From Halarcobacter anaerophilus (GTDB taxonomy: Bacteria > Campylobacterota > Campylobacteria > Campylobacterales > Arcobacteraceae), in NCBI RefSeq assembly GCF_006459125.1, contig NZ_CP041070.1:1364001-1428000 (forward strand): a DNA stretch of 64,000 bases. The letters run 5' to 3'. Each line of letters starts with the position of its first letter. Position 1 is the first letter of the stretch. The notes under the pieces were generated by a model, which did not search any database, was not told the origin of the DNA, and saw only the letters and a program-made list of their open reading frames with translations. A program made the translations under genes and the position numbers. Positions 1-64,000 of this stretch are shown here, one piece after another.

Positions 1-984
1 TTTTTTGCATTTTTAAATAGAAAAAAAGATTTTGCAGAGCCTATTATTTTAAATTCAAAAGATGAATTCGGTCTTATGGCTAAAAGCATAAATAAAAATA
101 TTAAATCTATAGAAAAACTGCATTTAGAGTTATTTGAACTAAATACGCAACTTGAAAAAAAGGTTAACCAAAGAACTAAAGAGTTAAAAGAAGCAAATGA
201 ACAAATAACAAAATCAATAGATTTCGCAGCTATAATTCAACAGACTTTTAACTGTAAAGAAGAGAGAGTAAAAGATTTTTTTGATGATTATTTTATTTTA
301 TTAAATCAAAGAGAAAAGGTAGGCGGAGATATAATTTTATTTGAAAAAATAAATGAAGATGAATGTTTGCTTATGGATATAGATTGCACAAGTCACGGAG
401 TACCCGGTGCTTTTGTAACAATGATAGTAATAGCTTTACAAAGGCAGATATTAAAAGAGATAGAACTTGATAATACAGAAGCTCTTGATACCTCTTTAAT
501 TCTTAAACGATTTAATTATGAAATAAAACATCTTTTAGAACAAACATCAAAAAATTCTAAATCAAATGTAGGTTTTGACGGACAGATAGTTTATTATAAC
601 AGAGCGAAAAATATTCTAAAATTTTCCGGTGCAAGAAATGATATTGTTCTTTTTATTGACGGACAAATAAAGAGAATCAAAGGAGATAGGCACTCTGTAG
701 GTTATAAAAACAGCGATGAAAATTATGAATTTACCCAACATACCATAAATATAGAAAAAGATACTATTCTTTATATATACAGTGACGGCTTTACGGATCA
801 AATTGGAGGAAATAAATTAATTCCGTTTGGAAAAATGAGAACACTTAATATTTTGAAAAAGTGTTGGGGTAAAAAACTTCAAGAACAAAAAGAACATTTG
901 TTAAGAGCTTTGAAAAACTATAGGAAATCTTATGAACAAAACGATGATATCTCTTTTGTTGGATTAAGAATTAAAAAGAATTAA
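1..984 (+). CDS. SpoIIE/PP2C-type serine phosphatase, 5' end outside window
   Basis: The reading frame is open from base 1, so the gene starts upstream; an ATG at 76 lies inside the protein. The first ~35 visible residues (EPIILNSKDEFGLMAKSIN) look like the end of a HAMP domain, followed by a short coiled coil (about nt 110-210) and a PP2C-like SpoIIE phosphatase domain. Metal-binding acidic positions are seen in VGGD (about nt 325) and in DCTSHGVPGAFVTM (about nt 385-420). The family dephosphorylates serine/threonine of partner-switching proteins (anti-sigma antagonist or STAS type). A membrane sensor part probably lies upstream. Substrate unknown; no STAS or kinase gene is visible nearby. 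Confidence 0.85.
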   Translation, partial: FFAFLNRKKDFAEPIILNSKDEFGLMAKSINKNIKSIEKLHLELFELNTQLEKKVNQRTKELKEANEQITKSIDFAAIIQQTFNCKEERVKDFFDDYFILLNQREKVGGDIILFEKINEDECLLMDIDCTSHGVPGAFVTMIVIALQRQILKEIELDNTEALDTSLILKRFNYEIKHLLEQTSKNSKSNVGFDGQIVYYNRAKNILKFSGARNDIVLFIDGQIKRIKGDRHSVGYKNSDENYEFTQHTINIEKDTILYIYSDGFTDQIGGNKLIPFGKMRTLNILKKCWGKKLQEQKEHLLRALKNYRKSYEQNDDISFVGLRIKKN

Positions 985-1053
985 TTTAAAAATATCTATA
1001 AAGCTCAATTTTAGGACTATTTCTTTAATATAGTAAAAAAGATAGGTATATAA

Positions 1054-1893
1054 ATGGAATATTTTTTATCAAATAGAAATATAAAAGTTCCTAATATGAT
1101 TTATGGAACAGCTTGGAAAAAAGAAAAAACGGCATTATTTGTAGAACAAGCTTTATTAAGTGGATTTAAGGGAATTGATACTGCTTGTCAACCAAAACAT
1201 TATCAAGAAAACTTAGTAGGGCAGGGCTTGTTAAAAGCTTTTGAAAAAGGAGTAAAAAAAGAAGAGATATATCTTCAAACAAAATTTACTCCAATAGACG
1301 GGCAGGATAGAAATAATATGCCTTATTTGCTTAATGATTCTTTGGAAGTGCAAATTGAAAAATCTTTTGAAATCTCGAAAAAAAATCTAAAAACTGATTT
1401 TATAGACTCATATATTTTACACTCTCCTATTTTTCCCGGAAGCAAACTATTAAAAGCTTGGGAAGTAATGAGCAGTTTTTGTGAAAACACAGAAGTAGGG
1501 CAGTTGGGGATTAGCAATTGTTATGATTTGGATGTTTTGAAATATTTATATGAAAAAGTAGAAATAAAACCTTCTATTTTACAAAATAGATTTTTTGCAC
1601 AAACTTCTTATGATAAACAACTTAGACAATGGTGTACTGAAAGAGGAATTATATATGAAAGTTTTTGGTCTTTAACCGCAAATCCACATATTCTTGCAAG
1701 TACAGTCGTAAATAAACTCTCTTTAAAATATAAAAGAAGTGAAGCTTTGATTTTTTATAAGTATTTAAATCAAAGAAAAATAATCCCCCTAAACGGGACA
1801 ACATCTTTAGAACATATGAAAGATGATTTAAAAATTGCAGAATTTTCTTTAGAAGATAATGAATTAGAGAAAATCGATAAATTACTAGAATAG
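1054..1893 (+). CDS. Aldo/keto reductase family oxidoreductase
   Basis: A 279-residue TIM-barrel NAD(P)H-dependent reductase. The catalytic tetrad positions are recognisable: Asp in GIDTACQPKHY, Tyr just after it, Lys in LQTKFT and His in SYILHSP. Length is in the family range (270-330). Such enzymes reduce aldehydes and ketones in the cytoplasm; the substrate cannot be told from sequence. It stands alone on the plus strand, convergent with the thioredoxin-fold gene downstream. The stop codon lies inside the hairpin at 1886-1915. Confidence 0.85.
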   Translation: MEYFLSNRNIKVPNMIYGTAWKKEKTALFVEQALLSGFKGIDTACQPKHYQENLVGQGLLKAFEKGVKKEEIYLQTKFTPIDGQDRNNMPYLLNDSLEVQIEKSFEISKKNLKTDFIDSYILHSPIFPGSKLLKAWEVMSSFCENTEVGQLGISNCYDLDVLKYLYEKVEIKPSILQNRFFAQTSYDKQLRQWCTERGIIYESFWSLTANPHILASTVVNKLSLKYKRSEALIFYKYLNQRKIIPLNGTTSLEHMKDDLKIAEFSLEDNELEKIDKLLE

Positions 1894-1915
1894 ATTGTAA
1901 AAACAATCTATTCTA
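1886..1915. terminator. Convergent hairpin overlapping both stop codons
   Basis: A perfect 13-bp stem (TAGAATAGATTGT at 1886-1898, complement at 1903-1915) with a 4-nt AAAA loop. It contains the stop codons of both converging genes. No long T run follows on either strand, so intrinsic termination is inferred from position and symmetry. Confidence 0.55.
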
Positions 1916-2645
1916 AATCAACTCCATATTTTTGAAGTATTTTTACCCATGAAACTTTATTCCCTTCTTTGTCGAAAACTGTAGGTGTTCCTGCAACTGA
2001 GAGTTTAGATGCAAGTGCCATTTGTTCATCAAGTTTCTTTTGAAGTTTTTCCAGTTCTCCTGCTTTATATTTTCTATTTTTAAAAGCCGGGGTATCTTTT
2101 GTTGTTTCCGTCATTGCCTCTTTTGAAGCTTCATATCCTTTTTTACTCATTATATATAATGAAATATCTTTTGCATTTTTATGAAACGGTAAAGGGTAAA
2201 AGAATACTCTCATTTTTACTTTATCTTCAATTTTATCAAAATATGATTCAAATTTTTTACAATACGGGCATTCAGGATCCGTAAACAGTACATATTCATC
2301 TTTACCTTTTCCAAAAGTAAAAACCTCTTTTCCTAAAGTGCTTTTTAAATCAACCGGCATATCAGGTATCATAAGAGGCATACCTGTAGCTGTATCAACC
2401 ATTTCTCCTTGAATTAAAAATTTTTTATTTTTTGTAAGATAGATTTTATGCGGGTTATTTTGTACTGTAATATTTAAAAGATATACATCTCCCGCATCAA
2501 AAGCTCTATTTACTTTTATTTGAGCTTTTTTAAAAAGATCCAAAGACTCTAGATTTTTTGTTTGTTCCTTTGATAAAGGTGTAGCTGCATTTGCAACACT
2601 GATTACTGCTAATGCAATAAAGACTGTTTTTAAAAGTTTTAACAT
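1908..2645 (-). CDS. Periplasmic thiol:disulfide interchange protein, DsbC/DsbG-like
   Basis: 245 residues. The N-terminus (MLKLLKTVFIALAVISVANA) is a clear Sec signal peptide with an ANA cleavage site. The first ~105 residues resemble the small DsbC/G dimerisation region; the thioredoxin fold follows with the redox motif CPYC near residue 127 (FTDPECPYCKKF), and a cis-proline segment VAGTPTVF near residue 215. The family isomerises or reduces disulfides in periplasmic proteins. No DsbD partner is visible in this window. It could also be an oxidant of the DsbG kind; the motif alone does not decide. Confidence 0.85.
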   Translation of the reverse strand: MLKLLKTVFIALAVISVANAATPLSKEQTKNLESLDLFKKAQIKVNRAFDAGDVYLLNITVQNNPHKIYLTKNKKFLIQGEMVDTATGMPLMIPDMPVDLKSTLGKEVFTFGKGKDEYVLFTDPECPYCKKFESYFDKIEDKVKMRVFFYPLPFHKNAKDISLYIMSKKGYEASKEAMTETTKDTPAFKNRKYKAGELEKLQKKLDEQMALASKLSVAGTPTVFDKEGNKVSWVKILQKYGVDLE

Positions 2646-2733
2646 TCCTGTTCCTATTAATAAAGTTTGTAAAATAATACTATGTTTGTGTTTAGAAATC
2701 GTGAAGTTTTCATTATAGTAGTATTATTTTTTA

Positions 2734-3636
2734 TTATCCTATTAAGATATAAATAAAATATGTCGTAATAAATGAAATCAAAATTCCGTAACCCACAATT
2801 GCAGAACTTAATCTTGGAGCTAAGCCTGCCATTGAAGCAATTGCTCCTGCCGTAATCATAGGTGACATACCTGCTTCTAGTATTGAAACTACCGAAGCTT
2901 CACTATTCCAATTAAAGATTTTAGCAATTATAAAAGCAATTAAAGGTGCAAGCAGAAGTTTTACTATTAATGCCACGCTAAAAGGTTTTATCTCTTCTCT
3001 TGGAAGTTTAAACTTAAGCTGTAATCCAACTGCAACAAGAGCTATCGGAACAATAGTTGCGGCTAAATCTTTTAAAACTTCAGTTACTGTTTCATTAAAT
3101 TCAACACCCATTAGAAAAAGGGCGATAACCAAAGATAAAAAAGGAGGGAAAGTTAATACTTTATAAATAATTATTCTAAAACTAAGCTCGCTTTTTTTAG
3201 AATAAAAAGAAGCAATAAAAGTTCCGTAAATAGCTAAAGCAATAAAAGTTCCTAACTGATCGTAAATTAAAACATAAGGTAAGGCACTGTCTCCTAAATA
3301 TGCATTTATTACGGGGATACCTTGAAAAGATGAGTTTGTTAAAACTGCAACAAGCATAAGAGAACCCGTAACTTCTTTACTAAACTCAAAAATTTTTGAC
3401 AAATATAGGATTAAAAGAGCTGATACTGTCATAACACCCCAAGCAATGATTGCCGGAATTAAAGCTTCAATAGAGAAATGAAGTTTCGGTATTTGCAAAA
3501 GAATCATAGCCGGAAGAGAAATATTAATGGCAAACTGATTTAGTGTTATAGCTGCATCTTTTGAAAAGATTTGCAGTCTGTTTATGCCATAACCAATAAC
3601 GATACACAATAAAATTAATACAAAATTTTCCATCAC
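2734..3636 (-). CDS. AEC family transporter (auxin efflux carrier type permease)
   Basis: 300 residues, about ten hydrophobic segments in two halves, as in the AEC/MdcF-like permease family that moves small carboxylates or other anions across the inner membrane. Landmarks are the N-terminal helix with YGINRLQIFSKDAA and the mid-protein PVINAYLGDSALPYV. It overlaps the 3' end of the HxlR regulator by 4 nt, so the two are one transcription unit; a second Met immediately follows the first. The substrate is unknown; an operon with an HxlR regulator suggests it is induced together with, or controls exposure to, a toxic small molecule. Confidence 0.85.
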   Translation of the reverse strand: MMENFVLILLCIVIGYGINRLQIFSKDAAITLNQFAINISLPAMILLQIPKLHFSIEALIPAIIAWGVMTVSALLILYLSKIFEFSKEVTGSLMLVAVLTNSSFQGIPVINAYLGDSALPYVLIYDQLGTFIALAIYGTFIASFYSKKSELSFRIIIYKVLTFPPFLSLVIALFLMGVEFNETVTEVLKDLAATIVPIALVAVGLQLKFKLPREEIKPFSVALIVKLLLAPLIAFIIAKIFNWNSEASVVSILEAGMSPMITAGAIASMAGLAPRLSSAIVGYGILISFITTYFIYILIG

Positions 3637-4007
3637 TTTTTACTTAAATCTACATCACATGAATTTTCATCTGTTACTTTCCCGTGAGTTGAACTGTATA
3701 AAATTCCCCAATTATACATCTCTTCTAATACGGGTCTTAGTTTTTCTCCAACTTCTGTTAGAGAATAAACGACTTTAGGCGGAACCTCAGGGAATACTTC
3801 TCTGTTAATGATATTTTTTTCTTCAAGCTCTTTTAATTTGACCGTTAAAGTTTTCTGGGTTATTTCACTGATTATTTCGTGTAACTCTTTAAATCTTTTG
3901 TTGCCATCTAATAAGTGCCAGATAATAGATAATTTCCATCTGTCATTAAAAATATCCAAGGTGACTGCAACCGAGCATTTATACTCTTTGTTATTTATAA
4001 TATACAT
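3633..4007 (-). CDS. HxlR family transcriptional regulator
   Basis: A 124-residue winged-helix protein with the HxlR signature: CSVAVTLDIFNDRWKLSIIW, then RFKELHEIISEITQKTLTV as recognition helix and a Y-S-L-T-E wing end. I place the start at 4007 because GGAG sits 8 nt upstream; an in-frame ATG at 4055 would add 16 residues without a better ribosome site and would cover the operator-like repeat. HxlR members such as YodB and HypR sense quinones, aldehydes or disulfide stress, often by a Cys near the N-terminus; here Cys is at about residue 8. It is divergent from the EamA-mdaB-nitroreductase-OYE genes and probably controls both sides. Confidence 0.88.
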   Translation of the reverse strand: MYIINNKEYKCSVAVTLDIFNDRWKLSIIWHLLDGNKRFKELHEIISEITQKTLTVKLKELEEKNIINREVFPEVPPKVVYSLTEVGEKLRPVLEEMYNWGILYSSTHGKVTDENSCDVDLSKK

Positions 4008-4054
4008 AATAATACTCCATTTTTTTATTATACCATAAAGATAATAAATCTTCA

Positions 4055-4076
4055 TTACTTACCTAAAGTAAAGTAA
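4055..4076. promoter_or_regulatory. Candidate HxlR operator in the divergent intergenic region
   Basis: Near-perfect inverted repeat TTACTTAC (4055-4062) and GTAAAGTAA (4068-4076), one base longer on the right arm, lying between the HxlR start (4007) and the EamA start (4139). Position and symmetry fit an autoregulatory operator acting on both promoters; binding is inferred. Confidence 0.45.
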
Positions 4077-4138
4077 GGGTATTTTAAGTTTACATGAAAT
4101 ATAATTTCCAATGCATATCGCAAAAATTAAGGAATTTT

Positions 4139-5044
4139 ATGAAAAAAAAAGATGATAAAACAATATATTTTATAGGAATGATTGTTGCAATGCTCATTTG
4201 GGGCGTAGCATGGCCTTCAGGTAAAGCAACTGCAGAACATTCTAATGCCGAGGTGGCAGCATTTTGGCGATATGCAATCTCTTTTATAACTATTATTCCT
4301 GTAATTTGGTATATGAAAACTCCTCTTAAAACAGATAAAATAGGAGCTTTGTATATGATAATTGCAGGTCTTCTAATTTCACTTTTTAATTATCTGTTTT
4401 TTGCAGGTTTATCTCATGGTGAAGCCGGTTACGGAGGAACAATGGTAACAGCAATTTCTCCTATTTTAACTTATCTTCTGTCAATTACGGTTTTTAGAAC
4501 AAAGGTAAATACAAAACAGGTTATAGCTTTAAGTATAGGTATCTTCGCAGCAGTAATTCTTCTAAAAATTCCTTTTGAAGGTTTAGGTTTTTTAAATCTT
4601 AACAGTTCATATTTTTTAGAGTGTGCCGTTGTATGGTCGGTTGTAACTATAATTGCTCAAAAGGCTTCAAAAAGAGTTGACCCAATGTTTTATACTTTGA
4701 TTGTATTTGGGATTACAGGTTTAACTAATATGTTTTTTGCTCTGCCTTACCACCCTTTTGAAATTAGTAAGTTTGATAGTGTTTTTTGGTGGAATATTCT
4801 TTTTATAGGAGTCTTGGCTGGTACTTTTAGCACAGCTTTATTTTTTATATCTGCAAGCAAAATAGGAGCTCATCAAACAGGGGTTTTTATGTTTATTGTT
4901 CCTGTAGGTGCTATTGTTTCAAGTTGGTTTATCTATAATGAAAATATTGTATTATCGACCGTAGTCGGGTGTGTTTTAGCTTTTGTTGCCGTCGTGCTTT
5001 TTAACTCGAAAAGAGGTTTAAGAAAAAAAGCTCAGGTAATTTAA
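4139..5044 (+). CDS. EamA/DMT family transporter
   Basis: 301 residues from the chosen ATG, with about ten membrane helices in two EamA repeats, typical of drug/metabolite exporters (RhaT/YdcZ/RarD-like). I prefer 4139 over an ATG at 4094 because AAGGA lies 5 nt before it and the extra 15 residues are not conserved-looking. First gene of a plus-strand run: MdaB quinone reductase starts 19 nt after its stop. Probable efflux of a small organic compound, cargo unknown; the neighbourhood suggests a quinone or electrophile-related substrate. Confidence 0.85.
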   Translation: MKKKDDKTIYFIGMIVAMLIWGVAWPSGKATAEHSNAEVAAFWRYAISFITIIPVIWYMKTPLKTDKIGALYMIIAGLLISLFNYLFFAGLSHGEAGYGGTMVTAISPILTYLLSITVFRTKVNTKQVIALSIGIFAAVILLKIPFEGLGFLNLNSSYFLECAVVWSVVTIIAQKASKRVDPMFYTLIVFGITGLTNMFFALPYHPFEISKFDSVFWWNILFIGVLAGTFSTALFFISASKIGAHQTGVFMFIVPVGAIVSSWFIYNENIVLSTVVGCVLAFVAVVLFNSKRGLRKKAQVI

Positions 5045-5063
5045 ATTTTATATGGAGGTTATT

Positions 5064-5645
5064 ATGAAAAAAGTTTTGATTTTAAATGGACATCAATATT
5101 ATAAAGGTCCTGCAAACGGTGAGTTGACGGGACATATTATTGAAAAAGCGAAAGAGTTTTTTTCAAAAAACGGTTTTGAAGTTAAATATACTCATATTGA
5201 AAAAGGGTATGATGTAAAAGAAGAGTGTGAAAAGTTTCAATGGGCTGATTATGTATTATTACAATATCCGGTTTACTGGATGGGCGTACCTTGGATAACA
5301 AAAAAATATTTTGATGAATCTTTTACTCAAGGAGTTCATTATGAAAGCGACGGAAGAAGTAGAAATGATGCTTCTAAAAGATATGGAAGCGGAGGCTTAT
5401 TAAAAGGTAAAAAATATATGTTATCTTTAACTTACAACTGTCCTACAAGTGAGTTTAGTGCCAAAGATGGATTTTTCGACGGTTTGAGTTTAGATGAAGC
5501 AAATATTGCTACTCATAAAATATTTCAATTTTGTGGACTAAAACCTTTGGAAACTTATTCTGTTCATGATATTTTCAAAGGGGATTTGGATTTAGATTCT
5601 GAGTTGAAAAAATTCGAATCGGTATTAAGTAAAAATTTTTTATAA
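5064..5645 (+). CDS. mdaB: NAD(P)H:quinone oxidoreductase MdaB
   Basis: 193 residues from ATG 5064 (GGAGG 6 nt upstream), exactly the length of Escherichia coli MdaB as I recall it. Flavodoxin-like fold with N-terminal VLILNGHQYYKG (FAD phosphate region), WADYVLLQYPVYWMGVPW and GSGGLLKGKKYMLSLTYN, all diagnostic for the MdaB branch of the NQO1-like family. It carries out two-electron reduction of quinones, avoiding semiquinone radicals. Between an exporter and a nitroreductase in a co-directional block downstream of an HxlR regulator, which fits quinone detoxification. Confidence 0.92.
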   Translation: MKKVLILNGHQYYKGPANGELTGHIIEKAKEFFSKNGFEVKYTHIEKGYDVKEECEKFQWADYVLLQYPVYWMGVPWITKKYFDESFTQGVHYESDGRSRNDASKRYGSGGLLKGKKYMLSLTYNCPTSEFSAKDGFFDGLSLDEANIATHKIFQFCGLKPLETYSVHDIFKGDLDLDSELKKFESVLSKNFL

Positions 5646-5692
5646 AGTTATTTTGATTTAAAATTATAAGATTAAATATAAAGGATAGACAT

Positions 5693-6328
5693 ATGGACAA
5701 AACTTTTATGGAAGCTATGGATTTCAGACATGCTTGTAAAATTTTTGATGAAACAAAAAAAATAAGTGATGAGGATATGAAATTTATCCTTGAAGTGGCA
5801 AGAAAATCTCCAAGCTCTTTCGGGCAAGAGGGATGGAAATTTTTGGTTATCACAAATGAAGAGCTAAAAGCAAAATTAAGACCTTTTTGCTGGGATCAGC
5901 CGCAAGTTACTACTTGCTCTCATTTAGTAATTGTTTTAGGTGCCGTTGAAGCATTAAAACCTTCAAGTAAAGTTCCTGCCAAAAGATTCGGAAGAAGAGA
6001 ATTGCCTCAAGAAAAAATTGATGCCTATGTCGAACTTTATGAAAATCATCTAAAAACAACAGGAGTTTTAGATAATGATAAGACACTGTTTGCATGGAGT
6101 GCAAGACAAACGTATATAGCAGCAGGAAATATGATGACGGCAGCTGCAACAAAAGGGATTGATTCTTGTCCTATTGAAGGTTTTGAAAAAGAGAAAGTAG
6201 AAGAAGTTTTAGGACTTGATACTTCTAAATATCAATTATCTTTGGTTTTACCTTTCGGATATAGAATTAATCCTCAATCAACTCAAATGAGATTAGCATT
6301 TGATGAAGTAGTCGAGTTTATAAAATAA
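5693..6328 (+). CDS. Nitroreductase family NAD(P)H-dependent flavoprotein (NfsB-like)
   Basis: 211 residues. N-terminal FRHACKIFD and RKSPSSFGQEGWKF are the FMN-binding nitroreductase signatures; the C-terminal half has IAAGNMMTAAATKGIDSCPIEGF, typical of NfsB/YdgI-type enzymes. The fold binds FMN as a homodimer and reduces nitro-aromatics, quinones or enones with NAD(P)H. It lies 48 nt after mdaB and 11 nt before the old-yellow-enzyme gene, in the same orientation. RBS AAAGGA before ATG 5693. Confidence 0.9.
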   Translation: MDKTFMEAMDFRHACKIFDETKKISDEDMKFILEVARKSPSSFGQEGWKFLVITNEELKAKLRPFCWDQPQVTTCSHLVIVLGAVEALKPSSKVPAKRFGRRELPQEKIDAYVELYENHLKTTGVLDNDKTLFAWSARQTYIAAGNMMTAAATKGIDSCPIEGFEKEKVEEVLGLDTSKYQLSLVLPFGYRINPQSTQMRLAFDEVVEFIK

Positions 6329-6338
6329 AGGATAAATA

Positions 6339-7367
6339 ATGAGCCGATTTTTTCAAAAAGCAAATATAGGGAAGATGCAACTTAATAATAGAATAATAAT
6401 GGCACCTATGTGTATGTATAAAAGTGATAATAGCGGAAAAGTAAAGAATTTCCATCATTTTCATTACACCGCAAGAGCTTTAGGGAAAATCGGTTTGATA
6501 ATAGTTGAAGCTACAGCAATAGAACCAAGAGGAAGAATATCGAATAATGATTTGGGACTTTGGGAAAAATCTCAAATAAAAGGGCATAAAAAGTTAGTTG
6601 ATAGTTGCCATAAATTTGGTTCTAAAATAGCTTTGCAAATTGCACATGCAGGAAGAAAATCTATTGTAAAAGAGACTACGCCTATTGCTCCTTCTAAAAT
6701 AATCTTTTCAAAAAACTTACCGTGTAAGATGCCAAATAGTATGGATTCTTATGATATTGAAGATATTAAGAAAAAATTCGTAAAAACCGCAAAAAGAGCA
6801 AAAAAAGCGGGATATGATGCAGTTGAACTTCATGCAGCCCACGGATATCTGCTTTGTGAATTTCTATCTAGTTTAACTAATAAAAGAGAAGATACTTACG
6901 GTGGAAGTTTAGAGAACAGATGCAGACTAACTGTTGAAATAGCAAAACTTATAAAACAAAAAGTTGGCTTGCCTCTTTTAGTCAGAATAAGTGCGGATGA
7001 ATGGATGAATGAAGGATGGAATATAGAAGATTCCGTTTATTTATCAAAAGAGTTAGAAAAAGTGGGAGTTGATGCTATTCACGTATCAGCCGGAGGAAAT
7101 CAAGAAGTAGTAGATAATATGCCTGAAATAAAACCTTTATATCAATGCCATTATGCAAAAAAAATAAAAGAGAGTGTAAATATCCCTGTGATTGCAGTCG
7201 GTTTTATTACAACGCCTCATGAATGTGAAGAGATATTAAATAATAATGTTTCTGATTTTGTCGCCTTAGGAAGAGAACTTTTGCGAAATCCAAACTTTAT
7301 CTTTAACGCGGCACAAGAATTAAATGAAAGAGATTTTATTGAAAGCTCTTATTTAAGAGCTTACTAA
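6339..7367 (+). CDS. NADH:flavin oxidoreductase, old yellow enzyme (YqjM/NamA-like)
   Basis: 342 residues, (beta/alpha)8 barrel with FMN. Seen motifs: NRIIMAPMCMYKS at the N-terminus (Cys near residue 25 as in YqjM-class), IAHAGRKS, the active-site AVELHAAHGYLL (substrate-binding His residues), SSLTNKREDTYGGSLENR and a phosphate-binding VALGRELLRNP at the C-terminus. The family reduces the C=C bond of alpha,beta-unsaturated carbonyls and related electrophiles. Last gene of the exporter-quinone reductase-nitroreductase-OYE run. Confidence 0.92.
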   Translation: MSRFFQKANIGKMQLNNRIIMAPMCMYKSDNSGKVKNFHHFHYTARALGKIGLIIVEATAIEPRGRISNNDLGLWEKSQIKGHKKLVDSCHKFGSKIALQIAHAGRKSIVKETTPIAPSKIIFSKNLPCKMPNSMDSYDIEDIKKKFVKTAKRAKKAGYDAVELHAAHGYLLCEFLSSLTNKREDTYGGSLENRCRLTVEIAKLIKQKVGLPLLVRISADEWMNEGWNIEDSVYLSKELEKVGVDAIHVSAGGNQEVVDNMPEIKPLYQCHYAKKIKESVNIPVIAVGFITTPHECEEILNNNVSDFVALGRELLRNPNFIFNAAQELNERDFIESSYLRAY

Positions 7368-7370
7368 TTT

Positions 7371-7390
7371 AAGGTTTTAGAAAAAACCTT
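7371..7390. terminator. Bidirectional intrinsic terminator
   Basis: 8-bp stem AAGGTTTT/AAAACCTT with AGAA loop, followed on the plus strand by ATTTTAG. It lies between the converging OYE (stop 7367) and rhodanese (stop 7394) genes. Confidence 0.65.
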
Positions 7391-7393
7391 ATT

Positions 7394-7726
7394 TTAGCAT
7401 CCACAAAGAGTCTCTTTATTTTTTTCTTTTGAAGTTTCGTGTCCATCTCTTTTCCACCAACTTAAACCTCCTATAAGCTCTTTTGTCTTAAATCCCAACT
7501 TTGCTATATTTAAAGCTCCTTTTGTGGAACCGTTGCAGCCAATGCCGTCACAATAACATATATATATAAATTGTTTGTCTAAGTTTTTTGTTGTCTCTTC
7601 ATTCATTGTTCTATGGGGGAAATTTATTGCACCTTTTATATGTTCTTTATTAAAAGCTTGAGACAAATCCCATGAATCTATCTCATACTTTAATTTGTTT
7701 TCATAATATTCAATTTGATTTTCCAT
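7394..7726 (-). CDS. Rhodanese-like sulfurtransferase domain protein
   Basis: 110 residues, a single rhodanese fold. GAINFPHRTMN marks the CH2A/substrate region and YICYCDGIGCNGSTKGA holds the expected active-site loop: Cys at the start of CDGIGCN with a second Cys five residues later, a form seen in small cytoplasmic rhodaneses. Likely transfers sulfane sulfur to an acceptor; acceptor unknown. Single-gene unit, AAAGGA ribosome site before ATG 7726. The C-terminus ends CGC. Confidence 0.85.
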   Translation of the reverse strand: MENQIEYYENKLKYEIDSWDLSQAFNKEHIKGAINFPHRTMNEETTKNLDKQFIYICYCDGIGCNGSTKGALNIAKLGFKTKELIGGLSWWKRDGHETSKEKNKETLCGC

Positions 7727-7843
7727 AAAAATCCTTTTTTCTTTTTATTCTAGCAAGTAAAAAAGATAAAATCTACACATTTAATGAGATAAAAATTGTC
7801 ATTTCTTGCTAAAAAAAACAATATTTTTTGCTAAAATATATTT

Positions 7844-8686
7844 ATGGTTAAAAAAAGTACAAATTTAAAACGAAGTAAAATTGCAAATGATTTAATGAGT
7901 TATATTTTTGATAATATTCAAACGGATATTAATTTAGATTATCTTTCAGAAGAGTTTAATATAAACAAATTCCATCTTCACCGTATTTTTAAAGAACAAA
8001 TGGGTACATCTATTTACGAAACAATAAAATCAATACGTTTACAAAAAGCCTCAAATATATTAATTACAAATAGATATTCAACTATTACGGAAATAGCAAA
8101 TATGTGCGGATATAGTTCTCAAACTTCATTTATAAGAGCTTTTAAACAAAGGTTTAATCAAACTCCAAAATATTGGAGAAATGGAGGATATAAAGAGTAT
8201 TCTAATAAAATTTTAAAGCAAAATTTTGATGATAACTGCCAACTTGATTTTAGCAGTTTAAAAAGAAAACTTGTAAAAGTAGTTCCTAGAATGGCTTATT
8301 ATCTGAGACAAAAAGGGTATACAAAAAATTATAGAGAGATTTGGGAAAAGATGACGGCATGGATTTATACAAACAATATAAAAGAGTATGAACAGATTGG
8401 AATTTATCATGATAACCCAACTATTACGCCTTTGCAAAATTGTGATTATGTAGCCTGCGTTGTTCCTAAAGTTAAAAATCTTAATTTATCAAATACCAAT
8501 CTTCCTATGTTGGAAATTCAAGAGTGCTTGTGTATAACTTTCGATATAGAAGGAACTCATAATGATATTTTAAAACTTGCCCAATGGGTATATCAAGAAT
8601 GGCTGCCAAATAGCGGATATGAAAAAATTACGATACCTACGTATATGATTTTGAAAAAAATGATATTTTTGAAGATAATCCAATAG
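7844..8686 (+). CDS. AraC family regulator with GyrI-like effector domain, 3' end frameshifted
   Basis: 280 residues as read. Residues ~12-115 carry two helix-turn-helix motifs of AraC type (YLSEEFNINKFHLHRIFKEQ and ITEIANMCGYSSQTSFIRAF), followed by a GyrI/SOUL-like small-molecule domain (KLVKVVPRMAYYLRQKGYTK onward). The normal end of the GyrI domain is missing in this frame: the protein runs into MILKKMIFLKIIQ. In the frame shifted by one base, a sensible end (YDFEKND ... GTYYVPVKYI) continues to TAA at 8722-8724. A one-base loss near the A6 run at 8622-8627 would explain it. May be a real mutation, a phase-variable tract or a sequencing error. Confidence 0.82.
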   Translation: MVKKSTNLKRSKIANDLMSYIFDNIQTDINLDYLSEEFNINKFHLHRIFKEQMGTSIYETIKSIRLQKASNILITNRYSTITEIANMCGYSSQTSFIRAFKQRFNQTPKYWRNGGYKEYSNKILKQNFDDNCQLDFSSLKRKLVKVVPRMAYYLRQKGYTKNYREIWEKMTAWIYTNNIKEYEQIGIYHDNPTITPLQNCDYVACVVPKVKNLNLSNTNLPMLEIQECLCITFDIEGTHNDILKLAQWVYQEWLPNSGYEKITIPTYMILKKMIFLKIIQ

Positions 8687-8771
8687 TAAAAGGAACTTAT
8701 TATGTTCCTGTTAAATATATCTAAAATTTTAATTTAGTTTTCTCTTTTATAATCAATTACTTTTCTTATGA

Positions 8772-8777
8772 TATAAT
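8772..8777 (+). promoter_or_regulatory. Candidate -10 element for thiI
   Basis: TATAAT 24 bp before the thiI start codon, in a T-rich context, with AAAAGG ribosome site at 8791-8796. Prediction from consensus only. Confidence 0.5.
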
Positions 8778-8800
8778 TCGCTTTATTTTAAAAAGGCATT

Positions 8801-10270
8801 ATGGATAAGATGGTAGAAGCAGAAGTAAAAACTCAAAAATTTATTGTTAAATTTTCCCCTGAAATTATGATAAAGGGAAGTAAAGCAAAAAGACAAATGA
8901 TAGATCAGCTTTTTGCAAATATAAAAAAGATTTTAAATAAAATCTCCGAAGAAATTGAGTATAAAAAACTTTTTGACAAAATAGAAGTTGTTTGTCCCAT
9001 TGAAAAAGTTGAAGAAGTAAGAGAAAAACTTTTAGAAACTTCAGGGATAGAACTTGTTTTAGAAGCTATTCAAATAGATAATATGACTACTTTAGATGAG
9101 ATCAAAAAAGTCGTAAATGAAAAAATGGCAGAAGAGATTCAAAATAAGACTTTTGTCGTAAGAGCTAAAAGAACAGGTCAGCAAGAGTTTAAATCAACAG
9201 ATATAGAAAGAATTGTAGGCGGATATATGTTGGCAAACAATCCTACTTCAAAAGTAGATTTAAGAAATCCGGAAGTTACTATAAAAGTTGAACTTATTCA
9301 TAAACAGTTAAATATTATTACAAATAGATATTCAGGACTTTCAGGATTTCCTTTGGGAACACAAGGAGATATTTTATCTTTGATGTCAGGAGGTTTTGAT
9401 TCGACTGTTGCAAGTTATTTGACAATGAAAAGAGGAATAAAAACACATTTTATATTTTTTAACCTTGGTGGAATAGCTCATGAAATAGGTGTGAAACAGG
9501 TTGCTTTTTATCTTTGGAATAAGTTTGGAAGTTCCCATAAAGTAACTTTCACTTCTGTTCCTTTCGAAGATGTGGTAACAGAGATTTTTAATTCTACAAG
9601 TCAGTCTTATATGGGAGTTACTTTAAAAAGATTAATGCTTATGGCATCTGAAAAAATAGCAAACAACTTAAAAATTGATGCACTTTTAACAGGTGAAAGC
9701 GTAGCTCAAGTTTCAAGTCAGACTTTAAGAAATCTTGCTTTAATTGATCAAGCTACTCAAAAACTTGTTTTAAGACCGCTTAGTACTATGAACAAACCTG
9801 AAATTATTGATATAGCCGAGAAAATCGGTACTAGAAAATTTGCCGAAAATATGCCTGAATATTGTGGAGTAATTTCAAAAAATCCGGTAACTCACGGTTC
9901 CTATGAAAGAATGGAAAAAGAGGCCAAAAAGTTTAATTATGAAGTTTTGGATAAAGCTGTTGAAGAAGCCCTTACTATAAATGTTGATGAAATTATATCA
10001 GACGTAAACAGTATAGGTGAAGTTGAAGTCGTGCATGATATTTCAAAGGGTAACTATACGGTAATAGATATTAGGCAAAATGATGAGTGTATAGAGACTT
10101 GCTGCGAAACTATTAAAATACCTTTTTATAAACTAAAATCAGAGTTTGAAAAACTGCCGCAGGATAAAGAGTATCTTTTTTATTGTGATAAAGGTGTTTT
10201 AAGCCAATTACACGCACAATATTTGATTGATTCTAAGGGGTATAAAAATATAAAAGTTTATAGACCGTAG
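8801..10270 (+). CDS. thiI: tRNA 4-thiouridine synthetase ThiI
   Basis: 489 residues in the full ThiI architecture: N-terminal ferredoxin-like region, THUMP domain (~70-175), PP-loop ATP pyrophosphatase (MSGGFDST near residue 195) and a C-terminal rhodanese domain (~400-489). Both catalytic-type cysteines are present: PEYCGVISKNP near residue 354 and YCDKGVLSQL near residue 462. It adenylates U8 of tRNA and transfers persulfide sulfur; with the rhodanese domain it can also supply sulfur for thiamine thiazole. IscS is not in this window. ATG at 8801 is preferred; a second Met occurs at residue 4. Confidence 0.96.
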   Translation: MDKMVEAEVKTQKFIVKFSPEIMIKGSKAKRQMIDQLFANIKKILNKISEEIEYKKLFDKIEVVCPIEKVEEVREKLLETSGIELVLEAIQIDNMTTLDEIKKVVNEKMAEEIQNKTFVVRAKRTGQQEFKSTDIERIVGGYMLANNPTSKVDLRNPEVTIKVELIHKQLNIITNRYSGLSGFPLGTQGDILSLMSGGFDSTVASYLTMKRGIKTHFIFFNLGGIAHEIGVKQVAFYLWNKFGSSHKVTFTSVPFEDVVTEIFNSTSQSYMGVTLKRLMLMASEKIANNLKIDALLTGESVAQVSSQTLRNLALIDQATQKLVLRPLSTMNKPEIIDIAEKIGTRKFAENMPEYCGVISKNPVTHGSYERMEKEAKKFNYEVLDKAVEEALTINVDEIISDVNSIGEVEVVHDISKGNYTVIDIRQNDECIETCCETIKIPFYKLKSEFEKLPQDKEYLFYCDKGVLSQLHAQYLIDSKGYKNIKVYRP

Positions 10271-10310
10271 ATTTTTATTTTTCCTCTTAGAATATTTTAT
10301 TTAATTATAT

Positions 10311-10316
10311 TATAAT
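10311..10316 (+). promoter_or_regulatory. Candidate -10 element for the ZorAB-like pair
   Basis: TATAAT in a TTAATTATAT-rich stretch between thiI (stop 10270) and the motor pair (start 10342), suggesting the pair has its own promoter. Consensus match only. Confidence 0.5.
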
Positions 10317-10341
10317 TAGTAAATTACTTATGGAGGAAATT

Positions 10342-11394
10342 ATGTCTGAATTTAATGGTGGGAAAGTTAATAATTTTCCAAGGTATTTAGTAATCGGATC
10401 AGTTCCTATTCTTCTTTTTGTTTTGCTTCTTTTGGGATTTAATCAGTTTATTCCTCTAAAAGTTGAAATTCATTCAATAATAATTATTTTTTTAATACTT
10501 TTAATTTTTCTATTTTTTATACCTCACAATGCCTGGTACTCTTTTTCGATATTTAAAAAAAGATTAGAAGACTCTAAAGAGAATATAGATAATTTTTTGG
10601 CTTCAAAAGAGTTAACACTAAACGGAAAAACAAAATCTTATGCCTCTTTGGATGAGTATTTAAAAAACTCTTCAAAAAATCTTAGAAACGATAACTTTGC
10701 AAATATAGCATCTTCAATTTTTCCGACCTTGGGGATTTTAGGTACTTTTACCGCTATTGCTATTTCAATGCCTAATTTTACAGTTGATTCAAAACAGGCT
10801 TTGGAAAATGAGATTACCCTTTTGTTAAGCGGTGTAGGAACTGCTTTTTACGCTTCGATTTTCGGTATTTTTTTATCAATTTGGTGGATCTTTTTTGAGA
10901 AAAGAGGTTTAACAAAAATTGAAAATGAGATGATTTTTATTAAAGATACTTTCAAAGATAAAATTTGGACAAAAGAGGAGATTGAAATAGCGACGATAAT
11001 AGAGAAACAAAAAGATTCTTTGCCTGAAAAAATAGAAAATCTTTTAACTCCCGATTATCTTTTTAGACTTGATGCAATTATTAAAGAGAAACTCAATCAG
11101 CTTGAAGAGATAAATAAAACTTTTTTAGGTATTGAAAATAAAATATCCGAAAGTTATATGAATTTTTCTTCTATGTTTGATAAAACAGCAGTTCAACAGG
11201 AAAAACTTATAGAAAATTTTGAAAATATTCAAGGAAGTATAGAAAAAATAAATGAAAGTTTTAAAGAGAGTTTGTCAAATCAAAAAATAAATCAAAAAGC
11301 CGTTAAAGCAGAGACTTATTCGGCATTAACTTCTTTGCAGATGGTATCAAGTGATTTAAAAGAGCTTGGAAAAGATTTGATAAATGCAAAATAA
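10342..11394 (+). CDS. MotA/TolQ/ExbB-type proton-channel subunit, ZorA-like
   Basis: 350 residues from ATG 10342, chosen because GGAGG at 10333-10337 is its ribosome site (the ATG at 10330 lies in front of that site). Two N-terminal membrane helices (~10-65), a cytoplasmic loop of ~75 residues, then the conserved channel helices IFPTLGILGTFTAIA and LLSGVGTAFYASIFGIF, and a ~150-residue charged, partly coiled-coil cytoplasmic tail. The GILGTF...TAF pattern resembles ZorA more than MotA or TolQ by eye. Forms, by family knowledge, the pentameric ring around a dimer of the B subunit, here the next gene, which overlaps by 11 nt. No ZorC, ZorD or ZorE follows. Function unassigned. Confidence 0.82.
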   Translation: MSEFNGGKVNNFPRYLVIGSVPILLFVLLLLGFNQFIPLKVEIHSIIIIFLILLIFLFFIPHNAWYSFSIFKKRLEDSKENIDNFLASKELTLNGKTKSYASLDEYLKNSSKNLRNDNFANIASSIFPTLGILGTFTAIAISMPNFTVDSKQALENEITLLLSGVGTAFYASIFGIFLSIWWIFFEKRGLTKIENEMIFIKDTFKDKIWTKEEIEIATIIEKQKDSLPEKIENLLTPDYLFRLDAIIKEKLNQLEEINKTFLGIENKISESYMNFSSMFDKTAVQQEKLIENFENIQGSIEKINESFKESLSNQKINQKAVKAETYSALTSLQMVSSDLKELGKDLINAK

Positions 11395-12601
11395 AAACAA
11401 TAATACCAATTTTTGGATATCTTATGCAGATTTGATGGCAGGTCTTCTTTTTGTTTTTATCCTTTTAATAGGTGCAATTATCGTAAAATATACCCTTCTT
11501 CAAAGTGAAAGTGCCGAACTTGAAACAAATCTTCAAAAAGAGAAAACGGCATTGGAAAAAAATAGAAATGAACTTTTATTAAAAGAAAAAAGACTTAAAA
11601 ATATTATAAATGAGCTTGATGAAAGTGAAGAAGAGGTAAAAAATCTTCAAGAAGAAGCAATTTTAATGAATGAAAAACTGAAAAATTCTATTTTGGAAAA
11701 TGAACAGTTAAAACTTACGATAACAGAAAAAGAGGGCTTACTTGAAGATAAAGAGAGTTTGATAAAAGAGTTTACTCTTTCAAAAGAGGAGATAGAAAAA
11801 AAATTAGAGGATTTAAATAAGCAAAAAACTGAACTTTTAGGAAAGCTTGATTCTATGAGCACTCTTTTGGCAAATAAAGAAGAAGAGTATGAAAAATTAT
11901 CAAATAGCAGTAAGAAAAAGCTTGATTCTTTAGTAGAGCAAAAGTTAGAAAAAGAGAAATTAATAGAACTTTTAAAAAGTAAAAATCAAGATTTAGATGC
12001 AGAAATGAAAGTTATGGCAATAAAATTGCAAAACAGTGAAAAAGAGCATACACTTTTAGTAAATGAACTTGAAACAACAAAAACAAAAATAAAAAATTTG
12101 ACAGGTATAAAAATCAAAGTAATCACTCTTTTAAAAGAGAAACTAGGGAAAAATATAAATATAGATTCTAAAAGTGGAAACTTAAGACTCTCTTCGAATA
12201 TTTTGTTTGATCAGGGAAAATCCGAATTAAAACCTAGTTCAAAAGCTTTTTTGAAAAATGCGGTATATGACTATTTTCAAACAATATTAAATAACAAAGA
12301 GATAAACAGATATATTGATACTATTGTAATAGAAGGTCATACAAACTCTACGGGAGGTTTTTTATATAATCTTGATTTGTCACAAAAAAGAGCATATTCA
12401 GTAATGGATTTTTTACTCTCTTTAGATTTTAAAAATAAAGAGAAATTACGACAGCTTGTTGTCGCAAGCGGAAGATCATATTTAGATCCCGTATTTGATA
12501 AAAACGGCAAAGAAGATAAAGAGGCTTCAAGAAGAATAGAGATAAAACTGAATATAAAAAATGAAGAAGCAATAAAAGAGATAAGAACTATTTTAAAATA
12601 G
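11384..12601 (+). CDS. MotB/ZorB-like channel subunit with long coiled coil and OmpA peptidoglycan-binding domain
   Basis: 405 residues. A single N-terminal membrane helix carries the ion-binding Asp at residue 16 (FWISYADLMAGLLFVFILL), the hallmark of MotB/TolR/ZorB subunits. About 200 residues of Lys/Glu/Leu-rich heptad coiled coil follow (~40-240), then an OmpA-like domain (~255-400) with FDQGKSELKPSS, IEGHTNSTGG and NLDLSQKRAYSVMDFL, which contact peptidoglycan. The coiled coil lies on the periplasmic side, between membrane and cell wall; normal MotB and ZorB have a short linker there. Co-transcribed with the channel partner. Role unknown: wall-anchored motor, envelope tension device or defence relic. 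Confidence 0.85.
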   Translation: MQNKNNNTNFWISYADLMAGLLFVFILLIGAIIVKYTLLQSESAELETNLQKEKTALEKNRNELLLKEKRLKNIINELDESEEEVKNLQEEAILMNEKLKNSILENEQLKLTITEKEGLLEDKESLIKEFTLSKEEIEKKLEDLNKQKTELLGKLDSMSTLLANKEEEYEKLSNSSKKKLDSLVEQKLEKEKLIELLKSKNQDLDAEMKVMAIKLQNSEKEHTLLVNELETTKTKIKNLTGIKIKVITLLKEKLGKNINIDSKSGNLRLSSNILFDQGKSELKPSSKAFLKNAVYDYFQTILNNKEINRYIDTIVIEGHTNSTGGFLYNLDLSQKRAYSVMDFLLSLDFKNKEKLRQLVVASGRSYLDPVFDKNGKEDKEASRRIEIKLNIKNEEAIKEIRTILK

Positions 12602-12645
12602 TTATTTGCTCTTTCTATATGTTTTAAGCTATTTGAACGATAGTA

Positions 12646-12780
12646 TTAATTTTTAGCTAAAAATTTTTGAGCTTGAATCTCTTTTAGTCCCGATTTTGAG
12701 CAAGCGATTTTAAAATCTTCTTTTGCTTCTAGAAGTCTTTTTAATACTTCATATTTATATTTTTTTGTAAGAATGTACAT
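12646..12780 (-). CDS. Small uncharacterised protein, 44 residues
   Basis: ATG at 12780 with AAAGGA 6 nt upstream and stop TAA at 12646. The product (MYILTKKYKYEVLKRLLEAK at the start) is basic and predicted helical with one Cys at residue 27. No family recognised. The reading frame, a strong ribosome site and its place in a 370-bp gap that otherwise has only a hairpin support it being real; no domain evidence. Confidence 0.5.
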   Translation of the reverse strand: MYILTKKYKYEVLKRLLEAKEDFKIACSKSGLKEIQAQKFLAKN

Positions 12781-12897
12781 TCATGTCCTTTGTTTTTATT
12801 TAATTGAACAATATATTAGTTCACAGGTACTGTTTTTAACAAGTAAAATAATCTTTTTAGTTTTTAAAATTAAAGTTAGAGTTAAAATAGAGAGGAT

Positions 12898-12938
12898 AAA
12901 GTTCTTAAGATTAGAAAAATAATCTTAACTTGAACTTT
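12898..12938 (-). terminator. Long hairpin downstream of csp
   Basis: Two stacked perfect stems: outer AAAGTTC/GAACTTT (12898-12904, 12932-12938) and inner TTAAGATTA/TAATCTTAA (12905-12913, 12920-12928), with a 3-nt bulge and loop GAAAAA. It lies 34 nt past the csp stop and before the small ORF. No clear T tract follows on the minus strand, so it may be a terminator or an mRNA-stabilising 3' structure. Confidence 0.45.
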
Positions 12939-12971
12939 ATATCAGTTTTAGAATAAGTATTTACAAATAAG

Positions 12972-13190
12972 TTATATCTTTTCTACATCTTGGGCAAAGT
13001 CACCTTTTTCATTGTTTCCGATTAAAAAGCTCACTTTTTGATTTTCATCTAATGAAACTCTTTCATAACCTGTGTTATTAACTTCTCTGTAGTGTACAAA
13101 AATATCTTTTGTTCCATCTTCTAATTGGATAAATCCAAAACCTTTTTCATTGTTGAACCATTTTACAGTTCCGTTGTATCTATTTGACAT
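12972..13190 (-). CDS. Cold-shock domain protein (CspA family)
   Basis: 72 residues, a single cold-shock OB fold. RNP1 (KGFGFIQLE) and RNP2 (DIFVHYREV) nucleic-acid-binding motifs are intact, and the N-terminal NGTVKWFNNEKG is typical. Binds single-stranded RNA/DNA and acts as RNA chaperone; cold or growth-phase regulation is usual but not demonstrable here. AAAGGA lies 6 nt before ATG 13190; the leader holds a 16-bp palindrome at 13212-13227. Monocistronic by appearance. Confidence 0.95.
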   Translation of the reverse strand: MSNRYNGTVKWFNNEKGFGFIQLEDGTKDIFVHYREVNNTGYERVSLDENQKVSFLIGNNEKGDFAQDVEKI

Positions 13191-13211
13191 AGAAATCCTT
13201 TTGTATATATT

Positions 13212-13227
13212 ACTTCATATATGAAGT
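13212..13227 (-). promoter_or_regulatory. Perfect 16-bp palindrome in csp leader
   Basis: ACTTCATATATGAAGT, 22 nt upstream of the csp start codon. It could fold into a small hairpin in the mRNA leader, as in temperature-responsive csp leaders, or be a protein-binding site. Inference from symmetry only. Confidence 0.4.
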
Positions 13228-13414
13228 TTTAGTAAAGTTAAACTAGATTTTAAATTTTTTGAGAGATAAGTGTCAACATAGAAGTCAATAAAAAGCAAAC
13301 AATGTATAAGTACTAATTTTCTTTAAGTGCAGACACTATATCAGAAAAAAATAAAAATAGCAAGCTTTGTAACTATTTTTATCTAATTCCTTAAAATCTT
13401 GAAGGATTATTGGA

Positions 13415-13927
13415 TTACTCTTGAATAGTCCAAATTAATTTAGAGATATCAAAATTTAAAATTTTAAGTTTTTTCACAATCTTATTTTGGATATTTATAG
13501 GAAGTGTTTTTGTTCTTGAAAGTATCCATAAGTATTTCTTAGTCGGTTCACTAACAACAGCATAAGAGTAATCCTTTGCTAACATTATTACCCAGTAATC
13601 TCCATAGAAAGGCCAAAAAAAAGTAACTTTTAGTTTTGAATTTGTGTTATCTACTTTTTTTGCTTCGCCTATTGCTTCTTTTTTTTCATTTGTCATAATA
13701 TCTTGACACCTATTTACGACTTTTATATTATTGTTTTTCTTTAAAGAGTATGTTGCACTTACATTTTTACAGTTTTTTTCAAAAAAATGTTCATATCTTG
13801 CTATTTCATACCATTTTCCCAAATATTGATTTAGGTCTAGCTTTTTAACACTTTGTATTTTGGGATCTTTGGTTGCACATCCTGTTATAAATAGTAATAT
13901 GAATAGCGTAGATAGTAAATATTTCAT
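13415..13927 (-). CDS. blc: Outer-membrane lipocalin lipoprotein, Blc-like
   Basis: 170 residues. Signal peptide with lipobox FITGC (Cys at residue 17), so processed by signal peptidase II and lipidated; the residue after Cys is Ala, not Asp, which fits outer-membrane sorting. The lipocalin signature GKWYEIARYEHFFEKNC follows at ~40-56, with later strands ending in a conserved Arg region (ILSRTKTLP). Bacterial lipocalins bind lysophospholipids or fatty acids and serve envelope maintenance. Single gene downstream of ubiB on the same strand, 59 nt away. Confidence 0.92.
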   Translation of the reverse strand: MKYLLSTLFILLFITGCATKDPKIQSVKKLDLNQYLGKWYEIARYEHFFEKNCKNVSATYSLKKNNNIKVVNRCQDIMTNEKKEAIGEAKKVDNTNSKLKVTFFWPFYGDYWVIMLAKDYSYAVVSEPTKKYLWILSRTKTLPINIQNKIVKKLKILNFDISKLIWTIQE

Positions 13928-13986
13928 AAATTGCCTTTTTATTTTAGTTTATAGCATATGAAAATATTTTTGTATGGATATTATGT

Positions 13987-15525
13987 CTATTTATAAAAAA
14001 GTCTGATAAATCCAAACAGAAACAACACTATTGCAAGCTCTTTTGGCTCAAAACCGTAAAGAAGATAAAAAATTGAAGCAAAGATAAAACCAAAAGAGAT
14101 AAATGAGGATTGTAAATACTCTTTTGTAACTCTTTTTATAAAATCTAATTGATTATTAGATATCTCAACTTCCAATGTTCCTTCACTTGCCTTTTTTACT
14201 ACTGTTTTAAAATCTTTTGTTATAAAAGGTATCTCTTTTATCTCTTCAATAAGTGTTTCTACTATCGACTCTTTTGCTCCTAGTGCTTTTGGTACGTTTT
14301 TATTTAAAATTGGCAAAATATCTTTTACCCCGTTGAAATTTTCTATATAGGTTGTTCCAAGACCTTCAACAATAGCACTTACTCTTAAAATATATATGGC
14401 ATCGCTTGGAAGTTTAAAAGGCATTCCTCTTGTACTCTCTAAGACTTCAAAAGCCAAGTTTTGCATTGTTTGGCTGTCTAAACTCTCATTTGAAAAGATT
14501 TCAAACATTTTAGATACAAATTGTGCCAATTCATTTGTCGGAGCTTCATAGGCAACTGTTCCAAGTTTTTTACTTGCACTGATATAGCTCTCATAATCTT
14601 GTTCGTTTGCCGCTTTGATTAGTTCTATTATTGCAACTCTTTTTTCATTTGGTACGGTTTTTACCATTCCAAAATCAAGAAGTATAAGCTCTCCTTTTTT
14701 ATTTACCAAAAGGTTTCCCGGATGCGGATCTGCATGAAAATATCCGTTTATCAGCATTTGGGTTGTATAAAAATCAACAAGATTTGAAATGATTTTTTTA
14801 AAATCAATTTTGTTTTTTAAGATATTCTCTTTATCGTCAAACCTAAATCCCTCTTCAAAACTCATAATCAAAGCATCATCGCAAGAGTATTTTTTATATG
14901 CTTTGGGAAATTTTATTTTCTGCTTTTTATAAACTTTTCTAAAATTTTTTAGATTTTGAAGCTCTTGATTTAAACTTACTTCTTGAACTATCATTTTTGA
15001 AAATTCAGAGATTACAGCTTCAATTGAGTTTTTTGTATAGTTTGAAAAAAGAGGTTTAAAAAGTTTGTTAAACATAGTTATTATTTTAATATCTGCCAAA
15101 ACTCTATTTTTTATACCTTTTCTTCTAAGTTTTACCGCAACTTTTTTGCCGTTTTTTAAATATGCTTCGTGAACCTGTCCTATCGAGGCAGAAGCCATTG
15201 CGGTTTTTTCAAAACTTTGAAAAATATCTTTGTTTTTAAAAGCTTTTTGGAAAACTTCTTCAAAATCTTTTTCTTTCATAGGAGGTATTTGGTCATGCAG
15301 CTGTTGTAACTGTTTTAAATACTCTTTATCGAAAAAATCCGATCTAGTGGCTAATACTTGAGCTAGTTTTATAAAACTTGCTCCTAAATAGATTATAGTC
15401 TCTTTTAATTTTACGGGATTTAAAGGTTTAAATATTAAAAACCTTTTTTTCCTTTTTATTACTAAAAAGATTGTTAATAAGAATTTAAAAACTTTATAAA
15501 CTCTTAAAGGTGAATAGTATTTGAT
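13987..15525 (-). CDS. ubiB: ABC1/UbiB family atypical kinase with non-canonical start
   Basis: 512 residues if begun at ATC 15525-15523. An in-frame ATG at 15279 would lose the conserved N-terminus: upstream of it the same frame encodes LGASFIKLAQVLATRSDF and LKQLQQLHDQIPP, the family's KxGQ region. No ATG, GTG or TTG exists in frame between the pdxH stop (15538-15540) and 15279. AAAAAGGA lies 6 nt before ATC. Other motifs: Ala/Ser-rich ASASIGQVHEA, catalytic HADPHPGNLL, DFGMVKT. C-terminal membrane helices (~465-510). UbiB members are ATPases required for ubiquinone or menaquinone biosynthesis; exact role here unproved. KLAQ replaces the usual KxGQ glycine. Confidence 0.85.
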   Translation of the reverse strand: MKYYSPLRVYKVFKFLLTIFLVIKRKKRFLIFKPLNPVKLKETIIYLGASFIKLAQVLATRSDFFDKEYLKQLQQLHDQIPPMKEKDFEEVFQKAFKNKDIFQSFEKTAMASASIGQVHEAYLKNGKKVAVKLRRKGIKNRVLADIKIITMFNKLFKPLFSNYTKNSIEAVISEFSKMIVQEVSLNQELQNLKNFRKVYKKQKIKFPKAYKKYSCDDALIMSFEEGFRFDDKENILKNKIDFKKIISNLVDFYTTQMLINGYFHADPHPGNLLVNKKGELILLDFGMVKTVPNEKRVAIIELIKAANEQDYESYISASKKLGTVAYEAPTNELAQFVSKMFEIFSNESLDSQTMQNLAFEVLESTRGMPFKLPSDAIYILRVSAIVEGLGTTYIENFNGVKDILPILNKNVPKALGAKESIVETLIEEIKEIPFITKDFKTVVKKASEGTLEVEISNNQLDFIKRVTKEYLQSSFISFGFIFASIFYLLYGFEPKELAIVLFLFGFIRLFYK

Positions 15526-15537
15526 TTTATATCCTTT

Positions 15538-16176
15538 TTAGGGTTCTAAACGGCAAACTTCCCATCTGTTTTCAACTAATTTATAAACAAATCTGTCATG
15601 AAGTCTATTTAAAGCTCCCTGCCAAAACTCGAAATAGTTTGGGATTATTTGATATCCTCCCCAAAATGAGGGAAAAGGTATCTCACCTTTTGCAAATTTT
15701 TTTCTCATCTCGTCAAATTTTGTTTCTAAAATAGATCTTGAAGTTACAACTTGACTTTGATGAGATACCCAAGCTCCTAATTGACTCCCTTTTGGTCTGG
15801 AAAGAAAATATTTCAAAGACTCCGTTTTGGAAATTTTTTTTATAATACCTTCGATTCTTACTTGTCTTTCAAGTCCAAGCCAGGCAAAATGTGCGGAAAT
15901 ATTTGAGTTTTCGTCAATTTGTTTTGCTTTTTTACTTTCATAATTTGAAAAAAAAGTGAAACCTTCTTTATCATACATTTTAAGAAGTACCGTTCTTTGA
16001 CTAGGTTTCAAATCTTTTCCGACTGTTGCAAGAGTAAAAGCATTTGGTTCTATAAGTTCTGCTTTTAAAGCTTCATTAAACCATTTTTCAAACTGTTTAA
16101 AAGGATTATCTTCTAAATCCTCTTTTCTTAAACCTTTTGAGGAATACTCTTGCCTCATTTTTGATAAATCAACCAT
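15538..16176 (-). CDS. pdxH: Pyridoxine/pyridoxamine 5'-phosphate oxidase
   Basis: 212 residues, the usual PdxH length. FMN-binding split-barrel with TVLLKMYDKEGFTFFSNYES, the substrate/FMN motif RQVRIEG and a diagnostic C-terminus: FWGGYQIIPNYFEFWQG then RLHDRFVY and CRLEP. Oxidises pyridoxine or pyridoxamine 5'-phosphate to pyridoxal 5'-phosphate with oxygen as acceptor. Its ATG overlaps the stop of the phasin-like gene by one base (TAATG), and its TAA is in frame with the ubiB gene 12 nt further on. Confidence 0.96.
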   Translation of the reverse strand: MVDLSKMRQEYSSKGLRKEDLEDNPFKQFEKWFNEALKAELIEPNAFTLATVGKDLKPSQRTVLLKMYDKEGFTFFSNYESKKAKQIDENSNISAHFAWLGLERQVRIEGIIKKISKTESLKYFLSRPKGSQLGAWVSHQSQVVTSRSILETKFDEMRKKFAKGEIPFPSFWGGYQIIPNYFEFWQGALNRLHDRFVYKLVENRWEVCRLEP

Positions 16177-16448
16177 TATTTCTCTTCTTTGAGTTCTTTT
16201 TTTAACTTTTCCAAATCTTTTTTCGTAACAAGTCCAAGTTCGTTTATAAGCTCTTTTATATGACCTCTTATCTCTTTTTTTATTTTTTTGTCTTCTAGTT
16301 TTCCCTTTTTTTCAAGGTTTTTTAAAAACTCTTTGGCATCTGCTTTTTTGATTTTCCCTTTTTTTTCTAAGGTTTTAATCTCCTCTTCAACTCTTTGTTT
16401 TATTAAAGCCGTTGCTCCTAATCCTGTAAAAATCAACTCTTTTATCAT
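16176..16448 (-). CDS. Phasin-like / PHA granule-associated domain protein
   Basis: 90 residues, mostly charged amphipathic helix, Lys/Glu-rich. An N-terminal hydrophobic patch (MIKELIFTGLGATALIKQRV) followed by EEEIKTLEKKGKIKKADAKE and an end KKDLEKLKKELKEEK resembles the short PhaF/PhaI phasin-type family (poly(hydroxyalkanoate) granule-associated). No PHA synthase is seen in this window, so a granule role is uncertain; related small proteins are widespread. Translationally coupled to pdxH. Confidence 0.65.
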   Translation of the reverse strand: MIKELIFTGLGATALIKQRVEEEIKTLEKKGKIKKADAKEFLKNLEKKGKLEDKKIKKEIRGHIKELINELGLVTKKDLEKLKKELKEEK

Positions 16449-16523
16449 AATTAACTCCTTTTTGGATTTTAAATTTTACTACTTTAAAGTGTTATTTAGT
16501 AGTTAAAAAATGTTTTTTTATCT

Positions 16524-16880
16524 TTATGAGATATCTTTTAAAATAATATCTTCAATATATCTTGATTTACCAAAATGTTCAAGAGGGAAAAAAGAGATAT
16601 TAGGATATTGCTTTTGCAGATTTTTTATAATATTCGGAATATCTATTGCTACATGTTTGCCTGAATTTAAGAAAAAAGGGTAAAAAGATATCTCTTTTGC
16701 CCCTTTTTCTATAAGCTTTTTTGTAGAATCTTCAATACTAGGAAGTGCAATCTCCAAAAATGAGCTTTCAATAAAATCATATTTTTTGTCTTTACTTTTG
16801 ATATTTTCAACCATACTTTTAAATTCATTGTTGGATAACTCTTTTTTACTGCCGTGGGCAATAAAGATTAAAGCTTTCAT
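16524..16880 (-). CDS. CbiX/SirB-type sirohydrochlorin chelatase family protein
   Basis: 118 residues, the size of the short CbiX(S) form. IFIAHGSKKE at the N-terminus gives the first metal-binding His (residue 9) and YPFFLNSGKHVAIDIP the second (near residue 74). Inserts Co2+ or Fe2+ into sirohydrochlorin on the way to cobalamin or siroheme. It overlaps the thiE stop by 4 nt (ATGA), so it is co-transcribed with thiamine genes, though a metabolic link is not obvious. Confidence 0.85.
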   Translation of the reverse strand: MKALIFIAHGSKKELSNNEFKSMVENIKSKDKKYDFIESSFLEIALPSIEDSTKKLIEKGAKEISFYPFFLNSGKHVAIDIPNIIKNLQKQYPNISFFPLEHFGKSRYIEDIILKDIS

Positions 16881-17500
16881 TTTGCCAGCAACTCCTTATA
16901 CTCTGCACATTTTTTTGATATATCTTCGCTTTTCCAAATATCACTTATAACTGCAAGCATATCAATACCGTTTTCTACTAACTCTTTCGCATTTGAAGAG
17001 GTAATACCTCCTATCGCACAAACAGGAATATCAAGAGCTTTTTTCGCCTCTTTTACAATATCTTTATCAATAACTTCAGCTTGCGGTTTTGTACTTGAAG
17101 TAAAAAAAGAACCGAAAGCCACATAATCTGCTCCTAACTTTTGCATTTTTTTTGCCGTTTGCAAATCTCCGTAACAAGAGATTCCCAAATATCCCCAATA
17201 GTTTTTTCTAATTTCGGATACTCTATGATGATCACTTTTTCCTATATGCAAACCGTCACATTGATGTTTTATTGCAAGTTCCACTCTATCGTTTAAGACA
17301 AATAAAGCTTTATATCTTCTACATAGTTTTTGAAGAGAAACAAGCTCTTTTTCAAGCTCTTCATCACTGCTTTTTTTATCTCTTAACTGAACAATCTTTG
17401 CTCCGCCTTTTAAAGCCTTTTCTACTTGTATAAGCATTTCTTCTTTAGGAGTTAAAACATCATCTGTAATTACGTAAAGTCCTTTTGTTTTACTAAACAT
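16877..17500 (-). CDS. thiE: Thiamine phosphate synthase ThiE
   Basis: 207 residues, TIM barrel. GLYVITDD at the N-terminus, KIVQLRDKKSSDEEL (pyrophosphate binding), FVLNDRVELA, GLHIGKSD, YVAFGSFFTSSTKP (phosphate loop) and VCAIGGITSSN are the ThiE signatures. Condenses HMP pyrophosphate with thiazole phosphate to thiamine phosphate. A TenI-type paralogue is possible, but DGLHIG plus the GSFFTSSTKP loop favour ThiE. Its start overlaps the thiD 3' end by 31 nt, and its stop overlaps cbiX. Confidence 0.92.
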   Translation of the reverse strand: MFSKTKGLYVITDDVLTPKEEMLIQVEKALKGGAKIVQLRDKKSSDEELEKELVSLQKLCRRYKALFVLNDRVELAIKHQCDGLHIGKSDHHRVSEIRKNYWGYLGISCYGDLQTAKKMQKLGADYVAFGSFFTSSTKPQAEVIDKDIVKEAKKALDIPVCAIGGITSSNAKELVENGIDMLAVISDIWKSEDISKKCAEYKELLAK

Positions 17501-18270
17501 TCTATTCCTTTCTTGTGAGATATAGGTCCCATTCCATGACCTATGTTAGGAGCATTTTTTACTGCATAATAGATAAAATCTTTTGCAGTTTTTATTGCTT
17601 CTTCAATAGATTTTCCAAGGGCTAAATTGGCTGCAATAGCACTTGAAAAGCTACATCCGGTACCGTGAGTATTTGTTGTATCTATTAATTTTGTATAAAA
17701 CACCTTTTTATTTTTCTTTTCAAAAAGAGTATCCAGACTTAAAACCTCATTATCTTTTGTTATTTTGTTGTTTTTTATTACGACTTTACAAGGAAGTTTA
17801 CTTATAACTTCCAAAGATTTTTCATTTAAAATATCATAATCAAACAGCTCTTTTGCTTCAAAAAGATTGGGTGTAATAATATCTACATATTCAAACAACG
17901 TTTTAAGATTTTCAATTGCATCGTTATTTAAAAGTTTTGAACCCGCTTTTGAAATAAATACAGGATCAAAAACAATAGGAATATTTAAATCTTTAATACT
18001 CTCTTTTACCGTATTTATTATCTCATTTGAAAAAAGCATACCTATTTTTATTGCACTAATATCTAAATCATCTAAAACTGTTTGTATTTGTTCTTTTACA
18101 AAACTTGCAGGAACTTCTTGTATATTTGTAACCCCTTTTGTATTTTGTGCAGTTAAAACCGTAAGGGCACTACATCCAAATACACCGAAAGCTTCAAAAG
18201 TTTTTAAATCCGCTTGAATACCGGCTCCTCCGCTACTGTCACTTCCTGCAATCGTTAAAACTGTTTTCAT
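17470..18270 (-). CDS. thiD: Hydroxymethylpyrimidine kinase/phosphomethylpyrimidine kinase ThiD
   Basis: 266 residues, ribokinase fold. AGSDSSGGAGIQADLKTFE (substrate and Mg region), GCSALTVLTAQNT, IKIGML, a catalytic region TTNTHGTGCSFSSAIAAN (anion hole with Asp replaced by His before GTGCS, the ThiD form) all fit. Phosphorylates HMP and then HMP-P. First gene of thiD-thiE-cbiX on the minus strand. I see no TPP riboswitch in the 136 bp to the divergent ATPase gene. Confidence 0.94.
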   Translation of the reverse strand: MKTVLTIAGSDSSGGAGIQADLKTFEAFGVFGCSALTVLTAQNTKGVTNIQEVPASFVKEQIQTVLDDLDISAIKIGMLFSNEIINTVKESIKDLNIPIVFDPVFISKAGSKLLNNDAIENLKTLFEYVDIITPNLFEAKELFDYDILNEKSLEVISKLPCKVVIKNNKITKDNEVLSLDTLFEKKNKKVFYTKLIDTTNTHGTGCSFSSAIAANLALGKSIEEAIKTAKDFIYYAVKNAPNIGHGMGPISHKKGIECLVKQKDFT

Positions 18271-18406
18271 CTAATCCCTTCTAATTTTTCTAAAACTTAT
18301 TTTAACAATAATCTTATTATATGATATTGAATTTTATTCTCTAAATGTCTTATAAGAATTATTAACATAGAATAATAAATATAAGGATTTTTTATCGGAG
18401 TATAAA

Positions 18407-21106
18407 ATGGAACATTTGATTGGAGAAAATTGGCACGCTTTGAGTGTAGAAGAGACATTGGAACTTTTTGAAAGTGATGAGATTGAAGGTCTCTCCCCTT
18501 TAAATATAAAACACAGAGAAGAGTATTTCGGATTAAATGAGATTAAACAAAAAAATAAAGAGACGAAATTAAAAAAGTTTTTTATGCAGTTTCATAATGC
18601 TTTAATCTATATTCTTCTTGCTGCTTCTTTTATCACTTTTCTTTTAGGAGAGTATATTGACAGCAGTGTGATTTTTGCGGTTGTTATAATAAACGTAGTT
18701 GTAGGTTTTATCCAAGAAGTAAAAGCGCAAGAGGCAATAGAATCTTTAAAAAATCTGATAGATACAAATGCAATAGTAATAAGAGAAGGTAAAAAACATG
18801 AAATCTCTTCAAAAAAGTTGGTTCCAGGAGATATCGTAATTTTAGAATCAGGTTCCAAAGTTCCTTCTGATATAAGATTAATAAGCGTAAAAGATTTAAA
18901 AGTAGATGAATCTATGTTAACAGGAGAATCTCTCCCTGTAATAAAAAATATTGAAACAATGGATGAAAAGACATTGTTAAATGATAGAAACAATATGATA
19001 TATTCAGGTACTTTTGTTACATACGGAAGAGCAAAAGGGATTGTCATAGCAACTGCTAAACATACTCAAGTAGGAAAAATAGCAAATCTAATACATGAAA
19101 GTGTCTCTTTACAGACACCTTTGACAAGAAAAATCTCTCAATTTAGTAAGTTACTACTTTATATAATTTTACTTTTAGCTGCCGTTACTCTTGCAGTAGG
19201 ACTTTTAAGAGAATATAGTTTTGTAGATATTTTTATGGCTTCCGTTGCTTTAGCAGTAGGTGCAATACCTGAAGGACTACCGGCAGCTGTAACCATAACT
19301 TTGGCTATCGGTGTTCATAAAATGGCAAAGAAAAATGCAATAATAAGAAAACTACCCGCAGTAGAAACTTTAGGAAGTGTAACAACTATATGTTCTGATA
19401 AAACAGGAACTTTAACCCAAAATAAGATGTTTGTTACAAATATCTTTACAGCTTCTTCTTTGTATGAAGTAAAAGGAGTAGGGTATGAGCCAAAAGGGGA
19501 GTTCCTTTTAGATAAAAAAGTATTAAAAACAATTCCAAAAGAGCTTTATGAAACACTTTTATCCTCTTATTTATGTAATGAAGCATATTTAATACAAAAA
19601 GATAAGGAATATGAAATAAGCGGAGATCCTACTGAAGGAGCCTTGATTGTGGCTGCTTTAAAAATGGGAATTAACGAGTATGAAATAAATAAAGCTCATA
19701 AAAGATTGGATATTTTGCCTTTTGAGTCTGATAGACAATATATGGCAACATTGAATGAAGATGAAGAAAAGCAGATAAATGAAATACATCTAAAAGGTTC
19801 TATTGAGAGAGTATTACCTTTATGTAGTAATATGTTATCGCAGAAAGGAACTAAAAAATTCAATTTAGCAGAGATTGAAAACGAAGCAAAAAGTTTGGCA
19901 TCAAAAGGTCTTAGAGTATTAGCCGTTGCAAAAAAAAGAGTAGAAGAGAATGAAATAGAAAACAGCAGATTAAAAGATGACTTTGTATTTTTAGGTCTTG
20001 TTGCAATGATTGATCCTCCAAGACAAGAAGCTATAGAGTCTGTAAAAGCTTGTAAAACTGCGGGAATAAATATTATTATGATTACAGGAGATCATGCTCT
20101 TACAGCCTTTTCTATTGCAAAAATGATGAATATTTTAAATAAAGAGGATAAATTTGAAGATACGGCATTAAATGCAAAAGAGCTGCATGAATTATCAGAT
20201 ACACAGTTAATAGAAAAACTTAAAACTACAAAAGTTTTTGCAAGAGTAGAACCTGAACAAAAGCTAAGAATAGTTGATGCTTTACAAGCAAGAGGAGAAA
20301 TTGTGGCAATGACGGGAGATGGGGTAAACGATGCTCCTGCATTAAAACAAGCAGATATTGGAATTGCCATGGGAAAAACAGGAACCGAAGTTGCAAAAGA
20401 GGCTTCAGATATGCTTTTAACCGATGATAACTTTAGTTCTATCGCAAAAGCAGTAAAAGAGGGAAGAAATGTATTTGATAATCTAATAAAATTTATAACT
20501 TGGACGCTTCCAACAAATCTAGGAGAGGGATTGGTTATTTTATTCTCTATTATGCTTGGCTTTAGTCTGCCTATTTTACCCGTTCAGATTTTATGGATAA
20601 ATATGACTACCGCAATATTTTTAGGACTTATGTTGGTTTTTGAAAAAAAAGAGGAAAATATTATGACAAGACCTCCACGAACACCTTCTACTCCTATTCT
20701 TTCTAAAGAACTGCTTATTATGATGTTAACTGTAGGCTTTTATATGCTTATATCTTCAACTACGATCTTTGAGTATTATATAAACAAAGGTGTAAATGAG
20801 GAGTATGCAAGAACCGTAGCCGTTAATATTTTTGTATTTATAGAAATTTTTTATCTCTTTACTTGTAAAAATTTAGAAAAATCAACTTTTAAAATAAACC
20901 CTTTTGATAATAGATATCTTCTTTACGGTGTTTTTTTAATGATTGTTTTACAAATCCTATTTACAAACAGTTCTTTGTTAAATAGTGCTTTTGGTACGAC
21001 TTCTTTATCTCTATATAGTTGGGGATTAATAGTTTTAGTATCTTTTTTTATTATCTTTATAGTAGAGATTTTGAAGTATTTTCTCTTTTACAAAAAGAGA
21101 AATTAA
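18407..21106 (+). CDS. Cation-translocating P-type ATPase, P2A (Ca2+-type)
   Basis: 899 residues. All P-type motifs are intact: TGES near residue 171 (actuator), PEGLP near 287 in helix 4 (as in calcium pumps), the phosphorylated Asp in DKTGTLT near 330, and GDGVNDAP near 637. The N-terminal cation-ATPase region (LSVEETLELFESDE) and a C-terminal set of six helices complete the P2 architecture. The PEGLP site and overall length favour Ca2+ (or Mn2+) export over K+/Na+ or heavy metals; there are no N-terminal metal-binding domains. Single gene; TATAAGGA-like ribosome region before ATG. Confidence 0.92.
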   Translation: MEHLIGENWHALSVEETLELFESDEIEGLSPLNIKHREEYFGLNEIKQKNKETKLKKFFMQFHNALIYILLAASFITFLLGEYIDSSVIFAVVIINVVVGFIQEVKAQEAIESLKNLIDTNAIVIREGKKHEISSKKLVPGDIVILESGSKVPSDIRLISVKDLKVDESMLTGESLPVIKNIETMDEKTLLNDRNNMIYSGTFVTYGRAKGIVIATAKHTQVGKIANLIHESVSLQTPLTRKISQFSKLLLYIILLLAAVTLAVGLLREYSFVDIFMASVALAVGAIPEGLPAAVTITLAIGVHKMAKKNAIIRKLPAVETLGSVTTICSDKTGTLTQNKMFVTNIFTASSLYEVKGVGYEPKGEFLLDKKVLKTIPKELYETLLSSYLCNEAYLIQKDKEYEISGDPTEGALIVAALKMGINEYEINKAHKRLDILPFESDRQYMATLNEDEEKQINEIHLKGSIERVLPLCSNMLSQKGTKKFNLAEIENEAKSLASKGLRVLAVAKKRVEENEIENSRLKDDFVFLGLVAMIDPPRQEAIESVKACKTAGINIIMITGDHALTAFSIAKMMNILNKEDKFEDTALNAKELHELSDTQLIEKLKTTKVFARVEPEQKLRIVDALQARGEIVAMTGDGVNDAPALKQADIGIAMGKTGTEVAKEASDMLLTDDNFSSIAKAVKEGRNVFDNLIKFITWTLPTNLGEGLVILFSIMLGFSLPILPVQILWINMTTAIFLGLMLVFEKKEENIMTRPPRTPSTPILSKELLIMMLTVGFYMLISSTTIFEYYINKGVNEEYARTVAVNIFVFIEIFYLFTCKNLEKSTFKINPFDNRYLLYGVFLMIVLQILFTNSSLLNSAFGTTSLSLYSWGLIVLVSFFIIFIVEILKYFLFYKKRN

Positions 21107-21135
21107 GGTTTTTGATATTATTAGTCAAGTTTGGA

Positions 21136-21141
21136 TATAAT
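21136..21141 (+). promoter_or_regulatory. Candidate -10 element for ybiT
   Basis: TATAAT preceded by TTGGA, about 31 bp before the ybiT ATG at 21172. Consensus match only. Confidence 0.5.
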
Positions 21142-21171
21142 CCCGCCATAAAAAGAAATGGAGTTTAATAT

Positions 21172-22767
21172 ATGTTACAAGTAGTTAATTTAAAGAAAGC
21201 ATTTGGTCCTAGAGTGCTTTTTCAAGATATAAATTTGAAATTAGATACAGGAAAGAGATATGGGCTTATTGGTGCAAACGGAGCAGGTAAATCTACTTTT
21301 CTAAAAATTCTTTCAGGTCAAGAAGAGGCTACTGAAGGTGAGATTCAAATTCAAAGCGGAAAAAAAATAGGAACATTAGGACAAAACCAATTTGCTTTTG
21401 AAAATTATACACTTTTTGATACGGTTCTTTTAGGAAATAAAAGACTCTATGATGCAATAAAAGAGAAAGAAAAACTCTATATGAGTGAAGAGTTTACAGA
21501 TGAGGTTAATAATAGACTAGGTGAATTGGAAATTATTTGTGTTGAAGAGGATCCGACATATGAATATGATGTAAAAATTACCAAAATCTTAGAAGATTTG
21601 GGATTTGCTTCTGAACAACATAATGACCTAATGAGTACACTTACAGGGGGAGATAAATTCAAAGTTCTTCTAGCACAAGTTCTTTTCCCTAAACCTGATA
21701 TTCTGTTTTTAGATGAGCCTACAAATAACCTTGATATAAAAACTATCGGATGGCTTGAAAATCAATTACAACATCATGACGGAACAATGGTCGTAATCTC
21801 TCACGATAGACACTTTTTAAATGCCGTATGTACACATATCTTAGATGTTGATTATAAACAAATTAGAGAATTTACGGGGAATTATGATGATTGGTATATT
21901 GCTTCAACCGTAATTGCAAAACAACAACAAGCAGATATGAATAAAAAATTAAAAGAGAAAGAAGAGCTTGAAAAGTTTATTGCAAGATTTAGCGCAAATG
22001 CTTCAAAAGCAAAACAAGCAACTTCAAGACAAAAACAGCTTGAAAAACTTGATGTCGGTTCAATTCAGATTTCAAGCAGAAGAGACCCTTCTATTGTATT
22101 TAAACAAAAAAGAGAAGTGGGTAAAGAGATTTTAGATGTTAAAAATATTTCAAAATCATATGAAGGGAAAGTTGTATTAAAGGATATCTCTTTTAGTTTG
22201 GAAAAAGGCGATAAGATAGCTCTAATAGGTCCAAACGGTATCGGGAAAACAACGCTGTGCGAAATATTAGTAGGTAAAGTAAAACCTGATGAAGGCGAAG
22301 TTCATTGGGGTGCAACTATTCAAAACGGTTATTTCCCTCAAAATGCAACCGACTTGATAGACGGAGATATGACTCTTTACGATTGGTTAAGAGATTTTGA
22401 CAGAGATGCAGATATTTCGGAAATAAGAAACTGTCTTGGAAGAATGTTATTTAACGGTCAAGAACAGGAAAAAAAGGTAAAATCTTGTTCAGGTGGTGAA
22501 AAACATAGAATGATGCTCTCAAAAATTATGTTAGAACAACCGAATTTCATGGTTCTTGATGAACCTACAAATCACCTTGACCTTGAAGCAATTATTGCCT
22601 TAGGAGAAGGACTTTTGGCTTACCAAGGATCTTTAATATGTGTTTCTCACGATAGAGAATTACTTGACGCTTATGCAAATAGAATTATAGAGATTCAAAC
22701 AGATGGTTCTATTGTAGATTTTAAAGGTAGTTACGAAGAATATCAAGAAAGTAAAGAAGAGGAGTAA
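21172..22767 (+). CDS. ybiT: ABC-F family ATPase YbiT
   Basis: 531 residues, with two soluble nucleotide-binding domains: Walker A GANGAGKST and GPNGIGKTT; Walker B FLDEPTNNLD and VLDEPTNHLD; signatures LTGGDKFKVLLAQ (degenerate) and CSGGEKHRMM. The linker (~240-300: FIARFSANASKAKQATSRQK) matches the YbiT subclass, as does the N-terminal GKKIGTLGQNQFAFENYTLF. ABC-F proteins bind the ribosomal E site and rescue or gate translation; no membrane domain. Ends 9 nt before the convergent thioesterase stop. Confidence 0.93.
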   Translation: MLQVVNLKKAFGPRVLFQDINLKLDTGKRYGLIGANGAGKSTFLKILSGQEEATEGEIQIQSGKKIGTLGQNQFAFENYTLFDTVLLGNKRLYDAIKEKEKLYMSEEFTDEVNNRLGELEIICVEEDPTYEYDVKITKILEDLGFASEQHNDLMSTLTGGDKFKVLLAQVLFPKPDILFLDEPTNNLDIKTIGWLENQLQHHDGTMVVISHDRHFLNAVCTHILDVDYKQIREFTGNYDDWYIASTVIAKQQQADMNKKLKEKEELEKFIARFSANASKAKQATSRQKQLEKLDVGSIQISSRRDPSIVFKQKREVGKEILDVKNISKSYEGKVVLKDISFSLEKGDKIALIGPNGIGKTTLCEILVGKVKPDEGEVHWGATIQNGYFPQNATDLIDGDMTLYDWLRDFDRDADISEIRNCLGRMLFNGQEQEKKVKSCSGGEKHRMMLSKIMLEQPNFMVLDEPTNHLDLEAIIALGEGLLAYQGSLICVSHDRELLDAYANRIIEIQTDGSIVDFKGSYEEYQESKEEE

Positions 22768-22775
22768 TTCTTTTC

Positions 22776-23252
22776 TTACTTTGAATGTCTTGATGCCATT
22801 CTTATCTCTCTTCTTTTTATAGCATCATTATATCTTCTTTTTTCATCTTCTGTTTCAGGTTCTAGTTTTGGTACGGGAACGCTGTTGCCTTTTTCATCAA
22901 CTGCTATCATTGTAAAGTAGCATACATTTGTATTTTTTATGGAATGATCTTTTATATCTTCGGAAATAACTTTAATACCTATTTCCATAGAGGTTCTTCC
23001 CGTATAATTTACAGATGCATGAAAAGTAACTAAAGAGCCTATTTTAATAGGGTCTTTAAATAAAACCATATCAACAGATAAAGTTACTGCATAGTTGCCT
23101 GTATATCTTGCGGCACATGCAAATGCAACTTGATCCAACATTTTAAGAATTTCTCCTCCGTGTACATTGTTTCCGGTAAAATTTGCTTTATCAGGAGTCA
23201 TTAACATTGTCATAGTCAATGATTTTTCCCTTTTACATTTTTCACTCATCAT
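22776..23252 (-). CDS. Hotdog-fold acyl-CoA thioesterase (YciA/BFIT-like)
   Basis: 158 residues, a single hotdog domain. MTMLMTPDKANFTGNNVHGG has the catalytic Asn/Asp helix start of acyl-CoA thioesterases (NxxGxxxGGxxL), continuing LKMLDQVAFACAARYTGN. Likely hydrolyses a fatty acyl-CoA in the cytoplasm; chain preference not readable. C-terminal ~35 residues are charged and not part of the fold. ATG 23252 is followed directly by a second ATG. Confidence 0.87.
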   Translation of the reverse strand: MMSEKCKREKSLTMTMLMTPDKANFTGNNVHGGEILKMLDQVAFACAARYTGNYAVTLSVDMVLFKDPIKIGSLVTFHASVNYTGRTSMEIGIKVISEDIKDHSIKNTNVCYFTMIAVDEKGNSVPVPKLEPETEDEKRRYNDAIKRREIRMASRHSK

Positions 23253-23443
23253 TTATAACCTTTTTGTTTTATCCATTCATTATAAAATATAAATCAAAAA
23301 ATTCAAGAAGATTTTATAAATTTTTCTTATCTATTCTTTGATTTATATAAAAAAGTAACAAGTGCCGAATTTTTGGATTTTAAAATTAATACTTTTGAAA
23401 TACTATTTAATGTTACAATCAGAAAAATTATTAAGGATACAGC

Positions 23444-24046
23444 ATGGAGAAGATAAATATCTTAATAGTTGACGATATAGAAGATAATCTTTTTGCATTA
23501 AGATATCTTCTTGAAGAAAATTTTGAATCTATCAATATTTTAGAAGCAACTTCGGTAAAAGAGGCACTTCTTTCAATTATGAAAAATGATGTTGATTTGA
23601 TTTTAAGTGATATTCAAATGCCTGAAGTCGATGGATTTGAATTTGTTGAGTATCTTCAAAAAGTAGAAGAGACTAAAGATATTCCTGTTATTTTAATTAC
23701 GGGAATTTATAATAATGAAACTTATCAAAAAAAGGCATATTCTTGTTCAAAAGAGGTTGTTGATTTTATCTCAAAACCTATTGATGAAGATTTATTATGT
23801 TCGAAGTTAAATGTTTTTATAAAACTTTTTCAAGAAAGAAAAAAGAATAAAACAACACTTTTAGAAAAAGAGAAAGAGCTAAAAAAACATAAAAAAATAT
23901 CTTCTATGGTCAATAATTTGGAAGGAAAATTTTTAAATACGAAAAAAGAGATATTAAAAAACAAAGAGCTTACCAACTTTTTATTAGATGATGATGCTTT
24001 AATAGATTTTGGTGAAATAAATGAAATAATTAAAAGTTTAAATTAG
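23444..24046 (+). CDS. Response regulator with receiver domain only
   Basis: 200 residues. Receiver domain (~1-130) with acidic pair DD at 10-11, phospho-acceptor Asp at 56 (LILSDIQMPEVDG), Thr/Lys switch region LITGIY and SKPID. No DNA-binding or enzymatic output domain; the C-terminal ~65 residues are helical and Lys/Glu-rich, possibly coiled coil. Resembles Campylobacterota stand-alone regulators that work with hybrid kinases or chemotaxis; partner kinase not adjacent. Converges on ligA. Confidence 0.88.
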   Translation: MEKINILIVDDIEDNLFALRYLLEENFESINILEATSVKEALLSIMKNDVDLILSDIQMPEVDGFEFVEYLQKVEETKDIPVILITGIYNNETYQKKAYSCSKEVVDFISKPIDEDLLCSKLNVFIKLFQERKKNKTTLLEKEKELKKHKKISSMVNNLEGKFLNTKKEILKNKELTNFLLDDDALIDFGEINEIIKSLN

Positions 24047-24048
24047 AA

Positions 24049-26714
<2,666 letters not shown>

Positions 26715-26837
26715 TTATTTCCTTTAAAATTGGTATTATACAAAAATAAGTTGTTTTTTCTTATAAAGATTTGTTCATTATCTTTAATAATTTTTTGCTA
26801 GAATTTACTTACTATTTTAAATTTTTTAGGAAAAAAT

Positions 26838-27185
26838 ATGAGTTATGAAGAGATTTTTATCTATGGTTGGAATTTAAATGCTTTAATGTTCTTTTTAAAT
26901 CTGTTTATAGGAATTAGATCAATGAATTCCAAAACAAGAGAAGAGTTAGTGGAAGAGAACAAAATTTTAGGTCGTTTAAAATCAGAGTTTGATAAATATT
27001 ATCCTTATAGAAAGTATGAAACTATTATTAGCTATCTTATGCCTTTCACGGCGTTTTTCAGAGTATCGTACAGACTTATAGAGATGAGAATGTTTTTTAA
27101 TAAAAACATGGAAGCCTCTTTAGTCGATTATATGATTTATAAATATGAAAATGATATAAAAATCGCAAAAAACAGAATAGAGTAA
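26838..27185 (+). CDS. Uncharacterised small membrane-associated protein
   Basis: 115 residues. One hydrophobic segment near the N-terminus (NALMFFLNLFIGIR, ~14-28) and a second weaker one around residue 72-85 (SYLMPFTAFFRVSYR); the rest is charged and helical. No family recognised. Good ribosome context (TTAGGAAAAAAT before ATG). Its stop overlaps the start of the fructosamine-kinase-like gene (TAATG), so the two are translated together; a shared role is an inference. Confidence 0.75.
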   Translation: MSYEEIFIYGWNLNALMFFLNLFIGIRSMNSKTREELVEENKILGRLKSEFDKYYPYRKYETIISYLMPFTAFFRVSYRLIEMRMFFNKNMEASLVDYMIYKYENDIKIAKNRIE

Positions 27186-27946
27186 TGTTTGAAAAAGAGA
27201 ATTTCTATGCTAATGACTCTTTGTTAAAAGAAGCACAAGGTTTAAAACTTTTACAAAATTGCATAGAAAAAACTTTAGAATGCAAACTAAAAATCCCGAA
27301 ACTCTATTATGTTGATAAAGATATTTTAAAGCTTGAAAAGATTCCATACTCTTATGCTTCTTCAAAGCAGATGCAGGAGTTTGGAAAATCTTTAGCAAAT
27401 CTGCATAAAGTTAAATATCCACTTTACGGGCTGGATTATGACAATTATATCGGCTTATCAACTCAAAAAAATATTTTGAGTTCTACTTGGGGAAATTTCT
27501 TTTTTAAATTCAGGCTTCTTTATCAAGTTGAAATGATAAAAGATGAAGAGATAAAAAAAGAGTTTTTAGAACAACTCTTAAAATTTGAAAACACTATTAT
27601 CTCTTTTTTAGATGAAAATTGTGAATATGCTTCTATTCTTCACGGCGATTTATGGGCAGGAAATGTCCTTTTTTCAAAAAAAGATATTTATCTAATCGAT
27701 CCAGCTGTTTATTACGGAGATAAAGAAGTAGATCTTGCAATGACACAGATGTTTGGCGGTTTTTCAGAGCTTTTTTATAGTGAATATTTTAAAACAGTTA
27801 AGGTGTCAAAAGAGTATGAAAAGAAAAAGATTATTTACAATTTATATCACTATTTAAATCACTATAATATTTTCGGTTCAAGTTATTTAAATAGTTGCAA
27901 AAGATATATTAAGGCTTTTGAAAAATTATTTGTAACTAAGGTGTAA
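27185..27946 (+). CDS. Fructosamine kinase / aminoglycoside phosphotransferase-like kinase
   Basis: 253 residues, small-molecule kinase fold. Catalytic loop HGDLWAGNVLF near residue 152 and metal-binding Asp in YLIDPAVYYGDKEVDLAM are those of the fructosamine-3-kinase family; length is a little short (usual ~290). An N-terminal Gly-rich loop is not obvious. By family it may phosphorylate ketosamines or ribulosamines for deglycation, but bacterial members are poorly characterised. Coupled with the preceding small membrane protein. Confidence 0.85.
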   Translation: MFEKENFYANDSLLKEAQGLKLLQNCIEKTLECKLKIPKLYYVDKDILKLEKIPYSYASSKQMQEFGKSLANLHKVKYPLYGLDYDNYIGLSTQKNILSSTWGNFFFKFRLLYQVEMIKDEEIKKEFLEQLLKFENTIISFLDENCEYASILHGDLWAGNVLFSKKDIYLIDPAVYYGDKEVDLAMTQMFGGFSELFYSEYFKTVKVSKEYEKKKIIYNLYHYLNHYNIFGSSYLNSCKRYIKAFEKLFVTKV

Positions 27947-27992
27947 TTCATTTAAGCTAAAATCCAAAGCAAAAATTAACTTTGGAGATTAA

Positions 27993-30953
27993 ATGCACAA
28001 TCTATCTTTAAAAAATAAAATTCTACTTATTTTAACCCTTCCTATTCTTGCCATATTAATTCTATCAGGAGAGACTTTATATAAAAGAGTTCAAGAAAAA
28101 AACTCTTTGGAAAAGACTAAAAATTATGTACATTTATCTCTTGTTTCAACGAAACTTTTAAATAAGCTTCAACAAGAAAGAGAGTATAGTTTGATTTATT
28201 TAAATAGTTACGGTAAAAACTATTCAAATGAGTTAAAAGAGTATAGAAAAGAAGTAGATGAAAAAATAAAATCCTTAGAAAAGAGTTTAGATAATTTTGA
28301 TTCGAAACTCTATTCCCAAGAGCTTACAAAAAACATAGAAGCTTTAAAAAAGAGTTTTAAAAGCATAATAAAAACAAGAAAAAAAATAGATTCTTTATCT
28401 TTAAGTGATAGTGAACTTTTAAAGTATTATCTTGATTTTAATGCCAAACTGCTTTTTTTTATCGATGATTCCCAAACTTATAACAATGATGGAAGATTGT
28501 CAAAAAAACTTCAAGCTTATTTATCTATAGTAAATATTACGGAAGCTGCCACAATAGAAAGAAGAGTTTTAAGAGATATTTTGCAAAAAGGTATTTTGAC
28601 AAATGAGGATTATTTTCAATACTCCTCTTCTCTTGCTACTCAAAATACATATCTCTCTTTATTTGAAAAAGTTGTTTCAAAAGAGGATTTTAAAGAGTTT
28701 GAAAATGTTTTAAAAACTTGCAAAACCTGCAAAGAGGTAGATAGATTTAGAGAAATAATTGAAAATAAAGCACTAAAAAACGAAATGGTTTCAAAAATTA
28801 TAAAATTGGCAGGATTCGGAGGTTTTATTCAATCTTTCAAAGATTATGTACTAAAAGGAGATTCTAAAGAGTTAAATAAGCTGCAAAGATTTCATTCTAG
28901 TATTTTAAGAGAATTAAACAAATACAGAAGGGTAAAAGGAACAACAAAAGAAGAGAAAAAACTTATTAAAAAGATTAAAAATATTTTTGATGAATATATG
29001 GGTTATACTCTTGATATACAAGAAGCAGTAAACAAAGAAAAGAGTATAAAAGAGATAAACTCTTTGATTGATGTTAATCCTCAAGATGCGATTAAAGCCT
29101 TAGGTCTGTTAAGCGTAAATATTTACGGTGCAAATTACCGACAATGGTTTGATGCAGCAACTAAAAGAGTAGATGTTTTTAAAAAATACGGAGATATCGT
29201 TTCAAAAGATATAAAAACTTATATTGATACAAAAAGTCAAGATTTATCTGAGAGTTTTATTATTACGGTAAGCTTTGTCGTTTCTATAATTTTGATACTC
29301 TTTGTCGTAAGTAATTTTATAATAAAAAAAGTAGTTCATTCTTTAAATAGATTTGAAGAGGGCTTGCAATACTCTTTTCAATATGTAATAAGAGAAAAAG
29401 AGGATTTAAATCCAATTGAGGTAAAAGGTAAAGATGAATTTGCCAAAATGAATGAGCATATGAATGAACAGATGCAAAAAGTAAAAAGAATCATTGAACA
29501 AGACAGAGAAGTAGTTGCAAAAATAACTGATGTAGTAGAAAAAGTTTCAAACGGTTTTTTAGAGTATACAATTTCTAATAAAGGTGCAACAAATGAAGTT
29601 GAATCTTTAAGACTAATAATAAATCAAATGATTAAACATACCAAACAAAAAGTTGATTATATAAATTTGGTTTTAGATAATTATGCAGTAGGAAAATATG
29701 ATTTTAGACTCTCTGAAAAACAAAAAACAGGAATGTACGGAGATTTTGGAAACTTATCGGCAGGTTCGGTTCTTTTAGGGCAATCAATTTCCCAGTTAAT
29801 AGCAATGATTACAAATGCAGGAAAAGAGCTGGAAACAAATACCGAGATTTTGACAAACTCTTCTCAATCACTTTCAAACAGTGCAAATGAACAAGCAGCT
29901 TCACTAGAAGAGACGGCTGCTTCCGTAGAGCAGATTACAAGCAATATGAAATCAAGCAGCAATGATGTTTCCAAAATGTTAAATATAGCAGATGAGCTAA
30001 ATCAAACGGCAGAAAAAGGTAATGACCAAGCCCTTAAAACAGTTTCTTCAATGGAAGAGATAAATGAAAAAGTTGCTGCTATCAGTGAAGCAATTTCAGT
30101 AATAGACCAAATAGCTTTCCAAACAAATATATTAAGTCTAAATGCGGCAGTTGAAGCTGCAACGGCAGGAGAAGCGGGGAAAGGTTTCGCCGTTGTTGCA
30201 CAAGAAGTAAGAAATTTGGCAAATAGAAGTGCCGAGGCTGCAAAAAGTATAAAAACTTTGGTTGAAGAGGCATCTTTTAAATCAAATGAAGGGAAAAGTA
30301 TTACTACTGAAATGATAAAAGGTTATGAGAACTTATCGGAAAAAATTGTGGATACTAAAACCATAATAGATAATGTATCTTCTGCAATAAAAGAGCAGGA
30401 AAACGGAATGGTTCAAATAAATGATACCATTTCTACTCTTGATATGATGACTCAAAAAAATGCACAAACCTCTTTAAATATAGATAAATTGTCAAAAGAG
30501 GTATCACAACTTTCAACAAGATTATTAGGAATTACCCAAAAAGCAGAAATTTCAGAGAAGTATTATTATATGGTTGATGATGTTGATTTAATTCAAAATA
30601 TCTCGAAATATAAAAATGATCATATATCTTTTAAGAAAAAAGAATTTTCTTCTTTAAACAAATATGAAGATATAAAAGTTGTTGATTCTAAATCTTGTGC
30701 TTTAGGTAAATGGATAAGCTCTTCTGAAGAAAAAGCAGAACCTTATACGAATTCAAAAGAGTGGATGCTTTTAAAACAAACACATGATGAAGTTCATAAG
30801 GCAGTTCAAAACTTTATTACTTTAAATAGTAAAAGAGTCGATAATAACAGTTTAAAAGAGTCTGCAAGCTATATTGAAGAGTTAACTTATGAAGTCTTCA
30901 AAAGTTTAAATGATATAGCAGTTGTAAATACAAAGCTTTTAAGAGAAGAGTAA
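27993..30953 (+). CDS. Methyl-accepting chemotaxis protein with NIT sensor and CZB domain
   Basis: 986 residues. Membrane helix 1 at ~9-25, a long periplasmic region (~30-415) with the NIT (nitrate/nitrite-sensing-like) pattern [20 protein letters not shown], helix 2 at ~420-445, HAMP-like linker, signalling domain (~610-850) with hairpin tip [15 protein letters not shown] near residue 705, and a C-terminal CZB zinc-binding domain ([27 protein letters not shown], ~895-950). NIT domains are linked to nitrate/nitrite sensing; CZB to zinc or hypochlorite sensing. Two inputs in one receptor are likely. No CheA/W nearby. Confidence 0.93.
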
Positions 30954-31059
30954 AAATGGACTCTTCTTCTTTTGAAAAATAAATAATATTAATATGTACT
31001 TACTCTATTATATAAGACTTACTTATAATTAAATTAACTTTTACTTAATATTTTAGTTG

Positions 31060-31065
31060 TATAAT
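31060..31065 (+). promoter_or_regulatory. Candidate -10 element of the cytochrome bd operon
   Basis: TATAAT 36 bp before the DUF4492 start codon, with TTTTAGTTG directly upstream. Consensus match only; no FNR-like box recognised. Confidence 0.45.
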
Positions 31066-31100
31066 TCCATCATAAGATAAAATTATAGAAGAATTAAAAT

Positions 31101-31310
31101 ATGAATAGAAGTAAACAAATAATAAATCTTTATGTAGACGGTTTCAAAAATCTTACTCTCGGTAAAACTTTATGGAAAATAATAATTCTAAAACTACTTA
31201 TTATTTTCACTTTTTTAAATTATTATATTTATGATAAATCAATAAAAAGCGAGTATCAAACTGAAACTGAAAAAATAGATTTTGTTTATAAAAATATTAC
31301 AAAGGAATAG
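31101..31310 (+). CDS. DUF4492 small membrane protein of the cytochrome bd operon
   Basis: 69 residues, one membrane helix (~24-45; LWKIIILKLLIIFTFLNYYI). The N-terminal YVDGFKNLTLGKTLWKI is the DUF4492 pattern; this family is typically encoded right before cydA in Campylobacterota and Bacteroidetes. Separated from cydA by 2 nt. Probably an assembly factor or accessory subunit of the bd oxidase; not experimentally assigned as far as I know. Confidence 0.85.
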   Translation: MNRSKQIINLYVDGFKNLTLGKTLWKIIILKLLIIFTFLNYYIYDKSIKSEYQTETEKIDFVYKNITKE

Positions 31311-31312
31311 GT

Positions 31313-32839
31313 ATGGAAGAGCATTTAGTAGATTGGTCGAGAGCTCAATTTGCATTAACTGCTATTTATCACTGGCTATTTGTCCCATTAACTTTGGGAC
31401 TTGGATTTATAGTCGCTTTTATGGAAACAATATATGTAAAAACCGGTGATGAATTTTGGAAAAAAACTACAAAATTTTGGATGGGATTATTTGCGATTAA
31501 TTTTGCAATAGGTGTTGCAACAGGTCTTATTATGGAGTTTGAATTCGGTACAAACTGGGCAAATTACTCTTGGTTTGTAGGAGATATTTTCGGAGCACCT
31601 CTTGCTATTGAAGGTATTTTGGCATTTTTTATGGAATCAACATTTTTTGCCGTTATGTTTTTCGGATGGGAAAAAGTAAGTAAAGGTTTTCATCTGCTTT
31701 CAACTTGGCTTGTGGCAATAGGCTCAAACCTAAGTGCTTTGTGGATTTTGGTTGCAAACGGTTGGATGCAATATCCTACGGGAATGAAGTTTAATCCCGA
31801 TACTGTAAGAAATGAAATGGATAATTTTTGGGATGTGATTTTATCTCCTGTTGCCGTTACTAAATTTCTACATACGATTTCTAGCGGATATATTATAGCT
31901 TCGCTTTTCGTAGTTGGGATTTCAGCTTGGTTTTTATTAAAAAGAAGAGAAATAATTCTTGCAAAAAGATCAATGGTAATAGGGGCAATTTTCGGGCTTG
32001 TAACTTCGTTTTTCGTAATCTTGACAGGAGATGAATCAGCACATCAAGTAGCTCTTAAACAACCTGTTAAATTAGCGGCAATGGAAGGTTTATATGAAGG
32101 AAAAGAGAAAGCCGGAATTGTGGGAGTCGGAGTTTTAAATCCTAAAAAAACATTAACAAATGACGAAGATCCGTATTTGTTTGAAATTGAAGCGCCTTAT
32201 GCTCTGTCTCTATTGGGATATCATGATATCAACGCTTTTGTACCGGGACTTAAAGATTTAGTTTACGGAAATGAAAAATATGAAATAGAGTCTGTAGACT
32301 CAAAAATTCAAAAAGGTAAAGTTGCAATTGAAGCTTTGAAAAATTATAAAAGAGCAAAAGAGGAAAATAATCTTTTAAAACAAGATGAACATTTAAAAGT
32401 ATTAGAAGAAAATATCAAATATTTTGGCTACGGTCATATAAAAAATCCCGAAGATGTTGTTCCTCCTGTTGCTCTTACTTTTTATTCATTTCATATTATG
32501 GTGGCTTTGGGAACTTGGTTTTTGATTCTTTTTGCATTAGTTCTTTTTTATGCTTTAAAAAGGGAGATAATTGAGTATAGAAAACTTTTAATAGTTTCAG
32601 TTGCCTCTATTCCTTTGGGATATATAGCAAGTGAAGCAGGATGGATTGTTGCAGAAGTGGGGCGACAGCCTTGGGCAATTCAAGATTTGATGCCTGTAGG
32701 TATTGCTGCAACTGATATAGCAAGTTCAAATGTACAAATAACCTTTTTTATGTTTGCATTCCTTTTTACTGCACTATTAATTGCAGAGATAAAAATTATG
32801 CTTAAACAGATAAAATCCGGTTCAGAAGGAGGGCACTAA
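31313..32839 (+). CDS. cydA: Cytochrome bd quinol oxidase subunit I
   Basis: 508 residues, nine membrane helices. Heme ligand His at residue 20 (AIYHWLFVPLTLGLGF), quinol loop, and the conserved GWIVAEVGRQPWAIQ near the C-terminus identify CydA. High-affinity terminal oxidase reducing oxygen to water with quinol, no proton pumping; supports microaerobic growth. The Q-loop lies roughly at residues 255-385 and is of moderate length. Part of DUF4492-cydA-cydB-cydX-like operon. Confidence 0.96.
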   Translation: MEEHLVDWSRAQFALTAIYHWLFVPLTLGLGFIVAFMETIYVKTGDEFWKKTTKFWMGLFAINFAIGVATGLIMEFEFGTNWANYSWFVGDIFGAPLAIEGILAFFMESTFFAVMFFGWEKVSKGFHLLSTWLVAIGSNLSALWILVANGWMQYPTGMKFNPDTVRNEMDNFWDVILSPVAVTKFLHTISSGYIIASLFVVGISAWFLLKRREIILAKRSMVIGAIFGLVTSFFVILTGDESAHQVALKQPVKLAAMEGLYEGKEKAGIVGVGVLNPKKTLTNDEDPYLFEIEAPYALSLLGYHDINAFVPGLKDLVYGNEKYEIESVDSKIQKGKVAIEALKNYKRAKEENNLLKQDEHLKVLEENIKYFGYGHIKNPEDVVPPVALTFYSFHIMVALGTWFLILFALVLFYALKREIIEYRKLLIVSVASIPLGYIASEAGWIVAEVGRQPWAIQDLMPVGIAATDIASSNVQITFFMFAFLFTALLIAEIKIMLKQIKSGSEGGH

Positions 32840-32840
32840 A

Positions 32841-33974
32841 ATGTTTGAAAATTTAACACTTCTTCAATTACAGCAGTATTGGTGGATAATTATCTCTTTA
32901 CTTGGAGGTCTTTTTGGATTTATTATGTTTGTACAAGGAGGACAGACTTTAATAGGAAGATTATCAAAAGGTGATGAAGTTTTAAAAACTATGCTTATAA
33001 ACTCTTTGGGTAGAAAATGGGAATTAGGCTTTACTACTCTGGTTTTATTCGGTGGTGCATTATTTGCTGCTTTCCCTCTTTTTTATTCAACAAGTTTCGG
33101 CGGAGCTTATTGGGTTTGGATAGCAATACTTTTTTGTTTTATTATTCAAGCAGTAAGTTACGAATATAGAAAAAAAGCAAATAATTTTTTAGGTCAAAAA
33201 GTTTATGAAGGTTTTTTGTTTATAAACGGAAGTTTAGGAGTTATTTTATTAGGTGTTGCTATTGCAACTTTCTTTTCAGGTTCAAATTTTAGTATAGATG
33301 AACATAATTTTTCACATTGGCAGACTCCTTTTAGAGGATTAGAGGCTTTAGGAAGTCTTTTTAATCTATCTTTAGGTTTTGCACTGTTTTTTTTAGTAAG
33401 AATTTCAGGAGCTTTGTATTTTATAAATAATATCAATAATAAAACAATAAGACAAAGAGCAGTAAAAGGAATAAAAATAGATATGCCGATTTTTTTGGTT
33501 TTCTTTTTAGCTTTTTTATTCCAACTATTTACCAAAAGCGGTTTTGTTTATGACTCTACAGGTATTGTTTATATGCAAGAGTATAAATATCTTATAAATT
33601 TTATTGAGATGCCAATTGTTTTTGCTATGTTTGTTATCGGGGTATTAATGGTAGTAATAGCGGTATTTATGACTATACATTTTGAAAAAACTTGTTGTAT
33701 CAAAACAGGAGGAGTAGGAATTGTTTTAACGGTAATGGCTCTATTTTTAAATGTCGGATTTAACAATACTTCTTACTATCCGTCGCTTTTTGATTTGCAA
33801 AGTTCTTTAACTATACAAAACAGTTCGGGAAGTCATTATACTTTGACAACTATGTCTTATGTATCCTTATTGGTTCCTTTTGTACTTGCATATATTATTT
33901 ATGTTTGGTATCAAATGGATAAAGTAAAAATTACAAAAGAGGAGATGGAAGATCCTCACTCACATAACTATTAG
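32841..33974 (+). CDS. cydB: Cytochrome bd quinol oxidase subunit II
   Basis: 377 residues, about nine hydrophobic helices; LQQYWWIIISLLGGLFGFIM at the N-terminus is the CydB quinol-oxidase start, with WVWIAILFCFIIQAVSYEYR and a C-terminal LLVPFVLAYIIYVWYQMD. Starts one base after the cydA stop with AGGAGG upstream. Forms the heterodimer with CydA. Confidence 0.95.
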   Translation: MFENLTLLQLQQYWWIIISLLGGLFGFIMFVQGGQTLIGRLSKGDEVLKTMLINSLGRKWELGFTTLVLFGGALFAAFPLFYSTSFGGAYWVWIAILFCFIIQAVSYEYRKKANNFLGQKVYEGFLFINGSLGVILLGVAIATFFSGSNFSIDEHNFSHWQTPFRGLEALGSLFNLSLGFALFFLVRISGALYFINNINNKTIRQRAVKGIKIDMPIFLVFFLAFLFQLFTKSGFVYDSTGIVYMQEYKYLINFIEMPIVFAMFVIGVLMVVIAVFMTIHFEKTCCIKTGGVGIVLTVMALFLNVGFNNTSYYPSLFDLQSSLTIQNSSGSHYTLTTMSYVSLLVPFVLAYIIYVWYQMDKVKITKEEMEDPHSHNY

Positions 33975-33983
33975 GAGGTGCAA

Positions 33984-34079
33984 ATGGAATATTTGAGTTC
34001 GATTCTTTGGCTGATTTCTTGGCCTTTGGTTATGTATCTTTCCTATAAACTTATAGAAAAAGGTATAAAAAGAGTTTAA
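33984..34079 (+). CDS. CydX-like small subunit of cytochrome bd
   Basis: 31 residues, too short for usual gene calling. ATG 33984 with TAGGAGG ribosome site 8 nt upstream, 9 nt after the cydB stop. One membrane helix (ILWLISWPLVMYLSYKLI) and a basic C-terminus (KGIKRV). CydX/CbdX/YnhF-type peptides stabilise the bd oxidase and are encoded at this place in many operons. Family relation is inferred from position, length and hydrophobicity. Confidence 0.72.
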   Translation: MEYLSSILWLISWPLVMYLSYKLIEKGIKRV

Positions 34080-34080
34080 G

Positions 34081-34215
34081 ATGATAAAATTAATGAAAAG
34101 GACATTTATATATTTCTTTTTTTTAATGATTCTAATAAATATAACAGAAAATGCTTATAAGCATTATTTTGACAAGGAGAATAAAAATGATTACATTTCC
34201 GGTAAAAACAGATAA
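34081..34215 (+). CDS. Possible short membrane peptide
   Basis: 44 residues, begins one base after the CydX-like stop and overlaps the start of the NifX-like gene by 29 nt in another frame. A hydrophobic stretch (FIYFFFLMILINI) follows a basic start. Only weak ribosome context (AAAAAGAG). Could be a second bd-associated peptide or chance. Confidence 0.3.
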   Translation: MIKLMKRTFIYFFFLMILINITENAYKHYFDKENKNDYISGKNR

Positions 34216-34642
34216 AGAGAATGCGGCAGTTTCACCGCTTTTTGGTAAAGCAAAATTCTTTGCTTTTTATGACGGTAAAAATTTAACAGTTGAAAAAAAT
34301 CCTTATGAAAAAGGTTCTCAACTTGTAAACTGGTTTTTACAAAAAGGTGTTGATACTATTATTATTAAAGAGATGGGTTCAAAACCTTTTAATAAAATTG
34401 TACAAACTAATATCAAAGTTTTATCTTCAGGTGAGGGAAGAGTAACTACAAATGAAGTTATTGAAAAATTTAATAACAATGAGTTAAATGAGTTATCGGT
34501 TGACGAACTTAAAGATATAATAAAAGAGCATGAGAGTAAAAAAGACCATTCGTCTTGCAGTTCTCATAATCATGACCATGACCATCATTCGGGAATGTGC
34601 CATAAAAAAATGAGATCTCAAAACCCTTACGTATTTTTATAA
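34187..34642 (+). CDS. NifX/NifB-type FeMo-co-binding domain protein with His-rich tail
   Basis: 151 residues from ATG 34187 (AAGGAG 8 nt upstream; an ATG at 34151 has no site). Residues 1-100 are the dinitrogenase iron-molybdenum cofactor biosynthesis fold: FPVKTDKENAAVSPLFGKA, FFAFYDGK, VDTIIIKEMGSKPF. Residues ~125-145 form a Cys/His-rich tail (CSSHNHDHDHHSGMCHKK) that should bind metal. No nitrogenase genes are in this window. In non-diazotrophs the family may handle iron-sulfur or heavy-metal cargo. Last gene of the cyd operon, followed by a strong terminator. Confidence 0.85.
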   Translation: MITFPVKTDKENAAVSPLFGKAKFFAFYDGKNLTVEKNPYEKGSQLVNWFLQKGVDTIIIKEMGSKPFNKIVQTNIKVLSSGEGRVTTNEVIEKFNNNELNELSVDELKDIIKEHESKKDHSSCSSHNHDHDHHSGMCHKKMRSQNPYVFL

Positions 34643-34671
34643 TAGTACAAAGCATTTTGCTTTGTACTATT
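34641..34671. terminator. Bidirectional intrinsic terminator
   Basis: Perfect 13-bp stem AATAGTACAAAGC/GCTTTGTACTATT with ATTTT loop, followed by TCTTATTCTTT on plus. Lies between the NifX-like gene and the convergent fumC. Confidence 0.75.
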
Positions 34672-34673
34672 TC

Positions 34674-36071
34674 TTATTCTTTAGGATAAGTCATCTCTTC
34701 AGGTTTAACATATTTTTCAAACTCTTCATTTGTTAATAATCCAAGAGCTACTGCCTCTTCTTTTAACGTTGTACCATTTTTATGGGCAGTTTTTGCTATT
34801 TTAGCTGCATTTTCATAACCTATATAAGGGTTTAATGCTGTTACTAACATAAGGGAATCATTTAAATATCTGTTTATATTCTCTTTATTTGCTTGGATTC
34901 CTATTGCACATTTGTCGTTAAAAGCATGCATTGTTCCACTTAAAAGATTGATTGATTGCAAGAGGTTATATGCAATAACGGGTTTAAATACGTTTAATTC
35001 AAAATTTCCTTGAGATGCCGCAACTGATACTGTTGTATGATTTCCCATAACTTGAACGGCAACCATTGTCATGGCTTCACTTTGAGTAGGGTTTACTTTT
35101 CCGGGCATAATTGAACTTCCCGGTTCATTCTCAGGAATATTAAGTTCACCTATTCCGCATCTGGGACCTGAAGCTAGCCATCTAATATCATTTGCTATTT
35201 TCATAAGATTTGAAGCTAAAGCATTTAAAGCGCCGCTTAAAAATACTTCTGCATCATGAGAGGTCAAAGCATGAAATTTGTTTGGATGAGATTTAAATTT
35301 ATATTCTGTTTTTGTCAAATCATTTAAAACTTCGCAAACCATAGGAGAAAATTGAGGGTGAGAATTTAATCCCGTACCAACTGCCGTTCCTCCGATTGCT
35401 AGTTCAACCAAATATTTAAGAGCATCATCTACTTGCATTAAAGCTTTGTTAAGCATATCAGCATAACCCGACATCTCTTGTCCTAAGGTTAAAGGCGTTG
35501 CATCTTGCAGGTGAGTTCTTCCTATTTTTACTATATTTTTAAACTCTTGGCTTTTTTGTTCAAAAGTCTGTTTTAAACTCTTTATTGCAGGGATTAACTG
35601 TTTTTGAAGTTCCATTACAAATGAGATTCTCATAGCAGTAGGATAAGTATCGTTTGAACTTTGACCTTTGTTAACATCGTCATTTGGATGGACAAGCTTT
35701 TCGACTCTGAAATCTTTTCCCAAAATCTCTGTTGCTCTGTTTGCAACTACTTCATTCATATTCATATTTGATTGAGTTCCCGAACCTGTTTGCCAGACAA
35801 CAAGAGGGAAGTTCCCTTCTAGTTTACCTTTTAAAACTTCATCGCAAGCTTCTGTTATTGCCAAGCATTTTGTATCATCGAGTCTTTTTAAATTATTATT
35901 TGTAATTGCGCAAGCTTTTTTTAGATAAGCAAAACCCTCAATTACCTCTTTTGGCATTTTTTCATTACCGATAGGGAAATTTTCTACACTTCTTTGTGTT
36001 TGTGCAGCCCAATATTTATCGTTTGGAACTTTCATCTCTCCCATAGTATCTTTTTCTATTCTATAATCCAT
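34674..36071 (-). CDS. fumC: Fumarate hydratase class II
   Basis: 465 residues from ATG 36071 (AAAGGA 7 nt upstream; an ATG at 36107 gives an unneeded 12-residue extension). Aspartase/fumarase superfamily, with [13 protein letters not shown] (substrate binding), TSHDAEVF region and the signature [16 protein letters not shown]; the Gly after MP is the fumarase form (aspartase usually has Ala). Homotetrameric, iron-free, oxygen-stable hydration of fumarate to malate. Downstream of the class I enzyme on the same strand, but a terminator lies between. Confidence 0.94.
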
Positions 36072-36176
36072 TATAATTCCTTTTGCAAATAAAAAGATTA
36101 TATCCAATTATCATTTAATTTTAATAATTAGTATCAAGAAAATAGAAAAAGAGATAAAAAGAAAGTAAGAAAGAAA

Positions 36177-36200
36177 CAATAAGAGGAAAACCTCTTATTG
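36177..36200 (-). terminator. Intrinsic terminator of the class I fumarase gene
   Basis: Perfect 10-bp stem CAATAAGAGG/CCTCTTATTG with 4-nt loop; on the minus strand it is followed by TTTCTTTCTTACTTTC, a good U-rich tract. Confidence 0.75.
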
Positions 36201-36205
36201 AATAA

Positions 36206-37696
36206 TTAAATAGTTCTCCATTTTTTAGGACCAGTAGTATGAATAGAGTTACCCTCAGTGTCAACGGCAACGGTAACAGGCATGTCTTTAACCTCAAACT
36301 CGTAAATAGCTTCCATTCCCATCTCTTCAAATGCAAGAACTTTAGCACCTTTAATAGATTGTGAAATTAAATAAGCAGCTCCACCTGTTGCAATTAAATA
36401 CATTGATTTATACTCTTTGATTAAATCAATTGTTGGTTGTTTTCTCTCTGCTTTTCCAATCATTCCCATGATTCCTATTTCCATCATATCTTTTGTAAAT
36501 TTATCCATTCTTGTTGATGTTGTTGGTCCGGCAGGTCCAACTACTTCATCTCTAACTGGATCAACAGGTCCGACATAATAAATAAATCTATCTTTTAAAT
36601 CTACTCCGTTTGGAAGTGGTTTCCCTGCATTTTTATATTCAACTATTTTTTTATGAGCAGCATCTCTTGCAGTTAAGATTTTTCCTGATAGAAGTAATGT
36701 ATCTCCAGATTTAAATTGAGACAAGTTCTCTTTTGTTAAATCTTCTATATTTACTCTTTTAATAGTATCCATTGGTAATTCAATATCTGGCCATAGATCT
36801 AAATCAGGTTTATTAAACGTAGCAGGTCCGTTTCCGTCTAATTCAAAATGAATATGTCTAGTAGCTGCACAGTTTGGAATCATAGCTACAGGTTTAGATG
36901 CCGCGTGACAGGGATAATCTAAGATTTTTACATCAAGTACTGTTGTAATACCACCTAATCCTTGTGCTCCCATTCCTAGTTTATTAATATCTTCATATAA
37001 TTTAAGTCTTAACTCTTCAACTGCGTTTTTAGGACCTCTTGCTTTAAGTTCATGAATATCTAAATGACCCATTAAAGACTCTTTTGCCATTAGCATTGCT
37101 TTTTCGGGATTTCCTCCGATACCAATTCCCAAGATTCCAGGAGGACACCATCCTGCTCCCATATGTGCTACATTTTCCATAACCCAGTCATAAATACTAT
37201 CTGATGGATTTAATACTGTAAATTTTGATTTATTTTCACTTCCTCCACCTTTTGCTGCAACTGTTATCTCTATTTTATCTGAGTTATTTACACTATAATG
37301 AATAACAGCAGGAGTATTATTTTTTGTATTTTTTCTCTCCCCTGCAGGATCACTTACTATTGAGTATCTTAAAGTGTTATCTGGATCTGTATATCCTTGT
37401 GCTACACCTGCGTTTATAATATCTTCTAACTCATTTTGGATATCAAGGTCTGCTTTTGTACCTACTTTTATAAATACGTTTACGCTTCCTGTATCTTGGC
37501 AAAGAGGTCTATGTCCCATTGCACACATTTTTGAGTTTATTAATATTTGTCCGATTGCATTTTTTGCTGCTTCACTTTTCTCTTTCTCATATGCTTCTAC
37601 CATCCCTTTTACGAAATCTTCCGGATGGTAGTACGATATATATTGTATTGCGTCTGCGATACTCTCTTTTATATCTCTTTCTGTTATTTTAGCCAT
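36206..37696 (-). CDS. Fumarate hydratase class I, iron-sulfur type
   Basis: 496 residues with both class I halves in one chain: an alpha-like part with PLCQDTGSVNVF, HMGAGWCPPGILGIGIGG, PCHAASKPVAMIPNCAATRH (cysteines that would hold a 4Fe-4S cluster) and a beta-like part from GDTLLLSGKILTARDAAHKK onward. Hydrates fumarate to malate; this class is oxygen- and superoxide-sensitive. Related tartrate dehydratases share the fold, but a full-length fused chain beside fumC favours fumarase. Own terminator downstream. Confidence 0.9.
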   Translation of the reverse strand: MAKITERDIKESIADAIQYISYYHPEDFVKGMVEAYEKEKSEAAKNAIGQILINSKMCAMGHRPLCQDTGSVNVFIKVGTKADLDIQNELEDIINAGVAQGYTDPDNTLRYSIVSDPAGERKNTKNNTPAVIHYSVNNSDKIEITVAAKGGGSENKSKFTVLNPSDSIYDWVMENVAHMGAGWCPPGILGIGIGGNPEKAMLMAKESLMGHLDIHELKARGPKNAVEELRLKLYEDINKLGMGAQGLGGITTVLDVKILDYPCHAASKPVAMIPNCAATRHIHFELDGNGPATFNKPDLDLWPDIELPMDTIKRVNIEDLTKENLSQFKSGDTLLLSGKILTARDAAHKKIVEYKNAGKPLPNGVDLKDRFIYYVGPVDPVRDEVVGPAGPTTSTRMDKFTKDMMEIGIMGMIGKAERKQPTIDLIKEYKSMYLIATGGAAYLISQSIKGAKVLAFEEMGMEAIYEFEVKDMPVTVAVDTEGNSIHTTGPKKWRTI

Positions 37697-37809
37697 TAAA
37701 ACACCTTTTGTGAAATTTAGAATAAATTATAACTAATTTGAGTTTATTAAAAGAAATGAGAAGTAGGTAAAACTCTTTATAAAAGGTGCAAAGTTACCCT
37801 TATGCACAA

Positions 37810-39717
37810 TTATTTATAAAGATGTAGTTTTATGATTGTTAAGGCACCTTTATAGTGTTTATTCTCAAAATCGTATTCACAATTTTTCATAGAAATTGAA
37901 CCTCTTAACTGTCTTACAATAATTTGCTCCGACATATAAAGTCCTATTCCCGTTCCTTGAGATTGGTGTTTTGTCGTAAAATATGGTTCAAAAAGATGTT
38001 CAATAATACTTTCATCAACACCTCTTGCATTATCTTTGATTGTTATTAGCAGATGATTCTCTTCCTCTTTTGCCTCTATAAATATAAGTCTTCTTTGATC
38101 TTTTATTTTTATAAGTTCGTCTCTTGAGTTATTTAAGATATTAATCAAAACTTGTATCAATTCGGTTTGAACACCGTAGATTTTTATATCTTCGATATTT
38201 TCAATTAATTCAATATCGTTATTTTTGAATTGAACACTTATCAGATTCAAACAGTTTTTAAAAGCCTCTTTTACGGAGAACTCTTTTTTTACCTTATTTG
38301 AATTAAAAAAATTTCTAAAATCATCTATTGTTTTAGATAGATATTGGGTTGTATCATTTATTTTATCAAGGTTTTCAAATAACTCTTTTTCATCTAAATC
38401 TTGCATCTCTTTTTTTAGTTTCATTCCCGTAGCTATAGTTGAAATCAAAGATAAAGGTTGTCTCCATTGGTGAGCAATATTTCCTATCATGGTACCAATA
38501 GCCGCAAGTTTTGATTGTTGAGCCAATATCTCTTGCTGTTTTGTTAGCTTTTCAAGATTTTTTTCTATTTGCAGTCTATATTTTTTGAATTTTCTTTTTA
38601 AAAATGCAGACATATAAAAAGAGATTAGTAATAAAACTACTGTTAGAACAAGAGTAAAAAGAATCAATTTTTTTAGATTTTCTCTTAATCTTTGATTTAT
38701 TAATTGTTCCTCTTTTTCTATAATTTTATTTACATCCTCTTTATAAAAGCCTTTTCCTATAATCCACTGCCAGTTATCTACCCCTAAAACATAACTTGTT
38801 TTAACTGCAGGTTCTTTGGTTCCGGGTTTATTTGTTTGAGTGTAAGTTATAAATCCAGCAGAGTTGTTTTTTGCTTTAGCTATTATCTCTTTGACTGCTT
38901 CAGGTTTTATGTTATCTGCTTTATAAGCACTGTTTCCTATAAGTTTGTTGTCAATATGGTTTAGATACTTACCTTTATAATCGATTACAAAAAAGTATTC
39001 ACTGTTCAAATATTTATGGTTTTGAATATGGGATAAGACATTCTCTTTTACATCTTCTTCAAAATCTTTAATATACTCACCCGTTCCTATAAACCAATTA
39101 TAAGGCTCAAAATATTTGTTAAAACCAAGTTTTTTATAGTGTTTTGTCAAATCTTCCGGTTTATGATATGACCAAGTTAAAAATTCTTCTTTTTTATTTT
39201 TTAGTTTTTTTACAATCTCTCTTGTAAGATATAAGCCTTTACGAGTTTTAAAATTATAAAAATTTTTTCCTTCCATTTCGGGTTTTATAGGTAATAAAAT
39301 ACATTCATAATCAAAAGAGTAAATAAAAAAATATCCTCTGTTATTGTTGAAACGTATATTTCTTAGAGCATCTTTTATCAGTTTTGTTACTTTTTTTTCT
39401 CCTAAGTTTTTATTCTCTTTATAAATATTCATTGCAATAGTGTAAGCTTCATTTACTCTGTTTTTCAAATTCTCTTTTAATTTTTTTTCTGTTTGTTCTT
39501 GTTCATTCCTAATATAAGCATTTAATCTTTCTACTTCACCTTTTATATATTTTTTATTATTTTCAATAAACTGTTTTTGTGTTGCTTGTTTCTCTTTCTC
39601 AAATACTTTTTTATTGTTTTCAAAAAGGATAAAAGAGACAATAATAGATAAAACTATAATGAAAAAAGGAGGGGTGTATTTTATTATTAATAGAATGATT
39701 TTTTCATTTTTGTCCAT
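37810..39717 (-). CDS. Cache-domain sensor histidine kinase
   Basis: 635 residues. N-terminal membrane helix (~12-30), periplasmic coiled segment, then two Cache-like modules (~95-215 with RGYFFIYSFDYECIL and NWFIGTGEYIKDFE; ~225-345 with YFFVIDYKGKYLNHIDNK), second helix (~350-375), HisKA with phospho-acceptor in GNIAHQWRQPLSLIS near residue 414, and HATPase with NILNNSRDEL (N box), DNARGVD (G1) and GTGIGLYMSEQI (G2). The HQWRQPL form is common in Campylobacterota kinases. Ligands of double Cache sensors are small organic acids or amines. No cognate regulator is adjacent. Confidence 0.92.
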   Translation of the reverse strand: MDKNEKIILLIIKYTPPFFIIVLSIIVSFILFENNKKVFEKEKQATQKQFIENNKKYIKGEVERLNAYIRNEQEQTEKKLKENLKNRVNEAYTIAMNIYKENKNLGEKKVTKLIKDALRNIRFNNNRGYFFIYSFDYECILLPIKPEMEGKNFYNFKTRKGLYLTREIVKKLKNKKEEFLTWSYHKPEDLTKHYKKLGFNKYFEPYNWFIGTGEYIKDFEEDVKENVLSHIQNHKYLNSEYFFVIDYKGKYLNHIDNKLIGNSAYKADNIKPEAVKEIIAKAKNNSAGFITYTQTNKPGTKEPAVKTSYVLGVDNWQWIIGKGFYKEDVNKIIEKEEQLINQRLRENLKKLILFTLVLTVVLLLISFYMSAFLKRKFKKYRLQIEKNLEKLTKQQEILAQQSKLAAIGTMIGNIAHQWRQPLSLISTIATGMKLKKEMQDLDEKELFENLDKINDTTQYLSKTIDDFRNFFNSNKVKKEFSVKEAFKNCLNLISVQFKNNDIELIENIEDIKIYGVQTELIQVLINILNNSRDELIKIKDQRRLIFIEAKEEENHLLITIKDNARGVDESIIEHLFEPYFTTKHQSQGTGIGLYMSEQIIVRQLRGSISMKNCEYDFENKHYKGALTIIKLHLYK

Positions 39718-39814
39718 TTATGTCCTAAAAGTTAGTTAATTAAAAATCATTCTATATAAATTTAATATAAAACTTACTGTATTTAAAAAAATTAAAAAAT
39801 TATTTAAAAAACTT

Positions 39815-41104
39815 TTAAATTGAGTCTACAATCTCTTTTACGATTTTTGCCAATTTATTTACTGATGCTATCTCAACTCTTTCTGCATTTGAGTGAGGGC
39901 TGTTAATAGTAGGACCGATTGAAGCAATTTTCATATGTGGGAACATATTTTTAAAAATAGCACATTCAAGCCCTGCATGGATTGCTTCTAATGAAGCATC
40001 TTTATCATACTTTTTATATATATTTAAAACATTGTTTGTAAAATCATTTACATCTGGTTTCCAAGCTTGATATTTTCCTGAGGTTTCAACTTCAAAACCG
40101 AAATGTTCCAGTAAAACTCTTGTCTCTTTTTTTATTTTTTCCAGCTCTTCATTTGCCATTGACCTAGCACTTAGTTCAATAGTGATTTCATCAATATTTG
40201 TAGAAATTTTAGCCAAATTTATAGAGTTTAAAACTACTTGCAAATCTACGTCATAAGCTCTTACACCATTTGCAAATGTATAAATAAAATCGGTAATATC
40301 ACTACTCCAAATATTTAAATGTTCACTTTTTGTATTTATTTTCGATATACAAACATTTTTATATGAAATTTCTTGTGGATAAGTTTTAAAGGCTGCTATT
40401 GCTTTTACATTTGCAGGAATTGAGTTTATTCTTTCTCCCCCGTTTATGTCTAAGAGTAAACCACCGTTTTCTTTTATCAAAGCAGCAATCAGTTTTATTG
40501 CATTTGGGATATTTTTATGAATTTCAACTCCACTGTGACCTCCGGGAAGATTTGAAATTGATACCTCATAAAGTTCATAATCTTCTTTGTTTTCAACTAT
40601 TTTTTTTGATCTGTTTTTAGCAAAAATATCAACTCCTCCTGCACAACCTATGCAGATCTCTCCTTCTTGCTCACTGTCTATATTTAACATATATTCCGCT
40701 TTTAGTTTATGCTCTAAATTATTAGCTCCAATTAATCCTATCTCTTCATCTGAAGTAAATAAAAATTCGCAATCATAATCTAAACTCATAAGCCAAAGCA
40801 TATAAGAACATCCTATTCCGTTGTCCGCACCCAAAGTAGAATCTTTTGCTTTAAAAAATCCGTCTTCTTCAATAATCTGAGGTATACAATTATCTTTTAA
40901 ACATACAATATCATAATGGTTTTGCAAACAAATTTTTGCTTTTGACTCTTTTTTCTTACATAAAATATTATTGTAGTCGTCGATTAAACACTCATAACCG
41001 TATTTATTACAATAGTTTTTTATAAATTTTATAAACGGTTCATGTGTACCGCTGCATCTTGCAATAGAAGTAATCTCTTTAAATATTTCAATAACACTGT
41101 TCAC
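39815..41104 (-). CDS. pepD: Aminoacyl-histidine dipeptidase (Xaa-His dipeptidase), M20 family
   Basis: 429 residues starting at GTG 41104, with AAAAAAGG 8 nt upstream. Two-zinc M20 peptidase; metal and catalytic positions lie in LQNHYDIVC, STLGADNGIGC, FTSDEEIGLIG and LNIDSEQEGE. GVEIHKNIPNAIK and the C-terminal INSPHSNAERVEI are typical of PepD. Hydrolyses Xaa-His and other dipeptides in the cytoplasm. Shorter than E. coli PepD (485), but the order of motifs is complete. Confidence 0.9.
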   Translation of the reverse strand: MNSVIEIFKEITSIARCSGTHEPFIKFIKNYCNKYGYECLIDDYNNILCKKKESKAKICLQNHYDIVCLKDNCIPQIIEEDGFFKAKDSTLGADNGIGCSYMLWLMSLDYDCEFLFTSDEEIGLIGANNLEHKLKAEYMLNIDSEQEGEICIGCAGGVDIFAKNRSKKIVENKEDYELYEVSISNLPGGHSGVEIHKNIPNAIKLIAALIKENGGLLLDINGGERINSIPANVKAIAAFKTYPQEISYKNVCISKINTKSEHLNIWSSDITDFIYTFANGVRAYDVDLQVVLNSINLAKISTNIDEITIELSARSMANEELEKIKKETRVLLEHFGFEVETSGKYQAWKPDVNDFTNNVLNIYKKYDKDASLEAIHAGLECAIFKNMFPHMKIASIGPTINSPHSNAERVEIASVNKLAKIVKEIVDSI

Positions 41105-41220
41105 TCGTATAGCCTTTTTTCAAAGATTATAACTAATTTTATTTAAAACAATATTTTGAATATGCTGTTATTTTAAGCTTTTATTTAATACTTTTTTATA
41201 AAAATGTTGTTAAAAAAAGG

Positions 41221-41790
41221 TTGAATATGATAGTTGATTATAAAGATGTAAATGATTTAAATAGATATAAAATGATGTCTGATACTGTAGTTCCAAGACC
41301 GATTGCCTGGATAGTAACGGAAGATAACGGGATAATAAATGCCGCACCGTTTTCATATTTTGTTCCTTTATCGTCAAATCCTCCTGTTGTTATTGTCTCT
41401 ATCGGTAAAAAAGAGGATGGGACTCCTAAGGATACTCTTTATAATATTTTAAAACATAAAAAAGCAACAATATGTTTTGTAAATAAAAACAGCTGTGAAG
41501 AGGTAAAAAATTGTGCAATGCCTTTAGATAAAAATGAGAGTGAAGTAGAGACTTATAATATTGATGTCCAAAAAGTTTTGGAAGATTTTCCTGCGATGAT
41601 AGCTTCAACCCAAACAGCTCTTTTTTGTGAGTTTTATAAAACTGTTGATCTTCCGGGGAAAACAACGCCTGTTATTTTAGAAGTTAAAAAACAGTTTATA
41701 GAAGAGGGCAGATTAGATGAAAAGTCTCATGTACATATTGATAATGTAGGAAGAAGCGGAGCTTTCTTTAAAGCAATGGTAGATTTATAA
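41221..41790 (+). CDS. Flavin reductase-like domain protein
   Basis: 189 residues, FMN-binding split barrel of the DIM6/NTAB family: TVVPRPIAWIVTEDNG, NAAPFSYFVPLSSNPPVVIVS, KDTLYNI and HVHIDNVGRSG are conserved elements. May reduce flavins or act as an NAD(P)H:flavin oxidoreductase; the partner is unknown. Single gene upstream of ktrB. Confidence 0.88.
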   Translation: MNMIVDYKDVNDLNRYKMMSDTVVPRPIAWIVTEDNGIINAAPFSYFVPLSSNPPVVIVSIGKKEDGTPKDTLYNILKHKKATICFVNKNSCEEVKNCAMPLDKNESEVETYNIDVQKVLEDFPAMIASTQTALFCEFYKTVDLPGKTTPVILEVKKQFIEEGRLDEKSHVHIDNVGRSGAFFKAMVDL

Positions 41791-41863
41791 AGTTTTGAAT
41801 ATTTTGTAAAAGTTACAATATTTAAACGTTTTATGTTACACTACTACAAAATAAAACGGTAGC

Positions 41864-41914
41864 ATCTATTATTGTATTACGATAGATACGGATATTTAGA
41901 CCTGTTTTAGGTCT
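41864..41914 (+). promoter_or_regulatory. Two hairpins in the ktrB leader
   Basis: ATCTAT/ATAGAT (41864-41869, 41882-41887) and AGACCT/AGGTCT (41898-41903, 41909-41914; loop GTTTT) lie in tandem 25-75 nt before ktrB. They could be a leader structure or the end of an upstream transcript. No known riboswitch class recognised. Confidence 0.35.
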
Positions 41915-41938
41915 TATAGTGTAAGAATAGTTGTGTTG

Positions 41939-43264
41939 ATGGAATATAAATATGTAAAAACAATATTTATTGGATATGTGTTAATTATTTTATGCGGCGG
42001 GACAATACTCTCTTTGCCCATTTGTCATAAAGGTGAATTATCTTTTATTGATTCAATCTTTACTGCTGCTAGTGCTTCTTGTGTTACGGGGCTTATTGTT
42101 ACAAGTACTTCCGATAATTTTACTTTTTTGGGTGAACTTATTATTTTAGGTTTAATTCAAATAGGTGGAATAGGATATATGGCACTTGTTGTCACTTTTT
42201 ATCTCTTTATTAAACGTAAACTTGATATAGATGAAAAAAGGGCTTTAAAACTCTCTTTGGATTTACCCAGTCTTCATGTTACTAGTTTTTTAAAAAAAAT
42301 TTTTGTTGCAGTTATGGTTGTAGAAGCAATTGGAGCATTGATTTTATCTATACAATTTTACGGCAAATATGATCTTCTTGACTCTATTTGGTACGGTATC
42401 TTTCATAGTATCAGTGCTTTTAACAATGCGGGTTTTTCTCTATTTCCAAACAGTCTTGAAGGCTTTCAAGATGATACAATCTCTTTATTTACTATTGGAA
42501 TTTTAGTTATTTTAGGTGGACTGGGATATTTTGTTCTAATAGAAATCTATGAAAACAGGAAAATGCCAAAAAGATACTCAATTCATACAAAGATAATGAT
42601 TTACGGAACAATTTTTTTAATTGTTGTGGGAATTATTCTGTTTTTATCTATTGAGTGGAATAATCCTAAGACTTTTGGAGGCATGAGTTTTTATGAAAAG
42701 TTGATAAATGCCTTTTTTTTATCGGTTAATTTCAGGACAAGCGGATTTAACAGTATTGATATAGGAAGTTTAAAAGAGTCTTCTTTGTTTTTCTCTACCC
42801 TTTTTATGATGACAGGAGCAGGTCAGGGAAGTACCGCAGGTGGAATGAAAATAACTACCGTTGCAATTTTGGTTATTACTGTAATTTTTATCTTAAAAGA
42901 CAGCAATCAAGAACCCAATATTTTTGAGCGAACCATAGACCAAAAACTTATAAATAAAGCTTTGGCAATAATTTTATCTTCCTCTTTTTTTGTTTTACTT
43001 GCTACTTTGATTTTAGTGGAAACTCAAAAATTTCCGTTTTTGAAAATATTATTTGAAGTTGCATCTGCTTTTGGAACGGTCGGTTTATCAACGGGAAACG
43101 GAGATATCTTAAGTTTTTCTCAGCAGTTTGATACTTTTGGAAAAAGTGTAATTATTGTAATGATGCTTGCCGGAAGATTGGGGGTATTCGGTTTTGGGCT
43201 TATTTTAATCGGACAATCAAAAGCAAAACATTTTAAATACCCAAAAGGAAGGATAATTATATGA
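41939..43264 (+). CDS. ktrB: Potassium uptake membrane subunit KtrB (TrkH family)
   Basis: 441 residues from ATG 41939; GTG two codons earlier is less likely. Four pore-loop repeats of the SKT superfamily: FTAASASCVTGLIVTST, SISAFNNAGFSLFPNSL, SVNFRTSGFNSIDIG and EVASAFGTVGLSTGNGD, each with the selectivity-filter Gly. Length and compactness fit KtrB, not TrkH. Moves K+ (often Na+-dependent) into the cell with the cytoplasmic regulator KtrA, whose gene overlaps by 4 nt (ATGA). Confidence 0.94.
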   Translation: MEYKYVKTIFIGYVLIILCGGTILSLPICHKGELSFIDSIFTAASASCVTGLIVTSTSDNFTFLGELIILGLIQIGGIGYMALVVTFYLFIKRKLDIDEKRALKLSLDLPSLHVTSFLKKIFVAVMVVEAIGALILSIQFYGKYDLLDSIWYGIFHSISAFNNAGFSLFPNSLEGFQDDTISLFTIGILVILGGLGYFVLIEIYENRKMPKRYSIHTKIMIYGTIFLIVVGIILFLSIEWNNPKTFGGMSFYEKLINAFFLSVNFRTSGFNSIDIGSLKESSLFFSTLFMMTGAGQGSTAGGMKITTVAILVITVIFILKDSNQEPNIFERTIDQKLINKALAIILSSSFFVLLATLILVETQKFPFLKILFEVASAFGTVGLSTGNGDILSFSQQFDTFGKSVIIVMMLAGRLGVFGFGLILIGQSKAKHFKYPKGRIII

Positions 43265-43914
43265 AAACAATCGCAGTTATCGGGTTAGGAAAATTCGGCT
43301 CTTATATTGCAAAAAGTTTGGCAAGACAAAATGTCACTGTTATTGCAATTGATAATGATGAAAAGAAGATTCAAGAAATTAGTGAATATATTGATCACTC
43401 TTATGTAGTAGATAGTACAAATAAACAGGCTTTGGAAGAGATAGGTATTTATAATCTAAAAACAGTAATAGTTAGTATAGGAGAAAATATCGAATCTAGT
43501 ATTTTAACAGTAATGGCTCTAAAAGATTTGAAGAATGATAGAATTATAGCTAAGGCTATAACAAATACTCACGGTGAAATTTTATCAAAAATAGGGGCTT
43601 TTAAAGTAATTTATCCCGAAAAACTAGCAGGAAGAATGTTGGTTAGAAAATTTGTAGATGAGATTCCTCTTGAAGATATTGACGTAAGTAACAGTGTAAA
43701 AGTTTTAAAAATTGTGGTAAATGAGAGTTATGAATTGAAAAAAATCAAAGAGATTGAGCATGAATTCAAAAATTTAAAAATTGTAGGATTTAAAAACAAA
43801 GAAGAGGGTGAACTTATTTTTAATATTGATCCAAACTATGAAGTTCAAATAGATGATGTTTTGATTTTACTTGGAGAGTCTAAGTATGTAAAGGATATTT
43901 ATCCCGAGATATAG
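43261..43914 (+). CDS. ktrA: Potassium uptake regulatory subunit KtrA (RCK domain)
   Basis: 217 residues. N-terminal Rossmann RCK-N domain (AVIGLGKFGSYIAKSLA for nucleotide binding, acidic end AIDNDEKKI) and a C-terminal RCK-C domain (~135-217). The octameric ring gates KtrB in response to ATP/ADP or NAD(H). Translationally coupled with ktrB. Confidence 0.95.
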   Translation: MKTIAVIGLGKFGSYIAKSLARQNVTVIAIDNDEKKIQEISEYIDHSYVVDSTNKQALEEIGIYNLKTVIVSIGENIESSILTVMALKDLKNDRIIAKAITNTHGEILSKIGAFKVIYPEKLAGRMLVRKFVDEIPLEDIDVSNSVKVLKIVVNESYELKKIKEIEHEFKNLKIVGFKNKEEGELIFNIDPNYEVQIDDVLILLGESKYVKDIYPEI

Positions 43915-43915
43915 A

Positions 43916-43946
43916 TTTGCAGAAGTTGTTTTCAAACTTCTACAAA
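43916..43946. terminator. Convergent hairpin between ktrA and alcohol dehydrogenase
   Basis: 12-nt arms TTTGCAGAAGTT/AACTTCTACAAA with a single C-A mismatch and 7-nt loop. Lies between the two converging stop codons. No long T tract. Confidence 0.5.
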
Positions 43947-43952
43947 TATAAG

Positions 43953-45002
43953 TTATAGAATAACCAAAGGTTTGATTAAATCTTTAGGTTTGTCTTTCAT
44001 AAGAAAAAGTGCTTCTTCAACACTTTCTAAACCTTCGAATCTATGAGTAATAAGTTTACCCGGATGTATTCTTTTTGTTGTTACCATTGAAGCTAGTTTT
44101 TCCATTCTAAGTCTTCCTCCCGGCATCAATCCTCCAAGAATCTGTTTGTGACCCATTCCATAGCCCCATTCAACACGAGGGATTTTTATATAATCTCCTT
44201 TCCCCAGATAATTTACATTTCCTATTTTACCGCCTGGTTTAAGCATTTTTATAGCTTGTTCAAAAGTATCGACCGTACCGCCTGCGATTACTATTCTATC
44301 TACAAAGCCTACTTTTCCTAAAATTTGTTCGGTAATATCACCTTCATGATAATTTATAATATCAGTAGCTCCGAACTCTTTTGCCAAAGCTACGCAGTTT
44401 GGTCTTGACCCAACTGCTAAAATTTCAGAAGCACCTCTAATTGCCGCACCTGCTACAGCCATAAGTCCCACAGGACCGATTCCTATAACTACAACTTTGT
44501 CTCCAAATTGTATATCTGCTAGTTCAACTCCGTGAAAACCTGTGGGAACCATATCAGAAAGCATGCAAGCATCAGCTAAATCCATACCCTCAGGAAGTAA
44601 AGCAAGATTTCCGTCGGCATCATTTACGTGAAAAAATTCAGCAAAAACTCCATCTTTAAAGTTTGAAAATTTCCATCCTGAAAGTGGACCTCCTGAGTGC
44701 ATAGAGTATCCTCCTTGTGCTTCTAAAGAGTTCCAATCTGGCGTAATAGCGGGAACCAAAACTTTATCTCCCACTTTGAAATCTTTAACTTCACTTCCAA
44801 GCTCTACTATCTCTCCCACAGCTTCGTGACCTAAAATTAATTCATGTCTATCTCCTAAAGCACCCGCCCATACAGTATGTACATCAGATGTACAAGGGGC
44901 AAGAGCTATTGGTCTACAAATTGCATCCATAGGACCGCAAACAGGACGTTGCTTTTCAATCCATCCTGTTTGACCTATACTCATCATAGCAAAGCCTTTC
45001 AT
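43953..45002 (-). CDS. NADP-dependent secondary (isopropanol) alcohol dehydrogenase
   Basis: 349 residues, medium-chain zinc ADH. Catalytic zinc ligands as in the Clostridium beijerinckii enzyme: Cys37 (APCTSDVHT), His59 (GHEAVGE) and Asp150 (LSDMVPTGFHG); the four-Cys structural zinc loop is absent, as in that class. Cofactor motif VVIGIGPVGLM followed by VGSRPNC, where Gly-Ser-Arg selects NADP. Residues MKGFAMMSIGQTGWIEKQRP and GWKFSNFKDGVF closely follow the clostridial/thermoanaerobacter sequence from memory. Reduces acetone-type ketones or oxidises 2-propanol. Single gene with GGAG before ATG. Confidence 0.93.
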   Translation of the reverse strand: MKGFAMMSIGQTGWIEKQRPVCGPMDAICRPIALAPCTSDVHTVWAGALGDRHELILGHEAVGEIVELGSEVKDFKVGDKVLVPAITPDWNSLEAQGGYSMHSGGPLSGWKFSNFKDGVFAEFFHVNDADGNLALLPEGMDLADACMLSDMVPTGFHGVELADIQFGDKVVVIGIGPVGLMAVAGAAIRGASEILAVGSRPNCVALAKEFGATDIINYHEGDITEQILGKVGFVDRIVIAGGTVDTFEQAIKMLKPGGKIGNVNYLGKGDYIKIPRVEWGYGMGHKQILGGLMPGGRLRMEKLASMVTTKRIHPGKLITHRFEGLESVEEALFLMKDKPKDLIKPLVIL

Positions 45003-45076
45003 TTTTATCTCCTTTAAAAAATATTGAAAATCATTATATATCTAAATAGATTAGAAGTCAATTTATTCTCTGTTTT

Positions 45077-47216
45077 TTAAAAGCTCTCCCATTCATCTTC
45101 ATTTTCACTTTTTTTAGAAATAAACTCTTTTTTTGTATTACTTTTTCTTTTTTCCGGTGATCTAGTTTTAGGTTTTTCTTCATATTCTATATCACTTAAG
45201 TTTTGTGTTGTTTTTCCGTCAAAATTGTTTATCTCTACATTTTTTACAACATCAAGTGCAATTTTATTTGTCTCATTTGCAATAGTGTTTGTTTTATCTG
45301 CAATGGCAGCATTTTCTTGAGTAAATCTATCTAGTTGATTCATTGCATCTGCTATTTGTGACATACCTATGGTTTGCTCTTTTGCGGCATTTGACACATC
45401 ATCAATTAATTCATTTGTTTTTTCGATTTTCTCTTCTAATTGGGTAAATCCTTCAATCATTTTACTGCTGGTTACTTTACCGTTATTTGCTCTTTGCGTA
45501 GCATTTTCAACTAAATCTTTAATCTCTTTTGCGGCTTCGGCACTTCTGCTTGCCAGATTTCTAACTTCTTGGGCAACTACTGCAAAACCTTTTCCTGCTT
45601 CTCCTGCCGTTGCAGCTTCTACTGCTGCATTTAGTGAAAGAATATTTGTTTGGAAGGCTATTTGGTCGATTACGGAAATTGCTTCATTTATATTTTGTAC
45701 CGTATCATTTATCTCATCCATTGCTTTAACCGTATCATTTGCATTTATTTTACCTTCATTTGCAGAAGATTTTGTCTCATTTGATACACTTAACATCTCT
45801 TGGGCTTTTTCACTTGTTTGTTTTATATTTCCCGTGATTTCATCTATTGATGCAGCAGTCTCTTCTAAAGATGCAGCTTGTTCCGTTGCATTTTTATTTA
45901 ATGTTCCCACACTGCTGTTTAGTTCAGTTGCGCTTTTTCTTAAAGCTGTTCCGTCTCTTTGGCTGTCTTGTAAAAGTTGAGTCATCATTTTATTTAATTC
46001 AATAAGTTCCGAACCTATTTTTCCTGAATTGCTTCCATCTAATTTTGCAGTGAAGTCTCTTTGTGAATATTTACTTAATACTTCACTGATTTTATTTATA
46101 TTTTTACCTACTAATTTTTCCAGGTTTTCTAACATATTATTAAAAAGATTTTTTAACTCATTTAGTGTATCAGTAGAACTATTTAAGGTAATTTTTTTAT
46201 CTAAATATCCTTCTCCCACTCTATATACCGTCTCTTTTACATCTGCAATTAGTTTATTGTCTTCTTCAATACTAATTTTGATCTTTTCAATATTTTCATT
46301 GATATCTTTTGCCATTTGTCCGAATTCATCATTTGAATTAAGATCAATTTTTTGCGTATCAGTTACTTCTTTATTTAAATATTTAAAGAAAGAAGATAAA
46401 CCAGTTGAGATAGATTTTAAATTATGATTTAATCTTTTTACAATCAAGAAAATTATTACGGCAATAATCAATAATCCTATAACAGATCCTATAATAGAAA
46501 AATTTCTAATAAAGTTTGCATTTGCAAGATACTCTTTTTCGGGGGCTGCCATAACAAAAGACCATTTTTTATCTGTTCCTTGTATATCAAAAGGTTTAGA
46601 ATAAAATAAAGATTTTAAATTATCATCTGCCGAAACTTTTAGAAATTTGGTATCTTTACCGTTTTTTGCATTTTCAATCAATTTTTTATAATCACGATCA
46701 TTTTTTGTTACGTCTAAAAGATCTTTTGCAAGGAAATCTTTATTTGGATGCCCTAATACCATCCCGTAACTGTCTATTATAAAAGCATAGGCATGATCGA
46801 AGATATTGACCGTTTTTATCATAACCGTTCTGACCTTTTAATTCAGGGTTGGATTCAAAAAGAAGTTCTTTATCTTTTGTTTTAAACCAAAATCCTAAGA
46901 TATCTTCATTATATTTTGATAAAGATTTTAAATAAGCAATAGTCTCTTTCTCATCAATTTTTGCGTTTGTATTTAATGCTTCTTCAAATTTTAAAGCCAA
47001 AGTTTTTGCAATAACTATCGTCTGATTAACTCTATTTTGAATTTGTGCGGCATATTTGCCGGAAGCTTCATTTATAAGATGTTCAACATCTTTTTGTGCT
47101 GTTTCGTATGAAAACTTAGTTACAAAAAATATAGTTAAACTAAAGACTACTAAAGTAGTTCCTAAGATAGATAACAAAAGCTTATTACCAAAGCTCATTT
47201 TTTTTGATTTAAACAT
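45077..47216 (-). pseudogene. Methyl-accepting chemotaxis protein, broken within its Cache sensor
   Basis: Two pieces of one chemoreceptor in different frames. The 5' piece (47216-46740) has membrane helix 1 and the start of a Cache domain up to GQNGYDKNGQY, then runs out of frame. The 3' piece (from ATG 46822 to 45077) picks up at the end of the Cache domain (FDHAYAFIIDSYGMVLGHP), then helix 2, HAMP, signalling domain with [15 protein letters not shown] and a C-terminal EDEWESF tail. The middle of the sensor, expected to be about 100 residues, is missing. The 14 bases at 46803-46816 can be read as either edge, which suggests deletion between short repeats. The 3' piece could still give a receptor-like protein with one helix. 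Confidence 0.8.
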
Positions 47217-47292
47217 CTTGCTCTCCTATGAAATTCTTTTCATATTATAACTTATAAAGATATCATAAAGGTAACAAATATCACAAAAAATT

Positions 47293-47326
47293 AAAATACA
47301 GTATATTATTTTTTATACTGTATTTT
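47293..47326 (-). terminator. Intrinsic terminator of the DUF5718 gene
   Basis: Perfect 13-bp stem AAAATACAGTATA/TATACTGTATTTT with 8-nt loop, 2 nt past the stop codon on the minus strand, followed there by AATTTTTTGTG. Confidence 0.75.
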
Positions 47327-47327
47327 T

Positions 47328-48170
47328 TTATTCAACTATTTGATGAAGTTTACTGCATTGGGACAGATGAATATCTGCTCCAGATATATCTTTCATAATA
47401 TCTTCAAAAGAGTGGAAACGTGCATTATAAACATAAACAAAGATTTCATCACCTTTTTGTAAAAAGTTACTTTTCCCAAATTCCGTATATGCTGTTGCTC
47501 CTGCTGCTATTAAAATCCCTTTATGGTTGTTTAGATTTTTTATTAGAGGATTTATCTCTTCTAGAGGTCCGGTCTCTTCTTGATTGTTAAATTTTTCAAT
47601 CATCCATTTTTTTAATTGTTCAAAAAAGTATGAATATGAATTTACGGCACTGATTGTTCCGTAATGTTTTAAAATTCCATCTCTTCTTACAAAGGAAGCT
47701 ATATGAAATTTATTTAGTATCCCTTCTTTGTTAAAACTGTCTATTTCTATAAAATCAGGCGCAATTCCTTTTGAGTTATCTCCCCAGTTTTTCTTAGTAC
47801 TTAGTTTATTACCGTTTTGGATTCTGTTTGAGCAGTCGTTAAATGCACCGAAATATTTCGGTTTCAAATCTATTAACTTACCGTTTTCAAAAACAAAATC
47901 ACAAAGTAGGGCAACTTCTGCTTCTATTTGTAGCTGTTCTATATTGTTATGATTTATCTTTTCCGTACTAAAAGGGAAATTCCCTAAAAATGATTGATGA
48001 TTTGGAATATAAAAAGGAAATAATCCTTTTGGAGCATCTTTCTCTTTTGTTTCAATCACCGAAAACTCATCTGCTTCTCCTGCTTCTCCTAAATGATTAG
48101 CAAAATTTCCTGCAACACCAAAACCCAAATAATCTTTTAACTCTTCAAGATTAATATTATATTTTTTCAT
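47328..48170 (-). CDS. DUF5718 family protein
   Basis: 280 residues. GFGVAGNFANHLGEAGEADEF near the N-terminus and IQIEAEVALLCDF-like segments fit DUF5718, a family I recall from Campylobacterota; the layout with a central acidic EAEVALLCD and later GDEIFVYVYNARFHS resembles the fumarylacetoacetase-hydrolase fold, but this is an inference. Soluble, cytoplasmic, no signal. Function unknown. Single gene with own terminator. Confidence 0.7.
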   Translation of the reverse strand: MKKYNINLEELKDYLGFGVAGNFANHLGEAGEADEFSVIETKEKDAPKGLFPFYIPNHQSFLGNFPFSTEKINHNNIEQLQIEAEVALLCDFVFENGKLIDLKPKYFGAFNDCSNRIQNGNKLSTKKNWGDNSKGIAPDFIEIDSFNKEGILNKFHIASFVRRDGILKHYGTISAVNSYSYFFEQLKKWMIEKFNNQEETGPLEEINPLIKNLNNHKGILIAAGATAYTEFGKSNFLQKGDEIFVYVYNARFHSFEDIMKDISGADIHLSQCSKLHQIVE

Positions 48171-48283
48171 TATTAATACCTTAATTGTTTTATGTTGACA
48201 ATAAGTTTTTTTGTTTTGTGATTTTTATTTAAAGTGAGAAATTATTCGTGGAAGTTTATGTAGTAGTTGTTGTATATTGTCTG

Positions 48284-48352
48284 TTAAAATCTACTGCGAT
48301 ATAAACTCTTCTCACTATAGTTTTTGACGGCGACATTGAGTTGTTGTTTCAT
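48284..48352 (-). CDS. Possible 22-residue peptide
   Basis: ATG 48352 with AAAAAGGA 7 nt upstream, stop TAA at 48284. Product MKQQLNVAVKNYSEKSLYRS and two further residues is basic and not hydrophobic. It sits in the 254-bp gap between DUF5718 and the CoA-ester lyase, which is otherwise empty. Support is the ribosome site only. Confidence 0.3.
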   Translation of the reverse strand: MKQQLNVAVKNYSEKSLYRSRF

Positions 48353-48424
48353 CTATAATCCTTTTTTTTATTTTGAAAAAGAAGAATACTCCTCTTTTCC
48401 AAAAGCTTTACTTAAAAAATTTAA

Positions 48425-49408
48425 TTAAGCAAAAAATCTTTTTTCTGTTTCATCTAATAATTTAGCTCCTGAGAATTTTGCTCTTTGAACCAATTCCCAA
48501 AAGTATCTGTATGTAGCTCTATCGTGTAACTCTCCATCATATTGGATTGGTCCCCACTCTGCGTCTTGAGCTTTGATTAAGATATTTTGAGCAGATTCAA
48601 GCTCTGTAAAATCAGGTTTCATAGCATCAACGATTGCTTGAACTTGTGTTGGGTAAATAGACCACATTCTCATAAATCCAAACTCATTTCTAGCTCTCTC
48701 CGCATCTTTATATGTTTGATATGGATTTTTAAGATCTAAGGTAACATTGTGGCAAGGGATTACATGGTTTTGAATTGCCGCTTGGCATACTTTTGCTTTT
48801 GCAGCGCCTATTAATCTATGTTCAAATTGTCCCGGACTTCTCATATTAATTGCAGGAATTGCTCCTTGATATCCTGATACAAAGTCCATAAGTCCAAAAT
48901 CTAATACTTGCAGCCAAGGTAGAGTTGCAATTTTTTCTACATCTTCCAATGCACCGTGAGTTTCAATAAGTACATGAATAGGGATCTCTCTACTAATACC
49001 TGCTTTTTTTGCCGTTTCTTGAATATACTCAATTTGAGTTTTTGCATCTTCATAACAAGTAGATTTAGGTAGTGTGATATATGCTAACCTTTCTCCTGCA
49101 CCTGATACTAAAATATCAATATCTTGTCTCCAATCAGGATGTGAGAAATCATGGATTCTAGTTCCTGCCATACCGTATGGATTCTCTTCGCTAGTTACAA
49201 CTCTAACAATCATTTGTGCATGTTCTACTTCTTTACCTGTTTCTGCTCCATCTTCGCAGTCACAAGTAATATCAAAAACAGGTCCTAGCTTTTTTTGCAT
49301 CTCGAAACCTTTTTTAATAAGTTTCTCACTTCCTGCAAAGTGCTCACAAGTTGGAATAATCGGTAAACTTTTTCCAGATTCAAATAGTGCTTCATTAGGG
49401 TGTGTCAT
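48425..49408 (-). CDS. HpcH/HpaI-CitE family CoA-ester lyase
   Basis: 327 residues, TIM barrel. PIIPTCEHFAGSEKLIKKG, ITCDCEDGAE (Mg-binding acid), RIHDFSHPDW, HVLIETHGALEDV (Mg-binding Glu) and MRMWSIYPTQVQAI (nucleotide/CoA end) are the citrate-lyase-beta pattern. The substrate could be citramalyl-CoA, beta-methylmalyl-CoA or malyl-CoA. Last gene of the four-gene unit, separated from the hydratase gene by a 179-nt spacer; AAAAAGGA upstream of ATG 49408. Confidence 0.85.
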   Translation of the reverse strand: MTHPNEALFESGKSLPIIPTCEHFAGSEKLIKKGFEMQKKLGPVFDITCDCEDGAETGKEVEHAQMIVRVVTSEENPYGMAGTRIHDFSHPDWRQDIDILVSGAGERLAYITLPKSTCYEDAKTQIEYIQETAKKAGISREIPIHVLIETHGALEDVEKIATLPWLQVLDFGLMDFVSGYQGAIPAINMRSPGQFEHRLIGAAKAKVCQAAIQNHVIPCHNVTLDLKNPYQTYKDAERARNEFGFMRMWSIYPTQVQAIVDAMKPDFTELESAQNILIKAQDAEWGPIQYDGELHDRATYRYFWELVQRAKFSGAKLLDETEKRFFA

Positions 49409-49587
49409 AATAGTTTCCTTTTTAAATTTCGTCCCTCAATTTTAAAAGGGACCTTTTTCTTGTTTTTCTTCTTTTTTGTCTTCACTTCGTTCGCCACAAG
49501 ACTACGCTATGAAGAGCATAGGAAATAAATTCCTATTAAAAGAAGCAAAATCCTAAAGAGAACAACGAGTTGCTCTTACCTTATCAC
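49409..49587 (-). other. Structured spacer between hydratase and lyase genes
   Basis: 179 nt without a gene. Holds a 7-bp hairpin ATAGGAA/TTCCTAT (loop ATAAA), a 6-bp GTCCCT/AGGGAC pair near 49435-49452 just before the lyase ribosome site, and a weaker GTCTT/AAGAC pair. Base composition is less AT-rich than other gaps here. Could be a leader, attenuator or dispersed repeat. Confidence 0.35.
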
Positions 49588-50658
49588 TTATTTTTTTGTT
49601 TTATTTTTTGGTATGATTACTGTGTAATCTAAATCAAGTACAACATTTTTTAAGTACTTACCGTCTTCGTCTTTTGGATTCAAAATCTCTTCAGATTTTT
49701 GATTTTTAACTGCAATAGTTCTTAATCTTAACAATCCAATATCCTCTCTTTTATGATCAATAGTATCAATAATCTCAGTATAAGCGTAAATTGTATCTCC
49801 CGCATAAGTGGGATTACAATGGCTTCCGCTGTTTATTGCATATATCCATTGGGCATTTTGCAAGCCGTTAAAAGAGATTGCCCTTGCCATAGAGATAATA
49901 ATTCCACCGTACATAAGTCTTTGACCCATTGGTGTACTTTTCATCATATGGTCGTTGAAGTGAACTTTTGCATTGTTTTGATATAACTTTGTTGCCAAAG
50001 TATGGTCACTGTCATCGATTGTAATACCTTCGGGGTGATTTAGTCTTTCACCTTTTTCATAATCTTCAAAGAAAAATTCTCCGCCTGTTGCATTCGTATC
50101 AACACACTCTATTTTAGGAATATTAATTTCATCTAAAATAGGTGTTGTTTCACTAAAAGTCGGAACTTCTTTAATACCTGTTAAAGTTTTTTTGTCTTTT
50201 TTGTGAACCATAACCCATCTTTTAAAGTTTAATACCTCTTCATTGTTTTGGTTTACCCCAATAGAGTGTACATATACAACTCCGCTTTTACCGTTTGAGT
50301 TCTCTTTTAACCCAATTACGGTAGATGTCATAGAAACAGTATCTCCAACATATACAGGAGTAGGAAAACTAATCTCTGCATATCCCAAGTTTGCAATTGC
50401 ATTTAATGATATGTCTTGAACAGATTTACCAAATGTCATATGGAACATCAAAACATCATCTATGGGTCTTTTTTCATATCCAAACTCTTTTGCAACTTCA
50501 TTTGAAGAGTGAAGAGCAAATCTAGAACCGGTAAAAGCTATGTATAAAGATACATCTCCTTCACTGATTGTTCTAGGAAGAGGATGAACTATTTTTTGAC
50601 CCATATAAAAGTCTTCAAAAAAGTTCCCTTTATTTATTTTGGTGCTTATTTTTGACAC
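49588..50658 (-). CDS. Double-hotdog MaoC family hydratase (mesaconyl-CoA hydratase-like)
   Basis: 356 residues in two MaoC/hotdog repeats: GNFFEDFYMGQKIVHPLPRT begins the first, GGEFFFEDYEKGERLNHPEG the second. Hydratase-type acid/His region DDSDHTLATKLYQN in the second repeat and ISEGDVSLYIAFTG in the first. Length and layout match the mesaconyl-CoA hydratase (Mch/Mcd, ~340 residues) of the ethylmalonyl-CoA and 3-hydroxypropionate routes; itaconyl-CoA hydratase is related. It sits 9 nt after the synthetase-lyase fusion. Confidence 0.85.
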   Translation of the reverse strand: MSKISTKINKGNFFEDFYMGQKIVHPLPRTISEGDVSLYIAFTGSRFALHSSNEVAKEFGYEKRPIDDVLMFHMTFGKSVQDISLNAIANLGYAEISFPTPVYVGDTVSMTSTVIGLKENSNGKSGVVYVHSIGVNQNNEEVLNFKRWVMVHKKDKKTLTGIKEVPTFSETTPILDEINIPKIECVDTNATGGEFFFEDYEKGERLNHPEGITIDDSDHTLATKLYQNNAKVHFNDHMMKSTPMGQRLMYGGIIISMARAISFNGLQNAQWIYAINSGSHCNPTYAGDTIYAYTEIIDTIDHKREDIGLLRLRTIAVKNQKSEEILNPKDEDGKYLKNVVLDLDYTVIIPKNKTKK

Positions 50659-50667
50659 GTTTTCTCC

Positions 50668-53187
50668 TTATTTACCAAATAGGTTTTGACCTAAAGCTTT
50701 ATATGTTTCGTAAAGGGTAATCATCTTTTTAGCCCATTTGATTTTACATTTATCAATAAGTTTATCTTTATATAAAATTACCTCTTTACCCTCTTTTTCA
50801 GCCTCTTCATACTTATTTATCATCTCTTCATACTCTAAAACTTCTGCTTGTTTTGGAGTAAAAATATCGTTTATATACTCAATTTGCACGGGATGAACTA
50901 AAGCTTTACCGTCAAATCCTAGGTTAAAGGCATCTTTTGTCGAATCTTCGCACGCAAATTCATCATGAACATCATAATGTGGTCCGTCAATAACCGTTTT
51001 ACCGTATGCTTTTGCAGATAGTGCAATTCTGGCAAGGTAATTAAACATAGCTTTTGAACCTCTTTTTATATCTATTTGAAGTCTGTTTGCAAGTTTGTTT
51101 GAACCTACAACAACTACTTCAAGTTTAGAACTAACCCTGCAAATTTCAGGAGAGTTCAAAATAGCAAGAGGAGTCTCTATCATAACCATCATAGTTAGAT
51201 TCGGGTTTACTTCCATTAATGCTTTTTCTGCTTCCAAAACTTGTTCTGGAGTCTCGATTAGAGCAAATAAAATCGCATCTATATCAAGTTCTTTTGCTAG
51301 TTCCATATCTTTTTTAAAATCTTCTGTTCCAAGTTTATTTACTCTTAAAACTCTCTCTGATTCTCCAAAGTTTCCATTGAATTCACTGAATACTTTTTTT
51401 ACGATATTTCGACCCGGTTCTCTTTGGTCTTCCAAAATAGCTTCTAAATCAAAAATTACCGAATCAGCTAAAACTGTTTTTGCTTTTCTTGCATACTTTT
51501 CATTATATGAAGGAACAAAAAGCATTGATCTTCTAGCTTTATACTCAACAATTTCCTCTCCCGTCTCTTTTGCATGGTACTCTTCATGCAGCTGTTTAAC
51601 CAACTGTTTTCTTAAAACTTTACCGTTTTTTGTTCTTGGATAATCTTTAAGAGCATAGATAAGTTTTGGAGCTTTGTATTTAGCTAAATTCTTTTGTGAA
51701 TATGCCAGCACTTCCTCTTCTTGCTCTTTTGTTAACTCTTTATGTCCGATTACAGCAATAGCAACCAAAGTTTTATCTTTTTCTATTTCAAGACCAAAAG
51801 CAACACAATCTGCAACTAAAGGATGAGTTTTTACAACTCTTTCAATTTCGTGTGGAGATACTCTAAATCCAAAAGTATTGATAATATCATCTTTTCTTCC
51901 TATAAACCAGATATATCCGTCTTTATCTTTTTTTGCGTAATCTCCCGTAAAAAAATATCCGTCATGTTTAGCTTTTGCAGTCTCTTCATCTAACTGCCAA
52001 TACTCTATAAACAATCCAGGATCATCTTCTCCTATACAAATCATTCCCTCTTCTTCAACTCCTACTTCTTCAAGTGTTTCGGGATTTAGAAGTTTTACTA
52101 TATGTCCGGGTTGAACAAATCCGGCAGATCCCGGTCTAATAGGATTATAAATTGAGTGAGAAATATAATAAGAACATTCACTCATACCAATAGCTTCAAA
52201 AATATCTTGTTTGAATCTATCTCTCCATAATCCAATCATCTCATCAGATAGATGTTCTCCCGCACTCATACAATATCTAAGACTTGGGCAGTCATCAATC
52301 GTAAAATCTGTTTTTTGAATAATCTGTCTATAAATAGTCGGAACTCCTATAAATATAGTACATTTATGTTTTTTAATCAGATCTATCCATGTTGAAGCAT
52401 TATTCGCTCCTTCATATGCAATTACGGTGTGTCCATTAAATAATGGATCCATAAGAGCAGAACCTAATACATAAGTCCAGTTAAATTTTCCCGAATGCAT
52501 AATTCTGTCATTCTCTTTAAAATTAAACCAATATTGTGTAGCAGGAGTTCTTCCCACAAGTGATCTGTGTGAATGTAAAACACCTTTTGGATAACCTGTT
52601 GTTCCCGATGTATAAACCAAATATGCAGGTTCTCCCGCTTTTGAGTTATAGTGGTTTGGAGTTTTATCCGTATCTTCTAAGATTTGGTTTAATGCGTAAA
52701 CATTAATCCCTTTTGGTTTTTTATAATCTTCAACGCTATTGGTTCCTGCAACTATAATTGTTTTTAGGTTATCAACATTTTCTAAATAAGGAACTAGGTT
52801 TTCATACATAGATGCAGACATCACAATTGCACTTGCTTGTGAATCTTCTGCTAGATATTTAACTTCTGAACCGCTTAACAGTGTTGATGTAGGAACTGCA
52901 ATGATTCCTGCTTTTATACTTCCAAAAAACGAAATAGGGTAAGCAAGAGAGTTTTTTAGACAAACTAATACTCTATCTCTTGGTTTAATACCTATTGAGA
53001 TAAGGAAGTTACAAACTTGGTCTGATTTTTCCGATAACTCTTTATATGTGATTTCATCAGTTCCCAATTTGTCATCTTCAATAATCATTGCCGTATTATT
53101 TTCTTTTAAAGTTCCTAAATGTGAAGAGGTACAAGCAACACCTATATTTAAAAATTCAGGTACTTCAATTTTTAGATTTGTACTCAT
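50668..53187 (-). CDS. Fusion of acyl-CoA synthetase and CitE-type CoA-ester lyase
   Basis: 839 residues. Residues ~1-540: acyl-adenylate-forming ligase with YLVYTSGTTGYPKGVLHSH (P loop, ~190), FEAIGMSECSYY (A5), YFFTGDYAKKDKDGYIWFIG (A7/A8) and catalytic Lys in PRTKNGKVLRKQL (~525). Residues ~554-839: HpcH/CitE TIM-barrel lyase with SMLFVPSYNEKYARKA, SVIFDLEAILEDQ, MMVMIETPLAILNSPE and KALVHPVQIEYINDIFTP. Single open frame across the joint, so not a sequencing artefact of two genes. Such a fusion would activate an acid to its CoA thioester and cleave the hydrated CoA ester. Substrate unknown. Confidence 0.9.
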   Translation of the reverse strand: MSTNLKIEVPEFLNIGVACTSSHLGTLKENNTAMIIEDDKLGTDEITYKELSEKSDQVCNFLISIGIKPRDRVLVCLKNSLAYPISFFGSIKAGIIAVPTSTLLSGSEVKYLAEDSQASAIVMSASMYENLVPYLENVDNLKTIIVAGTNSVEDYKKPKGINVYALNQILEDTDKTPNHYNSKAGEPAYLVYTSGTTGYPKGVLHSHRSLVGRTPATQYWFNFKENDRIMHSGKFNWTYVLGSALMDPLFNGHTVIAYEGANNASTWIDLIKKHKCTIFIGVPTIYRQIIQKTDFTIDDCPSLRYCMSAGEHLSDEMIGLWRDRFKQDIFEAIGMSECSYYISHSIYNPIRPGSAGFVQPGHIVKLLNPETLEEVGVEEEGMICIGEDDPGLFIEYWQLDEETAKAKHDGYFFTGDYAKKDKDGYIWFIGRKDDIINTFGFRVSPHEIERVVKTHPLVADCVAFGLEIEKDKTLVAIAVIGHKELTKEQEEEVLAYSQKNLAKYKAPKLIYALKDYPRTKNGKVLRKQLVKQLHEEYHAKETGEEIVEYKARRSMLFVPSYNEKYARKAKTVLADSVIFDLEAILEDQREPGRNIVKKVFSEFNGNFGESERVLRVNKLGTEDFKKDMELAKELDIDAILFALIETPEQVLEAEKALMEVNPNLTMMVMIETPLAILNSPEICRVSSKLEVVVVGSNKLANRLQIDIKRGSKAMFNYLARIALSAKAYGKTVIDGPHYDVHDEFACEDSTKDAFNLGFDGKALVHPVQIEYINDIFTPKQAEVLEYEEMINKYEEAEKEGKEVILYKDKLIDKCKIKWAKKMITLYETYKALGQNLFGK

Positions 53188-53202
53188 AATATAAACTCCC
53201 TA

Positions 53203-54336
53203 TTATATTTGACCGTAAGGCCAGTTTTCTTTAAATGTATGAAGAGGCATTCTTTTTAATACTTCAAGTGCAAATAATTTATCCTCTTCTTTTAAACTGT
53301 TTAGAGCATAAGCTCTTAAAATATTTTGTAAAGATTTACCGAACATAGGAGGATCTAACATCTCTCCGTTATATCTTATTGCTCCGCTTAGAAGAGCATC
53401 TGCTTCAATTGCGGCTTTTAAAATAGATACATCTTTTGCAATCTCTTTTGGACTTGGAGTAAAAGCAACTTTACAAATATTTATATGATTTGGAGTAATT
53501 ACTTGTTTTCCTGTAAGTCCCATTGCTGTTTCTGTCTGAGCATGAGCATAAACATGTCTTGAAGCATCGTCTCCATGCAAGTCCAGCCATCTTCTAATCT
53601 CTTTTTTTTCGACACAAGAGTCAGGAAGTGAATTTGGAGTCAATAAAACTTCAACTCCTCCTATTACACCTTTCCCTTTGATTCTTGCTTGCATTGTAAG
53701 CATATTAAAAAATGTTTTTAACTCTTCAATCCAACCCTCGGCAGTAATTTTATAAGCCATTGCTTTTGAAAAATCGTGAATACCGAATACAACATGCTGT
53801 ACTGTTGAGTGACTCATCAGCTTATCTGCAATTTGCAAAGATTTCGGATGTTCAATAATCGGTTGAATTTGTAAATTACTTCCAATAGAGACTAACCATG
53901 AAGAGAGATCTCTAATTTCGGCATCTCCGTAAACTTCTCCTGCTTTTGCTAAAACTATTGCATCAATATATTTATGAACTTTTTTAATCATTTTAAGATC
54001 TTCATCATATTCATGTGTTCTAAAAGGGTTTATTCTAATTGCAATTTGAAAATCTCTTTCGGGAAACTTAGGTAACTCTTCAATTAAAAGTTTCCTACTC
54101 ATATCTTTCATTCTACAACCGTCTTCAAGGTCGAATAGCACAGTATGAGCTTTTGTTTTATAGGCATGTTTTTGTAATCTGTATTTTGCCTGTTCCATAG
54201 TTTCATAAGTACCGTCCAAAGGGTTAAACTTAATTGGCGGATAATAAATCTGAATACCTGGCCATTTACCTCCAAGTACCGGTTTTAAGTCATCGTTAGC
54301 GGTTAATTTTGATAAATCTATAAAAGATGAATTCAT
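53203..54336 (-). CDS. Third HpcH/CitE-family lyase-like protein
   Basis: 377 residues, TIM barrel. KAHTVLFDLEDGCRMKDMSR (metal-binding acids), IAIRINPFRTHEY, QIQPIIEHPKSLQIAD (Glu) and VVFGIHDFSKAMAY are lyase-family positions, though the family branch is more distant from the other two here. May be a malyl-CoA-type lyase, a thioesterase of the same fold (as malyl-CoA thioesterase) or a regulatory paralogue. First gene of the unit, 15 nt before the fusion gene; GAGGTAATT precedes ATG 54336. Confidence 0.78.
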   Translation of the reverse strand: MNSSFIDLSKLTANDDLKPVLGGKWPGIQIYYPPIKFNPLDGTYETMEQAKYRLQKHAYKTKAHTVLFDLEDGCRMKDMSRKLLIEELPKFPERDFQIAIRINPFRTHEYDEDLKMIKKVHKYIDAIVLAKAGEVYGDAEIRDLSSWLVSIGSNLQIQPIIEHPKSLQIADKLMSHSTVQHVVFGIHDFSKAMAYKITAEGWIEELKTFFNMLTMQARIKGKGVIGGVEVLLTPNSLPDSCVEKKEIRRWLDLHGDDASRHVYAHAQTETAMGLTGKQVITPNHINICKVAFTPSPKEIAKDVSILKAAIEADALLSGAIRYNGEMLDPPMFGKSLQNILRAYALNSLKEEDKLFALEVLKRMPLHTFKENWPYGQI

Positions 54337-54444
54337 AATAATTACCTCTTTTTTTATTTTGTTTTTTATTAAATTATTCAGATAAACTGTTCTGATGGAG
54401 CAATTTATCCATAGAAAAAATAAGTCGAAACAGAGATATATTTA

Positions 54445-54460
54445 TTAATTTATAAATTAA
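54445..54460. promoter_or_regulatory. AT-only perfect palindrome
   Basis: TTAATTTATAAATTAA, 16 bp, in the 373-bp divergent region between the lyase operon and the IclR gene. AT-only, so chance is less unlikely. Confidence 0.3.
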
Positions 54461-54467
54461 GTTTAAA

Positions 54468-54510
54468 TTTATAAAGTCTTAAAAACACCATATTTAGGAG
54501 ACTTTATAAA
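54468..54510. promoter_or_regulatory. Candidate IclR operator or leader hairpin
   Basis: Perfect 12-bp inverted repeat TTTATAAAGTCT/AGACTTTATAAA separated by 19 nt, 132 bp upstream of the lyase operon start. Symmetry and position suggest a regulator site or a stem in the operon leader. The rest of 54337-54709 is AT-rich with no reading frame I would support. Confidence 0.45.
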
Positions 54511-54709
54511 GTGAGAATATGATAGTTTCACATTATGAGAAAAAATTTTGAGATAGTTTTAATATATAAAAGAAAACTTTTTAAATTTGTGGTTATTTTT
54601 TACACATATATAGTTTTTAGTAACGCATGATTAGATTTTTGATTGAAATTTCTTTATATAAAAGATGTTACTATAATAGAAACTAAATTATAAAAGAGTA
54701 TAGAAAAAA

Positions 54710-55444
54710 GTGCAACCAAGTAAAAATAAATCCTTTACCAAAGGACTTCAAGTACTAAAAGAGATAATGAGTTGTAATAAACCTATTACGGCAAATGTTC
54801 TTTGTCAAAAACTAAATATAGATAAAAGTACAATGTCAAGACTTGTAACCACTCTTATGAATGAAGATTTTATAGAGTATAAAGGCGATTCAAAAGAGAT
54901 TATTTTAAGTGATATTCTTAGAAAAATCGTTTATAAAGATGATAGAGAAAAAATTGTAGAAAAAACAAGTGCTTTATTGGATGAAATCTTCTATTTAACG
55001 GATGAAGCTTCATATATAGGAATTTTGGATAATAATGCAACTTTGTATTTAAACCAAGTGGATAAATCAAACAGAGTTATTAAAACAAGGGATTCTATAG
55101 GTTTTCATTCTCCTTTGCACTCAAATGCTTTCGGTAAAATTTTAATAGCTTTTAGCAATCAAGTTGATATAAACTCTTTAAAACTTACAAAATTTACTTC
55201 AAATACGGTTACAAGTATAACAAAACTTCAAAAAGAGATTGAGAAGATAAAAGAGACAGGTTATGCAATAGGAAACGAAGAACATGAATTCGGACTTAAA
55301 TCAATAGCCGCACCGTACTTTAACAAAAAAAATGAATTTGTGGGAGCTGTAGGCATTTCAGGTCTATCCGTAAGGCTTGATGAGGAAAAACTTCATAAAT
55401 ACGGCGAAGAGATTTTAAAACTCTCTAACGCTTATCATAAATAG
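54710..55444 (+). CDS. IclR family transcriptional regulator
   Basis: 244 residues starting at GTG 54710 (AAAGAG about 11 nt upstream; the next in-frame Met lies inside the DNA-binding domain). N-terminal winged helix (FTKGLQVLKEIMSCNKPITA, then NIDKSTMSRLVTTLMNEDFI) and C-terminal IclR effector domain (~75-244; FHSPLHSNAFGKILIAF, EHEFGLKSIAAPYFNK, VGAVGISG). IclR members bind small organic acids such as glyoxylate or pyruvate; divergent location points to control of the lyase operon. Confidence 0.92.
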   Translation: MQPSKNKSFTKGLQVLKEIMSCNKPITANVLCQKLNIDKSTMSRLVTTLMNEDFIEYKGDSKEIILSDILRKIVYKDDREKIVEKTSALLDEIFYLTDEASYIGILDNNATLYLNQVDKSNRVIKTRDSIGFHSPLHSNAFGKILIAFSNQVDINSLKLTKFTSNTVTSITKLQKEIEKIKETGYAIGNEEHEFGLKSIAAPYFNKKNEFVGAVGISGLSVRLDEEKLHKYGEEILKLSNAYHK

Positions 55445-55464
55445 ATATAAAATTTTAATTTATT

Positions 55465-55491
55465 ATAAAAAAGACTGACCGTCTTTTTTAT
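55465..55491. terminator. Bidirectional intrinsic terminator
   Basis: 11-bp stem ATAAAAAAGAC/GTCTTTTTTAT, loop TGACC, with T or A runs on both sides. Between converging iclR-type gene and lipA, overlapping the lipA stop. Confidence 0.8.
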
Positions 55492-56375
55492 TTTTGATTT
55501 GCCAGATATTCATGTGCCATATATGAACTTCTTGCATAAGGAGTAGAGTGTACAAATTCAAATCCCATATCAAGGGCAATTTTTTTGTATCTTTCAAACT
55601 GTTCAGGTTTTACAAACTCTTTTACCTTTTCATAATCTCCCGAAGGTGCAAGATATTGCCCTATACTTAAAAATTTGCATCCTACTTCCAGCAAATCTTT
55701 AAATACCTGTACCATTTCCTCTTCTTTTTCTCCAAGACCTACCATAAGTGCAGATTTTGTTTTTACTTTTTCTCCTCCAAGCTCTTTTAATCTTTTTAGA
55801 ACTTGCAAACTTCTTTCATATGAAGCATTTCTTCTAATATGATATAAAGAGGGTACTGTTTCAACATTGTGTCCGATAATTACCGCACCGCTTTGTACTA
55901 CTCTTTCTAAAGACTCTTCTCTTGCTTTAAAATCAGGTATTAAAATTTCAACTTGAGTTCCAGGAGATTTTTTTAAAATATTTTTTGTAACTCTATAAAA
56001 CTGTTCAGCTCCGCCGTCTTTTAAATCATCTCTTGCAGGACTTGTAATAACTACAAATTTAAGCCCTAGTTTTAATACAGAGGTTGTAACTCCTTCAATT
56101 TCGGCTAAATCAACTTCTGTAGGTTTTCCCGTATGCACATTACAATAAGTACATCTTCTAGTACAGATATTTCCCAAAATCAAAAAAGTTGCATTTTTTT
56201 TAGAAAAACATTCACTTATATTAGGACATTTTGCTTCTTGGCAGATAGTATATAATTTATGTTCTCCAAGTAGAGCTTCCATCTCTTTTTGTGCGGTTGG
56301 AACAAGTTTTTTTCTAAGCCATTGAGGTTTTTTGAAATTTACTTTTTTTTCTGTTTCATTTAGTGCTGTACTCAT
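55488..56375 (-). CDS. lipA: Lipoyl synthase
   Basis: 295 residues. Both iron-sulfur sites are present: auxiliary cluster Cys in CQEAKCPNISECF (~43-55) and the radical-SAM CTRRCTYC (~68-75); SAM-binding and GDYEKVKEFVKPEQFERYK, then C-terminal ARSSYMAHE (Ser ligand RSSY). Inserts two sulfurs into octanoyl-protein to form lipoyl groups. Start overlaps the octanoyltransferase stop by 20 nt, with AAAGGA before ATG 56375. Confidence 0.96.
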   Translation of the reverse strand: MSTALNETEKKVNFKKPQWLRKKLVPTAQKEMEALLGEHKLYTICQEAKCPNISECFSKKNATFLILGNICTRRCTYCNVHTGKPTEVDLAEIEGVTTSVLKLGLKFVVITSPARDDLKDGGAEQFYRVTKNILKKSPGTQVEILIPDFKAREESLERVVQSGAVIIGHNVETVPSLYHIRRNASYERSLQVLKRLKELGGEKVKTKSALMVGLGEKEEEMVQVFKDLLEVGCKFLSIGQYLAPSGDYEKVKEFVKPEQFERYKKIALDMGFEFVHSTPYARSSYMAHEYLANQK

Positions 56376-57090
56376 ATTTTTCCTTTAATAATCTATTTAC
56401 AAGAGTCTCTTCTTCTTTTGTTAATTGAGAAAAAATCAACTCTACATTAAAACTGTTTTCGAAAGATTCAATCAGATAATCTTTTGCTTCATTAAATGTA
56501 ATTTCTTTTCCTATATCTTCCAATGAAATACCGATTTTGTCTGAAAAAGTGTTACTTTTTTCTACACTTGTTATTGGAATCGAACCGTGTTGGAAAATTG
56601 CTTTTTTTGTTCTTCTTTGTGCATTTCCCCCGATTTTTTGACCGTCAATCAAAATGTCGTAGGCTTCAAAACCTACTTGGCAATACTCACTTTTAAATAA
56701 TTTAACAGTTTCATTATCTTTTGCATAACAAACATTTAATCCTAATTTTTTATAAAAATTAAGTAAGAACTCACATATCTTTTCATAAGATTCTTTTATA
56801 TTAAATCCACTTAAAAGCTCAACTGGAATAACTAAAGAGTAAGAGATATCTTGTCCATGAAAAAGAACTCCTCCTCCTGTAATCCTTTTTGCGATATTCT
56901 CAAAGTCATACTCTTCAACTTTTTGAGAAATGCCTATAGTTACGCTGTTACTATCCCATAAATATAATCTTAATATGGGCAAATCATTTTTTTCATAACA
57001 AAGAAGTAAAGATTCATCAATTGCCATATTCTTTTTGGAAGAGTTCTTGTCTGATAGAATTACTCTAAATTTACTTTTTTGATTTATCAA
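56356..57090 (-). CDS. Lipoyl-protein octanoyltransferase, LipM/LplA-like
   Basis: 244 residues beginning at TTG 57090 (AGGAG 9 nt upstream). BPL/LPL fold with AKRITGGGVLFHGQDISYS (acyl site) and the Lys of GQKIGGNAQRRTKKAIFQHG near residue 150. A Cys in EYCQVGFEAYDIL near residue 137 lies where LipM carries its catalytic Cys, so an octanoyltransferase is more likely than an ATP-dependent lipoate ligase; length also fits. Overlaps lipA and is next to the PDH genes, the main acceptor. Confidence 0.8.
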   Translation of the reverse strand: MINQKSKFRVILSDKNSSKKNMAIDESLLLCYEKNDLPILRLYLWDSNSVTIGISQKVEEYDFENIAKRITGGGVLFHGQDISYSLVIPVELLSGFNIKESYEKICEFLLNFYKKLGLNVCYAKDNETVKLFKSEYCQVGFEAYDILIDGQKIGGNAQRRTKKAIFQHGSIPITSVEKSNTFSDKIGISLEDIGKEITFNEAKDYLIESFENSFNVELIFSQLTKEEETLVNRLLKEKYEYSTK

Positions 57091-57284
57091 TTTTTTAGAC
57101 TCCTATAATTATTAAAAAATGTTATACTTTTTAAATATATATATGTTAAAAATAACTTAAAGATTTTCATCTTTTTTTCATTATAATTGGATTTTCATAG
57201 ATTAAAACTTATAAAAACTAATTAATATTTTAAAAGAAAAAATTATTAAGATATTTAATGTATCATATGACCATAATTCGGTAA

Positions 57285-57301
57285 TACGGTATTTTATCGT
57301 A
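57285..57301. promoter_or_regulatory. Imperfect palindrome upstream of aceE
   Basis: TACGGTATTTTATCGTA, arms matching 6 of 7, 89 bp before aceE. Candidate regulator site; the E. coli PdhR consensus is not matched. Confidence 0.35.
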
Positions 57302-57317
57302 CATAATTTTTACATAA

Positions 57318-57331
57318 TGAACATATGTTCA
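57318..57331. promoter_or_regulatory. Perfect palindrome upstream of aceE
   Basis: TGAACATATGTTCA, 14 bp, ends 16 bp before the candidate -10 at 57348, so a bound protein would touch the -35 region. Candidate operator; regulator unknown. Confidence 0.45.
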
Positions 57332-57347
57332 CTCCTTTTGTAAATCT

Positions 57348-57353
57348 TATGAT
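57348..57353 (+). promoter_or_regulatory. Candidate -10 element of the PDH operon
   Basis: TATGAT 36 bp before the aceE ATG at 57390, after T-rich CTCCTTTTGTAAATC; AAGGAAG is the ribosome site. Consensus-level evidence only. Confidence 0.45.
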
Positions 57354-57389
57354 ATGAATTTTATTAAAATCTTTTATAAGGAAGTGTAA

Positions 57390-60062
57390 ATGTCAGAGAT
57401 AAACTTAAACGACATCGACCCTCAAGAAACACAAGAGTGGTTAGATGCACTTGAAGTTGTTATTCAAGAAGAGGGAAGCCAAAGAGCTCACTATATTTTG
57501 GAAAAATTAATTGATAAAGCAAGAAGAAACGGTACATATTTGCCGTTTTCTGCAACAACTGCTTATGTTAATACAATCCCGGTTGAACAAGAACCTAAAA
57601 TGCCAGGTAATCTTTCTTTAGAGAGAAAAATTCGTTCAATAGTTAGATGGAATGCACAAATTATGGTTCAAAGAGCTTCTCAAAAGAAACTTGAACTAGG
57701 TGGTCATATTTCATCTTTTCAATCTTCTGCAACTCTTTATGATGTTGCTTTCAATCACTTTTTTAAAGCTCCAAATGAGATAAACGGCGGAGATTTGATC
57801 TTTTTTCAAGGACATATAGCTCCCGGTATTTATGCTAGAAGTTTTGTTGAAGGAAGAATAAGCCAAGAGCAAATGGATAATTTCAGACAAGAAGCCTTTG
57901 CAAACGGTTTGTCTTCATATCCACATCCGAGACTTATGCCTGATTATTGGCAGTTCCCAACTGTATCAATGGGATTAGGACCTATTCAAGCAATTTATCA
58001 AGCAAGATTTTTAAAATATCTAACAGATAGAGGAATCAAAGATTGTTCCGATCAAAAAGTATATTGTTATATGGGTGACGGAGAGTGTGATGAACCTGAA
58101 TCTTTAGGTGCAATTGGATTAGCCGGACGTGAAGGTTTGGATAACCTTATTTTTGTAATTAACTGTAACTTACAAAGACTAGATGGACCTGTTAGAGGTA
58201 ACGGAAAAATTATCCAAGAGCTTGAAGGTGAATTTAGAGGTGCTGGCTGGGAAGTTATTAAAGTAATCTGGGGAAGACACTGGGATGCTTTACTAGAAAA
58301 AGATAAATCAGGAAAACTTCTACAACTTATGGAAGAGACAGTTGACGGAGAATATCAAAACTTCAAACAAAAAGGCGGAGCTTATACAAGAGAGCACTTC
58401 TTTAACAAACATCCAGAAACGGCAAAACTTGTTGAAAATATGAGTGATGATGATATTTGGAGATTAAACAGAGGTGGACACGATCCTATCAAAGTTTATG
58501 CTGCATATAAAAAAGCAAATGAAACAAAAGGAAGACCTTCTGTAATTTTGGCAAAAACAGTAAAAGGTTACGGTATGGGTGCAGCAGCGGAGGGTAAAAA
58601 TATCGCCCACCAAGTAAAAAAAGTGGATATTGCTTCACTTAGACAATTTAGAGATAGATTTGATATACCGATTTCAGATGAAGATTTGGAAAAATTCCCA
58701 TATTACAAACCTGCAGAAGATTCAGAAGAGATGAAATATCTAAAACAAAAAAGAGCAGAACTTGGCGGATTTGTACCTCAAAGAAGAACAAAATTCAGCG
58801 ATAAACTTGAAATTCCTGCTTTAAGTGCCTTTGATGCCGTATTAAAAGGAAGTCAAGATAGAGAAATCTCTACAACAATGGCTTTTGTAAGAGTTTTAAA
58901 TGTTTTAGTAAAAGATAAAAGCATAGGTAAAAAAATAGTTCCTATCGTTCCTGATGAAGCAAGAACATTCGGTATGGAAGGTATGTTTAGACAAATAGGT
59001 ATTTATTCTCATGAGGGGCAAAAATATATTCCTCAAGATAGAGACCAAGTTGCATATTATAAAGAGGATAAAAAAGGACAAGTTCTTCAAGAAGGTATCA
59101 ATGAGCTTGGTGCTATGGGTTCTTGGGTAGCTGCTGCTACTTCATATTCAGTTAATAACTGCCCTATGATTCCTTTTTACGTGTTTTATTCAATGTTTGG
59201 ATTTCAAAGAACAGGTGATATGTGTTGGGCAGCAGGAGATCAAAAAGCAAGAGGTTTCCTAGTTGGTGGAACTTCAGGTAGAACAACACTAAACGGTGAA
59301 GGTTTACAACATGAAGATGGTCACTCTCATATTTTGTCAAACACTATTCCAAATTGTGTCTCTTATGACCCGACTTACGGTTATGAAGTTGCTGTTATCG
59401 TTCAAAACGGAATTGAAAGAATGTATGGAGAGAATCAAGAAGATGTATTTTTCTATATTACAACTTTAAATGAAAACTATCAACAACCTGCAATGCCTGA
59501 AGGTATAGAAGAGGGGATTTTAAAAGGTATTTATAAAGTAGAAACAAAAGAGGCTAAAAATGATTATAAAGTTAAACTTCTAGGTTCTGGTTCTATTTTC
59601 CAACAAGTTATAAAAGCAGCTGAAATTTTGGCAGATGAATATGAAATCAAATCAGATATCTATTCTGTTACTTCTTATAATGAATTAACAAGAGAAGCAC
59701 AAGATGCGGAAAGATATAATCTACTTCATATTGAAGAAGAGGAAAAAGTTCCTTATGTGCAAGAAGTATTAAATAGTGACGAAGATACTGTTATTGTATC
59801 TGCAACAGATTATATAAAATCATATTCTGAACAAATTGCACCGTATTTAAAAGGAAGTTTCAAATCTCTTGGAACAGACGGTTTCGGTAGAAGTGACAGT
59901 AGATCAAATCTAAGAAGCTTCTTTGAAGTTGATACGGATTTTATCGTATTTACAACTTTGGCTCAACTTTATAAAAAAGGAAAAGTTAAAAAAGAGCTTG
60001 TAAATGAAGCGATGAAAAAATATAATATTGATCCTGAAAAAATCAATCCATTAAAAGCGTAA
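57390..60062 (+). CDS. aceE: Pyruvate dehydrogenase E1 component, homodimeric type
   Basis: 890 residues, the AceE length. Thiamine diphosphate motif GDGECDEPES ... NCNLQRLDGPVRGN (~225-270), GHISSFQSSATLYDVAFNHF and GAYTREHFF loops are diagnostic of the homodimeric E1. Catalyses decarboxylation of pyruvate and reductive acetylation of lipoyl groups on E2. First gene of aceE-aceF-lpd; E2 starts 10 nt after its stop. The start ETQEWLDALEVVIQEEG is the family's E2-binding region. Confidence 0.97.
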   Translation: MSEINLNDIDPQETQEWLDALEVVIQEEGSQRAHYILEKLIDKARRNGTYLPFSATTAYVNTIPVEQEPKMPGNLSLERKIRSIVRWNAQIMVQRASQKKLELGGHISSFQSSATLYDVAFNHFFKAPNEINGGDLIFFQGHIAPGIYARSFVEGRISQEQMDNFRQEAFANGLSSYPHPRLMPDYWQFPTVSMGLGPIQAIYQARFLKYLTDRGIKDCSDQKVYCYMGDGECDEPESLGAIGLAGREGLDNLIFVINCNLQRLDGPVRGNGKIIQELEGEFRGAGWEVIKVIWGRHWDALLEKDKSGKLLQLMEETVDGEYQNFKQKGGAYTREHFFNKHPETAKLVENMSDDDIWRLNRGGHDPIKVYAAYKKANETKGRPSVILAKTVKGYGMGAAAEGKNIAHQVKKVDIASLRQFRDRFDIPISDEDLEKFPYYKPAEDSEEMKYLKQKRAELGGFVPQRRTKFSDKLEIPALSAFDAVLKGSQDREISTTMAFVRVLNVLVKDKSIGKKIVPIVPDEARTFGMEGMFRQIGIYSHEGQKYIPQDRDQVAYYKEDKKGQVLQEGINELGAMGSWVAAATSYSVNNCPMIPFYVFYSMFGFQRTGDMCWAAGDQKARGFLVGGTSGRTTLNGEGLQHEDGHSHILSNTIPNCVSYDPTYGYEVAVIVQNGIERMYGENQEDVFFYITTLNENYQQPAMPEGIEEGILKGIYKVETKEAKNDYKVKLLGSGSIFQQVIKAAEILADEYEIKSDIYSVTSYNELTREAQDAERYNLLHIEEEEKVPYVQEVLNSDEDTVIVSATDYIKSYSEQIAPYLKGSFKSLGTDGFGRSDSRSNLRSFFEVDTDFIVFTTLAQLYKKGKVKKELVNEAMKKYNIDPEKINPLKA

Positions 60063-60072
60063 GGAGTAAAAG

Positions 60073-61746
60073 ATGGGTAAAATTTACGATATTTTTATTC
60101 CTGATTTGGGAGCAGATAAGGATGTTGATTTAATTGACGTTATGGTAAATGTAGGTGATGTAGTAGAAGTTGAAGACGGACTTATCACACTTGAAACGGA
60201 AAAAGCATCTATGGATGTACCTACAACTCATGCAGGTGTTGTAAAAGAGATTTTGGTAAAAGAGGGAATGAAGGTAAATTCAGGAGATCTTATTGCAAAA
60301 ATCGAAGCACAAGAAGAGGGTGAAGCTTCAAATGAAGAGGCAAAAGCAGAAGAGCCTAAAGAGACAAATGGTGAAGTTGATTTAAAAGAGGTTGAAAAAT
60401 CAATTGAAACCGTAAGTGACAGTGCAAGCGTATCTTGCAGTTTTGTAAAAGATCAAACAATTTGTACTGTTATAGAAGATGTAGTAATTCCTGATTTGGG
60501 AGCTGATAAAGATGTTGATGTTATTGATGTAATGGTAAATGTAGGAGACTCGGTTGAGTTTGAAGACGGACTTATTACTCTTGAAACAGAAAAAGCTTCT
60601 ATGGATGTTCCTGCACCTGTCGGCGGAGAAATTGTTGAACTTATGATTAAAGCAGGGGATAAAGCAAATACGGGTGATTTAATAGCAAAAATCAAGAAAA
60701 ACGTAGTCGTGGATAATAAAGTTCCGACTCCTCAAGAGACAAAAGTTGAAGAACCTGTAAAACAAGAAGAACCTGTAACTATTCAATCAGCTGTTGCAAC
60801 TGCATCTAGTACAAATACAAATGTATTAACTCAAAAAGCGGCAAAAGTTTATGCAAGTCCAAGCGTTAGAAAAGTTGCAAGAGAGTTTGGTGTTGATTTA
60901 GGTTTTGTAAAAGGAAGCGGTAGAAAAGGAAGAATTTTAAAAGATGATGTTAAAGCTTATGTAAAAGAACAGCTTAACAAACCAGCTTCAACTGCAAGCG
61001 GTGCGGGACTTGGATTTGATTTACCTGCTTTAAAAGAGATTGATTTCTCACAATTTGGTGAAATCCAAACAGTAGAACTAAGCAGAATCCAAAAAATTTC
61101 AGGACCAAACCTTCATAGAAACTGGGTATCAATCCCTCATGTAACACAATTTGACGAAGCAGATATTACTGAACTTGAAACTTTTAGAAAAGCTCAAAAT
61201 GCAATAGCACAAGGATATAAGTTGTCTCCTCTTGTATTTGTATTAAAAGCAGTAGCAAAAGCTTTAGAACTTCATCCTAAATTTAACAGTTCATTGACTC
61301 CTGACGGACAAAGTCTGGTTTATAAAAAATATTTCCATATAGCTGTAGCAGTTGATACACCAAACGGACTTGTAGTCCCTGTTATAAAAGATGTAGATAA
61401 AAAAGGTTTTAAAGAACTGGCTCTTGAACTAAAAGAGGTTTCAACTAAAGCAAGAGAAGGAAAACTAAAAGCACAAGATATGCAAGGTGCTTGTTTTACA
61501 ATCTCTAGTCTTGGAGGAATCGGAGGAACAAAATTTACTCCTATTATAAATGCTCCTGAAGTTGCTATTTTAGGTCTATCTAAATCTGAAATGAAACCTG
61601 TATGGGACGGTGAGAATTTTGTTCCTAAATTGATGCTGCCTTTATCTTTATCTTATGATCATAAAGTTATTGACGGAGCAGACGGCGCAAGATTTACAAC
61701 AACCTTGTCAAAACTTCTAAGTGATATTAGATTGTTAAGTATGTAA
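60073..61746 (+). CDS. aceF: Dihydrolipoamide acetyltransferase E2 with two lipoyl domains
   Basis: 557 residues: lipoyl domain 1 (~1-80), acidic Ala/Glu-rich linker, lipoyl domain 2 (~133-215), Pro/Thr-rich linker, E1/E3-binding domain (~257-300; YASPSVRKVAREFGVDLG) and catalytic acetyltransferase domain (~330-557) with the HxxxDG site in SYDHKVIDGADG. Each lipoyl domain carries its lipoyl Lys in ETEKASMDVP. Forms the core of the PDH complex. Spacing to lpd 9 nt. Confidence 0.97.
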   Translation: MGKIYDIFIPDLGADKDVDLIDVMVNVGDVVEVEDGLITLETEKASMDVPTTHAGVVKEILVKEGMKVNSGDLIAKIEAQEEGEASNEEAKAEEPKETNGEVDLKEVEKSIETVSDSASVSCSFVKDQTICTVIEDVVIPDLGADKDVDVIDVMVNVGDSVEFEDGLITLETEKASMDVPAPVGGEIVELMIKAGDKANTGDLIAKIKKNVVVDNKVPTPQETKVEEPVKQEEPVTIQSAVATASSTNTNVLTQKAAKVYASPSVRKVAREFGVDLGFVKGSGRKGRILKDDVKAYVKEQLNKPASTASGAGLGFDLPALKEIDFSQFGEIQTVELSRIQKISGPNLHRNWVSIPHVTQFDEADITELETFRKAQNAIAQGYKLSPLVFVLKAVAKALELHPKFNSSLTPDGQSLVYKKYFHIAVAVDTPNGLVVPVIKDVDKKGFKELALELKEVSTKAREGKLKAQDMQGACFTISSLGGIGGTKFTPIINAPEVAILGLSKSEMKPVWDGENFVPKLMLPLSLSYDHKVIDGADGARFTTTLSKLLSDIRLLSM

Positions 61747-61755
61747 GGAGTTAGA

Positions 61756-63510
61756 ATGGGAAAAATTGTAGATATTGTTATTCCTGATTTAGGCGCAGAC
61801 AAAGATGTAGATTTGATTGATATTATGGTTTCTGTAGGTGACAAAGTTGAAGAAGAAGACGGACTTATCACCCTTGAAACAGAAAAAGCATCTATGGATG
61901 TACCCACAACACACGGAGGAATTATAAAAGAGATTCTTGTAAAAGTGGGAGATAAAGTAAATTCGGGTGATTTAATAGCACGTGTTGAAGTTGAAGAGGA
62001 AACTACAGCTGCTTCTTCTAAAACAGAAGAGACAAAAGCAGCACCCGTAAAACCTACTCCTACTTCAAAAGAGGTAAGCGGTGCAGGTGAAGTTAAAGGT
62101 CATGTTTTAGTTATTGGAGCAGGACCTGGCGGTTATTCTGCTGCTTTTAGATGTGCTGATTTAGGTATGGATACAGTCTTAGTTGAAAGACACGATACTT
62201 TAGGCGGTGTTTGTTTAAATGTTGGATGTATTCCATCAAAAGCTCTCTTACACGTTGCAAAAGTTATTGAAGAGGCTGAACATATCAGTCATGCAGGTAT
62301 TAAATTTACTAAACCTGAGATTGATTTACCCGGAGTTGCAGCATATAAAAGCGGTGTTGTAAAAAGACTTACAGATGGACTTTCGGCAATGGCTAAAATG
62401 AGAAATATAAAAGTTATCCAAGGTACGGCAAGTTTTATTGATGAAAACTCTGTTATCGTTAATCATACAAAAGATGACGGAAAAACAGTAGTTAAATTTG
62501 ATAATTGTATTATTGCAGCAGGATCTCAGAGTTCTAAAATGTCATTTATCCCGCATGAAGATCCTAGAATTTGGGATTCTACAAATGCCTTAGAAGTAAA
62601 AGAAGTTCCTAAGAAAATGCTTATTATGGGCGGCGGTATTATCGGACTTGAAATGGGTACGGTTTATCAAAAATTAGGTTCTGAGGTTGATGTAGTTATA
62701 AGAGGACCTCAAGTTATGACTGGAACGGATAAAGATATCGTTAAAGTATATACAAAAGCAAATGAACAGAGATTTAACTTTATGTTTAAAACTCAAACTC
62801 AGGCTATTATCCCTAAAGAAGAAGGTATTTATGTAGAGTTTAAAGGTGATAATGCCCCTGAACCAAAAACTTATGATGCAGTTTTAGTTGCTATGGGAAG
62901 AAGTGCAAACGGACTCAAAATAGGTCTTGAAAATACAAAAGTGGAAGTTGATGAAAAAGGTTTAATCAAAGTTGATAAACAAATGAGAACAACAGTTCCT
63001 CATATCTTTGCAATCGGAGATATAGTAGGACAGCCGATGCTTGCACATAAAGCAGTACATGAAGGTCATGTAGCAGCCGAAGTTATAGCAGGGCATAAAG
63101 TATTTTTTGAGCCAAAACAAATCCCTGGAATAGCTTATACTTTCCCTGAGATTGCAACAGCTGGAATGAGTGAAATTCAAGCAAAAGAAGCAGGAATCAA
63201 CTATGAAGTAGCATCATTTCCATGGACAGCTTCAGGACGTGCTATCGCCTCAGATGTATCAGGTGCAGGTATGACAAAACTTATCTTTGATAAAGATACA
63301 GATCAACTAATAGGTGGAGCAATCGTAGGAGATAATGCAGGAGAACTACTAGGAGAAATCTCACTAGCTCTTGAAATGGATTGTGATGCGGAAGATATAG
63401 GATTAACAATCCACGCTCACCCTACATTACATGAGTCTGTAGGAATGTGTGCGGAGATATTCCATGGGAGTATAACTGATTTGCCTAATGGGAAGGCTGT
63501 GAAGAAATAG
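61756..63510 (+). CDS. lpdA: Dihydrolipoyl dehydrogenase E3 with N-terminal lipoyl domain
   Basis: 584 residues: a lipoyl domain (~1-80, Lys in ETEKASMDVP) joined by an Ala/Pro/Thr linker to a full E3 flavoprotein. FAD site VIGAGPGGYSAAFR, redox disulfide GGVCLNVGCIPSKALL, NAD site MGGGIIGLEMGT, second FAD site IFAIGDIVGQPMLAH and catalytic His-Glu in HAHPTLHES. Such lipoyl-E3 fusions are known in some Proteobacteria. Reoxidises dihydrolipoyl groups of E2 with NAD+. Confidence 0.97.
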   Translation: MGKIVDIVIPDLGADKDVDLIDIMVSVGDKVEEEDGLITLETEKASMDVPTTHGGIIKEILVKVGDKVNSGDLIARVEVEEETTAASSKTEETKAAPVKPTPTSKEVSGAGEVKGHVLVIGAGPGGYSAAFRCADLGMDTVLVERHDTLGGVCLNVGCIPSKALLHVAKVIEEAEHISHAGIKFTKPEIDLPGVAAYKSGVVKRLTDGLSAMAKMRNIKVIQGTASFIDENSVIVNHTKDDGKTVVKFDNCIIAAGSQSSKMSFIPHEDPRIWDSTNALEVKEVPKKMLIMGGGIIGLEMGTVYQKLGSEVDVVIRGPQVMTGTDKDIVKVYTKANEQRFNFMFKTQTQAIIPKEEGIYVEFKGDNAPEPKTYDAVLVAMGRSANGLKIGLENTKVEVDEKGLIKVDKQMRTTVPHIFAIGDIVGQPMLAHKAVHEGHVAAEVIAGHKVFFEPKQIPGIAYTFPEIATAGMSEIQAKEAGINYEVASFPWTASGRAIASDVSGAGMTKLIFDKDTDQLIGGAIVGDNAGELLGEISLALEMDCDAEDIGLTIHAHPTLHESVGMCAEIFHGSITDLPNGKAVKK

Positions 63511-63537
63511 TTTTTAAAACTATTTTGAAATAAGTGA

Positions 63538-63564
63538 ACCCATTTTCTCTTTTAGAAGATGGGT
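63538..63564 (+). terminator. Likely terminator of the PDH operon
   Basis: 11-bp stem ACCCATTTTCT/AGAAGATGGGT with one G-T wobble and loop CTTTT, 28 nt past the lpd stop. The following AACGTTTAAAA is only weakly U-rich. Confidence 0.5.
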
Positions 63565-63576
63565 AACGTTTAAAAT

Positions 63577-63612
63577 GAGCCAATAAATTGCCGCAGAGTA
63601 ATTTATTGGCTC
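63577..63612 (-). terminator. Terminator of the small-gene pair at the window end
   Basis: Perfect 13-bp inverted repeat GAGCCAATAAATT/AATTTATTGGCTC with a 10-nt loop, 10 nt beyond the stop at 63623; on the minus strand it is followed by ATTTTAAAC. Confidence 0.7.
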
Positions 63613-63622
63613 CACTGATTTG

Positions 63623-63760
63623 TTAGCTATCTTTTTCAGATTTTGGTGGTTTTACTTTTGGCATTTTCGGAGGGTTTGTGGCTGGTTTTAGACCTCTTTC
63701 CTCTACTAATGGTTGTGGACGTTGACTTCCACTCGACGGTTTTTTTTGATCACTTGACAT
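63623..63760 (-). CDS. Small Pro/Lys-rich protein, 45 residues
   Basis: ATG 63760 with GGAG 6 nt upstream, stop TAA at 63623. Composition is Pro/Lys/Ser-rich (KPATNPPKMPKVKPPKSEK), predicted disordered, no hydrophobic segment. No family recognised. Its start overlaps the 3' end of the upstream gene by 11 nt and a strong hairpin follows, so the pair is a small operon. Confidence 0.6.
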   Translation of the reverse strand: MSSDQKKPSSGSQRPQPLVEERGLKPATNPPKMPKVKPPKSEKDS

Positions 63761-64000
63761 CTTTGTCTCCTTCTGTAAGATAAAAATTGCTGAAATATTC
63801 ATTAGCAGATTTTTCTGCCTTCTTATGCATTGAACTATTTGTAGGTATTGTAGTAAAAATATTCTTTTTTAATGATTTTTGTTTTGCAGCTCTAATCTCA
63901 AATCTAGCTTTATGAATTTCTGATGCAGTTAATTTTCCACCTGCAATGGCATGCCATTTAAATTCAGCTTGTATCATCAATTCTTCTAATTCATGCAAAA
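63750..64000 (-). CDS. Uncharacterised protein, 5' end outside window
   Basis: About 83 residues visible; the frame is still open at the window edge, and the only start-like codon seen (TTG 63998) is not convincing. Sequence is charged and helical (IQAEFKWHAIAGGKLTASE, KARFEIRAAKQKSLKKN), no membrane segment or signal. No family recognised. Overlaps the small Pro/Lys-rich gene by 11 nt. Confidence 0.6.
   Translation of the reverse strand, partial: LHELEELMIQAEFKWHAIAGGKLTASEIHKARFEIRAAKQKSLKKNIFTTIPTNSSMHKKAEKSANEYFSNFYLTEGDKDVK

Follow-up and report, generated by a model that had tools for sequence, protein, structure and literature searches.

We analyzed a window of 64,000 nucleotides from Halarcobacter anaerophilus, in which one gene encodes an acyl-CoA ligase joined to a CitE-like domain. 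It appears on balance probable that this protein combines an active ligase with a pseudo-lyase, that it arose from one fusion, and that it serves a citramalate-type route tied to the methylcitrate cycle. The reading of one active ligase plus a pseudo-lyase is based on the absence of a metal-binding aspartate from all fusions examined here (77 of 77), on purifying selection and on the retention of a lid aspartate.

Architecture of the fusion and its operon

The fusion is a single uninterrupted frame of 839 codons that begins with ATG on the minus strand; a plus-strand reading of the same interval was rejected because of stops throughout. Pfam domains were AMP-binding at residues 36-397 (E 1e-71), AMP-binding_C at 447-523 and HpcH_HpaI at 553-766 (6.5e-29). 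The lyase half starts with RRS at residue 552, and the pLDDT of the linker fell below 50 at residues 539-548. A sequencing or assembly artefact was also rejected, since 29 of 60 related genomes carry a full-length fusion (65-92% identity) with no internal stop, a conservation far beyond chance. Thus, the frame, the Pfam domains and the relatives bear out the preliminary description of one uninterrupted ligase-lyase frame as a true fusion. The features of the locus are listed below, where CITE377 and CITE327 denote intact CitE-like proteins; elsewhere, LIG, LYA and MAOC denote ligase, lyase and hydratase.

50668-53187, minus strand: fusion of acyl-CoA ligase and predicted CitE-like pseudo-lyase, 839 aa (ORF, translation, Pfam)
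51574-53187, minus strand: ligase half, residues 1-538 (Pfam PF00501/PF13193; P loop, GRKDD, Lys523)
51538-51600, minus strand: linker, residues ~530-550 (low model confidence; putative former ligase stop and lyase start)
50671-51534, minus strand: CitE/Mcl-like predicted pseudo-lyase half, residues 552-839 (Pfam HpcH_HpaI; model; fold match)
53203-54336, minus strand: CITE377, intact CitE-like lyase, first gene of the operon (Pfam HpcH_HpaI; Glu, Asp, Arg and lid Asp present)
49588-50658, minus strand: double-hotdog MaoC hydratase of the mesaconyl-CoA hydratase (Mch) type (PF19315 MC_hydratase; phmmer)
48425-49408, minus strand: CITE327, intact Mcl-related CitE-like lyase (Pfam HpcH_HpaI; metal and lid residues present)
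54710-55444, plus strand: divergent IclR-family regulator with a BhcR-like score (Pfam IclR_C; BhcR model 125 bits, cut-off 350)

The operon genes, all on the minus strand, are separated by 15 bp (CITE377 to fusion), 9 bp (fusion to MaoC) and 179 bp (MaoC to CITE327) and are followed by a DUF5718 gene; the order CITE377-fusion-MaoC-CITE327 was constant among relatives with the fusion. CITE377 and CITE327 each retain both metal ligands as well as the Arg and the lid Asp, and the closest solved structures to CITE327 were putative citrate lyases (3qqw/3r4i). The hydratase matched 8hgn, a beta-methylmalyl-CoA dehydratase (phmmer E 7e-100), and 4e3e, a related MaoC protein (2e-112); it scored below the NCBIfam equivalog cut-offs, with 87 bits against the 560 required by the haloarchaeal Mch equivalog model. 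A MaoC hydratase had been named as the next gene and a C5-dicarboxylate (mesaconate/citramalate) context had been proposed, and the type and position of this gene agreed with both.

Many loci of Arcobacteraceae and Sulfurospirillum have the IclR regulator next to the operon, and the best match of the regulator from the window was BhcR, the regulator of the glyoxylate-related beta-hydroxyaspartate cycle. The DUF5718 gene (47328-48170) lies 3' of the operon in most fusion-bearing Arcobacteraceae. An insert of ~1.9 kb is sometimes present between them, and in one genome (G025, locus L027) a class I fumarase was found within this gap. A methyl-accepting chemotaxis protein (window 45077-47216) appears to be broken into two frames that overlap (46740-47216 and 45077-46822), and this gene may thus carry a frameshift or a sequencing error.

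The ligase half contains the P loop YTSGTTGYPKG (192-202), the GRKDD hinge (430-434) and Lys523 (NGK), and these motifs were invariant across 11 diverse fusions. The P loop, A8 hinge and catalytic A10 Lys of the AMP-forming ANL superfamily are therefore all found in one chain, with Pfam scores over the cut-off, and the complete adenylate-forming ligase described previously (P loop ~190, Lys ~525) indeed looks catalytically complete. The nearest solved relatives were 3etc, 8biq and 4wv3. None of the best 25 NCBIfam models was reached at its cut-off by the ligase half, and the best models were of the fatty-acid, benzoate or medium-chain type rather than AcsA. Although its substrate is not fixed by such sequence matches, the ligase half is most likely active, as a predicted ATP-dependent mesaconate:CoA ligase. 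It is unlikely, in our opinion, that it instead supplies the methylcitrate cycle as a propionyl-CoA (or acetyl-CoA) synthetase. Methylcitrate clusters frequently include such a synthetase and the module formed by these operon genes co-occurs with prpB (see below); however, the types of the best models argue against this assignment, and in nearly every locus the ligase adjoins a mesaconyl-CoA-type hydratase and lyases, which would be left unexplained.

The lyase half and its metal site

In the malyl-CoA lyase (Mcl) of R. sphaeroides, the Mg2+ ligands Glu141 and Asp168 are described as absolutely conserved across the CitE superfamily, and the pair Glu44-Asp45 is conserved as well; Arg76 and the lid residue Asp299 are catalytic, and the lid closes the site of the adjoining subunit (PMC3832036). 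Two codons of the fusion lie at these positions:

51094-51096, minus strand: Lys698, at the position of the Mg2+-binding Asp168 in R. sphaeroides Mcl
50752-50754, minus strand: Asp812, the lid residue corresponding to Asp299 in R. sphaeroides Mcl

None of the 77 fusions had Asp at the Asp168 position (Lys in 46, Asn in 16, Thr in 9, Ser in 3, Arg in 2 and Gln in 1), and the 29 stand-alone lyases had Asp in 26 cases and Asn in 3. One residue of the Glu-Asp pair, which holds the metal waters, was deleted in all fusions shown (DLE-A versus DLED). The Mg ligand Glu671 was kept in 66 fusions and replaced by Asp, Ala or Gln in 11, whereas the catalytic Arg615 was Arg in 67 and Lys in 10. Asn697 was present in 76 fusions, and the lid position was Asp in all 77, compared with Glu in 26 and Gln in 3 of the 29 stand-alone forms.

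The lyase half, modeled separately with AlphaFold (pLDDT 89), gave a TM-score of 0.86 to human CLYBL, and the model predicts a TIM-barrel fold with a C-terminal lid. Of the complete lyase barrel claimed in the preliminary description, the fold could thus be maintained but the active site could not; an alignment for lost catalytic residues, named there as a means of refutation, revealed that the metal site was gone in every fusion. The lyase half has diverged more rapidly than the ligase half (51-87% versus 72-94% identity). A decaying domain was rejected because the dN/dS of the lyase half (~0.05-0.17) is well below 1, and a role for Lys698 as a new catalytic lysine was rejected because the position varies (Lys, Asn, Thr, Ser, Arg or Gln). 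From these sequences we conclude that the lyase half is a predicted pseudo-lyase, folded and under purifying selection.

It had been suggested that both halves are active and hand CoA esters between their sites, with the MaoC hydratase acting between the two reactions. Both folds are complete, the hydratase is the next gene, and Asp812, Glu671 and Arg615 are mostly retained; however, the lost Mg-ligand Asp, the deletion in the Glu-Asp pair and the replacement of the remaining metal Glu and Arg in some fusions make such a bifunctional enzyme very unlikely. Because the metal site is lost throughout the fused clade, passage of CoA esters within the fusion is unsupported, and lyase activity would be redundant since the two other CitE-type lyases of the operon are intact and able to do the cleavage. 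An altered, metal-free activity of the lyase half, for example CoA-thioester hydrolysis with Asn697 and the lid Asp812 taking over, also seems improbable. The near invariance of these two residues and the strong purifying selection are consistent with it, as is the lid Glu of stand-alone relatives, which characterizes the malyl-CoA thioesterase branch (PMC3832036). However, the variation of the residue replacing the metal Asp points in the other direction. To our knowledge, no metal-free CitE enzyme has been described.

If the lyase half is a pseudo-lyase, as we favor, it would neither bind Mg2+ nor cleave or condense CoA esters, and it may be retained as a folded CoA-site or oligomerization domain. 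From Asp812 we infer that the lid might be supplied to a neighboring intact lyase (CITE377 or CITE327) within a mixed complex; the mean conservation of the lid hairpin was ordinary except for Asp812 and gave no proof of a lid acting in trans. The fusion would thus represent a pseudo-enzyme maintained by selection in an operon for CoA esters, while other bacteria retain intact stand-alone relatives.

Three stand-alone lyases of the Sedimenticola/Chromatiales type (L095, L102 and L103) have, without being fused, lost the metal Asp (SNANL) and carry Gln as the lid residue. Judging from their sequences, this is a second, independent loss.

Origin of the fusion and linkage to the methylcitrate cycle

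A scan of ~85,000 species genomes yielded 330 matching stretches, 295 of which encode relatives. Among the best 80 of these 295, fused forms occurred in Arcobacteraceae, Sulfurospirillum, several gammaproteobacterial MAGs and one Nitrospirota MAG, and the ligase and lyase were separate adjacent genes (spacing -4 to +27 bp) in Kangiella, Thalassotalea, Sulfuricella and Thiobacillus. The five-gene Sulfuricella module has the same order as the fused operon (CITE377-LIG-LYA-MAOC-CITE327); in Methylophilaceae the ligase and lyase genes are separate and apart. All fused forms grouped as one clade in the ligase tree (100/100 support), and the fusion from the window fell within Arcobacteraceae, adjoining Malaciobacter. 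Several independent fusions were rejected on the basis of this clade, the sole 'solo' row (L066) being a contig cut at its end. One fused clade together with unfused adjacent neighbors is explained by a single stop-codon loss, through which neighboring co-translated ligase and lyase genes would have been joined once. The Nitrospirota copy (L071) comes from a 1.3 Mb Thermodesulfovibrionales MAG and is close to that of a Chromatiales MAG, which may be due to transfer or to misbinning of the contig.

In Methylophilaceae, the module is directly linked to genes of central metabolism: in one direction LYA-MAOC-CITE327-prpB-prpC-prpD are contiguous, and in the other the order is GntR-malic enzyme-sdhCDAB-CITE377-LIG-fumarase. 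We surveyed pathway genes in 39 genomes, comprising 31 with the module and 8 module-less Arcobacteraceae. All 31 module genomes had prpB (30 over the cut-off) compared with one of the eight module-less genomes. Within Arcobacteraceae the corresponding numbers were 15/15 and 1/8 for prpB (Fisher p 3e-5), and 15/15 and 0/8 for prpF. The window's genome has prpB-prpC-acnD-prpF at C1:2.576-2.582 Mb, its prpC scoring 420.3 bits against the 421.3 cut-off of the prpC subfamily model. Class I fumarase was found in 30 and malate synthase in 5 of the 31 module genomes, the latter including the window's genome. No isocitrate lyase was detected in any of the 39 genomes, and thus in none of the 31 with the module; this absence is non-discriminating in Arcobacteraceae and was rejected as proof of replacement, because module-less relatives also lack the enzyme. 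Among 149 genomes of one gammaproteobacterial order, 13 had CITE377 and 42 had isocitrate lyase with no overlap (0/13 versus 42/136, p 0.011, uncorrected for kinship).

A candidate gene is present for each step of the citramalate cycle. Class I fumarases hydrate mesaconate (PMC4682846), and one such gene lies in the window:

36206-37696, minus strand: class I fumarase, candidate mesaconase for citramalate/mesaconate (PF05681 match G000:C1:1400845-1401666)

A second, distant class I fumarase (G000:C1:386335-387825; L114:336-1826) is identical to it at 490 of 497 codons (stop included) and 1433 of 1491 nt. Fumarase pairs with equal family scores were also found in four related genomes, suggesting that the genes were duplicated recently or have undergone gene conversion; one member of the pair might act as the mesaconase.

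In the route that we infer, the ligase substrate, the direction, the assignment of each CitE and the lid role in trans are all predictions. Mesaconate would be formed from acetyl-CoA and pyruvate via one CitE and the fumarase, activated to mesaconyl-CoA by the ligase half, hydrated to beta-methylmalyl-CoA by MaoC and cleaved to propionyl-CoA and glyoxylate by the other intact CitE. The methylcitrate cycle would then convert propionyl-CoA and oxaloacetate to succinate and pyruvate. With pyruvate recycled, the net reaction would be acetyl-CoA + oxaloacetate -> succinate + glyoxylate, which is the isocitrate-lyase balance without isocitrate lyase.

The module could also run in reverse or catabolically, from glyoxylate and propionyl-CoA to pyruvate and acetyl-CoA, or use external mesaconate or citramalate. 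The lyase and hydratase steps are reversible, and the reverse direction was proposed for A. butzleri in 2007 (PMC2147049). Nevertheless, we consider it rather unlikely: an ATP-dependent ligase favors activation of free mesaconate, and in Methylophilaceae living on C1 compounds, the close joining of the module to prpBCD, sdh and fumarase points to central metabolism. An acetate-assimilation role for the forward route that we prefer is made less likely by the reported failure of A. butzleri to grow on either acetate or propionate (PMC2147049).

The methylcitrate cluster of Methylotenera has been described as lacking a known role (PMC3728764). Through its physical connection with prpBCD, sdh, malic enzyme and fumarase, the module would provide Methylophilaceae with a concrete supply of propionyl-CoA for their methylcitrate cycle, and it may substitute for the glyoxylate shunt in Arcobacteraceae, Kangiella and others. 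More tentatively, it is conceivable that a citramalate-to-glyoxylate branch and the methylcitrate cycle form a widespread, uncharted acetyl-CoA assimilation cycle in bacteria without isocitrate lyase, which would explain the Methylotenera cluster, and that in Campylobacterota the pseudo-lyase completes the sites of intact lyases in trans within a multi-enzyme complex.

Comparison with known systems

The preliminary description knew of no precedent for the joint. However, the architecture and a pathway guess are already known from the 2007 genome paper of Arcobacter butzleri, in which AB1918 has a CaiC domain (50-550) followed by a CitE domain (550-825), the cluster AB1917-AB1921 was predicted to interconvert glyoxylate + propionyl-CoA and pyruvate + acetyl-CoA, and the fumarase AB1921 lies directly at the cluster (PMC2147049). 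AB1918 shares architecture, operon and family with the fusion; the paper took the CitE domain as a possibly active lyase, contained no enzymology, and did not mention the lost metal site, the prp linkage or the unfused module of other phyla. The dead metal site, the fusion origin and the methylcitrate linkage appear to be new. No enzymology of the fusion was found in the open-access papers searched.

The malyl-CoA lyases of R. sphaeroides and Chloroflexus and human CLYBL resemble the lyase half in their lidded TIM barrel (TM-score 0.80-0.86) and in having both the Arg and the lid aspartate, whereas the fusion lacks the Mg2+-ligand Asp and is joined to a ligase. Itaconate degradation by RipABC uses a similar set of CoA activation, MaoC hydratase and CitE lyase, but with a CoA transferase instead of a ligase; the operon hydratase and lyases scored far below the RipB/RipC cut-offs. 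The second half of the Chloroflexus 3-hydroxypropionate bi-cycle, which converts glyoxylate and propionyl-CoA to pyruvate and acetyl-CoA, employs an Mch-type hydratase, Mcl-type lyases and the same C5 CoA esters, but with an intramolecular CoA transferase where the module has a ligase. Finally, the citramalate cycle suggested to operate in Rhodospirillum rubrum (acetyl-CoA + pyruvate -> citramalate -> mesaconate -> mesaconyl-CoA -> methylmalyl-CoA -> glyoxylate + propionyl-CoA; PMC8307300) is the same route as that proposed for the module, with the difference that propionyl-CoA is processed via succinyl-CoA in R. rubrum, whereas the genes linked to the module are those of the methylcitrate cycle.
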